A stretch of 64,000 bases of DNA from Henriciella sp. (lineage in GTDB: Bacteria > Pseudomonadota > Alphaproteobacteria > Caulobacterales > Hyphomonadaceae), in NCBI RefSeq assembly GCF_029936995.1, contig NZ_JAPYRE010000002.1:186001-250000 (forward strand), read 5' to 3'. Each line of letters begins with the position of its first letter. Position 1 is the stretch's first letter. Of this stretch, positions 1 through 64,000 are shown in pieces. The position numbers and the translations under genes were made by a program. Under the pieces are notes generated by a model. That model ran no database searches. It was not told the origin of the DNA and saw only the letters and a program-made list of their open reading frames with translations.

Positions 1-728
1 AGCGTATCCGCGCCATCGCCAGCGAGATGAAAGCCGACCAGGTCATGTCAATCGAGCATGACCGGGATGTCGACGCTTTCCTGCGCATCTGGAATGCCTC
101 CGGCGAAGAAGTGGATGCCTGTGGCAATGGTACGCGCGCGGTGGCGCACCTCCTGCTGGAGGAAAACGGCAATGGCAATGTCCGCATCCGGACCAATGCC
201 GATATACTGAAAGGCCAGAAGGCTGGTGAAAGCCTGGTCACGATCGATATGGGCTCACCGCTCATGGGCTGGGCCGACATTCCGCTGTCAGAGAAGATGG
301 ATGTACGCGGTGTCGATGTCCGCATTGGCCCCATGGACAATCCCTACCTCTCCCGTCCGGCTGTTGTATCCATGGGCAATCCGCACGCCGTCTTCTTTGT
401 CGATGATGTCGATGCCTATAACATTCCCCAGATCGGCCCGCTCGTGGAATGGCATCCGACCTTCCCGGAAGGCGTCAATGTCGGCTTTGCCCAGGTGATC
501 GATCGCGGCACGATCCGGCTGCGTGTCTGGGAACGCGGTGCCGGGCTCACCAAGGCCTGCGGCACCGGCGCGTGCGCTGCCCTCGTATGCGCCGCACGCG
601 CAGGCAAGACGGAACGCACCGCGAAGCTCATTCTTGACGGCGGCGAGCTCACCATCGAATGGCGTGAACGCGACGACCATGTCCTTATGACCGGCCCGGT
701 CGAGCTCGAAATGAGCTTCGAGGTCTGA
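1..728 (+). CDS. dapF: Diaminopimelate epimerase, 5' end outside window
   Basis: Interconverts LL- and meso-diaminopimelate for lysine and peptidoglycan synthesis in the cytoplasm. The frame is open from base 3 with no start of its own, so the N-terminus lies upstream of the window. Both catalytic cysteines are present: the first in DACGNGTR (codon at 120-122) and the second in KACGTGACAA (codon at 558-560). The MGNPHAVFF signature lies between them. The visible part is about 240 residues, against 270-280 for the family, so roughly 35 residues are missing. In related bacteria dapF precedes mtaB and ftsY, as here. Confidence 0.96.
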   Translation, partial: RIRAIASEMKADQVMSIEHDRDVDAFLRIWNASGEEVDACGNGTRAVAHLLLEENGNGNVRIRTNADILKGQKAGESLVTIDMGSPLMGWADIPLSEKMDVRGVDVRIGPMDNPYLSRPAVVSMGNPHAVFFVDDVDAYNIPQIGPLVEWHPTFPEGVNVGFAQVIDRGTIRLRVWERGAGLTKACGTGACAALVCAARAGKTERTAKLILDGGELTIEWRERDDHVLMTGPVELEMSFEV

Positions 729-794
729 CGGGTGGTGTAAAGGGTCTCTCCGGGTTAGGCTGGCCGCAAGGCACAGTAAACCGAGGGGACAATT

Positions 795-1250
795 ATGCGA
801 CTGAAGACACTGGCAGCAGCCACCGCGCTTACACTTTTTCTAGGCGGCACGGCTGCCGCACAAGGCCTGAGCGTCCAGCCGGGCGAGTGGAGAACCGAAT
901 CCCGCATGACGGGCACGATGCAGGCTCAGGGCATGTCAATGAACCTGCCAGGCCAGACCCACTCCTCCACGCAGTGCATCAGCGAAGAGGATGCAACCTT
1001 CTCGCCGGACCAACTCGCCGAGGACGGCTGCACGACATCGAACGTCCAGTCGACGGATGATAGCATCAGTTTCGACCTCACCTGTACCCAGCAAGGCGCC
1101 ACAATCAATGGCAGCATGAAAGTGTCAGCCTCCGATGGCGGGAAAACGGTAGATGGCACGATGAACTTGAACGGAAGTGTGCCGGGTGGGGGCAAACTCG
1201 ACATGAAGGGTGATTTTAGTGGTTCCCATGTCGGTGCCTGCAGCTCATAA
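795..1250 (+). CDS. Periplasmic DUF3617-type protein
   Basis: A 151-residue protein of unknown function. It begins with a classical signal peptide (Lys near the N-terminus, hydrophobic core LAAATALTLFLGG, cleavage probably after TAAA). The mature part opens with a PGEW-type motif and has paired cysteines (STQCIS, DGCTTS, DLTCTQ) and a terminal GACSS. This pattern fits the DUF3617 family of small secreted proteins. It starts at ATG after GAGGGGACAATT, a good ribosome site. It sits between dapF and mtaB, 66 bp after dapF, so it may be read with them. Confidence 0.75.
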   Translation: MRLKTLAAATALTLFLGGTAAAQGLSVQPGEWRTESRMTGTMQAQGMSMNLPGQTHSSTQCISEEDATFSPDQLAEDGCTTSNVQSTDDSISFDLTCTQQGATINGSMKVSASDGGKTVDGTMNLNGSVPGGGKLDMKGDFSGSHVGACSS

Positions 1251-1294
1251 GGCTTGAAACAAGCGGTCAGACGCGCGATTTGAGCGGATTGACC

Positions 1295-2575
1295 ATGACC
1301 ACAGACACCCGCCCCCAAGTTTCGCCGAAAGTGATTACGCTCGGCTGCCGCCTGAACTCGTATGAGTCCGAGGTGATGCGGGGGCATGCCGACAAGGCAG
1401 GGCTCGACAATACTGTCATCGTGAACACTTGCGCAGTGACCACCGAAGCCGTTCGCTCCGCCCGCCAGACGATCCGCCGGGCGCGCAAGGACAATCCTGA
1501 CGCACAGATCGTTGTCACCGGCTGTGCTGCCCAGATCGATCCGCAAGCCTTTGCGGCCATGCCGGAAGTCAGCCGTGTCGTCGGCAATCATGAGAAGATG
1601 CAGGCAGAAACCTGGTCTGCGGACATGCTGAGCCGTGGCCCGGAAAAGGTGCTCGTCAACGATATCATGTCGGTGACCGAAACCGCCGGGCACCTCATCG
1701 ATGGAATGGAGGGCCGCGCCCGAGCCTATGTCCAGATCCAGAACGGTTGCGATCACCGCTGCACCTTCTGCATCATCCCTTACGGCCGCGGCAACTCGCG
1801 CTCCGTGCCTGCTGGGGAAGTGGTCCAGATGATCCGGCGGCTCGTCGAAACCGGCCACCACGAGATCGTGCTCACCGGTGTTGACCTCACCAGCTGGGGG
1901 GCTGACCTGCCAAACCAGCCGCAACTCGGCAATCTCGTGCAGCGTATCCTCAAGCTGGTGCCGGAACTAAAGCAGCTTCGAATCTCGTCCATAGATGCGA
2001 TCGAAATCGACGATGCGCTTTTCGAGGCACTGGGCGACCCGCGTCTTGCCCCCTTCATGCACCTGTCGCTCCAGCATGGGGATAATCTGATGCTCAAGCG
2101 CATGAAGCGTCGTCACTCACGCGAAGACGCCATCGCGCTTGCAGACAAGCTGCGCACAATCCGCCCGGACATCGCCCTGGGGGCCGACATCATTGCGGGC
2201 TTTCCGACCGAGACCGAAGAGGCTTTCGCCAACTCCCAGCGGCTCGTCGAGGAATGCGGGCTCGCCTTCCTGCACGTCTTTCCCTACAGCCCCCGTCCGG
2301 GAACACCTGCTGCGCGCATGCCCCAGCTCGACAAGTCCGTCATAAAGGACAGGGCCGCGCGCTTGCGTGAAACCGGCGCCGCTGCCCTTCAGCATCATCT
2401 GGATAGTCATGTGGGCCGCCTGCGCGATGTGCTGGTCGAACAGGACACATCTGGGCGTCTGGCCGACTTCTCGCAGGTGGCCCTGCGTGGTTTTGAAACG
2501 CTTGAGACTGGACGCCCCGTCCCTGCGCGGATAGTCGCCCAGGACGGGCGCAAACTGATCGGGGAACCTGCATGA
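1295..2575 (+). CDS. mtaB: tRNA t6A37 methylthiotransferase
   Basis: Radical-SAM enzyme of the MiaB/MtaB family, predicted to add a methylthio group to N6-threonylcarbamoyladenosine at tRNA position 37. The UPF0004 domain at the N-terminus has cysteines in TLGCRLN, NTCAVT and TGCAA for the second Fe-S cluster. The radical-SAM cluster motif CDHRCTFC lies near residues 152-159, followed by PYGRGNSRS. The C-terminal part is TRAM-like. I chose the ATG at 1295 over an in-frame TTG at 1280. Its stop overlaps the ftsY start in ATGA, implying translational coupling. Confidence 0.93.
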   Translation: MTTDTRPQVSPKVITLGCRLNSYESEVMRGHADKAGLDNTVIVNTCAVTTEAVRSARQTIRRARKDNPDAQIVVTGCAAQIDPQAFAAMPEVSRVVGNHEKMQAETWSADMLSRGPEKVLVNDIMSVTETAGHLIDGMEGRARAYVQIQNGCDHRCTFCIIPYGRGNSRSVPAGEVVQMIRRLVETGHHEIVLTGVDLTSWGADLPNQPQLGNLVQRILKLVPELKQLRISSIDAIEIDDALFEALGDPRLAPFMHLSLQHGDNLMLKRMKRRHSREDAIALADKLRTIRPDIALGADIIAGFPTETEEAFANSQRLVEECGLAFLHVFPYSPRPGTPAARMPQLDKSVIKDRAARLRETGAAALQHHLDSHVGRLRDVLVEQDTSGRLADFSQVALRGFETLETGRPVPARIVAQDGRKLIGEPA

Positions 2576-3918
2576 TCCTCTGGTTCGGCAAGAAGAAGAA
2601 AAAGAAGAAGCTTGAAGACGCCGGCGCAGCCATGGACGCTCCGGAACTGTCGGCCGACGAGCTGGCGGCACGCGAGGCAGTGGCGCATGAAGAGGCTGAT
2701 ACGGCAACGGAAGCCGTTGACCATGCCCAGGAAGACGAAGTGGCCCGGCAGCAGGAAGCCGCTGCCGCTGAACAGCGCCGCCTTGAAGAAGAACACGAAG
2801 CGGAACGCCGCGCAGAAGCTGCCCGCGAAGCAGAAGAGGCCGAGCGCCAGCGTGAAGCTGCTGCAAAGGCGCAGGAGGAAGCCCTACGGCCCCAAGACAC
2901 AGACACCGCCGAGGATAGCCGCCCTGCCGGAACAGATGACGCGCCCGGTACAGCGGATGCTGCCGACCCCTATCAGGAGACAAAATCTCCGGGCTTCCTG
3001 AAAAAGCTCTCCGGCGGGCTATCCAAATCGTCCTCCAAGCTTGGCTCCAGTCTCACCGGCGTCTTCAACAAGCGCAAACTCGATGACGAGGCGCTGGAAG
3101 ACCTCGAGGACCTGCTGATTACCTCCGATCTCGGGGCGAAGGTTGCCGGCAAGGTCACCGCAAGCCTTGCCAAGAGCCGTTTCGACAAGGATGTGACGGA
3201 CGCCGAGATCAAGGCTGCGCTTGCCGAAGAGATCGAGAAGATCATGACGCCACGCGAAAAGGTCGTTGATTTTTCCGATGGCCCGCGCCCGCGCATCGTC
3301 CTGTTCGTCGGCGTCAATGGCTCCGGCAAGACGACAACCATCGGCAAGATCGCCTCGAAACTGAAAGACCAGGGCGCAAAGGCCCTACTGGTCGCCGGCG
3401 ACACATTCCGGGCTGCCGCGATTGAACAGCTCACCGTCTGGGGCGAGCGGGCCGGCATTCCCGTCATGTCACGGCCAACCGGGGCCGATGCAGCGAGCCT
3501 TGTCTATGAGGCGGTCGAAAGGGCCCGCGCTGAAAATCTCGATCTCGTCCTCGTGGACACTGCCGGACGGCTTCAGAACAAGGCCGAGCTCATGTCGGAA
3601 CTTGCCAAGATCGTGCGCGTGACCCGCAAGCTCGACCCGGATGCCCCGCACGATGTCATCCTCGTACTCGATGCGACAGTTGGCCAGAACGCACTTTCCC
3701 AGGTCGAGGCCTTCCGCCATACCGCCGAGGTCTCGGGCATCGTCATGACCAAGCTTGACGGGACCGCGAAAGGCGGTGTGCTTGTCGCGGTGGCTGAAGC
3801 GCACGACCTGCCCATTCATTTCATCGGTGTCGGAGAAAAGGCTGAAGACCTGCAACCCTTCAGCGCGCGCGCATACGCTCATGCGCTTGTCGGCATTGAA
3901 GAAGAGGAAACGGCGTGA
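2572..3918 (+). CDS. ftsY: Signal recognition particle receptor FtsY
   Basis: GTPase that docks SRP-ribosome complexes at the inner membrane. The 448-residue protein starts with a membrane-targeting stretch (MILWFG followed by seven lysines). A highly acidic Ala/Glu-rich A domain runs to about residue 140, then the NG domain. The P-loop VNGSGKTTTIGK is near residue 246, DTAGRLQNK near 328 and TKLDGTAKGG near 395. The A domain resembles that of enterobacterial FtsY in composition. It overlaps mtaB by ATGA and the next gene by GTGA. Confidence 0.96.
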   Translation: MILWFGKKKKKKKLEDAGAAMDAPELSADELAAREAVAHEEADTATEAVDHAQEDEVARQQEAAAAEQRRLEEEHEAERRAEAAREAEEAERQREAAAKAQEEALRPQDTDTAEDSRPAGTDDAPGTADAADPYQETKSPGFLKKLSGGLSKSSSKLGSSLTGVFNKRKLDDEALEDLEDLLITSDLGAKVAGKVTASLAKSRFDKDVTDAEIKAALAEEIEKIMTPREKVVDFSDGPRPRIVLFVGVNGSGKTTTIGKIASKLKDQGAKALLVAGDTFRAAAIEQLTVWGERAGIPVMSRPTGADAASLVYEAVERARAENLDLVLVDTAGRLQNKAELMSELAKIVRVTRKLDPDAPHDVILVLDATVGQNALSQVEAFRHTAEVSGIVMTKLDGTAKGGVLVAVAEAHDLPIHFIGVGEKAEDLQPFSARAYAHALVGIEEEETA

Positions 3919-4544
3919 CAGCAGATCCCGCCAAGACCACCCTGCGCGCCGAGCTGAAGACCCTTCGTGATGAGGTGAGCGCCCGTGATCCGGATGCCGC
4001 CGAAACGCTTGCGGCAAAGTTTCCGATGAAGCTGCTTGAGCGGTATGGCCCGGTCGTTGGTGGATACTGGCCGATTGGCAGCGAGATGGATCCACGTCCC
4101 GTGATGGAGAAGCTTGAAGCTGCGGGCGCGAAGCTGGCCCTGCCGCGCATCGATGAGGACAATGCCATGTCGTTCCGGCAATGGCATGCGGGGGATGACC
4201 TGGACAAAGGCCCGTTCGGACTTAGCGAGCCACGGGAGAGTGCCCCGCTCATTGAACCGACATTGATCCTGCTGCCCTTGCTCGGTTTCGACAAGGTCGG
4301 CACACGGCTCGGATATGGCAAGGGCTTCTATGACCGGATGCTGGCGGGCTTGCGTGAACAGGGCCGCGTCTTCGCCTGTGGCCTCGGGTTTCACGCGCAG
4401 ATGCTGGACGATCTGCCTGCCGAACCGCACGACCAGCCGCTGGACTGGGCTGTTACGGAACGGGGCTCTGTCCCGATTTTCATGATGCGCACCTTCGCAC
4501 GTGAAGAAGACACCGGAAATGATGACGGGCCTGGCGCCGCCTGA
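3915..4544 (+). CDS. fau: 5-formyltetrahydrofolate cyclo-ligase
   Basis: Converts 5-formyl-THF to 5,10-methenyl-THF with ATP, recycling a folate that inhibits serine hydroxymethyltransferase. The 209-residue length is normal. The family signature GTRLGYGKGFYDR is near residues 132-144, preceded by the LLPLLGFD strand. Translation starts at GTG overlapping the ftsY stop (GTGA). The gene ends 20 bp from the convergent TIGR02302 gene. Confidence 0.92.
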   Translation: MTADPAKTTLRAELKTLRDEVSARDPDAAETLAAKFPMKLLERYGPVVGGYWPIGSEMDPRPVMEKLEAAGAKLALPRIDEDNAMSFRQWHAGDDLDKGPFGLSEPRESAPLIEPTLILLPLLGFDKVGTRLGYGKGFYDRMLAGLREQGRVFACGLGFHAQMLDDLPAEPHDQPLDWAVTERGSVPIFMMRTFAREEDTGNDDGPGAA

Positions 4545-4552
4545 GTCCTGTT

Positions 4553-4570
4553 TTCTAATCCTGATTAGAA
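4553..4570. repeat. AT-rich inverted repeat between convergent genes
   Basis: TTCTAATC, two bases, then GATTAGAA: a perfect 8-bp inverted repeat. It sits between the fau stop and the stop codon of the TIGR02302 gene, overlapping the latter. It could form a short hairpin at the convergence point, but it lacks the GC-rich stem and T-run of a canonical terminator. Confidence 0.4.
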
Positions 4571-7198
4571 CCTGTCGAGCAGCCGCTCCAGATAGTCGCG
4601 CTCATCCTCATCGCCGGCCGTGCCATAGCGTCTGCGCAACTCTTCCAGAATATCCTTGGCCCGCTGGCGTTCTGCCTCCTCAGGAATGTTCACGTCACTA
4701 CCGTCTGAAACACCGCCAGTCGGATTGCCGAACGGATCGGTCTCCTCGTCGCTTCCGCCATATTCCTCGCCAAGGCGTTCACGTTTCAGCTCGTCCAGCT
4801 TGCCGGCAAGGCCCTGCGCAAGGTCCCGAAGGCCATCGGTCGCCCTGTCCTGATTGCGCTGGGCGCGCGCTGTATTTCCTTCCCGCAGGGCTTCGGCCGC
4901 CCGGCGCTGGGCACGCTCAATCGCTTCCAGAAGCTCTTCCTCGGTTTCCCCGCCCTCACCGAAGCCTTCGGCCTCTTCATCGCTTTCTTCACCGCCATTC
5001 CCGCCGCGGCGCTCGGCAAACTCTTCAATCGTGTCGCCAAGACCCTCTTGCCGCCCGGCCAGGTCTGAGCCGGGCGCAGAACGTTCTTCGCCATTCTGGC
5101 CATCAGGCTGCTCTCCAGGTTGTTGGCCTGGCCGCTGATGCGCTCCTTCGCCCCGCTCTTCCGCGAGCGTCTCATCATTGAGCTCGCGCTGCTCGCGCAG
5201 CATATCCGACAAATCACGCAACGTTTCGGACAGCTCGCGCTCTTCCTGCGGCAAGTCTTCCTCATTCTCCCCCTGTTGCTCACCCGGCATGCCCGGGAAG
5301 CCGTCTCCACTGCCATTGCCCTGCTGGAACTGCAGGTTTTCCAGCATGTTCGTGATGTCGGACAAAAGCTGGCGTGCCTGGTCGGTTGCGCCGGTCTCAG
5401 TCAGATCGGATAGCGCATTCAGCATGTCCTCGAAGTCAGAGCCGCCAAGGCCCTGTCCGCCACTCCTTTGGGCACTGTCAGTATCATCGGGGGGTGCATC
5501 CAGTCCGTTGGCGAGCGCCTCGGCCATGCGCGCCGCCATGTAGTTCTTGGCCGCTTCCCTGAAGGCTTCCATCCGACGCTTGATCTCGGCTTCCGAAGCT
5601 CCGTCGCGCAGCGCTTCTTCCAGCGCCTTGCGCGCGGCCTGAAGGGCGCGAAGGGCGTCCGCAGCGCTGCCATATTCGGCCCGTAGCGTCAGTGACCAGA
5701 GCAATGGCTCAGTGGTTTCGGCCTCGTCTGTCGTAACCGAGGCCTGCAGGACCGAGCCTGCATGACGCAGGCCCAGATACAGGCTGACATCCTCGAAATA
5801 GTGCGGCGCATTATAGGTAACAGCCTCGATCATGCGTGAGGCGCGCTGGATACCATCAGGCGCATAACCGATCCTCTGTGTGGCGGCAGTATAGACTGCG
5901 CCCGCTTCCAGCGCTTCGGCATTTGCCTGCTCCGGCAGGCCTTCATACGTACCATCTTCGCGCAGGATCGTGACGCGAATATCCTGGATCGCACGCGCGA
6001 GTGGTTGCAGCAGGAGCTTTTCAGGAATCACGAAATCGACAGGCTCGCTATAGCCAGCCTGACCGGCTCCATCTGTTGCCCGCAGGCGCACCTCGGTTTC
6101 AAGTCCTGCCCAGCGATGGCGCGTCAGGTCGATCGCGGTGGTGTCCTCCGCCGCCTTGGGCGCAACGCCGGGCAACTGGACGCTAACCGAATCCGGTGTG
6201 CCATCCCCGCCGCCATCCTTACGCGTGAACACAAGCTCAAGGCTTTCGACACCATAATCGTCCGATAGCTTCCAGCCGAATTCCGTCTTGTCGGTGGGAG
6301 TGAGCTCGGGGGCAGACACCCACTCGACCGCTGGCACCTCATCCGGTGATGCAAGAACCTGCCAGCCCGCCCGATTGCCCCACCACGTCACGCGTACGTC
6401 ACTGTCAGTCGAAATGATACCGGTGGCCTCGAATGCGCCTTCCGGCGTTTCGGCAAAGCGGCTGGCAGTGCGGGACTCCTTGCCGTCAATCACCAGTTTC
6501 GGAGCCGAGGGGGCCTGCGCCCGTACCGTTATCTCGGAGCCCGCCGGGACGCGGACATTCTGCTGACCGGACTTCAGGAAGACGGGCGGGCGTCCGGTAT
6601 GCTGCGGCGGTGTGATCCAGGCTTCGATACGGATTGTCTCCGCACCGAACAGGCTGCCGATATCCGGCGAGAATGCCCGCTGCAGACGGTCTCCGGCAGC
6701 CGCCCAGCCGAAGATCAGCGCCAGCGCAAGCAGCCCCGGAATGATATAGCGTAGATGCAGTGGATCTGTTGCCCTCCACTCATCGCGGAAAGTGGGGACG
6801 TTGAGACGCCGTGCTGCATCTGTAAGGCGGACCTCATGAGCGCGCCAGAGCGCCACGCCGTCCGCGCCGGGGCGCGACGGCCTGTCGCTGAGGGCTGTAA
6901 GCGGCCGCAAGTCGGACTGGCGGTCCAGAATGCGGATAGCTTCGTTTCGGCCCGGCGGGGAAAATCTTATGAAGCCAATGACGCCGAGGAGAACTACACT
7001 GCAGACAAAGGCGATGATGGATATGGCTGCCAGCTTCTCGCTCGCGGCATCCATAACGCCTGTCAGGGCAAGAAACAGGAAAACCCCAACCAGTACTGAC
7101 GGGGGCCAGAACGCACGTGCAGCCGCAAGCCGCCAGAGATGTCCGCGGGTGCGGGCAATCTTCGGGGCAATGCCTGGGATGCGCTTCAGCTCAGCCAA
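4565..7198 (-). CDS. TIGR02302/DUF4175 large membrane protein
   Basis: An 877-residue protein of the alphaproteobacterial TIGR02302 (DUF4175) family; function unknown. Two hydrophobic segments lie near residues 28-50 and 57-78 and a third near 150-168. A large, probably periplasmic, region follows. The last third is low-complexity and very rich in Glu, Gln, Gly and Arg (repeats such as LREQREL, RRAAEALREG), which should be helical or disordered. Its start lies 13 bp inside the end of lysA, so the two are probably co-transcribed from the argH-lptM-lysA side. The link to lysA suggests an envelope role, but that is inference. Confidence 0.85.
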   Translation of the reverse strand: MAELKRIPGIAPKIARTRGHLWRLAAARAFWPPSVLVGVFLFLALTGVMDAASEKLAAISIIAFVCSVVLLGVIGFIRFSPPGRNEAIRILDRQSDLRPLTALSDRPSRPGADGVALWRAHEVRLTDAARRLNVPTFRDEWRATDPLHLRYIIPGLLALALIFGWAAAGDRLQRAFSPDIGSLFGAETIRIEAWITPPQHTGRPPVFLKSGQQNVRVPAGSEITVRAQAPSAPKLVIDGKESRTASRFAETPEGAFEATGIISTDSDVRVTWWGNRAGWQVLASPDEVPAVEWVSAPELTPTDKTEFGWKLSDDYGVESLELVFTRKDGGGDGTPDSVSVQLPGVAPKAAEDTTAIDLTRHRWAGLETEVRLRATDGAGQAGYSEPVDFVIPEKLLLQPLARAIQDIRVTILREDGTYEGLPEQANAEALEAGAVYTAATQRIGYAPDGIQRASRMIEAVTYNAPHYFEDVSLYLGLRHAGSVLQASVTTDEAETTEPLLWSLTLRAEYGSAADALRALQAARKALEEALRDGASEAEIKRRMEAFREAAKNYMAARMAEALANGLDAPPDDTDSAQRSGGQGLGGSDFEDMLNALSDLTETGATDQARQLLSDITNMLENLQFQQGNGSGDGFPGMPGEQQGENEEDLPQEERELSETLRDLSDMLREQRELNDETLAEERGEGAHQRPGQQPGEQPDGQNGEERSAPGSDLAGRQEGLGDTIEEFAERRGGNGGEESDEEAEGFGEGGETEEELLEAIERAQRRAAEALREGNTARAQRNQDRATDGLRDLAQGLAGKLDELKRERLGEEYGGSDEETDPFGNPTGGVSDGSDVNIPEEAERQRAKDILEELRRRYGTAGDEDERDYLERLLDRF

Positions 7199-8451
7199 TC
7201 AGGGGTCGTCTCCAATGCAATCATCTCTTCAAATGCCGGACGCCTGCGAACAACGGCATACTTGTCGCCATCGACCAGGACTTCCGCCACCAGAGGTCTC
7301 GCATTGTATTGCGACGAAAGAACGGCGCCATAGGCACCGGCCGACATGAAGGCAAGACGGTCGCCCGGCGCGATGGCGGGCAATTTACGTTCCGCAGCGA
7401 ACTTGTCAGTCGACTCGCAGATCGGCCCGACAACATCGTAGCTGATCCTGTCCTCACTGTCAGGACGCTCGCGCAGGGGGAGAATATCATGGTGCGCCTG
7501 ATAGAGCGCCGGGCGCATCAGATCGTTCATGCCCGCATCTATGATCAGGAAATTCCGTTGTGGTGAAGGCTTGGTGTAAAGCGCCTCGGTAATCATCACG
7601 CCAGCATTACCCGCAATGACCCGACCGGGCTCAAGGATGACTTCTACGCCCAGCCCCTCTGTAACCTCGCGGATCATGTTCGCATATTCGGCAGGTGGCG
7701 GCGGATTGTCTTCAGCCCTGTACGGAATGCCGAGCCCACCGCCGAGGTCCATCCGGGTAATCTCATGTCCCTGTTCACGCAAGCGGCGCACAAGGGTGAC
7801 AACCCGAAGGAAGGCATCCTGCATCGGCGTGATTGCATCAATCTGGGAGCCGATATGTACATCGACCCCGACGGCTGAAAGCCCGTCCAGCTCAGCGATA
7901 CGGGCATAGAGAGCTTCAGCTTCCTTCCACGGCACACCGAACTTGTCGCCCGCCTTGCCGGTCGAGATATTCGGGTGGCCGCCAGCGGCCACATCCGGAT
8001 TTACCCGGACCGCAATCCGGGCAACCTTCCCCATATTACACGCAACTTCAGAGAGAACCTCGGCTTCTGCCGCACTTTCGATGTTGAATTGATGGATGTC
8101 TTCGCGCAGCGCGAGGCGCATTTCTGCCCGCGTCTTGCCAACGCCGGAAAAAACGATGCGTGAGGCTGGTATACCCGCCACTAATGCACGTTGCAGCTCT
8201 CCGCCACTCACGACATCGGCCCCACAGCCCTCGGCCGCAAGCGTCTTGAGGACACCGAGATTGCCATTTGCCTTCACGGAATAGGCAATCAGGCAATCCA
8301 TGCCGTCAAAGGCTTCAGCAATAACCCGCGCATGCCGCCTCAGCGTCGCAGATGAGTAGACATAGACCGGGGTTCCGACCGCATCCGCGATCGCGTCCAG
8401 CGACACGTCCTCACAATGGAGGCGTCCGTTCCTGTAGTGAAAATGATGCAC
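7186..8451 (-). CDS. lysA: Diaminopimelate decarboxylase
   Basis: PLP enzyme that decarboxylates meso-diaminopimelate to lysine, the last step of lysine synthesis. The 421-residue protein carries the PLP lysine in AYSVKANGN (K60). It also shows HIGSQI, the Gly-rich phosphate loop MDLGGGLGIPY, EPGRVIAGNAG, and the C-terminal GPICESTDK and AGAYG motifs. It follows the LptM-type lipoprotein by 8 bp in the common order argH-lptM-lysA. dapF of the same pathway is 7 kb away in this window. Confidence 0.97.
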   Translation of the reverse strand: MHHFHYRNGRLHCEDVSLDAIADAVGTPVYVYSSATLRRHARVIAEAFDGMDCLIAYSVKANGNLGVLKTLAAEGCGADVVSGGELQRALVAGIPASRIVFSGVGKTRAEMRLALREDIHQFNIESAAEAEVLSEVACNMGKVARIAVRVNPDVAAGGHPNISTGKAGDKFGVPWKEAEALYARIAELDGLSAVGVDVHIGSQIDAITPMQDAFLRVVTLVRRLREQGHEITRMDLGGGLGIPYRAEDNPPPPAEYANMIREVTEGLGVEVILEPGRVIAGNAGVMITEALYTKPSPQRNFLIIDAGMNDLMRPALYQAHHDILPLRERPDSEDRISYDVVGPICESTDKFAAERKLPAIAPGDRLAFMSAGAYGAVLSSQYNARPLVAEVLVDGDKYAVVRRRPAFEEMIALETTPDWLS

Positions 8452-8459
8452 GCTTTAAC

Positions 8460-8738
8460 TCAGCCTGGCCCGACTTCGTCCATCCCGTCTTCACCAACAT
8501 CCGCTGCCGGATCGGATTTCGGGATCTCGCCGCCTAGTTCGTTGTAATAAGCCTCGTCCTCAGACTTGTCGGGCGCTTCGGCATAAGCCGCAGGTACATC
8601 GACAGGCGTCTTGGCTTCCTCGCTTGGCGGATCGGAAAATATGGGAGGCGGACGCTCAAGGTCACCGCGTATGCCGCAAGCCGCCAGCATGGCGCAGGCA
8701 CCCGTCATGGCGAGAAGTAGTTTACCGGTCCGTTTCAT
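8460..8738 (-). CDS. lptM: LptM-like small lipoprotein
   Basis: A 92-residue lipoprotein with lipobox LAAC (lipidated Cys21) directly followed by [11 protein letters not shown]. This is the short Gly/Leu/Pro motif of the LptM (YifL) family, which in Escherichia coli helps oxidative maturation of the LptD/LptE translocon. The rest is acidic and Pro/Asp-rich without recognised motifs. Family assignment rests on the motif and on the conserved position between argH and lysA. The start overlaps the argH stop as ATGA. Confidence 0.75.
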
Positions 8739-10147
8739 TCCTTGGCCTCCAGGCCCAATCTAGTTGTCCACAACTGCACCTGCTCGGTAACGCGTGCAGG
8801 CGATGTGCCGCCATAGCTTTGCCGACTGGCCGCAGAGGCTTCGACACTTAGCACGGAAAACACGTCCTCCGTAAGCCGCGGCTCGACACTCTGCATGCTT
8901 TGTAATGGCAGCGCGGCAAGGTCAACGCCCTCGCTCTCCGCAGCCGCGACGATACGGCCCGTGACATGATGGGCATCGCGGAATGGCATCTGGAGTTCAC
9001 GCACAAGGTAATCGGCCAGGTCCGTCGCCGTGGAGAAGCCTTTCGCGGCTGCAGCCCGCATATTGTCGGCGTCGAAAGTGACAGTGCCGATCATACCCGT
9101 CATGGCTTTTACACATAGACCGAACGTATCGAATGCCTCGAAGACAAGACGCTTGTCGTCCTGAAGGTCCTTGGCATAAGCCAGCGGCAGGGCCTTTATC
9201 GCCCCCTGCAGACTCGCAAACTGTCCGGCGATCAGGGCAGCTTTCGCCCTTATCAGCTCAGCCGCATCGGGATTGCGCTTCTGGGGCATGATAGAAGAGC
9301 CGGTAGACCAGCCATCTGACAGGGTCGCAAAAGCGAACTGAGCGCTTGTCCAGAGGACAAGCTCCTCTGCAAGACGGGACAGGTGCGTGGCTGCGATAGA
9401 GAGTGCCGACAGGACTTCCAGAGCGAAATCCCGCGCTGAGACCGCATCCAGCGAGTTGGCCATTGGCCGGTCAAAGCCGAGCGCTTCAGACGTCATGTCA
9501 CGGTCGATCGCAAAGCCAGTGCCCGCCAGCGCGGCCGCACCAAGCGGGGACTCATTGAGACGAAGCGCGGCATCATGCATCCGGCCGCGGTCACGTTCGG
9601 CCATTTCAACATAGGCGAGCAAATGATGCCCCAGCGTGACCGGCTGAGCGGTCTGGAGGTGAGTAAAGCCCGGCATGATCGTATCGGTGTTTTCAGCCGC
9701 CCGCCGGATAAGCGTCTTCTGCAACTCAAGCAGCCCCGCCTGGGATTCGGTCAATGCGCCGCGCACCCAGAGACGGAAGTCTGTCACGACCTGGTCATTG
9801 CGCGACCGCGCAGTATGGAGACGCCCGGCCGGCTCACCGACCAGCTCCTTCAGGCGCGCCTCGACATTCATGTGAATGTCTTCAAGTTCAGTTCGATACG
9901 GGAATGTACCGGCCTTCACTTCCTCCAGAACACGATCAAGCCCGGTCTGGATCTGCTCATTGTCCTCATGCGAAATTATCCCGCATTCGGCCAGCATGTC
10001 GGCATGCGCCCGACTGCCCGCGACGTCCTGCAGCACCATACGCCTGTCGACATCGATCGACGCGTTGATGGATTGCATGATATCGGACGGCTGCGCGGCA
10101 AAGCGTCCCCCCCACATCTGCTGGCTTTCGCCTTGCTTATCGGCCAT
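8735..10147 (-). CDS. argH: Argininosuccinate lyase
   Basis: Splits argininosuccinate into arginine and fumarate. The fumarase/aspartase signature [12 protein letters not shown] is present, as are MWGGRF at the N-terminus, TARSRNDQV and the [10 protein letters not shown] loop. The ATG giving MADKQGES is preferred over an upstream frame opening at 10192: it gives a normal N-terminus of about 470 residues and has AGGACT upstream. Transcription diverges from the thioredoxin-like gene across a 29-bp gap, so promoters must overlap neighbouring coding sequence. Confidence 0.97.
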
Positions 10148-10176
10148 ATCGTCAGTCCTGTTGATTGGAGCCACAC

Positions 10177-10767
10177 ATGCCCCGTATCGCAAAAATCGCC
10201 ATACCGCTCATGATCGCCGGGCTTGCCCTGGCTGTGTCTTATGCATTGCTGAGCGCGACGTCCACGGGGGGAAATACCAGTCCGCTTGAAAAACTGGCAA
10301 CCGGCAGCCTGTCCAAACTCGATATATCCCAGCAGGGCACGCGCGTTTCAGATGCCACATTCCAGGGCCCGGACGGCGGCGATATGACGCTGGCTGCCTT
10401 CGACGGGAAGGTCACGCTGGTCAATTTCTGGGCTACATGGTGCGGCCCCTGCGAGCGGGAAATGCCCTCACTCGCAGAACTCGAAACCAAGAAAGGCAGC
10501 GACGACTTTCAGGTCATTGCCATCAGTGTCGATGCCGCGGAGGACAAGGAATATGCCCGCCAGCGTCTTGATGAGCTGACGGGCGGCGTTCTCGACTTCT
10601 ACTTCGCCCCGCCCGAGGAATGGGACATCGTCTATGACAGCGGGGCCAAGGGCTTTCCGACAACCGTTATCTATGACGCGGCCGGTGTGGAGATCGCCCG
10701 CCTCTCGGGAGAGGCCGACTGGTCTTCCTATGAAGCTGCCGCCGTCATTGAAGAGATAACCCCCTAG
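10177..10767 (+). CDS. TlpA/ResA-like membrane-anchored thioredoxin
   Basis: A 196-residue protein with one N-terminal membrane anchor (about residues 8-27) and a periplasmic thioredoxin fold. The active site is WATWCGPC with cysteines 89 and 92, and the cis-proline motif is GFPTT. TlpA/ResA proteins act as thiol reductants in cytochrome maturation or envelope redox homeostasis; the specific partner is not visible here. The ATG at 10177 has GGAG six bases upstream; an in-frame TTG at 10165 lacks this. Its end overlaps the convergent lipoprotein gene by 4 bp. Confidence 0.88.
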
Positions 10768-11609
10768 CGAACAGCCGAAAGCTCGAGCTGGACCCGCGAG
10801 ATCTGCGCGGCAACCTCATCGACAGGCGCCGGCGTCGAGGACGCAAGCGGGGCTTCCGGCCACAGGGCCTGAAGCGCCTGGAGCTCCTCGCGGACGGCTT
10901 CTCCTGCATCGCCCTCGAGATCGCCTGCATAGTCGGACGCCACTTTCACGAAACCGAACGCGTCGGCATATTCCGCGGCATTTGAAATCTCTCCGTCCAC
11001 AACGCCGATCCGGTACTCCGCAAGCGTTGTGTCGAGCAGGAAGTTGAGAATGTCCGGCGTGGATCCGCCCGCCTTGTCTGCGAGCATGGCAAGGTTGTCT
11101 TCCGCTTCGCCGAGCTCGCCCTCGATTTCAGAGGATTCCGTGCCGTTCTCCAGCGCTTCGGAAATCCCGACGAAAAGGTCACCCTTGAAGCCCAGTTCGT
11201 CGAGGCCCTGGCGTTCTGCGGCATGGGTTTCGGAGACAGGGTGCATCAGATGCGGAGCCGCCTGCTCAGGCGCGCCAGCGCGGTAGAGCGCCAGACCGGC
11301 CTCGACATGTCCGCGCATGAAGGCAAGCCGGTTCTCGACGGGCAGCGTGTCCATGGAGGCCGCGCCACCTTCACCCCCTTCGCCTTCCCCGCCTTCGCCC
11401 TCACCGGCGAATGAAGCAGATCCCCCTTCGCCCTCGCCTTCTCCGGCATAGGCTGAGGTTTCTTCAGTCTGCGCAGCCTGCTCTGTGGTTGCCGCGCCTT
11501 CGCCTCCGGCTTCGCCATCCTCGGGTGCACCACAGGCAGCAAGTGATGTCGTGCCCAGCAGGGCAGCGGTCAGGCCGAACTTGACGAGATCACGGGGCGT
11601 AAAGGTCAT
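10764..11609 (-). CDS. Acidic Gly/Glu-rich lipoprotein, unknown function
   Basis: A 281-residue predicted lipoprotein (lipobox LAAC, Cys26). Residues about 50-85 are a low-complexity tract of GEGEGG-type repeats. The remaining helical, acidic domain contains a conserved-looking RGHVEAGLALY...HLMHPVSETHA segment with several His and Met residues. I do not recognise the family with certainty. It is transcribed away from the PKHD-type dioxygenase, and the 85-bp gap holds a Fur-like operator, so an iron-regulated envelope role is a reasonable inference. Acidic repeats plus His/Met could bind metal, but nothing proves this. Confidence 0.7.
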   Translation of the reverse strand: MTFTPRDLVKFGLTAALLGTTSLAACGAPEDGEAGGEGAATTEQAAQTEETSAYAGEGEGEGGSASFAGEGEGGEGEGGEGGAASMDTLPVENRLAFMRGHVEAGLALYRAGAPEQAAPHLMHPVSETHAAERQGLDELGFKGDLFVGISEALENGTESSEIEGELGEAEDNLAMLADKAGGSTPDILNFLLDTTLAEYRIGVVDGEISNAAEYADAFGFVKVASDYAGDLEGDAGEAVREELQALQALWPEAPLASSTPAPVDEVAAQISRVQLELSAVR

Positions 11610-11660
11610 GACAGACTCCGAAAAATGATAAGGGATGACTTTTCCAGCTCCGTGCTTTAG

Positions 11661-11681
11661 TGCAAATCATTCTCATATTCA
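11661..11681. promoter_or_regulatory. Putative Fur operator
   Basis: The sequence starts TGCAAATCATTCTCAT and resembles the alphaproteobacterial Fur consensus built from TGCAAAT-ATTCTCATTTGCA half-sites. The left half fits well and the right half less so. It lies 52 bp before the lipoprotein start on one strand and 14 bp before the dioxygenase start on the other, so one site could repress both genes. Confidence 0.6.
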
Positions 11682-11694
11682 ATGGTTCAGGCTT

Positions 11695-12360
11695 ATGTAT
11701 TTTACAGTATCGGATGGTCTCAAACCGGCAGATATCGACCGTGTTCACAAGAAGGCCGCAGCCCTCGACTGGCGGGACGGGCGCAAGACTGCCGGGCGGA
11801 CAGCACGCGAAGTGAAATCCAACCTGCAGGCTGACCTGACGACCGGACCGGGACAGGGTCTGCATGACTTCCTGATGCGCGCAATATCCATAAATGGCGA
11901 GATCAAACGGCTTGCCAGGCCAAAGCGGTTCTCACGCCTTCTCCTCAGTCGCACTGAAGGTGGCGGCCATTATGGCTTCCACGTCGACAATGCGATCATG
12001 GGCCAAGAGGAACACCGCCTGCGGACAGATCTGTCCTTCACGCTCTTCCTGTCTGATCCGGAGGCCTATGAGGGCGGCGAGCTCTGTCTTGTGACGCCTG
12101 CCGGCGAATTTAAAGCCAAGCCCCCCGCCGGCACCATCATCCTTTATCCATCTGGCGCGTTGCATCAGGTCACGCCGGTGACGGCCGGGTCGAGACTTGC
12201 CTGTGTCGGCTGGATCCAGAGCCACATACAGCGGACCGACCAGCGCGAGGTCCTGTTTGACCTCGAGACGGTACGGGCAAGCCTCAAGCCGTCGCAGGGC
12301 GAGCAACGTCTCGCTCTCGACAAGACCATCTCCAACCTAACGCGGATGTGGGGCTCTTAA
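11695..12360 (+). CDS. PKHD-type Fe(II)/2-oxoglutarate hydroxylase (PiuC family)
   Basis: A 221-residue dioxygenase of the PiuC/YbiX family, which is usually linked to siderophore uptake and Fur control. The iron-binding facial triad is visible: H96-V-D98 in GFHVDNA and H157 in GALHQVTPV. R167 is the likely 2-oxoglutarate ligand. ATG at 11695 gives the family-type start MYFTVSDGL. Elsewhere this gene usually accompanies a TonB-dependent receptor; here the partner is a divergent lipoprotein. The substrate is unknown. The end overlaps the convergent phytase-like gene by 4 bp. Confidence 0.88.
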   Translation: MYFTVSDGLKPADIDRVHKKAAALDWRDGRKTAGRTAREVKSNLQADLTTGPGQGLHDFLMRAISINGEIKRLARPKRFSRLLLSRTEGGGHYGFHVDNAIMGQEEHRLRTDLSFTLFLSDPEAYEGGELCLVTPAGEFKAKPPAGTIILYPSGALHQVTPVTAGSRLACVGWIQSHIQRTDQREVLFDLETVRASLKPSQGEQRLALDKTISNLTRMWGS

Positions 12361-13436
12361 GGCTCGACCCTGAACACGAATAACAGGGTCTGCTGGCCAT
12401 CGCTGAAATTGTCATCGGCAATGATGAAAAGCCGCGCGGCCCCGTCCGGGCCATACGCAGTGGCAACGCCTTCGAAATTGTCGACCGAAAGGGGCCGGCT
12501 TAATCGGACTAGAGGCACTGAGCGTCCAGTCTCGTCAACACGCCCCAGCATGATGGAATTACCCGTCACAGGATTCCAGGCGCGGTGCAGGCTGTAGGTC
12601 GTGGCCTCGAGCCTGTCGAAACCGACAAGCGGCAGATCGCCTCCGTCTATCCAGGGCCGGGCGGCAAATTGCGCCTCTCCGGCCTCGTCGATGACAGCAA
12701 CCGGGCTTAGCCGGTCTGTGATGTCTTCCAGGCCCGCGATCAGACGGTCATCCTCCAGCATCAGGGCTTCTGCGCCACCATTGCCCCGGATCGTACCAGC
12801 GAGGCTCTCAGGCGAAGTTCCGATAGCCGACACCTCGATGCCGCGCGCATTGCCGCCGCACACGCCATAACCATAGGCAAGGATACGGTGATCACGCTCG
12901 AAGCTCACGAAAGCGAGACCGTCGATGTATTCCAGCCCCTCTGAATCAGCCTGCGACTTGCCAGTCAGGATGCTGCCTGACTCGTCCTTCAGGAAGGTGA
13001 GCGTTGCCTGCCCTGTTGGCTCAAGCAACTTCTGATCAAAACCAATCTCGACCAGAGCCCCGCCATCGGAAACAGCCAGAAGATCGCCCGAAGGAAGCAC
13101 CTTAAGCCCCGACAGCCCGCCAAATGAAGCAAATTCCGTTTGCAGTGACCATCCACCCTCAAAGCTGACACCTGATAGGGCCTTTTGGGTCTGCTCCGCC
13201 GTGCCAAGCATGACCGGCTGCGCCTCAAGCCGGAATGACTGCGCGAAGCCCCTGGCCTCTTCCCCGTGGCACGAAGCCTCGACAAGGTGATCGCGATGTT
13301 CAGTGAACTGCCATGCCTCGTCTGCCGGGAGGGCGGAAACCTCTTCAGGCGCTGACCCACGGCAGGCCGTGGCCAGGCAGAGGACAAGACCAGCGCTCAG
13401 CCAGCCCATTGCCTTGGTGAACTGCCGCGCTCTCAT
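12357..13436 (-). CDS. Phytase-like esterase-domain protein
   Basis: A 359-residue exported protein resembling the 'esterase-like activity of phytase' family, a beta-propeller-like fold. The N-terminal hydrophobic segment ends in CLATAC, a weak lipobox. The body has GLSGLKVLPSGDLLAVSDGG, DSEGLEYIDG and DNFEGVA, typical of this family. Substrate unknown. The gene lies 20 bp downstream of cobT on the same strand, so it may be co-transcribed with cobS-cobT. Confidence 0.72.
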   Translation of the reverse strand: MRARQFTKAMGWLSAGLVLCLATACRGSAPEEVSALPADEAWQFTEHRDHLVEASCHGEEARGFAQSFRLEAQPVMLGTAEQTQKALSGVSFEGGWSLQTEFASFGGLSGLKVLPSGDLLAVSDGGALVEIGFDQKLLEPTGQATLTFLKDESGSILTGKSQADSEGLEYIDGLAFVSFERDHRILAYGYGVCGGNARGIEVSAIGTSPESLAGTIRGNGGAEALMLEDDRLIAGLEDITDRLSPVAVIDEAGEAQFAARPWIDGGDLPLVGFDRLEATTYSLHRAWNPVTGNSIMLGRVDETGRSVPLVRLSRPLSVDNFEGVATAYGPDGAARLFIIADDNFSDGQQTLLFVFRVEP

Positions 13437-13456
13437 GCAATCCGGTCTCCGCTTTT

Positions 13457-15460
13457 TCAGCGCTTGGTGCTTTTGCGCGCTGCTTCGGCGAGGCTCGTGG
13501 TCCTCACGTCACGTCCGCCATAACGTGGTCCGCCTGACGAAGCGCCCGATACGCCGCTCGCTGCAGCCGCGGTGCGTTTTTCTCCGCGCAGGGGCGGCAC
13601 GGCCATGGCCGCAGGCGCCGGGGCATTGCCTTTTTCGTCGAAAAGGCTGGCCAGCTGCTCCGTCATCGCGCCGCCAAGCTGCTCGGCATCGACAATCGTC
13701 ACGGCACGGCGATAATAGCGCGTCACATCATGGCCGATGCCGATAGCAATGAGTTCCACCGGGCTCTTGTTCTCGATCTCGTCGATCATCTGGCGCAGGT
13801 GACGCTCGAGATAATTGCCGACATTGACACTCAGCGTGGAGTCATCAACCGGCGCACCATCGGAAATCACCATCATGATCCGGCGCTGTTCCGGCCGGGC
13901 CAGCAGCCGGTCATGAGCCCATTTCAGGGCTTCGCCGTCGATATTCTCTTTCAGCAGGCCCTCGCGCATCATCAGGCCGAGATTACGGCGCGCACGGCGC
14001 CAGGGCGCATCAGCCGACTTATAGATGATGTGGCGCAGATCATTGAGACGGCCCGGCCCTGCGGGCTTGTTCGCCTTGACCCAGTCCTCACGCGACAGCC
14101 CGCCTTTCCACGCCTTGGTCGTGAAACCGAGAATTTCGACCTTCACACCGCAACGCTCCAGTGTGCGTGCCAGAATGTCTGCGCACAGGGCAGCCACCAT
14201 GATCGGTCGTCCCCGCATGGAGCCTGAATTATCAAGCAGCAGCGTGACCACCGTGTCGCGGAATTCAGAATCGTCTTCCTGTTTGAATGACAGTGGCGAC
14301 GTCGGGTCGGTGATGACGCGCGTCAGGCGCGAAGCGTCAAGCACACCCTCCTCGAGGTCAAACGACCATGACCGGTTCTGCTGCGCCATCAGGCGGCGCT
14401 GGAGCTTGTTGGCCAGCTTGGAGACCGCACCTTGTAGTGACTGAAGCTGGTGATCGAGATAAGCGCGCAGACGCGTCAGCTCTTCTGGGTCACACAGGTC
14501 TGGCGCATTGGCAATTTCATCGTGCGCCTTGGTATAGGTGCGGTAGACAAACTCATGTTTGTCATCACCTTCGCGGAAGTTCGGACGCAGGGGTTTCGAG
14601 CCATCATCGGCTTCATCGATCTCGTCATCGCCTTCAGCATCTGCGTCGGCCTCGATCTCGACATTTGTATCCTCGCCCTCAGCCTCGTCGCTTTCGCCAG
14701 CCTCCATCTCCTCGGTGGTGGTGCCGTCGCTGTCATCCCGGCTCTGCGCGTCGTCGGTAGCGGAATCCTGCTCTTCCTGTTCACTCTCGTCCTCGGACTC
14801 GCTGTCATCCTCGGACTCATCACCGGATTCATCTCCTTCCGTGAGGTCCTTGATAAGCTTCTGGACTGTTTTGGCGAACGCACGCTGGTCCTCCAGTTGG
14901 CCCATCAGCTCCTCGAGCGCATCGCCGCCGCGTTCTGTCACCTCATCCCGCCAGATCGATGCAATGCCCTCCGCTTCAGGAGGCAGGGGCCGGCCGGTCA
15001 GCTTTTCGCGCAGCAGGAATTCCAGCGCGGGGGCAATCGGCGCTTCGGAACGATCCTGCATCCGTGTGTAACCCGCCTTCTCGCACCGGGCCGCAAGCGC
15101 AGCGTCAAGATTGCGGGCCGTGCCATCCATGGCGCGAGCCCCGATCGACTCGATACGCGCGCGCTCGGCTGCCTCATAGACCTGACGGGCCATATCTCCT
15201 GTCGGGCGCTCGGCATTGTGCGCTTCGGCATCATGATGGGCCATCCGCAGAGAGAGCGCATCCGCCTCGCCGCGTGCCCGTGCAGCCCGCGCTTCTGTCA
15301 GCTCGCGCGGCGGGGTCTGCAACACCAGCCTGCCCGGCTCGGCACGCCCTGCTTCCGACCCGAACGACGCTTCGACATCGCGCGTCTGGCTCATGGCCTT
15401 GGCGGTCGTGGCAAGCGCCTGCTTGAAGAGTTCGAAAGGCGTGTCTTCTGAGTTGGCCAT
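13457..15460 (-). CDS. cobT: Cobaltochelatase subunit CobT
   Basis: Large subunit of the CobS-CobT AAA+ chaperone that works with CobN to insert cobalt in aerobic cobalamin synthesis. It has an N-terminal CobT domain and a long Asp/Glu/Ser-rich linker around residues 215-290. A C-terminal VWA domain follows, with MIDAS motif [11 protein letters not shown]. About 667 residues, a normal length. Start: ATG at 15460, with an in-frame GTG at 15469 as alternative. cobS lies just upstream; cobN is not in this window. Confidence 0.93.
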
Positions 15461-15541
15461 GGGACTCACATAGCGTGCCTGTTCGCACTTGCGAAGTGGG
15501 ATCGCAGAGTAAGCCGGCGCCGGGCCGGCTCATCTGTTTGC

Positions 15542-16525
15542 TTACGCGACCCGAACCATGAGGGCGCTTTCTGGAAGCTCCTCGTCGAAGCAGCGTTGAT
15601 ACATTTCAGCCACCAGCGGGCGCTCAAGCTCATCGCACTTGTTGAGGAAGGTCATCCGGAAAGAGTGCCCCAGATCACCGAAGATCTTGTAGTTCTCCGC
15701 CCAGGTGATCACGGTCCGCGGGCTCATCACTGTCGAGATATCGCCCGCCATGAAGGCGTTGCGCGTAAGATCAGCCAGCCGCACCATGCGTGAGAGAAGA
15801 TCCTTGTCGAGATCGGCCGCCTTGGTCGAGACGATCTCGACCTCTGCGTCATGCTCGAGATAGTTGAGCGTGGTGACGATGCTCCAGCGGTCCATCTGGC
15901 CCTGGTTGAGCTGTTGCGTGCCGTGATAGAGACCCGTCGTATCGCCGAGCCCGACCGTGTTGGTCGTCGCAAACAGGCGGAAATAGGGGTTCGGCGAGAT
16001 GACACGGTTCTGGTCCAGCAGCGTCAGCCGGCCCGAAGCTTCGAGCACACGCTGGATCACGAACATCACGTCCGGACGGCCAGCATCATACTCGTCGAAG
16101 GTGATGGCAACCGGCCGCTGGATCGCCCAGGGCAGGATGCCTTCACGAAATTCCGTAACCTGCTTGCCATCACGCAAGACGATCGCATCCTTGCCGACCA
16201 TGTCAATCCGGCTGACATGGCTGTCGAGGTTGATCCGGACCATCGGCCAGTTCAGACGCGCAGCCACCTGCTCGATGTGCGTCGACTTACCCGTGCCGTG
16301 ATAGCCCTGCACCATCACGCGGCGGTTATGCTCGAAACCCGCGAGAATGGCCATCGTCGTCTGGGGATCGAAACGATAGGATTCATCAAGCTCGGGGACG
16401 TATTCCGTTTTGTCCTTGTATCCGTGGACGACCATATCCGTATCGATGCCGAATACGTCGCGGACCTTGATTTCCTCGGTCGGCTCCAGACCGGTCAGGG
16501 CATCGGTATCGCTGGTCAGGCTCAT
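15542..16525 (-). CDS. cobS: Cobaltochelatase subunit CobS
   Basis: AAA+ ATPase of the cobaltochelatase complex. The 327-residue protein has Walker [10 protein letters not shown] (residues 74-82), Walker B-like ITFDEYDAG and sensor [10 protein letters not shown]. It starts with ATG behind GGAGAG. It precedes cobT by about 80 bp on the same strand and likely shares its promoter. Confidence 0.95.
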
Positions 16526-16612
16526 ATGTTCTTCTCTCCGAAATCGCTCTCGTGCTTCATGTGGGGTTCTAGCACGCGAATGAAATGCGCCTAGTGGGAC
16601 GCAAGGTAAAGG

Positions 16613-18307
16613 TCAGTCGCCGGACTTCCAGACAATTTCACCCTGAACGACTGTCATTGTGGCGTCTGCGTCGAGTATCTGATCTTCAGGCAGGGTCAAC
16701 AGGTCGCGGTCGAATACGGTAAAATCAGCGGCTTTTCCAGCTTCGATGGTGCCGAGCTCCTCTGTCATGAAGGCCGCATAGGCGGGCGCGGAGGTGAAAA
16801 TTTCCAGCGCACTTTCACGTGAAAGTGCCTGTTCCGGGTGCCAACCCTCGCCGGACTGGCCCTCAAGGTCTTCACGGGCGACAGCGGCATAATACTCGAT
16901 CAGCGGCGAGCCCACCTCTACCGGCGCATCGGATCCCCCCACAACGACCGCTCCGGCATCAAGCAGATCCTGCCAGGCATAGGCCCCCTCAAGCCGGGCC
17001 ATGCCAAGCCGGGCGGGCGCAAACTTCAGGTCGCCGATGGCATGCGATGGCTGCATGGACGCGATCAGTCCAAGATCGGCAATCCGTTGAATATCGGCAG
17101 GCGCAACGATCTGTGTATGTTCGATGCGCCACCTCTTGTCCGGCCCGTACCCCTGGTCCGCGAAAGTGTCTATGACCCTGCGGTTTGCGAGGTCCCCGAT
17201 GGCGTGAATCGCGAGTTGGTAGTCTCCCGCGTCCGCACGCTGCATCGCGGTCTCGAGCTTGTCCGGGCTCGTGAGGGACAGGCCGGACGTGTCGGGACGG
17301 TCCGAATAAGGCTCGATCAGCAGCGCCCCGCGCGACCCGAGCGCGCCATCCATGTAGAGCTTCACCGCACGGTTACGGATCGTATCGGTCTCGAATGCAT
17401 GATCGCGGGCGATATCGGCGCCAGCCGCATCATAGGCATTCCAGAGACGTAGCGGCATCAGCCCCTGCTCGTCGAGCTCCTTCAGGATCGGCGCATGTGC
17501 AGGCGGTACAGACATATTGTGCACACCCGTCCAGCCACGTGAAGCATAGACTTTCGCACCCTCTATGTAAGCGCGACGAATATCCTCCTCACTTGGCTCG
17601 GAAACCAGTGCCCAGACTGGCTCCATCGCATTGTCGATCAGGAGGCCCGTCGCCTTGCCTGCCGCGTCGCGTTCAATCTTTCCGCCTTCCGGGTCCGGCG
17701 TTGCGTCAGTGATCCCTGCCGCTTCAAGGGCGGCTGTGCTGGCCACCAGCGCGTGGCCATCTGCACGGCCAAGAATGACAATCCGGTCGCCAACAGCAGC
17801 ATCAAGATCGGCCGCGGTCGGCATACGCCCTTCCGGCCAGCCCGTCTCGATCCAGCCACGCCCGACAATGATCGCGTCATCCGGCAGCTGCGCCGCCTCG
17901 GTGGCTACACGGTCCTGCAAATCTGCGACAGAGGCGGTTCCCGTCAGGTCGAGGGAAAGCTCGCGCTGCCCGATACCAAGGAGGTGGGCATGGCCATCGG
18001 TAAAGCCCGGAAACATGACATCGCCGGCCAGATCGACGATGTTAACGTCGCTCTCATTCCAGTCACGGGAGAGCGTTGCCTCTGTCGCGACAATGCGCCC
18101 GGCATCATCGACGAGGACCGCATCGACCGTTCTGGGTTCATCCAGCCCTGTGTAGATTGTTCCGCCCGTATAGACTGTGAGCTTATCTAGCCCCTCAGGC
18201 GCAGCCATATTGTCCGCCGGTGCCGCAGCAGTTTGCGGTGCGGAAGCAGCATTGCAGCCTGCCATGACAACAGAAACTGCTGCAGCAAATATCAGGGGTC
18301 GGGTCAT
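16613..18307 (-). CDS. YtcJ-type amidohydrolase lipoprotein
   Basis: A 564-residue amidohydrolase-3 family protein. The metal-binding GFTDGHAHLLG motif is near residue 105. LGRADGHALVAS, KLYMDGALGSRGALL, IHAIGDLANR and GGSDAPVE follow, as in YtcJ/N-substituted formamide deformylase-like enzymes. A signal with lipobox MAGC (Cys18) suggests export and lipidation. Substrate unknown. Coding DNA near 16,809-16,828 contains a perfect palindrome with a parS-like core (separate entry). Confidence 0.85.
   Translation of the reverse strand: MTRPLIFAAAVSVVMAGCNAASAPQTAAAPADNMAAPEGLDKLTVYTGGTIYTGLDEPRTVDAVLVDDAGRIVATEATLSRDWNESDVNIVDLAGDVMFPGFTDGHAHLLGIGQRELSLDLTGTASVADLQDRVATEAAQLPDDAIIVGRGWIETGWPEGRMPTAADLDAAVGDRIVILGRADGHALVASTAALEAAGITDATPDPEGGKIERDAAGKATGLLIDNAMEPVWALVSEPSEEDIRRAYIEGAKVYASRGWTGVHNMSVPPAHAPILKELDEQGLMPLRLWNAYDAAGADIARDHAFETDTIRNRAVKLYMDGALGSRGALLIEPYSDRPDTSGLSLTSPDKLETAMQRADAGDYQLAIHAIGDLANRRVIDTFADQGYGPDKRWRIEHTQIVAPADIQRIADLGLIASMQPSHAIGDLKFAPARLGMARLEGAYAWQDLLDAGAVVVGGSDAPVEVGSPLIEYYAAVAREDLEGQSGEGWHPEQALSRESALEIFTSAPAYAAFMTEELGTIEAGKAADFTVFDRDLLTLPEDQILDADATMTVVQGEIVWKSGD
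16809..16828. other. parS-like 20-bp palindrome
   Basis: GCACTTTCACGTGAAAGTGC is a perfect 20-bp palindrome inside the amidohydrolase gene. The central 12 bases equal the parS core; the consensus GTTTCACGTGAAAC is altered symmetrically at its two outer bases (C and G instead of G and C). Binding by ParB is uncertain. Confidence 0.35.
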
Positions 18308-18378
18308 CGGAGCATCCTTCAGATTTCACCTGAAGGTCCTAGACCTTTCGCCCGCCGCCCTCAACGCTGAAACCGGGC

Positions 18379-18407
18379 AAAAAAAATGCGCCCCTGAAGG
18401 ACGCATT
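18379..18407 (-). terminator. Intrinsic terminator of rpmB
   Basis: On the minus strand a 9-bp stem (one G-T pair, arms AATGCGTCC and GGGCGCATT around a short loop) is followed by a run of eight T residues. It lies 26 bp beyond the rpmB stop codon. This is the clearest Rho-independent terminator in the window. Confidence 0.88.
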
Positions 18408-18432
18408 CTTGATGGCGCTGATGCGGAAAGCC

Positions 18433-18726
18433 CTAGGCTTCTGCACCCTCTGCCTGCTTTTCAATGTCGCGCTTGATCTTCAGCGCCTTGGCAGACAGTT
18501 TGTCATCACGTGTCTTGGCGAGATATCCGTCAAGGCCACCATGCTTGTCGATTGTGCGCAGTGTTTTGGCAGCAATCCGCATCGGGAAAGACCGTTCCAG
18601 CGCATCAGACCGAAGGGTAACCCGCACCAGGTTCGGCATAAACCGGCGCTTGGTCTTGACGTTCGAGTGGCTGACAATGTTGCCGACGATCGGCTTCAGG
18701 CCAGAAATTTCGCATTCGCGTGCCAT
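18433..18726 (-). CDS. rpmB: 50S ribosomal protein L28
   Basis: A 97-residue ribosomal protein with the typical start ARECEISGLKP, followed by GNIVSHSNVKTKRRF, and basic throughout. The longer alphaproteobacterial form has a helical, Lys/Glu-rich tail. ATG at 18726 gives the standard N-terminus; an in-frame start at 18741 would add five residues. It is followed by a strong terminator and preceded by a hairpin in the leader, so it appears monocistronic. Confidence 0.96.
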   Translation of the reverse strand: MARECEISGLKPIVGNIVSHSNVKTKRRFMPNLVRVTLRSDALERSFPMRIAAKTLRTIDKHGGLDGYLAKTRDDKLSAKALKIKRDIEKQAEGAEA

Positions 18727-18764
18727 GGGGCGCTCGCTCAATCTATGTGTTCAAGTAAACAGAA

Positions 18765-18782
18765 GCGGCGCTATTACGCCGC
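18765..18782 (-). promoter_or_regulatory. Hairpin in rpmB leader
   Basis: GCGGCG, six bases, CGCCGC forms a perfect 6-bp GC stem about 40 bp before the rpmB start. On the minus strand it is followed by TTCTGTTT. It could be an attenuator or a leader structure. The rest of the 215-bp gap (18727-18941) shows no gene. Confidence 0.35.
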
Positions 18783-18941
18783 CATCGCTTGCACGTCAAC
18801 CACCAGTCTCAGCCTGCCATGCATGGCGGGAGCGTGATTTATTTGCGGCAAAGCAATGGCAGCCCTGTTCAGCCTTCATTCTGTCAGCCAGATATATATG
18901 CTGTCCGGAAACGGAGCTCACGAAAAGGATCGAGTGCGACC

Positions 18942-19811
18942 ATGAAAAAGCTCATCGTCACGACAAGCATCATGGCCTTGGCGGCCGGCGGCGTCGTGAA
19001 TGCAGATACAGCGACCGCTGAAACCCCGCTGACCCGCATCAAGGATGGCGACCCCATGCGCCTGACCTATGAAGTGAAGGCGAATGCCTGGGCGGTGATC
19101 ATTCCCATTACGGGCAAGGCGAATTTCCGCATGGACCTCCAGCCCGATACCTATTCCATCAAGGGCAAGGTGAAGACGACCGGTCTGGCCGACATTCTTG
19201 TCAATTACGATCTTGACCTCTCTGCCAGCGGCTATGTCCGTGACGATCATCTGGAGACGTATGCCTACGTCTCGCAGAATGATGATGGTAACAAGAACCG
19301 TCGTGTGGAGATGACGTATGGCGAGGACGATGTCGCCATGACAGCCAAGCCGGCATTTGGCAGCCTCGGTGAGCCACCCGCAACCCCGGCCCAGAAGCTG
19401 GAAGCAAGCGACCCGCTTACGGCGCTGCTTGGACACGGGTTCATTCCGCGTAAAACCGGCGAAGACCCGTGTGGCCCGCCGATGAAAATCTTCGATGGCC
19501 GCCAGCTCACATGGCTGCACTTCGAGAACCAGGGCCTCGAGAAGATCAGGACAGCCGGCTACAAGGGCGAGGCCTATGAGTGCTACGTCAAGATGGACAG
19601 GGTCGCAGGCTACGAAAAGGACGAGATCAATACCGACAATCTGTCCGGTATTGATGGCCCGCTGCGTATCTGGATGGCTCCCCTGCCCAATGGCCTGACA
19701 ATGCCGGTGAGAATTCGTGCCGATACCGACAAGATCGGCACCGTGACTCTACAGGTCTCGAAGCTGAAGCTTGAGCCCCTGGGAACAGAGGGCGCCACGA
19801 GCAACAACTAG
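18942..19811 (+). CDS. DUF3108-domain exported protein
   Basis: A 289-residue protein of unknown function. The signal peptide (KKLIVTTSIMALAAGG) probably is cleaved near NADTATA. The mature part begins with RLTYEVKANAWAVIIPITG and continues as alternating strands, the DUF3108 pattern. Two short Cys-containing segments (EDPCGPP, AYECYVK) may form a disulfide. Upstream in-frame starts exist, but the ATG at 18942 is the one followed directly by the signal peptide. It is 58 bp before xth. Confidence 0.78.
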   Translation: MKKLIVTTSIMALAAGGVVNADTATAETPLTRIKDGDPMRLTYEVKANAWAVIIPITGKANFRMDLQPDTYSIKGKVKTTGLADILVNYDLDLSASGYVRDDHLETYAYVSQNDDGNKNRRVEMTYGEDDVAMTAKPAFGSLGEPPATPAQKLEASDPLTALLGHGFIPRKTGEDPCGPPMKIFDGRQLTWLHFENQGLEKIRTAGYKGEAYECYVKMDRVAGYEKDEINTDNLSGIDGPLRIWMAPLPNGLTMPVRIRADTDKIGTVTLQVSKLKLEPLGTEGATSNN

Positions 19812-19869
19812 ACTGCGCCCAGCATGACCCGCGTTGACCGCATGTGGCGGCGCGGGCTAATGGCGGTGA

Positions 19870-20682
19870 ATGTCCGATTCCCAGTTCAAGATCAGCACCT
19901 GGAACATCAACTCCGTCCGGCTGCGCGCACCTAATATAAAGGCTTTTCTGGAGGCCGAAGCACCTGACGTGCTCTGCCTTCAGGAAATCAAGTGCCAGAC
20001 CGGCGAGTTTCCGGCGAAGGTCTTCAACGAAGCAGGCTATCCCCATCATCACGTGCTTGGGCAGGCTGGCGGTCATCATGGCGTCGCGATCATTTCGCGC
20101 CATCCTTTAGAACCAGTGGACGCACTGCCCCTCTGCCGGGAAGGACAGGCCCGCGTCCAGGCCGCAAAGATCGGGGGCTTCGAGATACACAATATCTACC
20201 TTCCGGCAGGGGGTGACGAGCCAGATCCCGAGAAGAATCCGAAGTTCGCACACAAGCTGGACTTCCTGGCCTGCATGGCGCGGGACTATGCTGCCGCGCC
20301 TGCCGATGTACCACGTGTGCTTGTCGGGGATCTGAATGTCGCTCCCCACGAGAACGACGTCTGGTCCCACAAACAGCTGCTGAAAATTGTCTCGCACACG
20401 CCCGTCGAGACAGAAGCGCTGGAAAAGGCCCGCAGTGACGGGGGCTTCACGGATATCGCCCGGGAACTGCATGAAGACGGACAGAAGCTTTATACCTGGT
20501 GGTCCTATCGCGCGAAGGACTGGGCTGCCTCAAACCGGGGCCGACGGCTTGATCACGTCTGGGCCAACGATGCGGCGATGCGTCTGGTCGAGCTCTCGAG
20601 CTACAGGATTCACCTTGGCTGGCGCGGCGGCTGGAAACCTTCGGATCACGCGCCGGTGAGCACCACTTTCAAGCGGGCCTAG
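19870..20682 (+). CDS. xth: Exodeoxyribonuclease III
   Basis: AP endonuclease / 3'-5' exonuclease of base-excision repair. The 270-residue protein has STWNINSVRLR at the N-terminus and the catalytic LQEIKCQ. It also has NIYLPAGG, GDLNVAP and the C-terminal RLDHVW and SDHAPV motifs. Alphaproteobacterial proteins of this type share the same length. The 3' end overlaps the convergent cenR by 4 bp. Confidence 0.95.
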   Translation: MSDSQFKISTWNINSVRLRAPNIKAFLEAEAPDVLCLQEIKCQTGEFPAKVFNEAGYPHHHVLGQAGGHHGVAIISRHPLEPVDALPLCREGQARVQAAKIGGFEIHNIYLPAGGDEPDPEKNPKFAHKLDFLACMARDYAAAPADVPRVLVGDLNVAPHENDVWSHKQLLKIVSHTPVETEALEKARSDGGFTDIARELHEDGQKLYTWWSYRAKDWAASNRGRRLDHVWANDAAMRLVELSSYRIHLGWRGGWKPSDHAPVSTTFKRA

Positions 20683-21368
20683 CTGGCCTGCAGGCGATAG
20701 CCGCCTGTTTCCGTCAGCAGAAGTCGCGCGTTTGCCGGATCAGGCTCGATCTTCTGGCGCAGTCTGTAAACATGCGTCTCCAGCGTATGCGTCGTAACGG
20801 CCGCATTGTAACCCCAGACCTCTGACAGCAGCTCGTCGCGCGCGACGGACTTGCCCCCCGCACGGTAGAGATACTTCAGGATATTGGTTTCTTTCTCTGT
20901 CAGCCGGATCTTGCGCTCATCTTCGCGCACCAGGAGCTTCATGGCCGGATGAAACTCATACGGTCCAAGCATGAAAGTGGCGTCCTCGCTTTGCTCGAAA
21001 CTCCTCAGGTGGGCGCGGATACGCGCCAGCAGAACGGAAAACCGGAAAGGCTTGGTGACATAATCATTGGCCCCCGATTCCAGACCGAGGATTGCATCTG
21101 CATCGGTATCCTGACCCGTGAGCATGATAATAGGTGCCCGAAGGCCTCTTGAACGCATCAGCTTACAGGCTTCGCGGCCATCCATATCAGGCAGGTCGAT
21201 ATCCAGCAGAACAAGATCGATCCTGTCGGCTTGCGTACGTTCCAGAGCTTCGCCCGCATTCCTGGCCTCAAGTGTCTCGAAGCCATCGTGGAGCCCGAAC
21301 TGTTCGGCAAGCGCAGCGCGCAGGTCTTCATCATCGTCGACAAGAAGGATCGTCTTCTCGCTTATCAT
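20679..21368 (-). CDS. cenR: OmpR-family response regulator, CenR-like
   Basis: A 229-residue two-component regulator. The receiver domain has the acidic pocket VDDDED, phospho-acceptor D56 in LLDIDLPDMDG, T in MLTGQD and K in YVTKPF. A C-terminal winged helix follows (RDELLSEVWGY, THTLETHVYRLRQKIE). Sequence and location near the origin fit CenR, the cell-envelope regulator of Caulobacter, usually essential. ATG at 21368 has GGAG six bases upstream; an alternative ATG lies at 21374. The sensor kinase CenK is not in the window. Confidence 0.82.
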   Translation of the reverse strand: MISEKTILLVDDDEDLRAALAEQFGLHDGFETLEARNAGEALERTQADRIDLVLLDIDLPDMDGREACKLMRSRGLRAPIIMLTGQDTDADAILGLESGANDYVTKPFRFSVLLARIRAHLRSFEQSEDATFMLGPYEFHPAMKLLVREDERKIRLTEKETNILKYLYRAGGKSVARDELLSEVWGYNAAVTTHTLETHVYRLRQKIEPDPANARLLLTETGGYRLQAS

Positions 21369-21469
21369 GGCCATCTCCGAGTTGCAGCAACTGGTTTCAC
21401 ACCGCATACATGGGTTGTGCATCACCAGATGTTCGACAGCGCGTCATATCACATTTTTGGGAGGCAGGC

Positions 21470-21979
21470 GTGACAGCTCGTTTCAAGGCGACCTCGGAAG
21501 GCCATTTCCACGGTGATGACATTTCGTGCAGATGCGCACTTGGAAAAGGTGGCATTGTCGCGGCAGAGGACAAAAGCGAAGGCGATGGGGCCTCCCCTCT
21601 GGGCATATGGGAGATGCGCCGCGTCTTCTGGCGCCCTGACCGGATGGAGAAACCTGAAACCGGGCTGCCCGCTGTTCCCCTCACCTTACATGATGGCTGG
21701 TGTGATGCACCCGAAGACCCATTGTACAACTGTCCGGTCCAATTGCCCTACCCAGCCAGTTGCGAACACCTTTGGCGGGACGATCATATCTACGACATCA
21801 TCGTCGAGCTCGATCACAACCGCGATCCCGTTACACCGGGCGCGGGAAGCGCGATATTCTTTCATCTCGCCCGGGAGAACTATGCTGGCACGGAAGGCTG
21901 CATCGCCATCTCGCTTGATGACATGAAGCACGTTCTGTCCACATGCGAGCCCGGCAGCACGCTGGAAATCGCGCCTTAG
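21470..21979 (+). CDS. L,D-transpeptidase (YkuD-like) family protein
   Basis: A 169-residue protein with the YkuD-type active site: H132 in FFHLAR and C144 in GTEGCIAIS. Proteins of this fold cross-link peptidoglycan or attach envelope proteins. No signal peptide is visible, which is unusual for a periplasmic enzyme but common in this short subfamily. GTG at 21470 is chosen because GGGAGG stands five bases upstream. It is divergent from cenR, so envelope control by CenR is possible but unproven. It overlaps yggS convergently by 4 bp. Confidence 0.8.
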   Translation: MTARFKATSEGHFHGDDISCRCALGKGGIVAAEDKSEGDGASPLGIWEMRRVFWRPDRMEKPETGLPAVPLTLHDGWCDAPEDPLYNCPVQLPYPASCEHLWRDDHIYDIIVELDHNRDPVTPGAGSAIFFHLARENYAGTEGCIAISLDDMKHVLSTCEPGSTLEIAP

Positions 21980-22644
21980 CCGGTTTCGCGCGCGCCGAAA
22001 AAGGCGCTCCCAACGCGCACATGGGTCGCGCCGAAACGCGCGCCGAGTTCATAATCCGCACTCATGCCCATGGACAGGGCCGAAAGGCCATTCTCCCCGG
22101 CCAGCCTGGCCAATAGCGCGAAGTGCGGGCCGGCAGGCTCTTCGGCGGGTGGAATGCACATAAGCCCGGCAAGATGTCCGGGGTATGTCTGCCTGACCAA
22201 ATCAACCAGTTCTTCTGTATTGCCTGGCAATACACCCGACTTCTGCGGCTCTTCGCCGGTGTTTACCTGTATGAAAAGCTCTGGAAACTTCTGCAGCTTA
22301 TTCGCCGCTTCCGTAAGCGTACGCACGATCTTCGGCCGGTCGACGGTCTGGATGACATCGAACAGGGCGACGGCGTCTTCCGACTTATTGCTCTGGAGCG
22401 GGCCGATCAGATGCAGCTTGAGCCCGTTAATTTCACGTCTGTGCGTCCAATGCTCATGCGCTTCCTGCACACGGTTTTCCCCAAACACCCGGTGGCCGCA
22501 ATCAAGAGCGGCCTCGATACGCTCATCGGGCTGGCGCTTGGAAACCGCAATCAACTCGACCGGTTGCGATGCGCTCTTGTCGAGGGCTGCCTGAATGGTG
22601 GCCCGGTGGCCTGCTATCGTGTCTGATAAAGGGGTGCTACTCAT
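21976..22644 (-). CDS. yggS: PLP homeostasis protein YggS/PROSC
   Basis: A 222-residue single-domain PLP-binding protein. The PLP lysine is K36 in LIAVSKRQP. HLIGPLQSNK, VNTGEEPQKSGV, GLMCIPP and SMGMSADYE are the family signatures. It controls free pyridoxal phosphate and amino-acid pools. The ATG at 22644 gives a normal N-terminus; a TTG at 22680 is an alternative. Its start codon overlaps that of the divergent ThiE-like gene. Confidence 0.92.
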   Translation of the reverse strand: MSSTPLSDTIAGHRATIQAALDKSASQPVELIAVSKRQPDERIEAALDCGHRVFGENRVQEAHEHWTHRREINGLKLHLIGPLQSNKSEDAVALFDVIQTVDRPKIVRTLTEAANKLQKFPELFIQVNTGEEPQKSGVLPGNTEELVDLVRQTYPGHLAGLMCIPPAEEPAGPHFALLARLAGENGLSALSMGMSADYELGARFGATHVRVGSAFFGARETG

Positions 22645-23266
22645 GGCAGAGATGAAGCATGGAGATAGACCTTCCCGCAAGTTCCGTCATGCCGTCCGCA
22701 TGACGCGGCAACACATGCCTTCAGGTCTCCCGGCAGGTTTTTTCCTGACAGATCCTGTCCGCACACCGGACCCTGTTTCAACCATCCGGGGTCTTCCCGT
22801 GGGGGTCGGCGTGATTTTTCGCCATTTCGGGCAAGAGCCAGCTCTTTCAAAGGCACCTGACATTGTGCGCCTCTGCCAGCGCCAGAACAGGACAATTCTA
22901 GTAGGTGCCGATATGGAACTTGCAATTGCCATTGGCGCAGATGGCGTACACTGGCCGGCCCGCCTGGCTCATAAGATACCGGAATCAGTGCGCCATGTCC
23001 GCCTTAATACGCTCAGCGTCCACTCGGTTACAGAGTTGCAGCGTGCTCGCACAGTTGGCGCAGATGCCATTCTGGTGTCTGCCGTCTATCCTTCAGAAAG
23101 CCCCAGCGCTGGAGCACCCATTGGCCCCGGCCGCCTAAGGTCACTCGCACGCACAGCAGGACGGCCCGTTTACGCGCTTGGCGGCATTACGTGCGACAAT
23201 GTGGAGAGAATAGCCCGAACGAGCGGATTCGCTGCGATTTCAGGCCTGAAAGAGGCGGCTGGCTAG
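22643..23266 (+). CDS. Thiamine-phosphate synthase-like (ThiE/TenI fold) protein
   Basis: A 207-residue TIM-barrel protein of the ThiE/TenI superfamily. Recognisable pieces are GADMELAIAIGADGVHWP, SVHSVTELQRA, GADAILVSAVYPSES and YALGGITCDN. The canonical HLGQED-type segment of ThiE is replaced by HWPARL, so it may be a divergent form without thiamine-phosphate synthase activity. ATG at 22643 has AAAGGGG eight bases upstream. It is convergent with the ntrZ-like gene. Confidence 0.7.
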   Translation: MAEMKHGDRPSRKFRHAVRMTRQHMPSGLPAGFFLTDPVRTPDPVSTIRGLPVGVGVIFRHFGQEPALSKAPDIVRLCQRQNRTILVGADMELAIAIGADGVHWPARLAHKIPESVRHVRLNTLSVHSVTELQRARTVGADAILVSAVYPSESPSAGAPIGPGRLRSLARTAGRPVYALGGITCDNVERIARTSGFAAISGLKEAAG

Positions 23267-23703
23267 AATTTGAAAGCCGAACGCAGGCGGATGCCGGTTT
23301 CGATCTTTTCATCCTGCAGCTGTTGCAGGGAGGCATCCAGTTCGCTTGCGCCGACACTCACCGAGCCACCAACGCTGATGCGCGGTGTAATGCGGAATTC
23401 TGCCCCAGCCCGCATTTCCTCCCGCGGAAGCGGGGAGTCTTCGGGGCGCGACGTCAGGTCCACGCTCAGTTGCCACTTGTCGCCCTTGACCCAGGCAAGC
23501 TTGACTTCCTTGCTTGGCCCGCTCTGCCAGATAGGCCGCTCATCGGACGGAGAACTCAGTGTGAACTGCCGGTACCAGTCGGGCTCGGCATCGTCTGTTT
23601 CAGAAACTGAAGGTGCCGGCATATCGACAGCCTGCGACTGCGCAAAGGCCGGGCCGGCCAAGCACACCGCAATCACTGAAAGATATGCACATTGTTTCTT
23701 CAT
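23263..23703 (-). CDS. ntrZ: NtrZ-like periplasmic protein
   Basis: A 146-residue exported protein (signal peptide ending AGPAFA). The mature part has DWYRQFTLSS near the N-terminus, AGAEFRITPRISVGGSVS and a terminal RSAFKF. This matches the NtrZ family, described in Caulobacter as a periplasmic inhibitor of the NtrY kinase. Assignment is by pattern, not search. ATG at 23703 starts the signal peptide; nine extra residues upstream are possible. The next gene upstream on this strand is a porin. Confidence 0.6.
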   Translation of the reverse strand: MKKQCAYLSVIAVCLAGPAFAQSQAVDMPAPSVSETDDAEPDWYRQFTLSSPSDERPIWQSGPSKEVKLAWVKGDKWQLSVDLTSRPEDSPLPREEMRAGAEFRITPRISVGGSVSVGASELDASLQQLQDEKIETGIRLRSAFKF

Positions 23704-23750
23704 GAAGACCTCACTAGCGCAATTAGCCACGAGAGTCGCGAAAATGAAGA

Positions 23751-24911
23751 TTAAAATGCCGATATTTCCAAGAAATCGGCTGACAGTGTGATTTCTACCA
23801 CAATCCCCGCCCCCTCAAGCGTGCCCGCAACCGTATCCAGTGTCTCATCCTGGTACGCAACAGCCAGTGAGAGATTGTCAGCGATGTCACGGGCAGCGCC
23901 GATACTGTAGGCGCGGCTGTCCAGACCCGCCAGGTCATCCTCGGCCTCGCCATAGTTGAAGGAAATTCCGGTCTCGCCGAAATTCTTCCTGAGACCGACT
24001 TCCCATGCCCTGTAATCGCCTGAAGCAAAACCATTGTCGCTCGACAGCCAGGAGGCGCCGATCTCGAAGGCCTCAAACTCCAGTGCCGCACCTGCTGAAA
24101 ATGTCTCGGCCTTTTCCCTGACCCCCGGCAGAGGGCTGTTCGCCTCTGCACTCGACCAGCCGAGCGCTGCCTCGATGCGGACATCCGGATTTCGCAACCG
24201 TCGTGACAGATTGAGCCCCGCCTCCACGGCATTCGAAAGGTCCGGACCCATACGGCCCGCCTCCACAGACCGGTCGAGCCCGTCTGCTTCCGCATCAGGC
24301 GTGTAGGAGACGCCCGCGCGTAATCCGAGAATGCGCGGGCTTGCATAGCTTACTTTTGCCGAGGGCCCGGTCAGATCGTGATTGGTCCGCAATATCTTCA
24401 GGCCGGCCGGGTCGAGGTAGGGGTTGTTTATACCTGAATGACTGAGAACCGATGGGGCGCCTTCATGAAAACGTGCCGCAATCCCGCGGTCCCGGCCAAC
24501 GCGCAACTCCCCATAGCCACCGTCCAGCTCGATATAGGCCGCCTCGGTCCGTCCACGTGCGCCAGCATTCAGCTCGCCAGGCCCGCCCGAAAGACCGGAA
24601 TAGCCGCCTTCCTGCGCATTGAGGCCGTCAAAACGTCCGCGAAAACTTGGCCGGGCCGGATTGTCCCTTTGCCCGCGAATGGTCAGCCTGCCACTAACCT
24701 GCAGGCCGTTTTCAAGAACCTTTTCGACACGATTATCCAGCGAGAGCTCATAAAGTAACGGCTCGAACTCCGCTTCAGAACTATTGGACCCGGCCAGCCC
24801 GACAATCGTGACCGCCTCGATGTCGGACTCAAAGGTAACAGGCGCAGACTGCGCCATGGCGGGCGCGCTGGACAGTGCGGCCATGCCGGCAAGGATGCCA
24901 TATTTGCTCAT
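23751..24911 (-). CDS. Outer-membrane porin
   Basis: A 386-residue beta-barrel protein with signal peptide ending APAMA and alternating hydrophobic strands throughout. The GELRVGRDRGIAARFHEG segment is typical of Gram-negative porins, and the C-terminus is Phe (LEISAF), a BAM recognition signature. ATG at 24911 starts the signal peptide; the frame is open further upstream, but no better start is seen. Substrate range unknown. Confidence 0.82.
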   Translation of the reverse strand: MSKYGILAGMAALSSAPAMAQSAPVTFESDIEAVTIVGLAGSNSSEAEFEPLLYELSLDNRVEKVLENGLQVSGRLTIRGQRDNPARPSFRGRFDGLNAQEGGYSGLSGGPGELNAGARGRTEAAYIELDGGYGELRVGRDRGIAARFHEGAPSVLSHSGINNPYLDPAGLKILRTNHDLTGPSAKVSYASPRILGLRAGVSYTPDAEADGLDRSVEAGRMGPDLSNAVEAGLNLSRRLRNPDVRIEAALGWSSAEANSPLPGVREKAETFSAGAALEFEAFEIGASWLSSDNGFASGDYRAWEVGLRKNFGETGISFNYGEAEDDLAGLDSRAYSIGAARDIADNLSLAVAYQDETLDTVAGTLEGAGIVVEITLSADFLEISAF

Positions 24912-25028
24912 ACTCAATTCCGGCTCTCCATGTAATCTGGCAGCGACCGCAGAACGGCACTGGTCCGGCAGGTCGCAGATGCTATACAGGCTCGTGATGA
25001 AGAAGATATTGCTGACAGGATCATGGCC

Positions 25029-25457
25029 ATGAAGCGTACATTTCAAGCACTCGTCGCGGTTGCTGGCGCCCTCGCGCTGACAGGTTGCCTCTTCGGGGGG
25101 AGCAATGATGAGGAGATCAGTGTTGTCCAGGATTTCCAGGGCGGGGTTAATCCCTATCTCTGGCGTGCCAGCCTCGACACGCTCGACACGCTTCCTCTCA
25201 CCACAGCCGATCCTGTTGGCGGCATCATCAATTATGACTGGAAGACATACGAAAACGCGGCCGGCGAACGGATCAAGGCAACGGTCTACATCCTCGATTC
25301 CCGGCTTCGCGCCGACGGTGTAAAGGTCAGCGTGTTCCGTCAGGTCGAGCAGGACGGCCAGTGGGTCGATGCCGCAGTCGACCCTGAGACAGGCATCCAG
25401 CTCGAGAATGCCATCCTCACACGGGCTCGCGTGCTTAAATCTTCCGAGCTGAGCTAG
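25029..25457 (+). CDS. DUF3576-type lipoprotein
   Basis: A 142-residue lipoprotein (lipobox LTGC, Cys20). The mature part has NPYLWRASLDTLDTLPL, which I associate with the alphaproteobacterial DUF3576 family usually placed before leuS. Function unknown. ATG at 25029 has AGGA eight bases upstream; an ATG two codons earlier is possible. It lies 33 bp before leuS. Confidence 0.78.
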   Translation: MKRTFQALVAVAGALALTGCLFGGSNDEEISVVQDFQGGVNPYLWRASLDTLDTLPLTTADPVGGIINYDWKTYENAAGERIKATVYILDSRLRADGVKVSVFRQVEQDGQWVDAAVDPETGIQLENAILTRARVLKSSELS

Positions 25458-25490
25458 CACGTACAAGTCCAGACAATCGGGAGGGGTGCC

Positions 25491-28052
25491 GTGTCATCTC
25501 GCTATGATCCGCAGGCAGCGGAAGCAAAGTGGCGTCAGGCCTGGAAAGACGCCGACCTGTTTCGTGCGCTCGGGCCGGACGAAGCTGGCGACAGGCCAAA
25601 ATCCTACGTCCTGGAGATGTTTCCCTATCCATCCGGACGCATCCATATGGGGCATGTGCGCAACTACGCCATGGGCGATGTCGTCGCCCGTCACAGGCGC
25701 GCACACGGCCACAACGTGCTTCATCCGATGGGTTGGGACGCATTCGGCCTGCCTGCGGAGAATGCCGCCATCGAGCGTGGCACGCATCCCGGCGACTGGA
25801 CCTACAAGAATATCGACGCGATGCGCGCCCAGCTCGACAAGCTCGGCCTGACCCTCGACTGGAGCCGTGAATTCGCCACCTGCGACGAAGATTACTACGG
25901 CGAACAGCAGCGCATCTTCCTGAAAATGCTCGAAGCTGGCCTGGTCTACCGCAAGGCAAGCAAGGTAAACTGGGATCCTGTCGACAATACCGTCCTGGCC
26001 AACGAGCAGGTCATCGATGGCAAGGGCTGGCGCAGCGGCGCAGACGTCGAGCAGCGCGAACTGACGCAATGGTTCCTCAAGATCACCCAGTATGCCGATG
26101 CGCTCCTTGAAGGTATCGACACGCTTGATGAATGGCCTGAAAAGGTCCGCATCATGCAGGCCAACTGGATCGGGCGCTCCGAGGGCCTCCAGATGCGCTT
26201 TCCGTTCGAGGGCAAAGCGCCCGCAGGATACAGCGACGGCATAGAAATCTTCACGACACGCCCCGACACACTATTAGGTGCCAGCTTCATCGCTCTGTCG
26301 CCTGACCACCCCCTGACCATACAGCTGGCAGAAAATAATTCTGAGATTGCAGACTTCCGCACAGCTTGCGCCCGCATCGGCACGAGCGAGGAAGCCATTG
26401 AAAAGGCCGAAAAAATCGGCGTCGACACCGGCCTGCGCGTCACGCATCCGTTCGATGAGACACTGACCCTGCCGGTCTGGACGGCCAATTTCGTGCTCAT
26501 GGGATATGGTACGGGCGCAATCTTTGCCTGCCCTGCGCATGACCAGCGCGATCTCGATTTCGCACGAAAGTACGATCTGGCCGTACGCCCCGTCGTACTT
26601 CCCTCCGATGCGGAACCGGACAGCTTTGCTGTCGATCAGGAAGCCTATGTCGGTCCTGGCACGATCTTCAATTCGCAGTTTCTCGACGGGCTCGAAATCG
26701 AGGCGGCCAAGTCGGCCGCGATCTCCCGTATCGAAGATATGGACCTGGGCAGCGGGACGGTTAATTACCGCCTGCGCGACTGGGGCGTTTCGCGTCAACG
26801 CTATTGGGGCTGTCCGATCCCTGTTATCCATTGCGACAGTTGCGGCGCTGTGCCCGTCCCGGAAGCCGACCTACCGGTCACACTTCCTCGCGATGTGAGC
26901 TTCGACAAGCCGGGCAACCCCCTGGCCCACCACCCGGACTGGAAGCACGTCGCCTGCCCCTCCTGCGGCAAGCCGGCCATACGCGAAACCGATACGCTCG
27001 ACACCTTCGTCGATTCTTCCTGGTATTATGCCCGCTTCGCCAGCACGAACGATCCGGAAGAGCGCAGTTACTGGCTGCCTGTCGATCAATATGTCGGCGG
27101 GGTCGAACACGCCGTGCTGCACCTTCTCTATTCGCGTTTTGTCGCCCGTGCCCTGCGCGATATCGGCGAGATCGACCTGCCCTCTGGTGAGCCTTTTTCC
27201 GGGCTGTTCACGCAAGGCATGGTCACTCACGAGACCTACAAGGGCCCTGATGGCAAGTGGGTCGAACCCGTGGATGTCGAACGCCGCGGCGATAATCTTT
27301 TCCTCGTCGATTCAGGTGAACCGGTCACAGCCGGGCCGATCGAGAAAATGTCCAAGTCAAAAAAGAATGTTGTCGATCCCGATGAGATCATCGCAACATT
27401 CGGGGCGGATACAGCACGTTGGTTCGTTCTTTCAGACAGCCCGCCAGAGCGTGATGTCGAGTGGACACAGTCCGGCGTGGAGGGAGCCGCCCGCTTCGTG
27501 CAGCGTGTCTGGACGATTTTTTCCGGTTTGGGTGAAGATCAGGCCAGCGATGCTGCCCCTCAGGTCACACCCCTCATAAAGAGCTCCCACCGGGCTGCTG
27601 CCGCGATCGACAAGGCCATCCGTGAATTCCGCTTCAACGCGGCCATCGCCACCTGCCATGACTGGGTCAATACGCTCAAAAAGGCAGAGAATGCCACAGA
27701 TGAGACACCCGATACCCGGCGGGCAAGTGCCCGGATGCTGGCCGTCTGCCTGACCCCCTTCATGCCGCACCTTGCCGAAGAGTGCTGGGCCATGCTCGGT
27801 GAAGACACTTTCATCTCCAGCACATCATGGCCGGAGTCCGACCCTGCGATTATGGAGGACGACAAGGTCACGCTGCCGATACAGGTGAACGGCAAGCGCC
27901 GGGCGCAGATTGATGTCGAAAAGAGCGCAGAGACCAGAGACATAGAGCGCATCGCTCTGACGAATCCAGACATTGAAGCCTTCCTTTCTGGCAAGGAGGT
28001 CAAGAAAGTTATTGTCGTGCCGGGCCGTATCGTGAATATCGTGGCAACATGA
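25491..28052 (+). CDS. leuS: Leucyl-tRNA synthetase
   Basis: Class I aminoacyl-tRNA synthetase charging tRNA-Leu. The 853-residue protein has HMGH at residues 52-55 and KMSKS at 619-623. Between them are the CP1 editing domain and a Zn-type CDSCGAVPV...CPSCGKP segment. It starts with GTG behind GGGAGGGG. It is the first gene of a coupled run with lptE and holA (ATGA overlaps). Confidence 0.98.
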
Positions 28053-28531
28053 AACACGTCATTGCCCTCCTGCTCGGCTCGCTTCTGCTGACCGCCTGTG
28101 GCTTCCGTCCGCTCTATGCCGGGCAGTCTGGACTTGGCGGCATGACCGCTCAGAACATAAGCATCACTGAAATCGATGGCCGCTCGGGATACATGCTCCG
28201 CCAGGAACTGCTGCGGGAGCTTGCCACCGGCCTTCCGGGTGTCGAGAGCGATGCCATTCTCACCATTACTCTAAGTGAGGACATTACCCGCGCCAGCCTG
28301 TTGCCTGATGGTGCCGTATCGCGCTCATTCTACACTGCCAGCGGTCGCTACTCGCTCGAAACGGGTGGTGTCGTTCTGCGGGGTGACGCCGATGTGCAGG
28401 TGCCATTCGCAGCCACGCTTACGCCGTATACAGATGTTTCTGCGCAGTCTTACGCCGCTGATCGCGCCATGACCGAACTTTCCCGTAAGATCGTTGACCA
28501 GCTTCGAATACAGGCACAAAATAGCGGATGA
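28049..28531 (+). CDS. lptE: LPS-assembly lipoprotein LptE
   Basis: A 160-residue outer-membrane lipoprotein (lipobox LTAC, Cys17) that plugs LptD in lipopolysaccharide export. It begins CGFRPLYAG, the standard LptE motif. It sits between leuS and holA, the conserved order, with ATGA overlaps on both sides. Confidence 0.93.
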
Positions 28532-29580
28532 TTATCAAGCCTGCCGCTCTGTCAGGACATCTCCGCAAACCCGATCCCGCCCTATGGTGCATGCTCGTAT
28601 TTGGCGATGATGACGGGGTCGTAAGCGATACGGCCGACAGCATCGCCAAGGCCTGGTCAGCTTCTGCAGCAGGCGGAGCGAAGGTGCTCACACTGAACGA
28701 TGACGATATCCGGCGTGAGCCTCATCTGCTAAATGAACGTATTGAGACAGGCTCTCTGCTTGGAGAGACGGATATTATCCGTGTTCGGACGTCTGGTGAA
28801 AAGATATCCAAAGCCATACTTGGCCTTGTCGAACAGGCCGACCAGTCTCAAAGCCCTTTTCAGAATCGGCTACTGATCCTCTGCAGCGGACTCAACAAAC
28901 GCTCAAAACTCCGGGCAGGTCTCGAATCCGCCCGCCTATCCGCCGCCATTCATGTCTTCGCCGACAGCGATCACTCCGTACGCGAACTGATACAGGCCCG
29001 TCTTGATACCGATGGGATTGCCATAGATCTTGATGCGCTCGACCGGTTTGCCGCAAACCTTCCCGGGCATCGAGGCCTGGCCAATCAGGAAACCGATAAA
29101 CTGGCGCTTTTTGGTCGGGGTCTCGGTCGTCCCATTTCGCTTGATGACGTAAACAGACTTTCTCTTACCGATGCCGACACCAGCCTCAGGGACATGATTC
29201 ATGCTGCGCTGGACGGTGACAGGGAGGCATGCCTGAACGAGTACCACCGCGTCTCTGAGTCCGGCACATCGGCGATCAGCATTCTGCGCCTGCTCGAACT
29301 GGAGGTTAAGCGGCTGCTTCAGGCACGTGGTCTTGCCGGTACAAGTGGAAATATCGGTATGAAACTGCGCCCGCCAGTCTGGCAATCAGAGTGGCCTGCA
29401 TTTCGCTCCCGCATGGACCGCTGGTCGGCCCCCGCCCTCAATCGTCTGCTCGCGGCGGTACACGACCATGAAATCCGTGCCAAGGAAGCCGGCAATGCTG
29501 CCGACGCGTCAGTGCGCGTGCTTCTCCTGAATGTATTGAAGTCAGCGTCTGGCCGGCCTAGGACGCGCGGCGCGCAGTAA
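28528..29580 (+). CDS. holA: DNA polymerase III delta subunit
   Basis: Clamp-loader subunit of the replicative polymerase. The 350-residue protein begins with a holA-type N-terminus (LVFGDDDGVVSD). It has the AAA+-like middle domain and a helical C-terminus (REACLNEYH, LRLLELEVKRLL). It is translationally coupled to lptE. Its last 23 bp overlap the 3' end of convergent parB. Confidence 0.92.
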   Translation: MIIKPAALSGHLRKPDPALWCMLVFGDDDGVVSDTADSIAKAWSASAAGGAKVLTLNDDDIRREPHLLNERIETGSLLGETDIIRVRTSGEKISKAILGLVEQADQSQSPFQNRLLILCSGLNKRSKLRAGLESARLSAAIHVFADSDHSVRELIQARLDTDGIAIDLDALDRFAANLPGHRGLANQETDKLALFGRGLGRPISLDDVNRLSLTDADTSLRDMIHAALDGDREACLNEYHRVSESGTSAISILRLLELEVKRLLQARGLAGTSGNIGMKLRPPVWQSEWPAFRSRMDRWSAPALNRLLAAVHDHEIRAKEAGNAADASVRVLLLNVLKSASGRPRTRGAQ

Positions 29581-30478
29581 GCCGCCTGCAAAGATCGTCT
29601 AGCTGCTCCAAATCCTTGTATTTTATACGTAATTCCCCGCCGGACGACTTGTGGCGTATATCCACATCAAGACCCAGGCTGCGCGCAAGGTCTGCCTCGA
29701 GAGCTTCTGTATCGACATCCTTTGCGCCCGCGTCCACGCGTTTTGCGATCGCATCGAGCGAGCCTTCGTCCCGCGCATTCTTGACGAGCTTTTCAACCTC
29801 GCGAACGCTCATCTGCTTCTGAACCGCCATGGACACAACGGCATCCGGGTCCGCCGCACCGAGAGCGGCCCTGGCATGGCCTGCGGTAATACGCCCTTCC
29901 CGAAGATGCGTCCGCGATGTCTCGGAAAGGTTCAACAGGCGGATTGTATTTGCGATATGCGCCCGGCTCTTGCCCACACTTTCAGCCAAGCCCTCCTGCG
30001 TCCGCCCAAAGCGCTTCATCAGCGCGCCATAAGCTTCAGCTTCCTCAATGGGGTTGAGATCCGTGCGCTGCACGTTCTCGATAATTCCGATCTCCAGCAG
30101 CTCCAGCTCGTCCAGCTCGCGGATCGTGGCCGGGATTTCCTTCAGGCCGGCCTGCTTTGCCGCCCGCCAGCGCCGTTCACCCGCAATGATCTGGTACTTG
30201 CCTTCATCCTTTGGATCAGGCCGCACAAGGATAGCCTGCAACACGCCCTTGGTGCGAATGGATTCAGCCAGCTCTTTCAGGTCAGCCTCGGCAAAATAGC
30301 GGCGCGGCTGCTGCGGATTCGGCTTTATGTTGGCGACCGGAATTGTGGACGCCTCCGCGACTGGCGGCTGCCCTTCAGACGTGTCCTGGGATGAGGAGCT
30401 TGCACCCTCGACCTCCCCGATAAGAGCAGAAAGCCCACGGCCCAGACGGCTCGGTCTGGATTTCGGATCCGAAGACAT
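29558..30478 (-). CDS. parB: Chromosome partitioning protein ParB
   Basis: CTPase that loads on parS and bridges origin DNA. The 306-residue protein has an N-terminal ParA-interaction tail (RLGRGLSALIGE) and the CTP-binding motifs AGERRWRAAKQAGL and IIENVQRTDLNP. The helix-turn-helix KSRAHIANTIRLLNLS and a C-terminal dimer domain follow. Start: ATG at 30478, four bases after GGAGG; a GTG at 30481 is possible. Five parS sites lie within 7 kb of this gene. Confidence 0.96.
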   Translation of the reverse strand: MSSDPKSRPSRLGRGLSALIGEVEGASSSSQDTSEGQPPVAEASTIPVANIKPNPQQPRRYFAEADLKELAESIRTKGVLQAILVRPDPKDEGKYQIIAGERRWRAAKQAGLKEIPATIRELDELELLEIGIIENVQRTDLNPIEEAEAYGALMKRFGRTQEGLAESVGKSRAHIANTIRLLNLSETSRTHLREGRITAGHARAALGAADPDAVVSMAVQKQMSVREVEKLVKNARDEGSLDAIAKRVDAGAKDVDTEALEADLARSLGLDVDIRHKSSGGELRIKYKDLEQLDDLCRRLTARRAS

Positions 30479-31296
30479 CACGCCTCCACCAGTCTTGCGC
30501 GCTCACGCTGGAGCATTTCAGAAGCGAGACGAATATAGGCCTCGCTTCCCGGACAACGGTAATCATACAACAGTGCCGGCTTTCCGAAGCTCGGTGCTTC
30601 TGACAGGCGGACATTGCGCGGAATAACTGTCTTGTAGACCTTTGTGCCCAGAACTTCGCGCACCTCATCAGCTACCTGGTCAGACAAGTTATTTCGCTTG
30701 TCATACATGGTGAGCACAATCCCCTGAATATCCAGGTCTGGGTTAAGGCCAGACCGGACAACCTCGACCGTCCGCAAGAGCTGGCTCAGACCCTCCAGCG
30801 CCAGGAACTCGCATTGCAGCGGAACAAGGAGTGCATCTGCGGCCGTCATCGCATTGATAGTCAGGGATGAAAGCGATGGCGGGCAATCGATAAGGATAAA
30901 GTCGTAGCGCCTGTCCGCATCTTGCGCGACCCTGGCGACATAACCACGTATAGCGTCCCGTAACCTGTATGATCTTCGAGGATCCTCGGCCAGCTCGGTC
31001 TCAACACCAGACAGGTTCTCATCGCCTGGTACAATTTCGAGACGCGGCACCAATGTCGGCAAAATTGCCTGGTCGAGCGAGACCCTGTCCACCACGACAT
31101 CATAGCTTGTCAGCTTCCGGTCAGCCCGCATGATGCCGAGACCGGTAGAGGCATTCCCCTGCGCGTCGAAATCAACGACCAGAACCCTGCGGCCAACCGC
31201 AGCCAGGGCTGTCCCGAGATTGATGGAGGTCGTCGTCTTGCCTACGCCGCCTTTCTGATTAGCCACTGCCAGAATACGGGTTCTGGAATCAGACAC
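30478..31296 (-). CDS. parA: Chromosome partitioning ATPase ParA
   Basis: Deviant Walker ATPase that moves ParB-parS complexes. KGGVGKTTT is at residues 15-23, with the signature lysine K15; DFDAQGNAS and IDCPPSLSSLT follow. 272 residues. It overlaps rsmG by 8 bp at its start and parB at its stop (TGATG). The order mnmG-rsmG-parA-parB is the standard alphaproteobacterial origin operon. Confidence 0.97.
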   Translation of the reverse strand: MSDSRTRILAVANQKGGVGKTTTSINLGTALAAVGRRVLVVDFDAQGNASTGLGIMRADRKLTSYDVVVDRVSLDQAILPTLVPRLEIVPGDENLSGVETELAEDPRRSYRLRDAIRGYVARVAQDADRRYDFILIDCPPSLSSLTINAMTAADALLVPLQCEFLALEGLSQLLRTVEVVRSGLNPDLDIQGIVLTMYDKRNNLSDQVADEVREVLGTKVYKTVIPRNVRLSEAPSFGKPALLYDYRCPGSEAYIRLASEMLQRERARLVEA

Positions 31297-31906
31297 GTTT
31301 CGCCTCCATGATCTTCAGAATGATACCGCCTTCACTGGTGAGGCTTGGAATCGCTTCATAGGCGAGAGTCCAGCATTCCTGCGCCTCCGTCAATTCATCT
31401 CGCCAGTGTTCGCCTTTGAAAAAGAGTCCCGTTGCGCCACGTGAAATCCAGCTTTCTGTATACCCGAGTAATTTCGGCAATGGCGCCAAGGCTCTGGCCG
31501 TCACGTAATCGACAGGTTTCGGCTCGATAGCTTCAACCCGTTTGTTGTGAATTGTCGCCGGCAGCCCGAGTTCCGTGACCACCGCCGCAAGGAAAGCGCA
31601 TTTCTTGCCAACAGATTCCACCATGGAAACATGCCCGTCCGCCGCACTGTTACAGGCCAGGACAAGACCCGGTAGCCCCGCGCCGGTTCCAATATCCAGA
31701 ATACGTGCATCCTGTGTGACATGCGGTATGATTTGCGCACAATCGAGCACATGGCGCGCCCAGATATGCTCCATCTCCCTGGGTCCGATCAGGTTGAGCT
31801 TGCGCCGCCAATCATCAAGCAATTCGACATAGCTCTCTATACGGCTCAGCGTTTCACGTGAAACAAAAAGATCCGATAGTCTGGCCTTGGCCTCGTTTTC
31901 CGTCAT
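31289..31906 (-). CDS. rsmG: 16S rRNA m7G527 methyltransferase
   Basis: SAM-dependent methyltransferase (GidB). The 205-residue protein has DIGTGAGLPGL (SAM loop), SVGKKCAFL and VTARALAPL. A parS site (31851-31864) lies in its N-terminal coding region and reads as VSRET. It starts two bases after the mnmG stop. Confidence 0.95.
   Translation of the reverse strand: MTENEAKARLSDLFVSRETLSRIESYVELLDDWRRKLNLIGPREMEHIWARHVLDCAQIIPHVTQDARILDIGTGAGLPGLVLACNSAADGHVSMVESVGKKCAFLAAVVTELGLPATIHNKRVEAIEPKPVDYVTARALAPLPKLLGYTESWISRGATGLFFKGEHWRDELTEAQECWTLAYEAIPSLTSEGGIILKIMEAKRV
31851..31864. other. parS site in rsmG
   Basis: GTTTCACGTGAAAC, the 14-bp parS consensus, in the 5' part of rsmG. Flanking bases are C and A, so 15 of 16 bases match the extended site. 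Coding meaning on the minus strand: VSRET. Confidence 0.93.
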
Positions 31907-31908
31907 GC

Positions 31909-33786
31909 TTAACTCGCGGCACGCTGAGGAGACTTGCGCCGCTTCACATGCGACAGCAATGACAGGAGAGCACCAGGCGTGACGCCCTCTATACGCCCGG
32001 CCTGCCCCAGTGTTGCCGGACGCACCGTTTCCAGTTTCGACCGGGCCTCATTCGACAAACTGCCAATGGCCCCGTAGTCGAGGTCGGACGGAATCTCGAG
32101 CGCTTCATCGCGGCGCAGCGCTTCAACGTCAGCCTTCTGACGCTCTAGGTAACCGGAATAGGTTGCCTCAATGACAAGCTGTGCGCGATGAGCAAACGGT
32201 ATTTTTTCCAGCTCGGGAAATGCCGCCGCCACCTGCTCGAAGGAAATATCCGGGTATGCGAGATAGTCCCAGGCGCTACGCCGTTGCCCGTCCTGATTGA
32301 CCTTCCAGCCGTGCTGGGCCGCTTCGTTCGGCGTGAGAACAAGGGTTTTCAGGCGATCACGTCCAGCTTCAAGACTTTGGTGTTTCACGTGAAACATCTC
32401 TCGCCGATCACTTCGGACCAGCCCGAGCTCAACGCCACGATAGGTCAACCGCTGATCGGCATTATCGGCGCGCAAAGCCAGCCTGTATTCCGCCCGAGAT
32501 GTGAACATCCGGTACGGTTCACTGACTCCATGCGTGACAAGGTCATCAATAAGCACGCCAATATAGGCTTCCGCCCTGTCAAATACGGCCGCTTCTTTTC
32601 CTGCAACCTTCCGCGCCGCGTTCAGTCCGGCAACGAGACCCTGCGCGCCCGCCTCCTCATACCCCGTCGTGCCATTTATCTGGCCGGCAAGGTACAGCCC
32701 GGCTAGCGCCTTTACTTCCAGCCCGTGAGACAAGGCCCGTGGGTCCACATAGTCATACTCGATTGCATATCCCGGCTGGATAATGCGAACATTTTCCAGG
32801 CCCTCAATGGTCCGGACAAAAGCTTCCTGGACCTCCACGGGTAGAGATGTCGAGATCCCATTCGGATACACCGTAGTGTCGTCAAGTCCTTCAGGCTCGA
32901 GAAATATCTGGTGCCGCGTTTTTTCGGCAAACCTGTAGACCTTGTCTTCAATTGACGGGCAATATCGCGGGCCCTTTCCCGCAATCGCGCCAGAATAGAC
33001 CGCGGACTTGTTCAGATTATCAGCAATGATTTCATGAGTGGCCGCGTTCGTGAATGTTATGCCACAGGCAAGCTGGGGCACATCGATCTGCGAGTTCATG
33101 AAAGAGAATGGCACAGGCTGCTCATCTGCAGGCTGCATTTCCAGCCTGTCCCAGTCAATCGTGCTGCCGTCCAGCCGTGCTGGCGTACCCGTCTTTAACC
33201 GGCCCATGGGAAGATTGAGACTATAAAGCCGGTCCGATAGGCCAATTGCTGGCGCCTCGCCGATACGGCCTGCCTCGATACGTTCTTCACCCCGGTGGAT
33301 AATACCTTTCAGGAAAGTTCCGGTCGTAATCACTACGGCTTGCGCCCTGTAAGCACTCCCGGAAAGCCCGACCACGCCTGCCGTTCTCTCCTTCTCGACG
33401 ATAAGGTCTTCGACACCATCCTCGATCAGGCTCAGATTTTCATAACCGGATAGCTCAGCCTGCATCGCTTCACGATACAGCCTGCGGTCAATCTGTGCGC
33501 GCGGGCCACGTACGGCCGGGCCTTTGGAACGGTTGAGAAGTCTGAACTGTATGCCTGACTTATCAGCCATACGCCCCATCAGGCCATCCAGCGCGTCAAT
33601 TTCACGTACCAGATGTCCCTTGCCGAGCCCCCCGATGGCCGGATTGCACGACATCTCGCCAATCGTGGCAAGTTTATGTGTAATCAGCGCAGTCTTTGCC
33701 CCTGTGCGCGCGGCCGCCGCCGCTGCCTCGCACCCGGCATGACCGCCGCCCACGACAATAACATCGAAATCAAATGCACCCGGCAT
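31909..33786 (-). CDS. mnmG: tRNA uridine-5-carboxymethylaminomethyl modification enzyme MnmG
   Basis: FAD enzyme (GidA) that with MnmE modifies the wobble uridine of several tRNAs. The FAD-binding [14 protein letters not shown] is near the N-terminus; [13 protein letters not shown] and GTGTPARL-type signatures follow. 625 residues. ATG at 33786 has GGAG upstream; a codon six residues earlier is also open. A parS site sits in its 3' half. Confidence 0.97.
32381..32396. other. parS site in mnmG
   Basis: TGTTTCACGTGAAACA, a perfect 16-bp match to the parS consensus, inside mnmG. It is read as FHVKH. Confidence 0.96.
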
Positions 33787-33862
33787 TTGCGCTCCGTCCT
33801 TCACTCATCTGGATGAAAGCGTGCCTATACACTATCTGCCCGTTAAAACACAGGGGCCGGAT

Positions 33863-35188
33863 TCATTTGCCGATACAGAAGGAACTGAAGACGGCACCCA
33901 GTATTTCTTCCACACCGATCTCACCGACCAGCGTGGACAACTGGCGCGCAGCGAGCCGTACGTCTTCGGCGACAAGCTCAGCACCACCGCCGCGCGCCTG
34001 GAGGTCGAGCGCCTGTTTCACGTGAAACAGTGCGTTTTCTAGAGCCAGCCTATGGCGGCGCCGCGTAATCATGGGCGCCCCTGCCCTGCCGGCTTTTTTA
34101 CGGATGACCTCTGCTATCCGCTCTTCAAGAACTTCAAAGCCGTCTCCCGTCGCCGCGGAAATAACGAGAACACCGCTTGCAATATCATGACTCGTCGACA
34201 GGTCTGATTTGTTCAGGACACAGATATCCTCATCCGAGACACCCGAAAAATCCCCTTCGGTATCGCTCGACCGCAGCTGGATCCGCAAATCTGCAGACGC
34301 CGCTCGTGCGTGGGCCCGCTTGACCCCTTCTGCCTCAATTGCGTCGCCCGCCTCGCGCAATCCAGCTGTATCGGCCACCCACGCGATCTGCCCCCCGATC
34401 TTCAAGCGCACTTCGACAATGTCGCGCGTGGTTCCGGGAATATCTGAAACGATTGCCGCCTCGCGCCGCGCCAGTCGATTTAGTACTGACGACTTGCCCG
34501 CATTCGGGGGTCCGACGATCGCAATGTGAAACCCTTCACGTATGCGCTCACCGATCTCGTCATCAGCCAAAGCCGCTTCGAGGCTATCTGAAATCACAAG
34601 AAGCTGCTGGCGTACCGGATGATCCGTATCGTCCGGCGCATCTTCTTCATCCGGAAAATCGATACTGACCTCAAGCAAGGCAAGCGCCTCTACCAGGCCG
34701 GACCGCCATTTCGCATACTGTCCTGACAAGCGTCCAGCCAGTTGGTCCAGCGCTAGGGACTTCTGTGCCCGGGTTTCCGCGTCGATCAGATCGGCAACGC
34801 CTTCTGCTTCCACCAGGTCCAACCGGCTATTTTCGAAGGCCCGGCGCGTGAACTCCCCCGGTTCAGCCAGTCGCGTCGATTCAAATCCACAAATCGTATC
34901 CAGCGCGTGCTCTATAACGGCCGCCCCGCCGTGAAGGTACAGCTCCACCGTATCTTCACCGGTGTAGGAATTTGGCCCCGGCATAAAAATCGCGAGGCCT
35001 TCATCGATTGTTTCACGTGAAACGTCGAGAAATCTGCCAAATGTGGCGTGCCGTGGTTTCGGCACCCCTCCTTCGAGCATCGAACCGCAGATGTCGCGCA
35101 CCTGGCTCCCGCTAATGCGGACAATCGCAATAGCTGACGGCGGCAGCCCGGAGGCAAGCGCGCAGATGGTATCGCGCGCGCCGTCCAT
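33863..35188 (-). CDS. mnmE: tRNA modification GTPase MnmE
   Basis: GTPase partner of MnmG. N-terminal formyl-THF-binding domain, helical domain with inserted G domain (GPPNAGKSSVLN, DIPGTTRD, DTAGLRE, NKSD), and the family-final CIGK tetrapeptide that carries the essential cysteine. 441 residues. Two parS sites lie in this gene, one at each end. Confidence 0.97.
   Translation of the reverse strand: MDGARDTICALASGLPPSAIAIVRISGSQVRDICGSMLEGGVPKPRHATFGRFLDVSRETIDEGLAIFMPGPNSYTGEDTVELYLHGGAAVIEHALDTICGFESTRLAEPGEFTRRAFENSRLDLVEAEGVADLIDAETRAQKSLALDQLAGRLSGQYAKWRSGLVEALALLEVSIDFPDEEDAPDDTDHPVRQQLLVISDSLEAALADDEIGERIREGFHIAIVGPPNAGKSSVLNRLARREAAIVSDIPGTTRDIVEVRLKIGGQIAWVADTAGLREAGDAIEAEGVKRAHARAASADLRIQLRSSDTEGDFSGVSDEDICVLNKSDLSTSHDIASGVLVISAATGDGFEVLEERIAEVIRKKAGRAGAPMITRRRHRLALENALFHVKQALDLQARGGGAELVAEDVRLAARQLSTLVGEIGVEEILGAVFSSFCIGK
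34014..34029. other. parS site in 3' part of mnmE
   Basis: TGTTTCACGTGAAACA, a perfect 16-bp parS, extended to an 18-bp palindrome by flanking C and G. It is read as FHVKQ. Confidence 0.96.
35010..35023. other. parS site in 5' part of mnmE
   Basis: GTTTCACGTGAAAC with flanking T and G, matching 15 of 16 bases of the extended site. It is read as VSRET. Confidence 0.93.
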
Positions 35189-35191
35189 AGC

Positions 35192-36493
35192 CTAGTTCTT
35201 CATTGCCTCGAAGAACTCGTCATTTGTTTTTGTCTGACGGAGTTTATCGAGCAGGAAGTCGACCGCATCCGATGTCCCCATCGGGTTGAGGATACGCCGC
35301 AGGATATAGATCTTCTGCAACTGTTCCTTCGGCGTGATGAGTTCCTCTTTCCGCGTACCGGACTTCATGATGTCGATTGCCGGGAACACGCGCTTGTCTG
35401 CAATCTTGCGGTCCAGGACGATTTCGGAGTTACCCGTGCCCTTGAATTCCTCGAAGATCACTTCGTCCATACGTGAACCGGTTTCGATCAGCGCTGTCGC
35501 AATAATGGTGAGCGATCCACCGTTCTCGATATTGCGTGCTGCACCAAAGAAGCGTTTCGGACGTTGCAGCGCGTTCGCATCGACACCGCCTGTCAGCACC
35601 TTGCCGGAGCTTGGCACTGTTGTGTTGTAAGCGCGGCCAAGGCGCGTAATCGAGTCGAGCAGGATCACGACATCACGGCCATGCTCTGCAAGCCGTTTGG
35701 CTTTTTCGATAACCATCTCAGCAACCGACACGTGACGAGTCGCCGGTTCATCGAAGGTCGAGGAGATCACCTCGCCTTTCACCGAACGCTTCATGTCGGT
35801 GACTTCTTCCGGGCGCTCATCAATCAGAAGAACGATCAGGTAGCATTCCGGATGATTTTCCTCGATGGATGCAGCAATATTCTGAAGCAGAACCGTCTTA
35901 CCCGTCCGCGGAGGCGCAACAATCAGGGCGCGCTGTCCCTTGCCGATGGGCGAAACAATGTCGATGACACGACCTGAACGATCCTTCTTCGTCGGATCAT
36001 TCGTTTCCATATGCAGGCGCTGTTCCGGATAAAGGGGAACCAGGTTGTCGAAATGGACTTTCTGGCGCGCCTTGTCCGGGGCTTCGAAGTTCACGCCATT
36101 CACACTCATCAGCGCGAAGTACCGTTCGCCTTCGCCCGGCTCCTTGATTGGCCCCTCGACCGTATCACCGGTTTTCAGGCCAGCCTGCTTGAGCAGCTTC
36201 GGATTGACGTAAATATCGTCCGGGCCCGGCAGGTAGTTTGATTCCGGCGAGCGCATGAAGCCGAAGCCGTCATTCAGGACTTCAAGGACACCGCGCCCGA
36301 TGATCGTGATGTCACGCTCTGCCAGCTCACGAAGGATTGCGTAGAGCATGTCCTGCGTCCGAAGCGAAGATGCGTTTTCAACTTCGAGGCTTTCCGCATA
36401 AGCGAGAAGTTCGGTCGGACTCTTGGCTTTCAGGTCACGAAGATAGACGTGACGATCGGTGCCGTTTTCGGATTCAATAACAATGTCGGACAT
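35192..36493 (-). CDS. rho: Transcription termination factor Rho
   Basis: Hexameric RNA helicase that ends transcription. The 433-residue protein has the N-terminal helical and cold-shock-like RNA-binding domains ([15 protein letters not shown]). The RecA-type ATPase has Walker [14 protein letters not shown] and Q-loop region. There is no large insertion between the domains. A 7-bp hairpin stands in its leader (separate entry). mnmE starts 4 bp after its stop. Confidence 0.98.
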
Positions 36494-36514
36494 GGGAGCT
36501 CGGGATAGACTGAA

Positions 36515-36531
36515 CCCGTCATCGTGACGGG
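36515..36531 (-). promoter_or_regulatory. Hairpin in the rho leader
   Basis: CCCGTCA, three bases, TGACGGG: a perfect 7-bp stem with a 3-base loop, 22 bp upstream of the rho start, in the 140-bp gap to hemJ. No U-run follows, so it is not an intrinsic terminator. rho genes are often autoregulated by attenuation, so a leader role is possible. Nothing else is seen in this gap. Confidence 0.4.
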
Positions 36532-36633
36532 AGATAATATCTGGGAGATTCGCGTCAGCCCAGGACGGGCCGGGAATTTATGCGCCAGCTTATGCGCTTC
36601 AACAGCCGATCCGTCAAGACATGTTCACCAGCG

Positions 36634-37059
36634 TTAGAAAGGACGCACAATGACCATGACCACAATCACGATCAACAGAACGAATGGAAGCTCGTTCATA
36701 AGCTTTAACCGTCCGGCAGACACCTTTTCGCCCCGGTCGATTTTCTTGCCAAGGCTTATGAAATAGCCGTGTAGCCCGGTCAGGATCAGGACAAAGAGGA
36801 GTTTCACGTGAAACCATCCGGCCGACAGGAGTGCCGTATTCGACACCACCAGTGAAATTCCCAGAACCCAGACCAGGATTATGGAAGGATTGAGGATGAT
36901 CTTGCGCAGCTTGTTGGACGCGCTTTTCATGGCCTCGAAGAGCTCTTCTCCCGGCGCCGATTTCAGCTGATGCAGCTTGTAACGCGGAAAGACAAGCATC
37001 CCGGCCATGAACGCGACAACAAAGATGAGATGGAAAGCTATAAGCCAGTTATACAACAC
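36634..37059 (-). CDS. hemJ: Protoporphyrinogen IX oxidase HemJ
   Basis: Membrane haem enzyme. The 141-residue protein has four predicted transmembrane helices. It carries the family His (WLIAFHLIF, H10) and the conserved GWFHVKLL segment in the third helix. It is adjacent to hemE, in keeping with a role in haem synthesis. The fifth parS site falls on the FHVK part of the gene, in frame. Confidence 0.88.
   Translation of the reverse strand: MLYNWLIAFHLIFVVAFMAGMLVFPRYKLHQLKSAPGEELFEAMKSASNKLRKIILNPSIILVWVLGISLVVSNTALLSAGWFHVKLLFVLILTGLHGYFISLGKKIDRGEKVSAGRLKLMNELPFVLLIVIVVMVIVRPF
36801..36814. other. parS site in hemJ
   Basis: GTTTCACGTGAAAC, the 14-bp core, with flanking A and C. It is the parS site nearest the origin, 1.3 kb from the hemE-ppsR gap. 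It is read as FHVK. Confidence 0.92.
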
Positions 37060-37080
37060 GATAGCGCCTCCCTGTTCGGC

Positions 37081-38130
37081 CTATTTGTCGTGTGCCCGAT
37101 TGCGCACAATGTCGACGACACGCTCAACATGCTTGATCGGCGTTGTTGGCAATACGCCGTGGCCGAGATTGAAGATATGCGGCCGGCCCCGATAGGCTTC
37201 GATGATCTCGATGACACGCCGCTCCATTTTTTCACCGCCCGCCATGAGCAGAAGTGGATCAAGCTGCCCCTGAACAGGGAAATCACTTGGCAGTTCCCGG
37301 TTCACGAATGCCGATGAGATAGCCGTATCCAGGCCGACAGCATTGACCCCTGTCAGGTCTGTATATGCCGGTAGCATTGTTCCCGCACCACGTGGAAAAC
37401 CGATGATCGGCACATCGACACCGAGTTCCCGCAACCGCAGAACAAGCTTGCGATTGGGCTGTACGACGATCTGTTCGAAAACATCCTCGGCAAGCCCTTC
37501 CGCCCAGGACTCGAACATCATCAGCGCATCCGCCCCTGCTTCGACCTGGGCAGCCATGTAATGCGCCGTAGCCTCCACGAGGTCATCCAGAAGCAGGTCG
37601 AGACCCGCCGGGTTCTGATGTGCCCAGAGCCGTGCCTGTGATTTGTCCGTGCCTCCGCGGCCTTCAATGGCATAGAGCGCAACCGTCCAGGGTGCCCCGG
37701 CAAAGCCGATCAGTGTCTTGCCGGGCTCGAGCTTGGATTTGACCCTCGAGACTGTCTCGTAAACCGGGGACAGTCTCTCCTTGACCTGTTCGACAGGAAC
37801 CTTGTTGAGGCGCCCTTTTTCCTCGACGGTTTCAACAATTGGTCCGACACCCTTTTCGAACCGCACACCCTGGCCGAGCGCATCAAGGATCAGCAGGATA
37901 TCTGCGAACAGGATGACACCATCCATATCGTAGCGCTCGATCGGCTGAAGTGTCGCCTCAGCTGCCAGAGATGGGCTGTAACAGAAGTCCAGGAAATTCT
38001 TGGCCCTGGACCGAAGCTCCATATATTCAGGCAAATGCCTGCCCGCCTGACGCATCATCCAGATGGGAACAGGGTCCCGCCTTTGGCCATTCAGCACATC
38101 AAGGAGTGGTTTTAGCGCGGTGTTAGCCAT
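37081..38130 (-). CDS. hemE: Uroporphyrinogen decarboxylase
   Basis: Converts uroporphyrinogen III to coproporphyrinogen III. 349 residues from the ATG at 38130. Motifs: PIWMMRQAGRHLPEY near the N-terminus, the active-site Asp in LFADIL, GFAGAPWTVALYA, and the C-terminal FNLGHGVLP. The ATG at 38130 is chosen because GAAGGGAG stands six bases upstream; an ATG nine codons earlier lacks one. It borders the origin, as in Caulobacter. Confidence 0.96.
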   Translation of the reverse strand: MANTALKPLLDVLNGQRRDPVPIWMMRQAGRHLPEYMELRSRAKNFLDFCYSPSLAAEATLQPIERYDMDGVILFADILLILDALGQGVRFEKGVGPIVETVEEKGRLNKVPVEQVKERLSPVYETVSRVKSKLEPGKTLIGFAGAPWTVALYAIEGRGGTDKSQARLWAHQNPAGLDLLLDDLVEATAHYMAAQVEAGADALMMFESWAEGLAEDVFEQIVVQPNRKLVLRLRELGVDVPIIGFPRGAGTMLPAYTDLTGVNAVGLDTAISSAFVNRELPSDFPVQGQLDPLLLMAGGEKMERRVIEIIEAYRGRPHIFNLGHGVLPTTPIKHVERVVDIVRNRAHDK

Positions 38131-38260
38131 CTGGCTCCCTTCAAACTTTTCAATCAACCTTGGTTCTTATCATTACTAGTCACTGGAAATCGTGGACAAA
38201 GCGTCTCAGGACAAGTTTTCAGCAGGATTTCCACAGCGAGTCCAAGCCGGTGTACAGATT

Positions 38261-38276
38261 TTAAGGTTTCATTAAC
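38261..38276. promoter_or_regulatory. CtrA box 1 in origin
   Basis: TTAA, seven bases (GGTTTCA), TTAAC: exact match to the CtrA consensus TTAA-N7-TTAAC, within the AT-rich part of the origin. Confidence 0.87.
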
Positions 38277-38291
38277 ATTCTGGAATCGCGA

Positions 38292-38307
38292 TTAAAATTG
38301 CGTTAAC
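38292..38307. promoter_or_regulatory. CtrA box 2 in origin
   Basis: TTAA, seven bases (AATTGCG), TTAAC: a second exact consensus site, starting 31 bp after the first (about three helical turns, so the same face of the DNA). Confidence 0.87.
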
Positions 38308-38490
38308 CATTTTACTTGTCCGCCGGTCTGGAACAGGCCGGGAATCATGGCTGTCAGATTCATCCGGGTGTGGATTTCTGGTGAATGAATCCGGGGAAAC
38401 AAATCAACCCACAAGGTGTCCACAGGGGTTGTCGATTTCTTCAGGACACTGCACTTTCCTGCAATCCAGATTGTGCGGTCCGGGGGTCAG

Positions 38491-39324
38491 ATGCGTCCAA
38501 GCATATACTTCAACGTTCACCTCGTCTCCGATTCGACCGGTGAGACGCTGAATGCCGTCATGCGCGCCGCCGCGGCGCAGTTCGAGAACGTTACTCCTCT
38601 GGAGCACAACTATTACCTGGTCCGCTCGGAGCGCCAGCTGGAGCGCGTGATGCGCGATATCGAAGCTGCGCCTGGCGTGGTCTGGTTTACAATTTCCGAT
38701 GAAGCGCTTCGCATAAAGCTCGAAGAGTTCTGCCGGGCCCACCAGATACCCGTACTTGCTGTGCTAGACGCATCTATCCACCTATTGAGCCGACATCTCG
38801 GTGTTGCTGCAACCGATCGTGTTGCTGGCCAGCATGCGCTTAATCAGGAATATTTCGAACGGATCGAGGCGATCAATTACGCACTGTCCCATGACGATGG
38901 GCAGAATGTGGAGGGCCTGGCCCACGCCGACGTGATCCTTGTCGGGGTCAGCCGCACCTCCAAGACGCCAACCTGTGTGTATCTTGCCAATCGTGGCATA
39001 AAGGCGGGTAATATTCCCCTCGTGCCGGGTGTTCCGCCGCCTGCCGTGCTTGATAACCTCGACCCGGAGACGGGACCGCTGGTCATCGGCCTGAAAATCG
39101 GCGTTGAGCGGCTTGTGCAGATCCGCAGTCAGAGACTTATCGCACTCAATGAGACCTCGGCGACGGACTATACTGACGAAGAGGCCGTCCGTTCCGAAGT
39201 GACCCAAGCCAGCCGTCTCTTCCAACGCAAGAAATGGACGATCATTGATGTCTCGCGGCGTAGCGTCGAGGAAACTGCAGCTGCGATCCTGAACAAGTAT
39301 AATGAACGCAAGGGGCATGGATGA
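38491..39324 (+). CDS. ppsR: PPDK/PEP-synthase regulatory protein (DUF299)
   Basis: Bifunctional kinase/phosphorylase that controls pyruvate phosphate dikinase or PEP synthase by reversible threonine phosphorylation. Motifs: HLVSDSTGET at the N-terminus and the P-loop-like GVSRTSKTPT. 277 residues from the ATG at 38491, after GGGGGTC. The frame is open 75 bp further into the origin, but that start has no support. It is the first gene right of the origin. Overlap with maf is ATGA. Confidence 0.94.
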   Translation: MRPSIYFNVHLVSDSTGETLNAVMRAAAAQFENVTPLEHNYYLVRSERQLERVMRDIEAAPGVVWFTISDEALRIKLEEFCRAHQIPVLAVLDASIHLLSRHLGVAATDRVAGQHALNQEYFERIEAINYALSHDDGQNVEGLAHADVILVGVSRTSKTPTCVYLANRGIKAGNIPLVPGVPPPAVLDNLDPETGPLVIGLKIGVERLVQIRSQRLIALNETSATDYTDEEAVRSEVTQASRLFQRKKWTIIDVSRRSVEETAAAILNKYNERKGHG

Positions 39325-39917
39325 GCCACGACGTCATACTCGCTTCCGGTAGCGCGAGCCGCCGCTGCCTGCTGGCCGCCGCTGGCGTGGAAGCGGCCAA
39401 TGTAAAACCAAATGTTGACGAGGATGCAGCCAAGGCATCTTTCCGGGCGAGCGGCATGCGTGTTTCCGATCAGGCCATGCAGCTGGCTGAGCTGAAAGCA
39501 GTCAAGGTCTCGCGGAATACAGGCGGTCTCGTCATTGGTGGCGACCAGATGCTGAACCTCGATGGCGAAGCGCTCGACAAACCAAGGGACATGGACGAGG
39601 CGGCCAGTCATCTGCGCCGTTTTTCCGGCAAGCCTCACAAGCTGGAGACGGCGATCGTGATCGCCGAGAATGGTGAGCCTGTCTGGCGCTTTCTCACGAC
39701 ACCGAAACTCACCGTGCGACCGTTGACCGATGACTTCATCACGACCTATCTCGAGGCGGCCGGTCCGGACATCCTGAACACTGTTGGCGCCTACCAGCTC
39801 GAAGGGCTTGGCGCACAGCTTTTCAGCCGCATCGAGGGCGACTATTTCTCCATCCTTGGCCTGCCCTTGCTCCCGCTGCTGGACTATTTGCGCACACGTG
39901 GCGTACTGAACGCATGA
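39321..39917 (+). CDS. maf: Maf-like nucleoside triphosphate pyrophosphatase
   Basis: Small house-cleaning pyrophosphatase for altered nucleotides. It has ILASGSASRRCLL (substrate loop) and VIGGDQMLNLDG, and ends in GLPLLPLLDYLR. 198 residues. It overlaps ppsR and aroE by ATGA on each side, so it belongs to a coupled operon starting at ppsR. Confidence 0.93.
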   Translation: MSHDVILASGSASRRCLLAAAGVEAANVKPNVDEDAAKASFRASGMRVSDQAMQLAELKAVKVSRNTGGLVIGGDQMLNLDGEALDKPRDMDEAASHLRRFSGKPHKLETAIVIAENGEPVWRFLTTPKLTVRPLTDDFITTYLEAAGPDILNTVGAYQLEGLGAQLFSRIEGDYFSILGLPLLPLLDYLRTRGVLNA

Positions 39918-40738
39918 TGGACCGTCTTGCTGTCATAGGAGACCCGGTGGGTCACTCCCTTTCCCCGCAGATCCATATGACATGGATCGACGGCCTGGGA
40001 ATGGATGCCTCATATGAATCCATCCGGGTTCCGGCTGGAGAAACAGCAGACGCGCTCGAGCGGTTTGCTCAGAACAGTTTCCGTGGCCTGAACGTGACCC
40101 TGCCGCACAAGCAGGCCGTTGTTGAAAGCGCCAGCGACCTGTCGCCTGCAGTTAAGGTTATCGGCGCAGCCAACACGCTCAGCCGCAAACCTGATGGCAC
40201 CTGGAGGGCCGACAATACAGATGCGCCGGGCCTGATGTCAGCCCTGTCCCGTATTAATGTACGGGATGTCGCCGGAAAGACCGTTCTGGTTCTCGGTGCT
40301 GGCGGGGCTGCCCGCGCAGCGCTCTATGCCCTGGATGAAGCTGGCGCAGGGCTGATCGTTCTCAACCGCACTGTGGAAAAGGCGGAAAAAGTCATCGACT
40401 CCTGCTGCCAGCGCAGCCACGAATATGGCTCGCTTGCGGACATGGAACAGTACGCCCGGAAGGCGGACCTCATCATTAACACGACCAGCGCTGGTTATAC
40501 CGGCGAACATTTCCACCTCCCGCAAGGCGATGGCAGGCTTTTTTTTGACATCAGCTATGGCAAGCCAGCGGCTGCCCAGCTTGACCACGCAAGCGAGTGT
40601 GGCTGGCGGGCTGAGGACGGTCTGGGCATGCTGGTCTGTCAGGCGGCTGAGAGTTTCCGCATCTGGTTTGGCGGCGAGCTTCCCGATATTGAGCCCGCCC
40701 TCGCCGTCTGCCGCGAAACACTGAAGTCCTACCAATGA
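39914..40738 (+). CDS. aroE: Shikimate dehydrogenase
   Basis: NADPH-dependent reduction of 3-dehydroshikimate in aromatic synthesis. Motifs: [14 protein letters not shown], the catalytic Lys in [14 protein letters not shown] with the catalytic Asp, and the cofactor loop [11 protein letters not shown]. 274 residues. The start overlaps maf; ATG at 39914 is followed by a second ATG, either of which could be used. An 8-T run (near 40,539-40,546) lies in the coding sequence. It overlaps coaE by ATGA. Confidence 0.95.
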
Positions 40739-41334
40739 TCATACTCGGCCTCACCGGCTCCATCGGCATGGGCAAGAGCGCAACGGCCAAAATGTTCGCC
40801 GAGGCCGGCATACCCGTTTACGATGCAGATGCCGCCGTTCACTCGATTTATGAAAAAGGCGGGCTTGCCGTCACGCCGCTGGGCGAACGCTTTCCCGGCG
40901 TTGTGGTCGATGGCGCTATCAGCCGCCAGCGCCTGCGCGACATCGTTCTGGAAGACCCGGATGCCATGAAGGACCTTGAAGGCATAGTGCATCCGCTTGT
41001 CGGGGAGACACAGATACGCTTCCGGCAGGAGGCCAAGGCTTCAGGCGCGCGTCTTGCCGTGCTTGATATCCCCCTGCTCTACGAGACGGGCGGCGACAAG
41101 CGGTGCGACTATGTAGCCGTCGTTACTGCGCCGGAAGAGGCCCAGCGAGAGCGCGTCATGTCGCGCCAGGAAATGTCGGAAGCCGATTTCGAGAAGATCC
41201 TCGACAAACAGGTCCCTGACGCAGACAAGCGCGCCAGGGCCGATTTCATCATCTCTACAGCCTTCGGTTTCGAATTCGCGCGAACACATGTAAACGCGAT
41301 CATAGACCTGCTCACAGGGATGGATGAGGCCTGA
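40735..41334 (+). CDS. coaE: Dephospho-CoA kinase
   Basis: Last step of coenzyme A synthesis. The 199-residue protein has the P-loop GSIGMGKS (residues 8-15), YDADAAVH, and [10 protein letters not shown]. It is coupled to aroE (ATGA) and followed by dnaQ after 2 bp. Confidence 0.95.
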
Positions 41335-41336
41335 AC

Positions 41337-42041
41337 ATGACGAGCCCGCTGCGCGAGATCGCCTTCGATACAGAAACGACCGGTCTCGACTGGTCAGGTG
41401 ACGACCGTATCATCGAACTGGGTGCGGTAGAGCTCATCAATCACGTCGCTACAGGGCGAACCTTTCATGAGCGGATCAATCCCCGCCGCGCGGTGTCAGC
41501 CAAGACGATCGAGATTACCGGCCTGACCGATGACATGCTGGCCGATAAACCCTTCTTCGAGGACCCGAGCATCGTCGATGCGCTGCTCGATTTCATCGGG
41601 GACGCGCCGGTCGTGGCCCATAATGCCAGTTTTGACCGTGGCTTCCTGAACGCAGAGCTTGCTCGCTGCAACAAGCCGGAAATACCGCTGGAGCAGTGGG
41701 TCGACACACTGGATATTGCCAAGAAGCGCTATCCCGGTGCGCCAGCCTCACTCGATGCGCTGTGCAAGCGCTTCGATATCGGGTTGGAAGCGCGCACACT
41801 GCACGGCGCACTCCTGGACAGCCAGCTCCTCGCGGAAGTGTATCTCGAATTGCGCGGTGGCCGTGCCAGAAGCTTCGATTTTTCCGATGGGGTGTCAGCC
41901 GAGGATGCTGCCCGTTTCAGGGAGGCCAGGCAGCGCCCGACGCCTCTGCCCTCATTGCTGACGGCAAGCGAAGCCGAAGCGCATTCGGCTTTTATCGAAG
42001 AGCTTGGCGGAGAGTCGATCTGGGCGCAGCTTAAGGCCTGA
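41337..42041 (+). CDS. dnaQ: DNA polymerase III epsilon subunit
   Basis: Proofreading 3'-5' exonuclease. The DEDDh residues are visible: FDTETTGL, AHNASFDRGFL, and HGALLDSQLLAEVY. 234 residues, followed by a C-terminal segment that would bind the alpha subunit. It is the last gene of the rightward operon and convergent with secB (17-bp gap). Confidence 0.95.
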   Translation: MTSPLREIAFDTETTGLDWSGDDRIIELGAVELINHVATGRTFHERINPRRAVSAKTIEITGLTDDMLADKPFFEDPSIVDALLDFIGDAPVVAHNASFDRGFLNAELARCNKPEIPLEQWVDTLDIAKKRYPGAPASLDALCKRFDIGLEARTLHGALLDSQLLAEVYLELRGGRARSFDFSDGVSAEDAARFREARQRPTPLPSLLTASEAEAHSAFIEELGGESIWAQLKA

Positions 42042-42058
42042 GACCCAGCCGGACAGGA

Positions 42059-42607
42059 CTAGGCCTGTCCGTTTCCGTTTTCAGGGGTTTCGCCCGGCGC
42101 GGCGTGCTGGGCGCCATCCGGCTTGGCCTGCCCTGCGGCCTGTGCCGCCCGGCCCTGTTCTTTCTGCTGGCGATAAAGTGCAGTGAAGTCGACCGGGTCA
42201 ATCCGGAGCGCCGGGAAACCACCTTCCTGGGTGAGGTTCGCGACAATGCTGCGCGCGAACGGGAAAAGAAGGCGCGGGCATTCGATAAGAAGCATTGCTT
42301 CCATATCCGATTGGGAAGCGCCTTGAATCTGGAAAAGACCAGCATATTGCAGTTCCACGAGGAAGAGTGCGGTCTGCTGTGTGCCAGCGCGCGCATTCAT
42401 CTTCAGGACAACTTCATAGACGCCTTCAGACTGGTTCTGCGGAATGGCCTGAACGTCTATGCCAAGATCCACGTTTGGCTGTTCATTGACGCGCGCGCCA
42501 GGGTTTTCGAAGGACAGGTCCTTGATATACTGGTTCATCACACGCAGGCTGGGGCCCGTAGGCTGCTGCGGCTGGGGTGCGGCGTCAGACGTGTCGCTCA
42601 TTGGCAT
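42059..42607 (-). CDS. secB: Protein-export chaperone SecB
   Basis: Cytosolic holdase that delivers precursors to SecA. The body has QYIKDLSFENPGA, NVDLGIDVQAI and the CPRLLFPFARSIV motif. An acidic/Pro-Gln-rich tail follows. ATG at 42607 is chosen because AGAGGA stands upstream; the frame is open to 42664, but those residues look non-native. It is divergent from the Tim44-domain gene across about 125 bp. Confidence 0.94.
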   Translation of the reverse strand: MPMSDTSDAAPQPQQPTGPSLRVMNQYIKDLSFENPGARVNEQPNVDLGIDVQAIPQNQSEGVYEVVLKMNARAGTQQTALFLVELQYAGLFQIQGASQSDMEAMLLIECPRLLFPFARSIVANLTQEGGFPALRIDPVDFTALYRQQKEQGRAAQAAGQAKPDGAQHAAPGETPENGNGQA

Positions 42608-42731
42608 GAAATCCTCTACAGACAGGCTCTGGCGCCTACCATGTGCCCTCTTCCTGCGCAACACTGGGTGGCACAGCTGTAAACTCTCCTATATTGGGGA
42701 AAGGACCACACAGGATTCTCTTGGAGCCCGC

Positions 42732-43340
42732 ATGTCATCCTCCTTCATAGAACTGGCCCTGCTGATCGCCATTGCGGCCTTTATCGGCTGGCGTCTCTAT
42801 TCGACGCTGGGCGGCGATGAGGGCCCGCCAGAAGGACGCGCCCGTTCTGAGCCGCAGCGTCCCCGCCCCGTGAATGGCGACAGGGAGGCGCGCCAGCCCG
42901 AGTCCGGCCTTCGTCCGGCCTTTACCGGCCCAGCCGCTGCTGGGCTTGAGACCATTCATGGTGCCGATCCGGACTTCAATCCACGCGAATTTCTGCAAGG
43001 CGCTCGCGGCGCTTACGAGATGCTGGCCAATGCCTTTGCCCGCGGTGACCGGGAGACGCTAAAGCCCTGGCTCGACACGGATGTGTATGAAGCCTGGGAT
43101 AGCGCCATCGCCGAGCGGGAAAAGACCGGCGCGGAAGCGCCTCAGCTTCTGCGCATCTGCCACAGTGAAATCGACGATGCGAGCCTCGATGGAAGCATCG
43201 CCCGGGTGACGGTGCGCTTTGAAGCAGAGCTTGGCGAAGGTGACATGACCCGGCGTTCGGAAGAATACTGGACCTTCATGCGTGATACGACGTCGGATGA
43301 TCCCAACTGGCTGCTCGATGACGTCGATACCGCTGAATAG
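42732..43340 (+). CDS. timA: Tim44-domain protein (TimA-like)
   Basis: A 202-residue protein with one N-terminal membrane helix (FIELALLIAIAAFIGW), a Pro/Arg-rich linker and a C-terminal Tim44-like domain (FLQGARGAYEMLANAFARGD, LKPWLDTDVYEAW, TVRFEAELGEG). Related alphaproteobacterial proteins are described as inner-membrane relatives of mitochondrial Tim44. It sits between secB and mltA, the conserved order. The name follows the described TimA; function in transport is inferred. Confidence 0.82.
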   Translation: MSSSFIELALLIAIAAFIGWRLYSTLGGDEGPPEGRARSEPQRPRPVNGDREARQPESGLRPAFTGPAAAGLETIHGADPDFNPREFLQGARGAYEMLANAFARGDRETLKPWLDTDVYEAWDSAIAEREKTGAEAPQLLRICHSEIDDASLDGSIARVTVRFEAELGEGDMTRRSEEYWTFMRDTTSDDPNWLLDDVDTAE

Positions 43341-43425
43341 TTTATGTGCGGCGTCTGGCGGGCCGACTGCCACTGACAGAAATTTCATATTGTGAGCTGG
43401 CGAGAAGCCCGGCAATCTTGCGCTC

Positions 43426-44703
43426 ATGCGTGCGTCCGTTGTCCTTCCCGCCATCCTTCTCCTGCTGATTTCTGGCTGCGCGTCTGCGCCCGAGCCGGAG
43501 CATGATGCTGGCCCCGTGCCGCCATCCGGGCAGCCAGAACAGTCTCAACCCGGCACGCCCGACACGGATACCCGCCGTGCCCGTCCCAAGATGCCCGTCC
43601 CGATGGCACCACCCGTGCCCGCAGCGTTTGAGGCCCTGCCCGGCTGGCAGGAGGCCGACCTGATGCCAGGCGTGTCGGCACTCAAGCAGAGTTGTGAGGC
43701 GTTCAGCGCGAAGGCGGCGGATTCCTACCTTTCGGACTCCGCGCGTTGGGCAGGCCAGGTGCGTGACTGGACACCAGCGTGCGCGGCGATGGGCGTCATT
43801 ATTAACGAAAGCAGCGCCCGCACCGTATTGCAGGCGCTTTTCAAACCGGTCGAGATCGTGAGCACGGACGGAGCATCACGTTTTACCGGCTACTTCGAGC
43901 CGGTCTACGAAGCACGCTATGCCCCCGAGTACCCCTATACAGAACCGGTCCCTGCCCTGCCCGGCGATCTTGTCTCCGAGGGGGGTAACAATGTCTACCA
44001 GCGCTTGTCCAACGGCTCGCGTAGACCCTACCCGGCGCGAGAGCAGATCACGAATAATGGTGTACGCCCACTCGCCTATGCTCACCCGGCGGATGTTTTC
44101 TTTCTCCAGATACAAGGGTCTGGAAAACTCGCTTTCCCCGATGGCCGTGTCATGAAGGCAGCCTTTGCCGCGCATAATGGCCGCCCGTTCAAATCGACTG
44201 CGAACTGGCTCTACAGGCGGGGCTGGATCGGCCGCGGCGAACGTTCGATGCAAGGCATCCGCGCCTGGATGGACCGGGCCAGTGAGGCCCAGCGCCGCGA
44301 AGCCATGAATGCAAACCCGCGCTTTGTCTTCTTCACGCTTGAGCCGCGCGAGGATGATGTCAGCGGGCCCCGGGGCGCGATGAGTGTGCCGCTGACACCG
44401 TTGGGCTCTGTCGCTGTCGATCGGGCCTATCACCCGCTGGGCGTACCTGTTTTCGTGAAAACCACCGCACCCGGCCTGGGGGGAGACTGGTCTGGCCTGC
44501 TCAATGCGCAGGATACCGGGGGCGCAATTACTGGGCCCGTGCGCGGTGACATCTATTTCGGAACCGGTGAAGAAGCCGGCGAACGCGCTGGTACGATGAA
44601 CGCACCGGGCCGGCTCTGGGTACTGCTCCCGACGCGGCTTGCCGACAGGCTTGCCAGCGACGAGATCTATGCCGGGCTTGGAGCAGACAACTCGGCGCCC
44701 TAG
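43426..44703 (+). CDS. mltA: Membrane-bound lytic murein transglycosylase A
   Basis: Lipoprotein (lipobox ISGC, Cys18) that cleaves peptidoglycan glycan strands to 1,6-anhydro products. The MltA domain contains RFTGYFEPVYEA. The C-terminal 3D domain has NAQDTGGAITGPVRGDIYFGTG with the catalytic Asp. 425 residues. It follows the Tim44-domain gene by 85 bp and precedes the Smr gene by 9 bp. Confidence 0.93.
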   Translation: MRASVVLPAILLLLISGCASAPEPEHDAGPVPPSGQPEQSQPGTPDTDTRRARPKMPVPMAPPVPAAFEALPGWQEADLMPGVSALKQSCEAFSAKAADSYLSDSARWAGQVRDWTPACAAMGVIINESSARTVLQALFKPVEIVSTDGASRFTGYFEPVYEARYAPEYPYTEPVPALPGDLVSEGGNNVYQRLSNGSRRPYPAREQITNNGVRPLAYAHPADVFFLQIQGSGKLAFPDGRVMKAAFAAHNGRPFKSTANWLYRRGWIGRGERSMQGIRAWMDRASEAQRREAMNANPRFVFFTLEPREDDVSGPRGAMSVPLTPLGSVAVDRAYHPLGVPVFVKTTAPGLGGDWSGLLNAQDTGGAITGPVRGDIYFGTGEEAGERAGTMNAPGRLWVLLPTRLADRLASDEIYAGLGADNSAP

Positions 44704-44712
44704 ATTGCGGCC

Positions 44713-45255
44713 ATGCCGAAGCGGGACCTTACGCCTGAAGAACAGAAAGCCTGGGACCAGGTGCGCAAGTCCGTGCGCCCGATTGGTTCGGCTGCGCGCG
44801 TCGCGAAACCAAAGCCAGAGACGGCCGGTGACCTGATCTCTGAGCAGGACATCCCTGCCCCGATGGCGAGCCCGTCCGGCAAGCCCGCGAAACCGGCTAG
44901 AAATACACCGCCGTCACACCGCTCCCATACCTTTGTCAGACCACAGGACAGGGGCCATGACAGGAAAGTCCGGCGCGGAAAGATCGAAATATCTGCCCGC
45001 TTTGACCTGCACGGTCATACCCAGCAGTCGGCCTGGTCTGCCCTGCCGGCCTTCCTCATGCGTGAGCAGGCCCGCGGCGCACGCTGTGTGATCGTGATTA
45101 CCGGCAAGGGCAAGTTCGGCGAGGGGGTGCTGAAACGGAATTTCCTGCACTGGCTTGAGATGCCGCAGGCCCGTAGTCTTGTTTCCGGTTATGCCCGCGC
45201 ACATCCCCGGCATGGCGGCGCCGGGGCTTTCTACGTCTTTCTGAAGCGCCGCTAG
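44713..45255 (+). CDS. Smr-domain protein
   Basis: A 180-residue protein with an N-terminal basic, disordered part and a C-terminal Smr domain (FDLHGHTQQSA, VITGKGKFGEGVL, HGGAGAFYVFLKR). Small MutS-related proteins act as nucleases, often on branched DNA or RNA. It is close behind mltA and is convergent with hisE (4-bp overlap). Confidence 0.87.
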   Translation: MPKRDLTPEEQKAWDQVRKSVRPIGSAARVAKPKPETAGDLISEQDIPAPMASPSGKPAKPARNTPPSHRSHTFVRPQDRGHDRKVRRGKIEISARFDLHGHTQQSAWSALPAFLMREQARGARCVIVITGKGKFGEGVLKRNFLHWLEMPQARSLVSGYARAHPRHGGAGAFYVFLKRR

Positions 45256-45608
45256 GTCCTTGTTTGCCGGGACGCCTTTTCGGCAAGCCCGGAAACGCCG
45301 CGACGTTCTGCAAGGGCGTCGGCCACCATATCCAGTGAAACGCCCTTGGCGCGGAGACCGACCAGCAAGTGAAAGAGCAGGTCGGCGGCTTCGGAAGCGG
45401 TTTCCCTGCGTCCCTCGGCGGCGATTGCGAGGGCAAGTTCTGCGCCTTCTTCGGCGATTTTCTTGCCGCAGCGAAGCTCGCCCGACTTCAGGAGGCGGGC
45501 TGTGTATGACTTTTCCGGATTACCATCCACGCGCTCATCGACGGTACGCGCCAGCGTCGAAAGCAGGGCTGTCAAACGGTCCGCAGAGCCAAGGTCCTGT
45601 TTTCCCAT
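45252..45608 (-). CDS. hisE: Phosphoribosyl-ATP pyrophosphohydrolase
   Basis: Second step of histidine synthesis. The 118-residue protein has the family's EEGAELALAI and AADLLFHLLV motifs and no fused HisI domain. It is the last of the hisH-hisA-hisF-hisE group, 15 bp after hisF. Confidence 0.93.
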   Translation of the reverse strand: MGKQDLGSADRLTALLSTLARTVDERVDGNPEKSYTARLLKSGELRCGKKIAEEGAELALAIAAEGRRETASEAADLLFHLLVGLRAKGVSLDMVADALAERRGVSGLAEKASRQTRT

Positions 45609-45623
45609 GATTATTCCTGTCGC

Positions 45624-46388
45624 TTAAGAGTCAAACGGTCTCACCGGGGCCCCCGCCGCGGCAAGGGCTGCGCGGGCTTCAGAAAGGCCTACCTCACCAA
45701 AGTGAAAAATCGATGCGGCAAGCACAGCGTTGGCACCGCCTTCCAGTACGGCCGGAGCGAGGTCTGCTGCCGATCCGGCGCCGCCTGAAGCCACCACGGG
45801 AATGGTAACGGCGGAGGTAATGGCCTGGAGAAGCGGAATATCAAAGCCGGACTTGGTCCCGTCCTTGTCCATGGAGGTCAGCAGGATCTCGCCTGCCCCA
45901 CGCCGTTCAGCCTCCTTGGCGAACTCTACGGCATTGATCCCGGTCGGCTTACGCCCGCCATGCGTGAAAATTTCCCAATGGTTCCCGGTCTGGCGTGCAT
46001 CTATCGCGACGACCACAGCCTGACGCCCCCCTTTCGCTGCACAGCGCGATATGACGTCCGGATCGGCAACGGCGGCGGAATTGATCGCGACCTTGTCGGC
46101 ACCTGAGCGCAGGAGTAGTACCAGGTCATCCGCCGAGCGCACGCCACCGCCTACGGTCAGCGGCATGAAGCATTGCTCGGCCGTGCGCCGCACGACATCG
46201 AGCATGGTGCCGCGTCCTTCATGACTGGCCGTGATATCGAGAAAACAAAGTTCGTCGGCCCCCTGCGCGTCATAGATTTTCGCGAGTTCTACCGGGTCGC
46301 CCGCATCGCGCAGGCCAACGAAGTTGACGCCCTTGACGGTGCGTCCGTCTTTCACATCCAGACAGGGTATAATGCGGGTCTTGAGCAT
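45624..46388 (-). CDS. hisF: Imidazole glycerol phosphate synthase, cyclase subunit
   Basis: TIM-barrel cyclase of the HisF-HisH synthase. The catalytic Asp lies in [11 protein letters not shown]; the second Asp lies in VVVAIDARQ, and ASGGAGS is in the C-terminal half. 254 residues. It sits 5 bp after hisA. Confidence 0.96.
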
Positions 46389-46393
46389 TCCAG

Positions 46394-47134
46394 TCAGGCC
46401 CTCGCAGCGATGATTGCCGCTTCTGGGTCGATATCGCCATCATAAAGGGCGCGGCCCAGAATTGTGCCCGAAATCGCCCGTTCGCCGCCCGCATTTTTGA
46501 GGTCTTCAATGTCCTTGATGCTTGCAACACCGCCCGAGGCGATCACGGGAATCGTAACAGCCTGGGCCATCTCGCTGGTAAACGCGACATTCACGCCAGT
46601 CTTCATGCCATCGCGAGAGATATCCGTAACGACCAGCCCCGCAACGCCGCATCCTTCAAAGACCCTGGCCAGCTCAACCGCTTTCATGTCGGACGTTTCC
46701 GCCCAGCCCTCGACTGCGACACGGCCATCCTTGGCATCAATCCCGACAACGATCTGACCGGGCAGCTCGCGCGCGGCAGACTTGACAAGCTCCGGGTCAC
46801 GCAGTGCGGCTGTGCCCAGGATGACACGGGAGACACCGGCTTCCAGCCAGGAATCGATCTGTGCGCGTGTGCGAATGCCGCCGCCGAGCTGCACAGGAAC
46901 TTCCGTCTGGGCGAGGATGGCGCGCACGGCCTCGCCATTGGCGCTGTCCCCGGCAAAGGCGCCGTTCAGGTCGACGACGTGCAACCGGTCAAACCCCATG
47001 CGGCGGAAGCGGTCTGCCTGGTCAGACGGATCGGGATTGAACGAGGTAGCCTTGTCCATCTCGCCGCGCAGCAGGCGTACGCACTGGCCGTCTTTCAGGT
47101 CAATCGCGGGATAGAGGTCAAACTGAGCGGTCAT
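46394..47134 (-). CDS. hisA: ProFAR isomerase HisA
   Basis: Isomerises the ProFAR intermediate. [14 protein letters not shown] (catalytic Asp) stands at the N-terminus; QLGGGIRT and VTDISRDGM follow. 246 residues. ATG at 47134 is used because it overlaps the hisH stop as ATGA. Confidence 0.95.
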
Positions 47135-47775
47135 ACCGGGTCCCATGTGAGGAAGTTTGCAAGCAGGCGCAGGCCGACGCGCTGGCTTTTTTCAGGGTGG
47201 AACTGCGTGCCAAACATATTGTCCCGCGCAATCGCGGCTGTGATCGTCTCGCCATATGTCGCGGTCGCGGCAAGATCGTCTGAATTTTGCGGGCGCATGG
47301 CGTAGGAGTGGGTGAAATATACATGCGGTTCATCCCCCAACCCCGTGAGGATCGGATGATCCTGCTCGATTTCGAGGCCATTCCAGCCCATGTGTGGGAC
47401 GGCAAGATCCGGTCCTGGCGTGATCCTGTCGACATCTCCGTCAATCCAGGCAAGCCCCGGCGTTTCCCCGTCCTCAAGACCGCGTGTGGCCATGAGCTGC
47501 ATGCCGACGCATATACCAAGAAAAGGCGCCCCTCGCTGGCCGACGGCTTCTTCGAGTGCTTCGGTCATACCGTCACACGCCCGCAGGCTTTCCGCGCAAT
47601 CTGCAAAGTGCCCTACACCCGGCAACACGATCCTGTCTGCCGAGCGGACGGTTTCAGCGTTCCCCGTCATCTCGATATCGATATCGGCACCGGCCAGTAC
47701 GGCCGCGGCCCGCAGGGCGCGCTCGGCCGAATGCAGGTTGCCGGAGCCATAGTCGATCAAAGCAAGTGTTGTCAT
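47131..47775 (-). CDS. hisH: Imidazole glycerol phosphate synthase, glutaminase subunit
   Basis: Class I glutamine amidotransferase giving ammonia to HisF. Catalytic Cys in GICVGMQLM, His and Glu in FHPEKSQ. 214 residues. A 109-bp gap separates it from the amidohydrolase gene on the other strand, so it probably has its own promoter here. Confidence 0.96.
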
Positions 47776-47884
47776 CTGGCGCGCTCTTACCCGTGGAGAG
47801 GATTATATGGAAGGGGCTTGTGGCTTGATCCCATGCAATCACTGCCGCAAGCTGGGCAGCAAGTTATCTTAATGGAGTTTTCTC

Positions 47885-49318
47885 ATGCGTTTCCTGTCTT
47901 CTGTCTGTCTGGCCGGCCTGTTCGCCGTTAGCGCAATGCCTTCGGCTGCGGACCCTGCGAATGAAACCGCGCTCAACATGGTCGAGCAGAAAAGCGAATT
48001 GACGCAGGACCTCGCCACGAAACTCTGGGAATGGTCTGAGGTTGGCTACCAGGAAACGAAATCGTCTGGCCTCTTGCAGGAGACACTGGCCGGCGCAGGT
48101 TTTGAGGTCGAGGCTGGTGTCGCCGATATTCCGACGGCCTTTATCGCGGAATATGGTTCGGGTGAGCCGGTCATTGCGATTCTGGCAGAGTTTGATGCCC
48201 TGCCGGGGATCAACCAGAGCAAGGCGCCGACGCGAGAGCAGGTCAGCAACAAGCATGCCGGTCAAGCGTGTGGCCACAACCTCTTCGGGGCCGGCTCGGT
48301 CTCTGCGGCCATTTCAATTCGTGACTGGCTCGAGCAGACCGGGACCGAAGGCACGATCCGCGTTTACGGCACACCCGCTGAAGAAGGCGGCAGTGGCAAG
48401 GTCTATATGACGCGCGCCGGGCTTTTCGATGATGTCGATATTGCCATGCACTGGCACCCCGGTGATGAGAACTCGGCAGCAGCGAACACATCTCTGGCCA
48501 ACCGTTCGGCGAAATTCCGCTTTACTGGTGTGTCGGCCCATGCCGCAGGCGCGCCAGAGCGCGGGCGCTCTGCGCTCGACGGGGTGGAGGCCATGAACAT
48601 GATGGCCAACATGATGCACGAGCACATGCCGCAGGATGCGCGTATGCACTACGTCATCACGGCGGGCGGCAATGCGCCTAACGTCGTGCCGGACTTTGCG
48701 GAAGTCTTCTATTATGTCCGCCATCCCGATGCTTCGGGCGTCGAGGACCTCTGGACACGTCTGGAAGATGCAGCCGAGGGCGCAGCGCAGGGCACTGGAA
48801 CAGAGGTCGAGTGGGAGGTCATCCATGGCAACAACCCGCTACTGGTCAATGAGCCTCTGGCCCGGATGATGGATGACAAGCTGCGCGAAGTTGGCGGCGT
48901 TGAATACAATGCCGAGGAACAGGCCTATGCCGAGCAGCTTGCGAGTTCTTTCGATAATCCGGATCTGAAGCTTGGCTCTGAGGATGAAATCCAGCCTTTC
49001 GAGATTTCACTCGGCTACGGGTCGACCGATGTGGGTGATGTATCCTGGGCTGTGCCCACCGTCGGCCTGCGCACCGCGACATGGGTGCCGGGGACATCCG
49101 CTCACAGCTGGCAGGCGGTCGCCGCCAGCGGCATGTCCATCGGACACAAGGGCGCGCAGGTTGCTGCCAAAACACTGACGCTTGCCGCCATCGAGCTTTA
49201 CCAGAACGAAGAGCTCGTCGAGACGGCCTGGGACCAGTTCGAGGAAAAACGTGGCCCGGATTACGAGTACAAGTCCCTCCTCGGGGACCGTGAGCCGCCG
49301 CTTGATTACCGCAAATAA
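47885..49318 (+). CDS. Exported M20 amidohydrolase, AbgB-like
   Basis: A 477-residue metallopeptidase resembling p-aminobenzoyl-glutamate hydrolase subunit B. Signal peptide MRFLSSVCLAGLFAVSAMP with cleavage near AA. Metal-site motifs: ILAEFDALPG, QACGHNLFGAG, GTPAEEGGSGK, and IAMHWHPGD. The dimerisation-type segment is GVSAHAAGAPERG. Substrate unknown. It lies between hisB and hisH on the opposite strand, splitting the his genes. A hairpin follows the stop codon. Confidence 0.85.
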   Translation: MRFLSSVCLAGLFAVSAMPSAADPANETALNMVEQKSELTQDLATKLWEWSEVGYQETKSSGLLQETLAGAGFEVEAGVADIPTAFIAEYGSGEPVIAILAEFDALPGINQSKAPTREQVSNKHAGQACGHNLFGAGSVSAAISIRDWLEQTGTEGTIRVYGTPAEEGGSGKVYMTRAGLFDDVDIAMHWHPGDENSAAANTSLANRSAKFRFTGVSAHAAGAPERGRSALDGVEAMNMMANMMHEHMPQDARMHYVITAGGNAPNVVPDFAEVFYYVRHPDASGVEDLWTRLEDAAEGAAQGTGTEVEWEVIHGNNPLLVNEPLARMMDDKLREVGGVEYNAEEQAYAEQLASSFDNPDLKLGSEDEIQPFEISLGYGSTDVGDVSWAVPTVGLRTATWVPGTSAHSWQAVAASGMSIGHKGAQVAAKTLTLAAIELYQNEELVETAWDQFEEKRGPDYEYKSLLGDREPPLDYRK

Positions 49319-49325
49319 GACCGTG

Positions 49326-49349
49326 CGGGGCGCATGAGAGTGCGCCCCG
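49326..49349 (+). terminator. Hairpin after the amidohydrolase
   Basis: CGGGGCGCA, six bases (TGAGAG), TGCGCCCCG: a perfect 9-bp GC stem, 7 bp after the stop codon. No T-run follows, so it may be a weak or Rho-assisted terminator. It argues against a start at 49334 for the next gene, which would fall in the stem. Confidence 0.55.
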
Positions 49350-49378
49350 TTCCCTCCATCAATATAGAGCATCTGGCG

Positions 49379-49732
49379 ATGACTGCTTTCAGGGTTCTGC
49401 TTGTCGCCCTCTGGGTGGGGCTTGCCGTTTATACTGGCATCGTGATTGCGCGGGAGGGGATGAACCTGCTACCAATCTTTTTCGGTGACATGGCAAAACT
49501 GATCTGGCCCGGTCAGTTCAATCTAGACTTTCTGTGCTTCCTGGTCCTGTCAGCGCTCTGGACGGCGTGGCGGAATGGCTTTTCTGCCGCAGGCCTGGGG
49601 CTGAGTGTGCCCGCCTTTTTTGGCGGTGCGGGATTCTTGCTGCCCTACCTCTTTGTCCTGAGCCTTCACGCGCGCGGTGACATGAAGAAAGTGCTTCTCG
49701 GCATCCACGCCAGGAGAGATATACCGGAATAG
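49379..49732 (+). CDS. Small three-helix membrane protein
   Basis: About 117 residues with three hydrophobic segments: LLVALWVGLAVYTGIVIA, LDFLCFLVLSALW, and AFFGGAGFLLPYLFVLSL. I do not recognise the family. ATG at 49379 is the first ATG after the hairpin; no strong ribosome site is visible. The C-terminus (KKVLLGIHARRD) is basic, so it is probably cytoplasmic. It ends 6 bp from convergent hisB. Confidence 0.6.
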   Translation: MTAFRVLLVALWVGLAVYTGIVIAREGMNLLPIFFGDMAKLIWPGQFNLDFLCFLVLSALWTAWRNGFSAAGLGLSVPAFFGGAGFLLPYLFVLSLHARGDMKKVLLGIHARRDIPE

Positions 49733-49738
49733 GCGGTG

Positions 49739-50335
49739 CTACAGGCTGCCCTTGGTGGAGGCCGGCTTGCCTTGCAGGCGCGCGTCGGCACTCACCGCCA
49801 TGCGGAGCGCCCGCGCGGTCGCCTTGAAGCAGCTCTCGGCGATGTGGTGATTGTTCTCGCCGTAGAGATTTTCGATGTGCAGGCACATTCCGCCATTACC
49901 GGCGAGTGCGTGGAAGAATTCCTTGAACAGCTCAGTGTCGAGATCACCGACCTTGTCGCGGCGAAAATCGACCCGCCATACAAGATAGGGCCGCTTGCAC
50001 AGGTCGATCGAGGCGCGGCTCAGCGTTTCGTCCATCGGGATATAGGCGTGGCCGAACCGTGTGATGCCAGCAAAGTCACCCAGTGCCTGCTTGATGGCCT
50101 GACCTATGACAATGCCTGTATCCTCGACGGTATGATGGGCATCAATGTGCAGGTCGCCTTTCGCTTTCACGTCGAGATCGATGAAGCTGTGGCGCGACAG
50201 TGAATCAAGCATATGATCGAAAAAACCGACGCCTGTTTCGATGTCGGCCTTGCCCGTTCCGTCGAGATTAACGGTAACGGTAATGTCGGTTTCCCGCGTC
50301 GTGCGCGTGATTGTGGCGGTGCGTGCATCAGTCAT
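49739..50335 (-). CDS. hisB: Imidazoleglycerol-phosphate dehydratase
   Basis: Dehydratase of histidine synthesis, monofunctional as in other Alphaproteobacteria (no phosphatase domain). The 198-residue protein has [18 protein letters not shown], and ENNHHIAES (metal-binding histidines). It is separated from hisH by two opposite-strand genes. Confidence 0.95.
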
Positions 50336-50376
50336 GGGGCCATCACATAGGTTGTCCTGACCTGAAGAGCTAGACC

Positions 50377-50395
50377 GAATTCATTCACGGAATTC
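50377..50395. promoter_or_regulatory. Paired GAATTC repeats before the GGDEF/EAL gene
   Basis: GAATTC, seven bases, GAATTC in the 137-bp gap between hisB and the divergent c-di-GMP gene. It could be a regulator site, but six-base palindromes can pair by chance. No other signal is clear in this gap. Confidence 0.2.
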
Positions 50396-50472
50396 TAAAG
50401 TTTAGCCGCCAGACGTAACATGGGTTAATTTTTTTGATGGGCTGAACGGGTCCAAGGTAAGGTCTGTAGACC

Positions 50473-52452
50473 GTGGATAAACTAAGCCGCACGTTTGCCA
50501 AGACGCGCTTCGCGACCGCGCTGCCGCTCGCTGCGGCATTGCTGGCCGCAATGCTGGCGGTCCTGTTTATAACAATCTTTTCCATTGCAGCTGAAGCCCG
50601 CTCCATTCGTCTTTCAGACCGGGCAGCGCAGCAAATGGCGGAAGCGGTGTCTGTCGAGCTCCAGAATGGAGACACGGCCGCAGTCAGGACGATCGTCGAA
50701 ACCGCTGCGCCGGAAACGGCCCTCATTACGGATGGCACTGGTGCGGTGATCGCGGGTGCTGAAAACCGGGCTCTGCTCACAGAAGGCCGGAAATACCCGC
50801 TGGTGCAAAACGGCGAAGAGATCGGCCTGCTGCATGCCGGGCGGATCGTCCAGGGCGGCCTGCCCCTGCCGCTTCCCGCACTTCTGGCGTCAACGCTTTT
50901 CATAACCGGCCTTGCCTACTGGCTTGCCAATTATTTTGCGGGCCTTGCGAGTTCCCAGCTCATGGAGATCAATTCAACTCTCAAGCGGATGAGTGCGGGC
51001 CGGGCATCAAGATCAAAGGATACGCCTCTTGTGTTCGAGGAATTCCGCTCTCTGAGGGCTGAACTCGTGCGCAGTTTTCACAGGCTGAAGGGGGAAAACC
51101 GTCGCCTGTCCCAGGCCGCCTATAGCGATGAGCGTACCGGACTCGGCAATGCTGCGCGCCTGACAAACCAGCTGACCGAGTTCATCTCCCGCTGCTCTTT
51201 TGAGGAACCGGCTGCCTACATCCTGATTGAGGCTGAGGGTTTTCAGACTTACTCCGATGCCCAGAGCACGCTCCTGCCCAATGATGTCCATGCGGCCATG
51301 GCCCGCCGGATTTCGCAGTTTGTCGCCGCGCTGGAGGAAGAATTCTCCATGCCGTCCGGAAGCTGGCCGGTCTTTGCCCTTCAGTCGGATGAATTTGCCA
51401 TCGTCGTCGACCGTCTTGGTGCGCGAGGCGATGTCATGCGCTTTGTTCGCCGCCTCTTGGAGGCATTGCGCCAGCCCTATGATATTGCCGGTCAGACCAT
51501 ACGGCTCTCACCCTGTGCCGGGATCGCGATTCTGCCGGAAGATGGCCAGTCCCCCCTGGAGGTTCGCAAGCGCGCTGAATCGGCACTTTACCAGGCCCGG
51601 CGCAGTGAGGACCTGAACTTCCAGTTCTATTCGCCGAAGTTCGACCGGCAGGCCGCGGCTCGCAAACGGCTGGAGTCGGAAGTGCGTGCGGCTGTTGAAG
51701 CCAACAGGTTTGTGCCGGTTTTCCAGCCAAAAGTGGACCTCAGAACAGGACGGATCGTCGGCTCAGAGGCACTTGCCAGATGGAAGCTGGAAAGCGGGCG
51801 CATTGTATCGCCGAATGTGTTCATCCCCGTCGCTGAGTCCATGGGGCTCATTTCCCGCATCGGCATGCAGATAACAGAGCAGGCCTGTCACGCCGCAGCC
51901 CGCTGGCACCGGGAGGGCTTCAGGGACGTATCGGTGGCAGTGAACGTTTCGCCATTGCAGTTTGAATCCGATGACCTTGGGGCGATGATCATCAACGCCA
52001 TGAGCGAGGCGGGGCTGCCGCCAAAACTCATGCAGCTGGAAATTACCGAGAGCGTCGCTGTTTCCGATCCTGACCGTCTGCGTGATGTCATCAGCCCGCT
52101 GAAGAGCATGGGTGTGAGGCTGGCGATGGATGATTTCGGGACCGGCCATTCGAACCTGTCGCTGCTCGGACGACTGCCCTTCGACGTCTTCAAGATCGAC
52201 CGGAGCTTCATTTCCAGCCTGTACACGGACAAGCAGGCGCCTGCGATTGTCGAGATGATCCTTGGGATGGCCGAAACGCTCGGCATGGAAACAGTGGCTG
52301 AAGGCGTCGAGACCGAAGCACAGGAAAAATTCCTGCGTCATCGCGGATGTGACCAGTACCAGGGCTATTTCTATAGCCCGCCAGTGTCCCTGGAAAAATT
52401 CCTCGAAATGCTGGTGAAGGACCAGGACTGTTCGTCTGCCAATGCAGGCTGA
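50473..52452 (+). CDS. Membrane GGDEF/EAL protein, probable c-di-GMP phosphodiesterase
   Basis: 659 residues. Two transmembrane helices (about 15-38 and 136-157) flank a periplasmic sensor region of roughly 95 residues. The GGDEF domain is degenerate: its signature reads QSDEF at residues 304-308, so cyclase activity is unlikely. The EAL domain (from about residue 400) keeps EALARW (432), VNVSPLQF, LEITES, DDFGTGHSN, KIDRSF, AEGVETEAQ and QGYFYSPP, so phosphodiesterase activity is likely. GTG start. Upstream of hslV. Confidence 0.87.
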   Translation: MDKLSRTFAKTRFATALPLAAALLAAMLAVLFITIFSIAAEARSIRLSDRAAQQMAEAVSVELQNGDTAAVRTIVETAAPETALITDGTGAVIAGAENRALLTEGRKYPLVQNGEEIGLLHAGRIVQGGLPLPLPALLASTLFITGLAYWLANYFAGLASSQLMEINSTLKRMSAGRASRSKDTPLVFEEFRSLRAELVRSFHRLKGENRRLSQAAYSDERTGLGNAARLTNQLTEFISRCSFEEPAAYILIEAEGFQTYSDAQSTLLPNDVHAAMARRISQFVAALEEEFSMPSGSWPVFALQSDEFAIVVDRLGARGDVMRFVRRLLEALRQPYDIAGQTIRLSPCAGIAILPEDGQSPLEVRKRAESALYQARRSEDLNFQFYSPKFDRQAAARKRLESEVRAAVEANRFVPVFQPKVDLRTGRIVGSEALARWKLESGRIVSPNVFIPVAESMGLISRIGMQITEQACHAAARWHREGFRDVSVAVNVSPLQFESDDLGAMIINAMSEAGLPPKLMQLEITESVAVSDPDRLRDVISPLKSMGVRLAMDDFGTGHSNLSLLGRLPFDVFKIDRSFISSLYTDKQAPAIVEMILGMAETLGMETVAEGVETEAQEKFLRHRGCDQYQGYFYSPPVSLEKFLEMLVKDQDCSSANAG

Positions 52453-52482
52453 TCACAGCCGGGCCTTGCGAACGGGCTGCGG

Positions 52483-53067
52483 GTGCGCCACATCACTTTC
52501 GTGACAGATCAGAACGCTTCAAACTCATCCCTGTGGCACGGCACGACCATTCTCGCCGTGCGCACAGGTGACAAGGTCGTGATCCTGAGCGATGGCCAGG
52601 TGTCGATGGGACAGACCGTCATGAAGGGCAACGCCCGCAAGGTGCGCCGCCTCGGTGATGGACAGATCCTCGCCGGGTTTGCAGGCGCGACGGCGGATGC
52701 TTTCACGCTTTTCGAGCGTCTTGAACAGAAACTTGAGCGCTTTCCCAACCAGCTTCAGCGCGCTGCTGTCGAACTGGCCAAGGACTGGCGCACCGAAAAA
52801 TACCTGCAGAAGCTGGAGGCGCTGCTGATCGTTGCTGACAAGGAGGCGACCCTGGTGATCACCGGGGCGGGCGATGTGCTTGAGCCGGAGCATAATGTCG
52901 TCGCGGTCGGCTCTGGCGGCAATTACGCCCTGGCGGCCGCACGCGCTCTTTACGGCTACGAGAAAGATGCCGAAGCGCTTGGCCGCAGGGCGATGGAGAT
53001 CGCAGCCGACATATGTGTCTACACGAATTCAAACTTTTCGATTGAAACCCTGGATGTGAACAGCTGA
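52483..53067 (+). CDS. hslV: ATP-dependent protease HslV (ClpQ) subunit
   Basis: Peptidase of the HslVU proteasome-like protease. After a propeptide ending WHG, the catalytic N-terminal Thr of the mature enzyme is T21 (TTILAV). Motifs: [17 protein letters not shown]. Start is GTG at 52483, with an in-frame GTG at 52501 as alternative; neither has a strong ribosome site. It overlaps hslU by 1 bp (TGATG). Confidence 0.95.
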
Positions 53068-54371
53068 TGGACGTTCTGACCCCAAAGGAAATTGTTGCAG
53101 AGCTGGACCGTCACATAGTCGGTCAGGCCGATGCCAAACGTGCTGTAGCGCTTGCCCTGCGCAATCGCTGGCGCCGCAAGGAAGCGCCGGAAGAGCTGCG
53201 CGAGGAGATCACACCCAAGAATATCCTGATGATCGGGCCGACAGGCGTCGGCAAGACCGAAGTCTCCCGCCGCCTCGCCAAGCTTGCCAATGCGCCCTTC
53301 CTCAAGATCGAGGCAACCAAGTTTACCGAGGTTGGCTATGTCGGCCGTGATGTCGAGCAGATTGTCCGTGACCTGGTTGAGTCTGCCGTTGGCATGGTCA
53401 AGTCCCAGCGCCGCAAACAGGTTGAGGAACAGGCCCGCGAGGCCGCAGAGAACAGGTTGCTCGATTCCCTTGTCGGTGAGGACGCCCAGACCTCCACGCG
53501 CGAGGTCTTCCGCCGCAAGCTGCGGGATGGCGAGCTGGATGACCGCGATATTGATATTGAGCTGGCCGATACCGGCAATCCCATGCCGATGATGGACATG
53601 CCGGGGGGCGGTGGCTCTATGGGCATGGTCAATCTTGGCGACCTGCTCGGCAAGGCGATGGGCGGACGAACCAAACGTGTCCGTACGACCGTTCGTGATG
53701 CCTACAAGCCACTGATCGGCGAAGAAGCTGACAAGCTGATCGATGAAGAGAGTGTGACCCGCGAAGCGATCCGGCTGGTCGAATCCGACGGGATCGTATT
53801 TCTGGACGAGATCGACAAGGTCGCTGGCGCGAGCCAGAAGAGCGGGGCCGATGTAAGCCGTGAAGGCGTACAGCGTGACCTGTTGCCGCTCATCGAGGGG
53901 ACGACGGTCTCCACGCGCCGCGGGCCGGTGCGCACAGACCACATCCTCTTCATTGCCTCCGGCGCGTTCCACGTTTCGAAACCGTCTGACCTGCTTCCGG
54001 AATTACAGGGGCGCCTGCCAATCCGCGTGGAGCTGCGTGCGCTCACGCGGGATGACATGCGCCGCATCCTGGTTGAACCGGAAGCCTCTCTCATCAAGCA
54101 GCACGAAGCGCTGATGAATTCCGAAGGCGTGACGCTGGTTTTCGAGGATGCCGCAATAGATGCACTTGCCGACATTGCCGTGAAGGTCAACGACACGGTG
54201 GAAAACATCGGCGCCCGTCGTCTTCAGACCGTTCTTGAGCGCCTGCTGGACGAAATCAGTTTTACCGCACCGGACCGCTCAGGCGAGACCGTGACGATTA
54301 CGGCGGATTACGTAGAGGCCCAGCTGGCCGACCTTGCAGGCAATTCCGACCTGTCAAAGTTCATTCTGTAG
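53067..54371 (+). CDS. hslU: ATP-dependent protease ATPase HslU
   Basis: AAA+ unfoldase of HslVU. Walker [25 protein letters not shown] (pore region), Walker B FLDEIDK, and the intermediate I domain with a Gly/Met-rich tract (about residues 173-190). 434 residues, ending in family-typical KFIL. The start is coupled to hslV. The last 11 bp overlap the convergent HxlR gene. Confidence 0.97.
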
Positions 54372-54708
54372 CCGGGGCCGCAGCACGGCGAACCGGCAGG
54401 TGTTTCTTGCCCCAGTCGCGAAAAGCGGCAAGTGCCGGCCCGAACTCCCGGCCCTTTTCGGTGAGCACATAGGCGTGGCGCACGGGGCGGCTCTGATAAG
54501 GGCGGCGCTCCAGGATACCGGCCTCGACGAGACGCTTCAGCCGGCTCGAGATGATGTGTCGGGTCGCGCCTGTATTCTCGGCGAATTCCTCGAATTTCGA
54601 GAAGCCGAGAAAACAATCCCGCAGAATAAGAAGGGTCCACCGGTCCCCGACCAGGGTGAGTGTGCGCGCAACCGGGCACCAGTTTTCTTCAAGATCTGTC
54701 CATTTCAT
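54361..54708 (-). CDS. HxlR-family transcriptional regulator
   Basis: A 115-residue winged-helix regulator with the HxlR pattern: [16 protein letters not shown] (with a conserved Cys near the N-terminus, often redox-sensing), [17 protein letters not shown], and [16 protein letters not shown]. It is divergent from a short-chain dehydrogenase gene across a 53-bp gap, so it probably controls that gene and the next one. Confidence 0.88.
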
Positions 54709-54761
54709 GATTGCAACATAGACTGATTTGCGTAGGTTCCAAATAGGAATGGAGCAAGTTC

Positions 54762-55484
54762 ATGAAGCCAGTTGCAATTATTATAGGCGCCGGCGACGCC
54801 ACAGGAGGCGCGATCGCGCGGCGATTTGCGCGCGGCGGCTACCGGTCGATATGTGTCAGGCGGACGCAAGAATCCGGCGAGCCGCTGGCGGCCGACATAA
54901 GGGCGAACGGACATGATGCCGAGGCGGTCGGCTGTGATGCACGGTCGGAAGAGGCGATGACGGCCCTGTTTGACCGGGCTGAAGCGGAATTCGGGCCAGT
55001 CGAGGTCGTGGTTTTCAATATTGGCGCGAACGTTCATTTCAAGATCACTGAGACGACGGCACGCGTCTATCGCAAGGTGTGGGAAATGGCGGCCTTTGCT
55101 GGTTTCCTTGCCGGGCGCGAAGCCGCCCGTGTAATGGAGCCGCGCGGGGCGGGGACGATCCTGTTTACCGGCGCGACCGCGTCAGTGCGGGGCGGGGCCG
55201 GCTTTTCGGCTTTTGCCGGTGCCAAGTTTGCCCTGCGCGCCCTTGCCCAGTCCATGGCGCGGGAGCTTGGCCCCAAAGGCATACATGTCGCGCACTGCAT
55301 CATAGATGGCGCGATTGATACGGCCTTCATCCGGGACAATTTTCCGGAGCGGTACGCGCTGAAGAACCAGGACGGGATCCTTGATCCCGATGCTATCGCA
55401 GAGAGCTACTGGATGCTCCACCAGCAACCCCGAAGTGCCTGGACCCAGGAGCTTGACCTGAGGCCGTGGATAGAAACATTCTAA
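54762..55484 (+). CDS. Atypical short-chain dehydrogenase
   Basis: A 240-residue Rossmann protein (IIGAGDATGGAIARRFA near the N-terminus, FNIGAN in the middle). The usual catalytic YxxxK is FAGAK here, with Phe151 replacing Tyr and K155 kept. It may be non-catalytic, use another residue, or have a different role. Related alphaproteobacterial proteins, as I recall them, share this change. A 29-bp gap separates it from the isomerase-like gene, with which it is likely co-transcribed. Confidence 0.78.
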   Translation: MKPVAIIIGAGDATGGAIARRFARGGYRSICVRRTQESGEPLAADIRANGHDAEAVGCDARSEEAMTALFDRAEAEFGPVEVVVFNIGANVHFKITETTARVYRKVWEMAAFAGFLAGREAARVMEPRGAGTILFTGATASVRGGAGFSAFAGAKFALRALAQSMARELGPKGIHVAHCIIDGAIDTAFIRDNFPERYALKNQDGILDPDAIAESYWMLHQQPRSAWTQELDLRPWIETF

Positions 55485-55513
55485 TTTGGAACTTACAGGG
55501 AGAGGAGGTCGTG

Positions 55514-56113
55514 ATGGCCAGAACACTGGAATTCTTTTTCGATTTCATAAGTCCGTTTTCATATGTCGCCTGGCATGCGCTGCCGCATCACCTGGACACT
55601 GCCGAGAGTGACATCGCCTACCGCCCGGCATTTCTGGGTGCGGTGATGCAGACCACAGGCAACCGTCCGCCCGCGACTGTCCCGGCCAAGGGGGCCTATA
55701 TGACACGGGACATCGAGCGGTGTTGCCAGCGCTATGGCATTGCATACCGGATGAATCCGAATTTCCCGATGATGAATACAAGACCCGTTCTGCGCGCAGC
55801 CTGCGGTCTGGCTGATGCGCCCGCAGAGCAGGTAAGGTTCATAGATACGATATTTCACCATGTCTGGGCGGCATCGGAGCCGCTGAAGACCGATGACCTT
55901 GAGCAGGTGGCAGCCGTCTGTGAAGCGGCCGGGTTGGATGGTGCCCGTATGGTGGCCTTGAGTGAAAATGAAGATGCAAAGGCTAGGATGAAAGCCAACA
56001 CCGACGAGGCTATCTCTCGTGGAGCTTTCGGCATGCCGAGTTTCTTCGTTGGCGAAGACCTGTTCTTCGGCCATGACAGGCTGGATTACGCAATCGAGGC
56101 CATGCGCGCGTAA
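55514..56113 (+). CDS. HCCA isomerase / DsbA-like (kappa-GST family) protein
   Basis: A 199-residue DsbA-superfamily protein resembling 2-hydroxychromene-2-carboxylate isomerase. The active-site region reads FDFISPFSYVAW, with a Ser in the isomerase-like position and no CxxC. The C-terminal GAFGMPSFFVGEDLFFGHDR motif is family-typical. ATG at 55514 has GGAGAGGAGG just upstream. With the SDR and HxlR gene it forms a small divergent module. Confidence 0.82.
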   Translation: MARTLEFFFDFISPFSYVAWHALPHHLDTAESDIAYRPAFLGAVMQTTGNRPPATVPAKGAYMTRDIERCCQRYGIAYRMNPNFPMMNTRPVLRAACGLADAPAEQVRFIDTIFHHVWAASEPLKTDDLEQVAAVCEAAGLDGARMVALSENEDAKARMKANTDEAISRGAFGMPSFFVGEDLFFGHDRLDYAIEAMRA

Positions 56114-56153
56114 TTCGGGGGCTGATATGAGGCTGACGGGGCGCGCAGTGTGG

Positions 56154-56897
56154 TCACTTCTGCCGCGCGGCCTGCTGGATCAGCACCTGACTGATAACGG
56201 CCTTGATGGTCGCGGCCGTGAATGGCTTCTGGATGAGGTAGGCGGGCTCGCCACTGATGCCCCTGAGGAGTTTCTGCGGATAGGCCGTTATGAAAATGGT
56301 GGGCGTACCGGTCTGGTTTGTGATTTCGCTGCAGGCCTCTGCGCCTGAAGATCCATCCGCCAGCATGATGTCGGCTAGCAGGAGATCCGGTGCCTCCTGT
56401 TTACAGGCCGCAATTGCCGCCTGGCTTGTTGCGGCGGTGCCCAGGACCTGATGCCCCATACCGCGCACGGTCTGGGCAATATGCGCAGCAACAAGGGGTT
56501 CGTCCTCGATGATGAATACTTTGCGCGGTCCTGCAGAAAGAAGCGCCTTCTCCGCAGAGACGAGGAGGTCATCGACCTCACCACCATGCTTTTTCATGAT
56601 CGCGGCTGTTTCGTCAGTAGAAAAACCCTCCAGAGCCGTGAGCAGGAGCGCGCGGCGGGGGTCCGAGGCCAGCAGGCGGACTTCGTGGCGCGGCTGGCGT
56701 GTAGGCAGGGTCGTCAGGTAAGCGTCCAGCCGTGCGAACAGGGCCAGCCGGTCCATATTCAGAACGATATCCTGTGGCAGGGACTCAAGCAGGGCATCAA
56801 CAAGTTTGTCGCCCATCGTCTGCTGGCCGATGACCGCCCGGGCATACCGCCTCAGGAATGCAATGTCGCTTTCTGCCTGCTGGTTCTCGCTCAACAC
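56154..56897 (-). CDS. phyR: General stress response regulator PhyR
   Basis: An anti-anti-sigma factor with an N-terminal sigma-factor-like region (about 1-110) and a C-terminal receiver domain (E131-D132 acid pocket, phospho-acceptor D176 in LLADIML, K in LIQKPFT). When phosphorylated, PhyR binds NepR and frees the sigma factor EcfG. No nepR, ecfG or kinase gene lies next to it here. An EcfG-type promoter stands upstream, consistent with self-amplification. Confidence 0.9.
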   Translation of the reverse strand: MLSENQQAESDIAFLRRYARAVIGQQTMGDKLVDALLESLPQDIVLNMDRLALFARLDAYLTTLPTRQPRHEVRLLASDPRRALLLTALEGFSTDETAAIMKKHGGEVDDLLVSAEKALLSAGPRKVFIIEDEPLVAAHIAQTVRGMGHQVLGTAATSQAAIAACKQEAPDLLLADIMLADGSSGAEACSEITNQTGTPTIFITAYPQKLLRGISGEPAYLIQKPFTAATIKAVISQVLIQQAARQK

Positions 56898-56972
56898 GGA
56901 TCCCTTCGACCCCCATTCTGGGAATCACCAATATGGGATGATGTCTAAACCCGTTAACCTTGACAGTATGCT

Positions 56973-56997
56973 AACCAACTGCAGTTGCAGCAGTTCC
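56973..56997 (-). promoter_or_regulatory. Predicted EcfG-type promoter of phyR
   Basis: GGAAC (minus strand, 56997 to 56993), 16 bases, then GGTT (56976 to 56973); the EcfG consensus is GGAAC-N16/17-CGTT, so only one base differs. It lies about 76-100 bp before the phyR start. The spacer contains a perfect 12-bp palindrome CAACTGCAGTTG (56976-56987). Confidence 0.6.
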
Positions 56998-57010
56998 GCC
57001 CGCGCGGACT

Positions 57011-57035
57011 GGCCTGGACCCGGCGGGCCCAGGCC
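57011..57035 (-). terminator. GC-rich hairpin after the adenosine kinase
   Basis: GGCCTGG and CCAGGCC form a 7-bp stem, continued inside by CCC/GGG after an A-C mismatch, with a 3-base loop. It lies 16 bp beyond the adenosine kinase stop (minus strand) and just upstream of the phyR promoter. There is no U-run, so termination strength is uncertain. Confidence 0.5.
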
Positions 57036-57050
57036 ATGAAAACAGTAATA

Positions 57051-58049
57051 TCAGACGTTGATGCCGGCAGCCTTGGCGAGCTCGGCATACGGGGTCTCGG
57101 GCCGAGGGCCGTAATGCGAGATCACTTCGGCCGCTGCGATATGGCCGAGCTTGGCGCAGGTTGGCAAAGGCAGGTCTCGTGACAGGCCGAACAGGAAGCC
57201 GGCAGCGTATTGGTCCCCGGCGCCAGTGGTGTCGACGACCTTTGACACAGGCTCGGCCGGCACGGAGACCGGTTCGCCATCACCGATAACAACCGAGCCT
57301 TTTTCCGAGCGCGTGATCGCGGCCAGCGACGTGTCAGCCTGGAGTTTCTTCACGGCCGCATCGAAATCGTCCGTCTCGTACAGCGAAAGCAGTTCGTCCT
57401 CGTTGGCGAACAGCATGTCGACATGGTTCTTTATCAGGTGAAGAAAGCTGTCGCGGTGACGCTCGACGCAGAAGCTGTCGGACAGGGTAAGCGACACTTT
57501 TCGTCCGGACGCCTTGGCGATTTCCGATGCATGAGCGAAGGCCTTCTTCGCCGGCTCCTGATCGAAGAGGTAGCCTTCAAGATAAAGAATGCCGGCCTTT
57601 TTCACCATGTCTTCCTGCACATCGTCAGGCGAGAACAGGACAGATGCACCGAGAAACGTGTTCATGCTGCGCGCGCCATCGGGCGTCACAAAGATGATTG
57701 AGCGGGCCGTTGCCGGGCCATTATCGAGCGGCGGGGTGGTAAAGTTGATACCGATATCGGTCATGTCCTTGCGGAAGACGTCGCCGAGTGGATCGGATGC
57801 GACCTTGCCGATATAACCCGCCTTCGCACCAAAACTGGCCAGCCCGACAATCGTGTTCGCGCCTGAGCCACCGGATAGTTGGCGAGCATCCGTGGAGGCT
57901 TTTGTCAGCTCGTCCGCCCGAGGTTCGTCGACGAGGGTCATCCCGTCCTTGCGAATATTGTACTGATCCAGGAATGAATCCTCCACGGGAGCGATCATAT
58001 CCACAATGGCATTTCCAAGACCGACGACATCGAGCTCGATATCCGACAC
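57051..58049 (-). CDS. PfkB-family kinase, adenosine kinase-like
   Basis: 332 residues. Motifs: VVGLGNAIVDM, SGGSGANTIVGLASFG (substrate side), and DTTGAGDQYAAGFLFG, the PfkB anion hole and catalytic base. Adenosine kinase or a related sugar/nucleoside kinase. GTG at 58049 is preferred because GAGGTG stands upstream; the frame is open to 58172 and an ATG lies at 58097. Confidence 0.83.
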   Translation of the reverse strand: MSDIELDVVGLGNAIVDMIAPVEDSFLDQYNIRKDGMTLVDEPRADELTKASTDARQLSGGSGANTIVGLASFGAKAGYIGKVASDPLGDVFRKDMTDIGINFTTPPLDNGPATARSIIFVTPDGARSMNTFLGASVLFSPDDVQEDMVKKAGILYLEGYLFDQEPAKKAFAHASEIAKASGRKVSLTLSDSFCVERHRDSFLHLIKNHVDMLFANEDELLSLYETDDFDAAVKKLQADTSLAAITRSEKGSVVIGDGEPVSVPAEPVSKVVDTTGAGDQYAAGFLFGLSRDLPLPTCAKLGHIAAAEVISHYGPRPETPYAELAKAAGINV

Positions 58050-58143
58050 GTGCACCTCACTTTGTTGATTAGGACTGGGCGTTGCCTTCGCAAACATGAC
58101 GCGCCGATGCAAGGCAGGGGGAGGAATTAGACTCAGGTTCCCG

Positions 58144-58172
58144 TTGGCCTGCCTGATGGGCGGGCAGGCCAA
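58144..58172 (-). repeat. Inverted repeat after the transaldolase-like gene
   Basis: TTGGCCTGCC, nine bases, GGCAGGCCAA: a perfect 10-bp stem in the 169-bp gap between the transaldolase-like gene and the adenosine kinase. It lies 47 bp downstream of the stop of the former. No U-run. It could be a terminator or an mRNA stability element. Confidence 0.45.
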
Positions 58173-58218
58173 TCTACGTCCTCATGACCGGTCTGAAAAA
58201 GCAGAAATCAGGAGTCGT

Positions 58219-58869
58219 TCAAACAGAGACACCGGCCTTTTCTGCGTCGGCCAGGAAGGCTGCGAGGCCCTTGTCAGTCAGGGGGTGATTGACCAGTCCT
58301 CGCAGGACGCCCGGCGGCAGCGTTGCGACATCCGCCCCGGCCAGTGCAGACTCCTTCACATGATTGGCGCTGCGAATGGATGCCGCCAGGATCTGCGTGT
58401 CGAAGAGGTAGTTGTCATAGATGGTGCGGATATCCTCGATCAGCTCCATGCCGTCGATATTGATATCATCCAGACGCCCGATGAAGGGCGAGATGTAGGT
58501 TGCGCCCGCCTTGGCGGCGAGCAGGGCCTGGTTGGCGGAAAAACAAAGCGTGACATTCACCGCCGTCCCCTCGTCGGCGAGCGTGCGGCATGCTTTCAGG
58601 CCATCCAGGGTCAGGGGCAGCTTGACGGCGACGTTTGAGGCGATCTTCTGAAGTGTCCGGCCTTCGGAGATCATGGTGTCGTAGTCTGTCGCAACGACTT
58701 CCGCGCTGACATGACCGGGCGTGAGTTCACAGATTTCGGCAATGACATCGGAGAACTTGCGGCCTGACTTGGCAACAAGGGACGGATTGGTGGTGACGCC
58801 ATCAATCAGGCCCGTTTCAGCCAGGTCCTTGATTTCGCTTGTATCGGCTGTGTCGACGAAGAATTTCAT
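58219..58869 (-). CDS. Transaldolase-like / fructose-6-phosphate aldolase
   Basis: A 216-residue short TIM-barrel aldolase (the TalC/FSA type). It starts [13 protein letters not shown] and has [13 protein letters not shown] and [11 protein letters not shown], with the Schiff-base lysine K in VAVKLP. Proteins of this length can have transaldolase or FSA activity, and sequence alone cannot decide. Confidence 0.85.
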
Positions 58870-58924
58870 GCTGCTGCTCCCTGGCTCGTTCCTTCAGGGA
58901 TTTAGCAGGCGTATGCCCGTGCGA

Positions 58925-59875
58925 CTAGGCGCTGGTACTGAGCTTCTGAAAATACTCGATCGTTTTTTCGAGCCCATCGCGCAGCTTAACGCGTGGCTGC
59001 CAGCCAAGGGTCTCCTGCGCACGTGTGATGTCGGGTTTGCGCTTGCGGGGATCATCAGCCGGGAGCGGCTTGTGAATGATCTGCGACTTTGCGCCCGTCA
59101 GCTCGATAACGAGCTCGGCCAGTTCGCGAATGGTGAATTCCACCGGATTGCCGAGATTGATAGGCCCGGTCACGCCGGCCTCGGTGTCCATGAGACGGAT
59201 CAGCCCGTCTACGAGGTCGTCGACATAGCAGAAGCTGCGGGTCTGCTGGCCATCGCCATAGAGCGTGATGTCTTCACCGCGCAGGGCCTGCATGATGAAA
59301 TTGGAAACGACACGACCGTCATTCGGGTGCATGCGGGGGCCGTAAGTGTTGAAAATCCGCGCGACCTTCACATCCATGCCGTGCTGACGGTGATAGTCGA
59401 AGAACAGGGTTTCGGCACAGCGTTTACCTTCATCGTAGCAGCTGCGCGGGCCAATTGGATTGACATTGCCCCAGTAATCTTCCGTTTGCGGATGAATTTC
59501 CGGATCACCATAAACTTCCGACGTGGATGCCTGCAGGATTCGTGCTTTTGTACGTTTGGCCAGCCCAAGCACATTGATTGCGCCGTGTACGGATGTCTTG
59601 GTCGTCTGCACAGGGTCGAACTGGTAATGAACCGGGCTTGCCGGGCAGGCCAGGTTATAGATCTGGTCGGTTTCGACAAAGAGCGGGAAGGTCACATCGT
59701 GACGCATCAGTTCGAAGCGAGGATTCTCCATCAGGTGCGCAACGTTCGTGCGCGTGCCGGTGAAGAAATTGTCTACGCACAGGACTTCCGCACCGCTCTC
59801 CAGCAGGCGCTCGCACAGATAGGAACCGATAAACCCGGCACCGCCCGTAACAAGGATGCGGGGCGCGAGATGCAT
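58925..59875 (-). CDS. uxs: UDP-glucuronate decarboxylase (UDP-xylose synthase)
   Basis: Converts UDP-glucuronate to UDP-xylose. Extended SDR of 316 residues: NAD loop [22 protein letters not shown], the catalytic SCYDEGKR (YxxxK), and [13 protein letters not shown], all typical of UXS. It starts within the stop of ugd (TGATG), so substrate production and use are coupled. Confidence 0.93.
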
Positions 59876-61185
59876 CAGCCCTGCGGCCTCCCGACAGAGG
59901 TATAGTCAAAGCCACGTTTTGACATGTCTTCCGGCGAGTAGATGTTGCGCAGGTCCACCACGACGTCACCTTTCAACGTGTCCTTGACCCGGTCAAGATC
60001 GAGCGCGCGGAACTGGTCCCACTCGGTAATGATGACCATCGCGTCTGCACCCTCGATCGCGCCATAGGCATCATCGGCATAGACCAGCCCATCCATCATT
60101 TTCCGGGCTTCTTCCATGCTTTCTGGGTCATATGCCCGCACGGTTGCGCCAGCTTCGATCAGGGCCGGGACGATGTCGAGCGAGGGCGCATCCCGCATAT
60201 CGTCCGTATTCGGCTTGAAAGCGAGGCCGAGCACACCGATTGTCTTGCCCTTCAGGTCGCCGTCCATCGCCTTGATGACCTTGTCGGCCATGGCTTTCTT
60301 GCGCGCGGTGTTGACCTCGACCACCGTGTCGATGATGCGCACCGGGCTGCCGGCCTCGTTGGCCGTACGGGTCAGCGCCAGCGTGTCTTTCGGGAAGCAC
60401 GAGCCGCCATAGCCCGGCCCGGCATGCAGGAACTTGTTGCCGATCCGTCCATCCAGCCCAATGCCACGTGACACCTCCTGGACGTTGGCGCCGACAGCCT
60501 CGCACAGGTCCGCCATCTCGTTGATGAACGTGATTTTCAGCGCAAGGAAAGCGTTTGCGGCATACTTGATGAGTTCGGAGGTCGGCCGTGTCGTGAACAG
60601 GATGGGCGTCTCGTTGAGGAAGAGCGGACGGTAAAGCTCACGCATTACTTCGCGGGCGCGCTCGCTGTCCGTGCCAACGACCACCCGGTCGGGGATCTTG
60701 AAATCCTTGATCGCAGCGCCTTCGCGCAGGAATTCGGGGTTGGAGACCACTGCGAAGTCCGCATCCGGCTTGGTCTTGCGGATAATCGCCTCGACCTCAT
60801 CGCCGGTGCCGACAGGCACGGTGGATTTTGTCACCACGACGGTGAACCCGTCCATCAGTTCGGCAACTTCCTCGGCCGCGCCATAGACATAGGAGAGGTC
60901 GGCATGGCCGTCGCCGCGCCGGGACGGTGTGCCGACGGCGATGAAGACCGCGTCGGCGTCGGCGATAGCGTCCTTGGCCTCGGTCGTGAAATTGAGCCGG
61001 CCCGCCTTGACGTTCTGGGCGACGAGCTCATCCAGGCCGGGCTCGAAGATCGGAATCTCGCCCTTCTTGAGCCGGTCGATCTTGGAAGCGTCCTTGTCGA
61101 CGCAGGTCACGACATGGCCGAAATCGGCAAAACATGCCCCGCTTACCAGGCCGACATATCCTGTCCCGATCATCGCTACGCGCAT
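59875..61185 (-). CDS. ugd: UDP-glucose 6-dehydrogenase
   Basis: Oxidises UDP-glucose to UDP-glucuronate. The 436-residue protein has [18 protein letters not shown] (NAD loop) and the catalytic Cys in [23 protein letters not shown]-type motifs (NTDDMRDAP) follow. It is directly upstream of uxs. Confidence 0.96.
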
Positions 61186-61283
61186 GGCTTCATCCCGTTT
61201 TCAGTTACGCCACTGGTTTGGGCGCGAGGGGTGCGATTTTTCTCACAAAAGGTCAAGCCGGAGGGGCAGGCGGGAGGTAACAC

Positions 61284-62801
61284 TTAAATCTCCTGGTTAT
61301 ATGCCCCGACCTCTTCATGCTTGCCGAGGCGCGGCTTGACCTCCCTGTGGAACAGGTCGCGCATGTCGTCGGCTGATTGCAGGCTTTCCACGACAACGAC
61401 CAGCTCGGGCTTGTTCGAGGAAGCACGGACCAGCACCCAGGAGCCATCTTCCAGTGTCACCCGGGCGCCATTGACCGTGTTCACTTCGACGACCTTGCGG
61501 CCCATGATCTCTGTCCCTTCGAGTGATTTATATTCCTCGACCATGCGGTCGATCACGTCATATTTCAGCTCGTCATCGCAGTGCGGTGACATGGTCAGGG
61601 AGGTGTAGGCGATGCCCAGCTCGTCCTTCAGGTCTGCCATGGTCTTGTCAGGGTTGCGGTCGAGCATCTGCAGGATCGCCCCGGCCGCAACGATGCCGTC
61701 ATCATAGCCAAGCCCGACTGGCGGGCGGAAGAAGAAGTGGCCGGATTTCTCGAACCCGGCGAGCGCATCAAGCTCGGTCGTTCGGCGTTTGATGTAGGAG
61801 TGGCCGGTCTTGTAATAGTCGACCGCCGCGCCGTTTTCTTTCAGAACCGGGTCGGTCTTGTAGAGCCCCGTCGATTTCACATCGACGACAAAGCTGCGGC
61901 CCGGATGTACGCGGGAAAGATCGCGCGCCAGCATGAGACCGATCTTGTCAGCGAAGATTTCCTCGCCCGTATTGTCGACCACGCCGCAGCGGTCGCCATC
62001 GCCATCAAAACCGAGCGCGACATCCGCGCCATGCTCTTTCACGGCTTTCGCCATGGCGTGCAGCATTTCGGAATCTTCCGGGTTGGGATTGTATTTCGGG
62101 AACGTGTTGTCGAGGTTGCAGTCCATCTCGATCACTTCTGCGCCCATCGCGCGCAAGGCGTCTGGAGCGAAGGCGCCTGCTGTGCCGTTTCCGCAGGCCG
62201 CGACGACCCGCAACTTGCGCTTCAGGCTGATGCCGGCACTGAGCGAAGCGATATACTTGTCCCGGATTCCGTCGACGCGGAAGTTGCCGCCCCGCGCATG
62301 GGGATGAAAATCGCCATTGAGGACGATTTCCTTGAGACGGCCCATCTCGTCAGGACCAAAGGTAAGCGGCTTGTCGGCCCCCATCTTGACGCCGGTCCAG
62401 CCATTCTCATTGTGGCTGGCTGTCACCATCGCGCAGCAGTCGGCATCAAGCTCGAACTGCGCCCAGTAAACCATGGGTGACAGGGCAAGCCCGATGTCGA
62501 GAACATCGCACCCGCCCTCGACGAGGCCGAGCTTCAGGGCATTCTTGATCGGCAGGGAGATCGACCTGTAGTCGTGGCCAACCACCACTTTTGGCTTCAC
62601 GCCAAGTTCATGAAAAAGCGTGCCCATACCCAGCCCGAGTGCTTCGGCCCCCAGCAGGTTGAGCTCTGGCGTTTTTTCGCTGCCGGGGGTACCGAACCAC
62701 CAGCGTGCATCATATTCACGAAAACCTGTCGGCTTGATAAGCGGCAGGGTCTCGTACTCAAGCGAGTTGGGGGCGATGTCGGCGCGCGGTTTTGGCATCA
62801 T
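61284..62801 (-). CDS. Phosphomannomutase/phosphoglucomutase
   Basis: A 505-residue alpha-D-phosphohexomutase. It has the phosphoserine loop VTASHNENGWTG and the Mg-binding loop GFDGDGDRCGV. The sugar-binding region FEKSGHFFF is near the middle. It can supply Glc-1-P for UDP-glucose (and so for ugd and uxs) or mannose-1-P. ATG at 62801 has AAGGAG upstream, and a second ATG follows it directly. Confidence 0.9.
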   Translation of the reverse strand: MMPKPRADIAPNSLEYETLPLIKPTGFREYDARWWFGTPGSEKTPELNLLGAEALGLGMGTLFHELGVKPKVVVGHDYRSISLPIKNALKLGLVEGGCDVLDIGLALSPMVYWAQFELDADCCAMVTASHNENGWTGVKMGADKPLTFGPDEMGRLKEIVLNGDFHPHARGGNFRVDGIRDKYIASLSAGISLKRKLRVVAACGNGTAGAFAPDALRAMGAEVIEMDCNLDNTFPKYNPNPEDSEMLHAMAKAVKEHGADVALGFDGDGDRCGVVDNTGEEIFADKIGLMLARDLSRVHPGRSFVVDVKSTGLYKTDPVLKENGAAVDYYKTGHSYIKRRTTELDALAGFEKSGHFFFRPPVGLGYDDGIVAAGAILQMLDRNPDKTMADLKDELGIAYTSLTMSPHCDDELKYDVIDRMVEEYKSLEGTEIMGRKVVEVNTVNGARVTLEDGSWVLVRASSNKPELVVVVESLQSADDMRDLFHREVKPRLGKHEEVGAYNQEI

Positions 62802-62875
62802 GGCCGATAACTCCTTGATCAGACTGTATCGAGTTCACACGGAAACATGACATATATCCAGTGCGGAGGCCCAAT

Positions 62876-63601
62876 TTATTTCGACCCGGCCTCAGCGGTC
62901 AGAAAGTTGGCAAACCAGCGGCCAACCAGGTCATTGTCCACGGGTCTTTCCAGACTCGCGCATGCGTCATCCACACGTTCTTCGCTGAAAGCCGTGCCCC
63001 GCCGCACATTGTAGAGCGCGCAGCTGAAGCCGGCCGAGAACTCGGGGTGGCCCTGGAAGCTGATGGCGGGCACGTTGTCATATTCGAGAGCGGCATAGGG
63101 TGTGAAATCGGAGGCGGCCACGATCCGGGCCCCGTCGGGACGGGACAGGACCTGATCCTGGTGGCTCACGCCGAGCGAGAAAGTGTCTCCCTCAAGCCCT
63201 GTCAGCCAGTCTGGTTTGTAGCAGACGTCATAGACATGCCGGCCGATTCCCCAGCCCTTGCCGGACTTCTCGACACGGGCGCCAAAGGCAGCGGCAATGG
63301 CCTGATGGCCGAAACAGACCCCGATCTGCGGTACGCCCGCCTCGCCAGCAGAGCGAATGAAATCCATCAGGGGTGCCATCCACGGGTGATCCTCATACAC
63401 GCCTGCCGCAGAGCCCGTCACGAGCACGGCGTCAAGATTTCCCACATCCGGGAATGGCGCACCCTCGCTGACCGGAACGCTTTCGCAAATCAGTCCGGGT
63501 GCGTGGGGCGCAATCAGGCGCTCGAACATTTCCGGGTAGCGCGGCCAGTCCGCCCGGATCGCGCTGGGAGGCAGGCCGGTTTCAATAATTGTCAGTTTCA
63601 C
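62876..63601 (-). CDS. Class I glutamine amidotransferase-like protein
   Basis: A 241-residue stand-alone glutaminase fold, resembling the GMP synthase-type amidotransferases. The nucleophile elbow is GVCFGHQAI and the catalytic His lies in SFQGHPEFS. GTG at 63601 is chosen because it overlaps the stop of the upstream DUF885 gene (GTGA). Partner and substrate unknown. Confidence 0.85.
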   Translation of the reverse strand: MKLTIIETGLPPSAIRADWPRYPEMFERLIAPHAPGLICESVPVSEGAPFPDVGNLDAVLVTGSAAGVYEDHPWMAPLMDFIRSAGEAGVPQIGVCFGHQAIAAAFGARVEKSGKGWGIGRHVYDVCYKPDWLTGLEGDTFSLGVSHQDQVLSRPDGARIVAASDFTPYAALEYDNVPAISFQGHPEFSAGFSCALYNVRRGTAFSEERVDDACASLERPVDNDLVGRWFANFLTAEAGSK

Positions 63602-64000
63602 GGAGCGCTCACCTCTGTTTGCGGCTCTTCGGGTTGCTGCCGGGCGGCAATCCATTCGTCGATTCTTGCTTCCAGCGCATCCAGCGGAAGTGATCCCGCT
63701 CCCAGGACGGTGTCGTGAAATGCGCGGATGTCGAAGCTGGCGCCAAGCGCGTCTTTCGCCCGTTCACGGAGCTCGAGAATCTTCAGCTCGCCGATCTTGT
63801 AGGCTGTCGCCTGGCCGGGCCACCCTATATAGCGGGTTACTTCCGTCTGGATATTGAGGGGGGCAAGCGCGGAGTTTTCCGTAAAGCAGGCCTCGGCCTT
63901 TTCCCGGCTCCACCCATACCAGTGCAGTCCTGTGTCCGCGACGAGACGGCAGGCGCGCCACATTTCCATCGACAGTGCGCCAAAGCGTTCATATGGCGTC
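63598..64000 (-). CDS. DUF885-family protein, C-terminal part only
   Basis: The end of a DUF885 protein. Recognisable pieces: EMWRACRLVADTGLH, GWSREKAEACF, TRYIGWPGQATAYKIG and RAFHDTVLGAGSLPL. The frame is open to the end of the window, so the N-terminus is outside. It precedes the glutamine amidotransferase and overlaps it by GTGA, so they form one operon. Confidence 0.87.
   Translation of the reverse strand, partial: TPYERFGALSMEMWRACRLVADTGLHWYGWSREKAEACFTENSALAPLNIQTEVTRYIGWPGQATAYKIGELKILELRERAKDALGASFDIRAFHDTVLGAGSLPLDALEARIDEWIAARQQPEEPQTEVSAP

Follow-up and report, generated by a model that had tools for sequence, protein, structure and literature searches.

Two conserved CtrA-type motifs between groups of DnaA-like boxes in the probable replication origin of a Henriciella-like alphaproteobacterium

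CtrA and hemE-linked replication origins

The control of replication origins by CtrA is already established as a kind of regulation, and the interest of a further case lies in its lineage-specific layout, which varies between genera. The Caulobacter crescentus origin, Cori, is tabulated at 404 bp (PMC1914354) and is described in a review as carrying five CtrA sites and two G-boxes, both of which lie near or overlap CtrA sites (PMC4468827). According to the same review, lowering the affinity of CtrA for all five sites leads only to a mild change of the cell cycle, in constant laboratory culture. Origins linked to hemE, with predicted CtrA sites, are also listed for Rickettsia and most Wolbachia (PMC1914354), while the use of CtrA at the origins of marine caulobacters is held by the review to have probably evolved independently (PMC4468827).

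Among the reports found, Hyphomonas neptunium is the only member of the Hyphomonadaceae with CtrA ChIP data. For this species, ChIP-seq is reported to have yielded TTAA-N7-TTAAC as the consensus, with CtrA bound next to ori (PMC7200025). Marker frequency is highest close to hemE, and GC skew, dnaA and DnaA sites are described in the same report as inconclusive for the position of the origin (PMC6650430). In the collection of papers searched by full text, none joined Henriciella with CtrA, and for Hyphomonadaceae with CtrA and replication origin the one match deals with flagellar promoters.

The hemE-ppsR gap and its surroundings

The DNA analysed here (hereafter the window) is a stretch of 64 kb (G000:C9:186001-250000) from a 3.40-Mb draft genome in 20 contigs. 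Its PpsR protein is 85-92% identical to PpsR of Henriciella, the nearest named relatives, and the genome is therefore called Henriciella-like (Hyphomonadaceae). The hemE-ppsR gap, of 360 bp, separates the ATG of hemE, which ends at 38130, from that of ppsR, which starts at 38491; the two genes point outward from it, and hemE and ppsR (COG1806) flank the candidate origin as in the Cori-like class. The main features are the following:

29558-30481, minus strand: parB (passes TIGR00180)
30478-31296, minus strand: ParA-type ATPase (passes the cut-off of no model)
31850..36815, no strand: five parS-like sites, at 31850, 32381, 34014, 35009 and 36800 (five at 3 mismatches or fewer versus 0.14 expected; 0-2 mismatches each)
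37081..38130, minus strand: hemE (TIGR01464, above cut-off)
38131..38490, no strand: probable chromosomal replication origin (nearby skew change, synteny, near-constant gap length in relatives, and a reported H. neptunium marker-frequency peak near hemE, PMC6650430)
38166..38178, no strand: AT-rich element CTTATCATTACTA by hemE (CTTAT.AtTAttA in a family alignment of 74 sequences)
38491..39324, plus strand: ppsR, COG1806/DUF299 (NF003742 above cut-off; the narrower PpsR model NF049928 below its cut-off)

Leftward past hemE follow a HemJ-like gene, rho, mnmE, mnmG, rsmG, the ParA-type ATPase gene and parB, the HemJ and ParA proteins scoring under the cut-offs of their models. The parS-like sites are located 1.3-6.3 kb from the hemE start, all of them within ORFs that separate the ParA gene from hemE; they keep an intact GTTTCACGTGAAAC core, and their host ORFs are rsmG, mnmG, mnmE (twice) and the hemJ-like gene. 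The AT-rich element is a candidate unwinding element and/or a piece of the hemE promoter. No terminator was found in the gap.

Taken with the reported H. neptunium marker frequency, the nearby skew change, parB with its parS-like sites and synteny make this gap very probably the chromosomal replication origin, as the earlier note had proposed in calling it Cori-like. On its own contig, GC skew is negative in all seven 20-kb stretches left of the gap (-0.027 to -0.058), the seventh of which, 206001-226000, includes the gap itself close to its right-hand edge. To the right, all eight are positive (+0.025 to +0.054); the remaining 4-kb piece, 246001-250000, has a skew of -0.018. G017, a single-contig relative sampled in 40 stretches of 20 kb, is negative in 14 of 16 stretches below 1.14 Mb, positive in 17 of 21 at 1.16-2.72 Mb and negative in all three from 2.80 Mb. 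The sign thus switches near 1.14-1.18 Mb and back at 2.72-2.80 Mb, and ppsR is located at 1.18 Mb, its antipode falling at 2.79 Mb. The cumulative skew minimum of the window, however, is at about 46-48 kb, displaced from the gap by 8-10 kb towards ppsR, and the G017 stretch directly ppsR-ward is already slightly positive (+0.010). The skew therefore backs the neighbourhood more than the exact gap: the switch that the earlier note would have placed here does occur nearby in both genomes, but the minimum in the window is displaced. Between 38000 and 48000, skew stays around zero for some 10 kb ppsR-ward of the origin and then turns positive, and G017 is shifted likewise.

Two CtrA motifs conserved in the genus and in most of the family

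Two tandem motifs, 31 bp apart, stand out in the middle of the gap:

38261..38276, plus strand: CtrA site 1, TTAAGGTTTCATTAAC (exact; within one mismatch in 28 of the 29 members of the genus, 12 of them exact)
38292..38307, plus strand: CtrA site 2, TTAAAATTGCGTTAAC (exact; within one mismatch in 25 of the 29 members of the genus, 16 of them exact)

Both had been read in the earlier note as exact TTAA-N7-TTAAC sites in the AT-rich part of the gap, and this holds: the 30-bp bins that contain them have a GC content of 0.27 and 0.40, versus 0.47 for the gap and 0.60 for the window, and none of 20,000 dinucleotide shuffles of the gap contained two exact motifs (two at one mismatch or fewer in 0.72%). 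The 64-kb window has no other exact TTAAN7TTAAC. Over both strands of the genome there are 11 matches at 8 positions, gap pair included (4 matches for a reversed control pattern), and the gap is the sole place where two positions come together. Another exact motif lies 77 bp upstream of a gene for a PAS-domain protein (L005, G000:C3:517124), which we take to be reminiscent of DivL, and a further one precedes a DUF1465 gene by about 400 bp (L010, G000:C9:326440).

Of 105 genomes of the family, 103 gave a PpsR, and 96 complete gaps were analysed. Seven of the 103 were left out: G066, read as 766 bp; G041, G071 and G090, cut by the record end and still containing CtrA-like sites; and the fragments G099, G101 and G102. 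The gap measures 344-364 bp in genera g1, g2, g4, g6, g7 and g9, and 360-418 bp in g3, g5, g8 and g10. Over the 96 gaps, TTAA-Nk-TTAA gives 90 matches at k=7, where the shuffle mean of the exact motif is 0.51, versus 0-9 for the other k from 0 to 15; the 2-18 matches at k=16-20 are expected from how far apart adjacent sites stand. With seven other AT tetramer pairs, separated by N7, the matches number 0-9. An exact site is present in 74 of the 96 gaps and at least one site with one mismatch or fewer in 92; at least two such sites occur in 74 gaps, versus a shuffle mean of 1.9.

Within the genus (n=29), the next best aligned window matches with at most one mismatch in three members. Both sites are exact in only five members, and four have no recognisable pair. 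The half-site columns carry 1.62 and 1.63 bits, the spacers 0.92 and 0.72, and the gap median is 0.68. The location of the motifs in the AT-rich part of the gap would fit chance matches or a part of the unwinding element rather than CtrA sites, but the sharp peak at k=7, the shuffles, the control tetramers and the retention of half-sites while spacers drift lead us to reject this very improbable explanation. The motif statistics support the two as real, conserved CtrA-type motifs, and CtrA very likely binds them in this organism.

Conservation extends unevenly beyond the genus. The single g5 and g8 gaps and two of the three g3 gaps contain no CtrA sites, and g6 has one weak site. In g7 (L122-L127, L143), the pair adjoins hemE in all seven gaps, at positions 29-37 and 57-65, 28 bp apart, an arrangement that we regard as relocated. 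By the better of two tests, at an uncorrected p<0.02, CtrA sites exceed the shuffles in 77 of the 96 Hyphomonadaceae gaps; for other families of the order the figures are 11 of 13 (f2), 5 of 15 (f3), 3 of 8 (f4) and 9 of 20 (f5), with 2 of 6 for Robiginitomaculum and 1 of 13 for other named alphaproteobacteria; the f2-f4 genomes were hand-picked among the best PpsR matches listed, and f5 consists of the best 20 of 26 searched, so that these are non-random samples. Of 16 f2 loci, three did not enter the count, two for want of a hemE in range and one because the record start cuts it. In f5 (L238-L257), CtrA-like TTAA motifs sit directly beside hemE (positions up to 37) in 11 of 20 gaps and perhaps correspond to a hemE promoter or to another CtrA layout.

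The position of the CtrA sites in the gap varies among groups, which suggests turnover, in agreement with what the review states for marine caulobacter origins (PMC4468827). A HemE tree (152 rows, quick method) gives at least 21 presence/absence and at least 27 layout changes; as its states are noisy, its input is a single partial protein and 44 of its 148 inner branches are weak, it is taken as a mere hint of turnover.

The motifs could instead be promoter elements, for hemE, ppsR or an origin small RNA such as CcnA in Caulobacter, with an indirect effect on replication. The predominance of intergenic sites among those reported for H. neptunium CtrA (211 of 222) is in line with this idea. A search limited to E. 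coli-type sigma-70 promoters, however, found none in 38050-38560, Rfam has no match within 37000-39400, and inspection of the alignments by eye reveals no conserved -10-like block at promoter distance past either site. Moreover, members of the genus keep the pair at the same place with respect to the DnaA-like boxes. A promoter role in place of a direct one at the origin is thus rather unlikely in our judgement.

DnaA-like boxes and the spacing of the core

On either side of the CtrA pair, the following elements were recognised:

38191..38199, minus strand: DnaA-like box TTGTCCACG (position-conserved GTGGA core)
38227..38235, plus strand: DnaA-like box ATTTCCACA, the best in the gap (position-conserved TCCACA)
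38330..38335, no strand: conserved GGAACA (alignments)
38369..38377, minus strand: DnaA-like box AAATCCACA (conserved TGTG core)
38405..38413, plus strand: degenerate DnaA-like box CAACCCACA, TTATCCACA in some relatives (alignments)
38416..38424, plus strand: DnaA-like box GTGTCCACA in the strongly conserved block TCCACAGGG.TTGTC (genus alignment)

GGAACA at 38330..38335 is possibly a weak DnaA site on the minus strand. The gap thus combines, by motif and conservation, several weak DnaA boxes with an AT-rich element, as in Cori-like origins. It contains no perfect TTWTNCACA: ATTTCCACA has one mismatch and the other CAC-core boxes two or three, so the earlier description of uniformly degenerate boxes, matching about six or seven of nine bases, was about right. 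As an evolved trait, this degeneracy is unsupported, perfect TTWTNCACA being present in 9 of 29 genus and 24 of 96 family members. An IHF site overlapping a central CtrA site belongs to the Cori-like class; here, all matches to an IHF consensus had two mismatches.

The CtrA sites are located between a left (38191, 38227) and a right (38369, 38405, 38416) group of boxes. Their proximity to boxes was scored under three definitions: at most two mismatches with a CAC core (A), ending in CCACA (B), or at most one mismatch, G being accepted as second base (C), with six Caulobacter-type gaps as positive control. In the genus, 4, 0 and 7 of the 28 exact sites have a box at a distance of 6 bp or less under A, B and C, respectively, versus 10, 9 and 9 of 19 in the control, where some loose boxes share letters with a CtrA half-site; the counts are 3, 1 and 1 of 36 in g4 and 3, 0 and 2 of 14 in g10. 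True overlap occurs in 2, 0 and 0 of the 28 genus sites versus 8, 0 and 3 of the 19 control sites. Neither of the two sites studied here is within 6 bp of a CCACA box. In one control gap (L202), the Cori IHF/CtrA sequence given in a review, TAACGCTCTGTT, is found together with a TGATCCACA box.

These counts bear on the classical Caulobacter mechanism, in which CtrA keeps DnaA directly off weak boxes that overlap or adjoin its own sites and which the earlier note had carried over as easy competition. Several observations are compatible with it: both Cori G-boxes are reported near or overlapping CtrA sites (PMC4468827, PMC4285127), the boxes of this gap are themselves weak, and definition C places 15 of 59 genus sites with at most one mismatch, in addition to the 7 of 28 exact ones, within 6 bp of a box. 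Since very weak DnaA sites are unrecognisable by motif, hidden proximity is possible. Under the other two definitions, as in g4 and g10, the counts nevertheless remain well below those of the control, and the CtrA motifs are less tied to recognisable boxes than in Caulobacter-type origins. Simple box competition is therefore not favoured, and we regard it as unlikely here, though slightly less so than the promoter explanation.

The 31-bp spacing, i.e., the three helical turns to which the earlier note drew attention, is kept in all 25 genus gaps that hold both sites. Elsewhere it is mostly 32-34 bp in g4, 36 in g2, 36-37 in g9, 23 or 35 in g10, 23 in g3 and 28 in g7. Phasing as a functional rule is thus rejected beyond the genus, where spacing ranges from 23 to 37 bp. 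Even within it, 31 bp is not special, because other core segments are equally rigid: two distances between boxes in the alignment of the genus are fixed at 36 bp (28 of 29 members) and 47 bp (29 of 29), and the CtrA sites are 31 bp apart in 27 of 29. The outer flanks of the gap vary more than this core.

GANTC sites and cell-cycle regulator genes

The gap is also enriched in CcrM methylation sites, which the earlier note leaves out:

38238..38391, no strand: five GANTC sites, at 38238, 38283, 38342, 38357 and 38387 (enriched versus shuffles)

The shuffle mean is 1.75, and 2% of shuffles reach five; totals versus shuffles are 151 versus 49 in the genus and 624 versus 169 in the family. A paired arrangement, GAGTC followed by an overlapping or adjoining GATTC, is matched by a loose pattern in 49 of the 96 gaps of the family, and as GAGTCNGATTC in 36 of the 96. 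At the corresponding place, 38351-38361, the present gap retains the second site alone, at 38357.

The genome encodes CtrA (NF045991, 402.8 bits versus a cut-off of 350) and ChpT (PF10090, above cut-off), so that both genes of the CtrA phosphorelay sought were found, as well as gcrA and dnaA. A ccrM-like methylase gene with a RAMA domain scores 600.5 bits, below the cut-off of 830 of the Caulobacter-type model. A PDB search with CtrA at E 1e-60 gave no match and is uninformative. The dnaA gene is off the contig of the origin, and a second small ORF (148 aa) consists of a lone DnaA C-terminal DNA-binding domain (dnaA and DnaA-domain loci: G000:C10:24306-24509, L269; G000:C17:264271-264429, L270).

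A possible mode of action of CtrA at the origin

Our preferred reading, which we hold to be probable, is that the hemE-ppsR gap is the origin and that CtrA~P on the central pair hinders the joining of the two DnaA groups. DnaA would occupy the left group, by the AT-rich element near hemE, and the right group, while phosphorylated CtrA would occupy the central tandem pair. By filling or stiffening the DNA between the groups, CtrA would hinder the DnaA assembly, or the DNA bend, that joins them. The origin would thereby be off as long as CtrA~P is high, in G1/swarmer-like cells or under stress, and would be released once CtrA is dephosphorylated or degraded. That the control is negative is likely by analogy, and the clamp, in place of an overlap with DnaA boxes, is put forward as a hypothesis.

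A broader and more tentative proposal, to which we give less than even credence, is that CtrA gating of Caulobacterales origins has been repeatedly rebuilt: as a central clamp between DnaA-box groups in most Hyphomonadaceae, as a pair by hemE in g7 and in another layout in Caulobacter, with loss elsewhere. The selected property would then be access for CtrA and not geometry; instead of competing for boxes, CtrA would prevent the groups from joining or the DNA from bending. About a hundred natural variants, mostly with near-equal gap length and similarly placed DnaA-like boxes while CtrA sites shift or vanish, make it testable whether CtrA needs the position of a DnaA box to silence an origin.

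Comparison with known origins

The present data support the view that CtrA control of origins, known chiefly from work on Caulobacter, extends to most of the Hyphomonadaceae. With C. crescentus Cori (hemE-CC_0001), this locus shares the flanking genes, an AT-rich element, weak DnaA boxes, TTAA-N7-TTAA motifs, two of which are conserved here, and parS a few kb away or less; the GcrA, RAMA and ChpT families are likewise present in the Caulobacter control genome. The likeness to the Caulobacter origin drawn in the earlier note is borne out for flanking genes and motif type, the layout being different, with two sites and not five. Unlike in Cori, the two tandem sites are in the middle of a 360-bp gap and mostly apart from recognisable DnaA boxes; the six Caulobacter-type gaps measure 514-533 bp by start-codon extrapolation.

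With H. neptunium, it shares an origin near hemE, as located there by marker frequency (PMC6650430), and the same reported CtrA consensus (PMC7200025), while five parS-like sites are present here versus the two given in the H. neptunium paper. In g4, which is perhaps Hyphomonas, the CtrA sites are mostly spaced by 32-34 bp or a single site remains. In Rickettsia, Wolbachia and marine caulobacters, by contrast, the number and placement of CtrA sites are unlike those described here.
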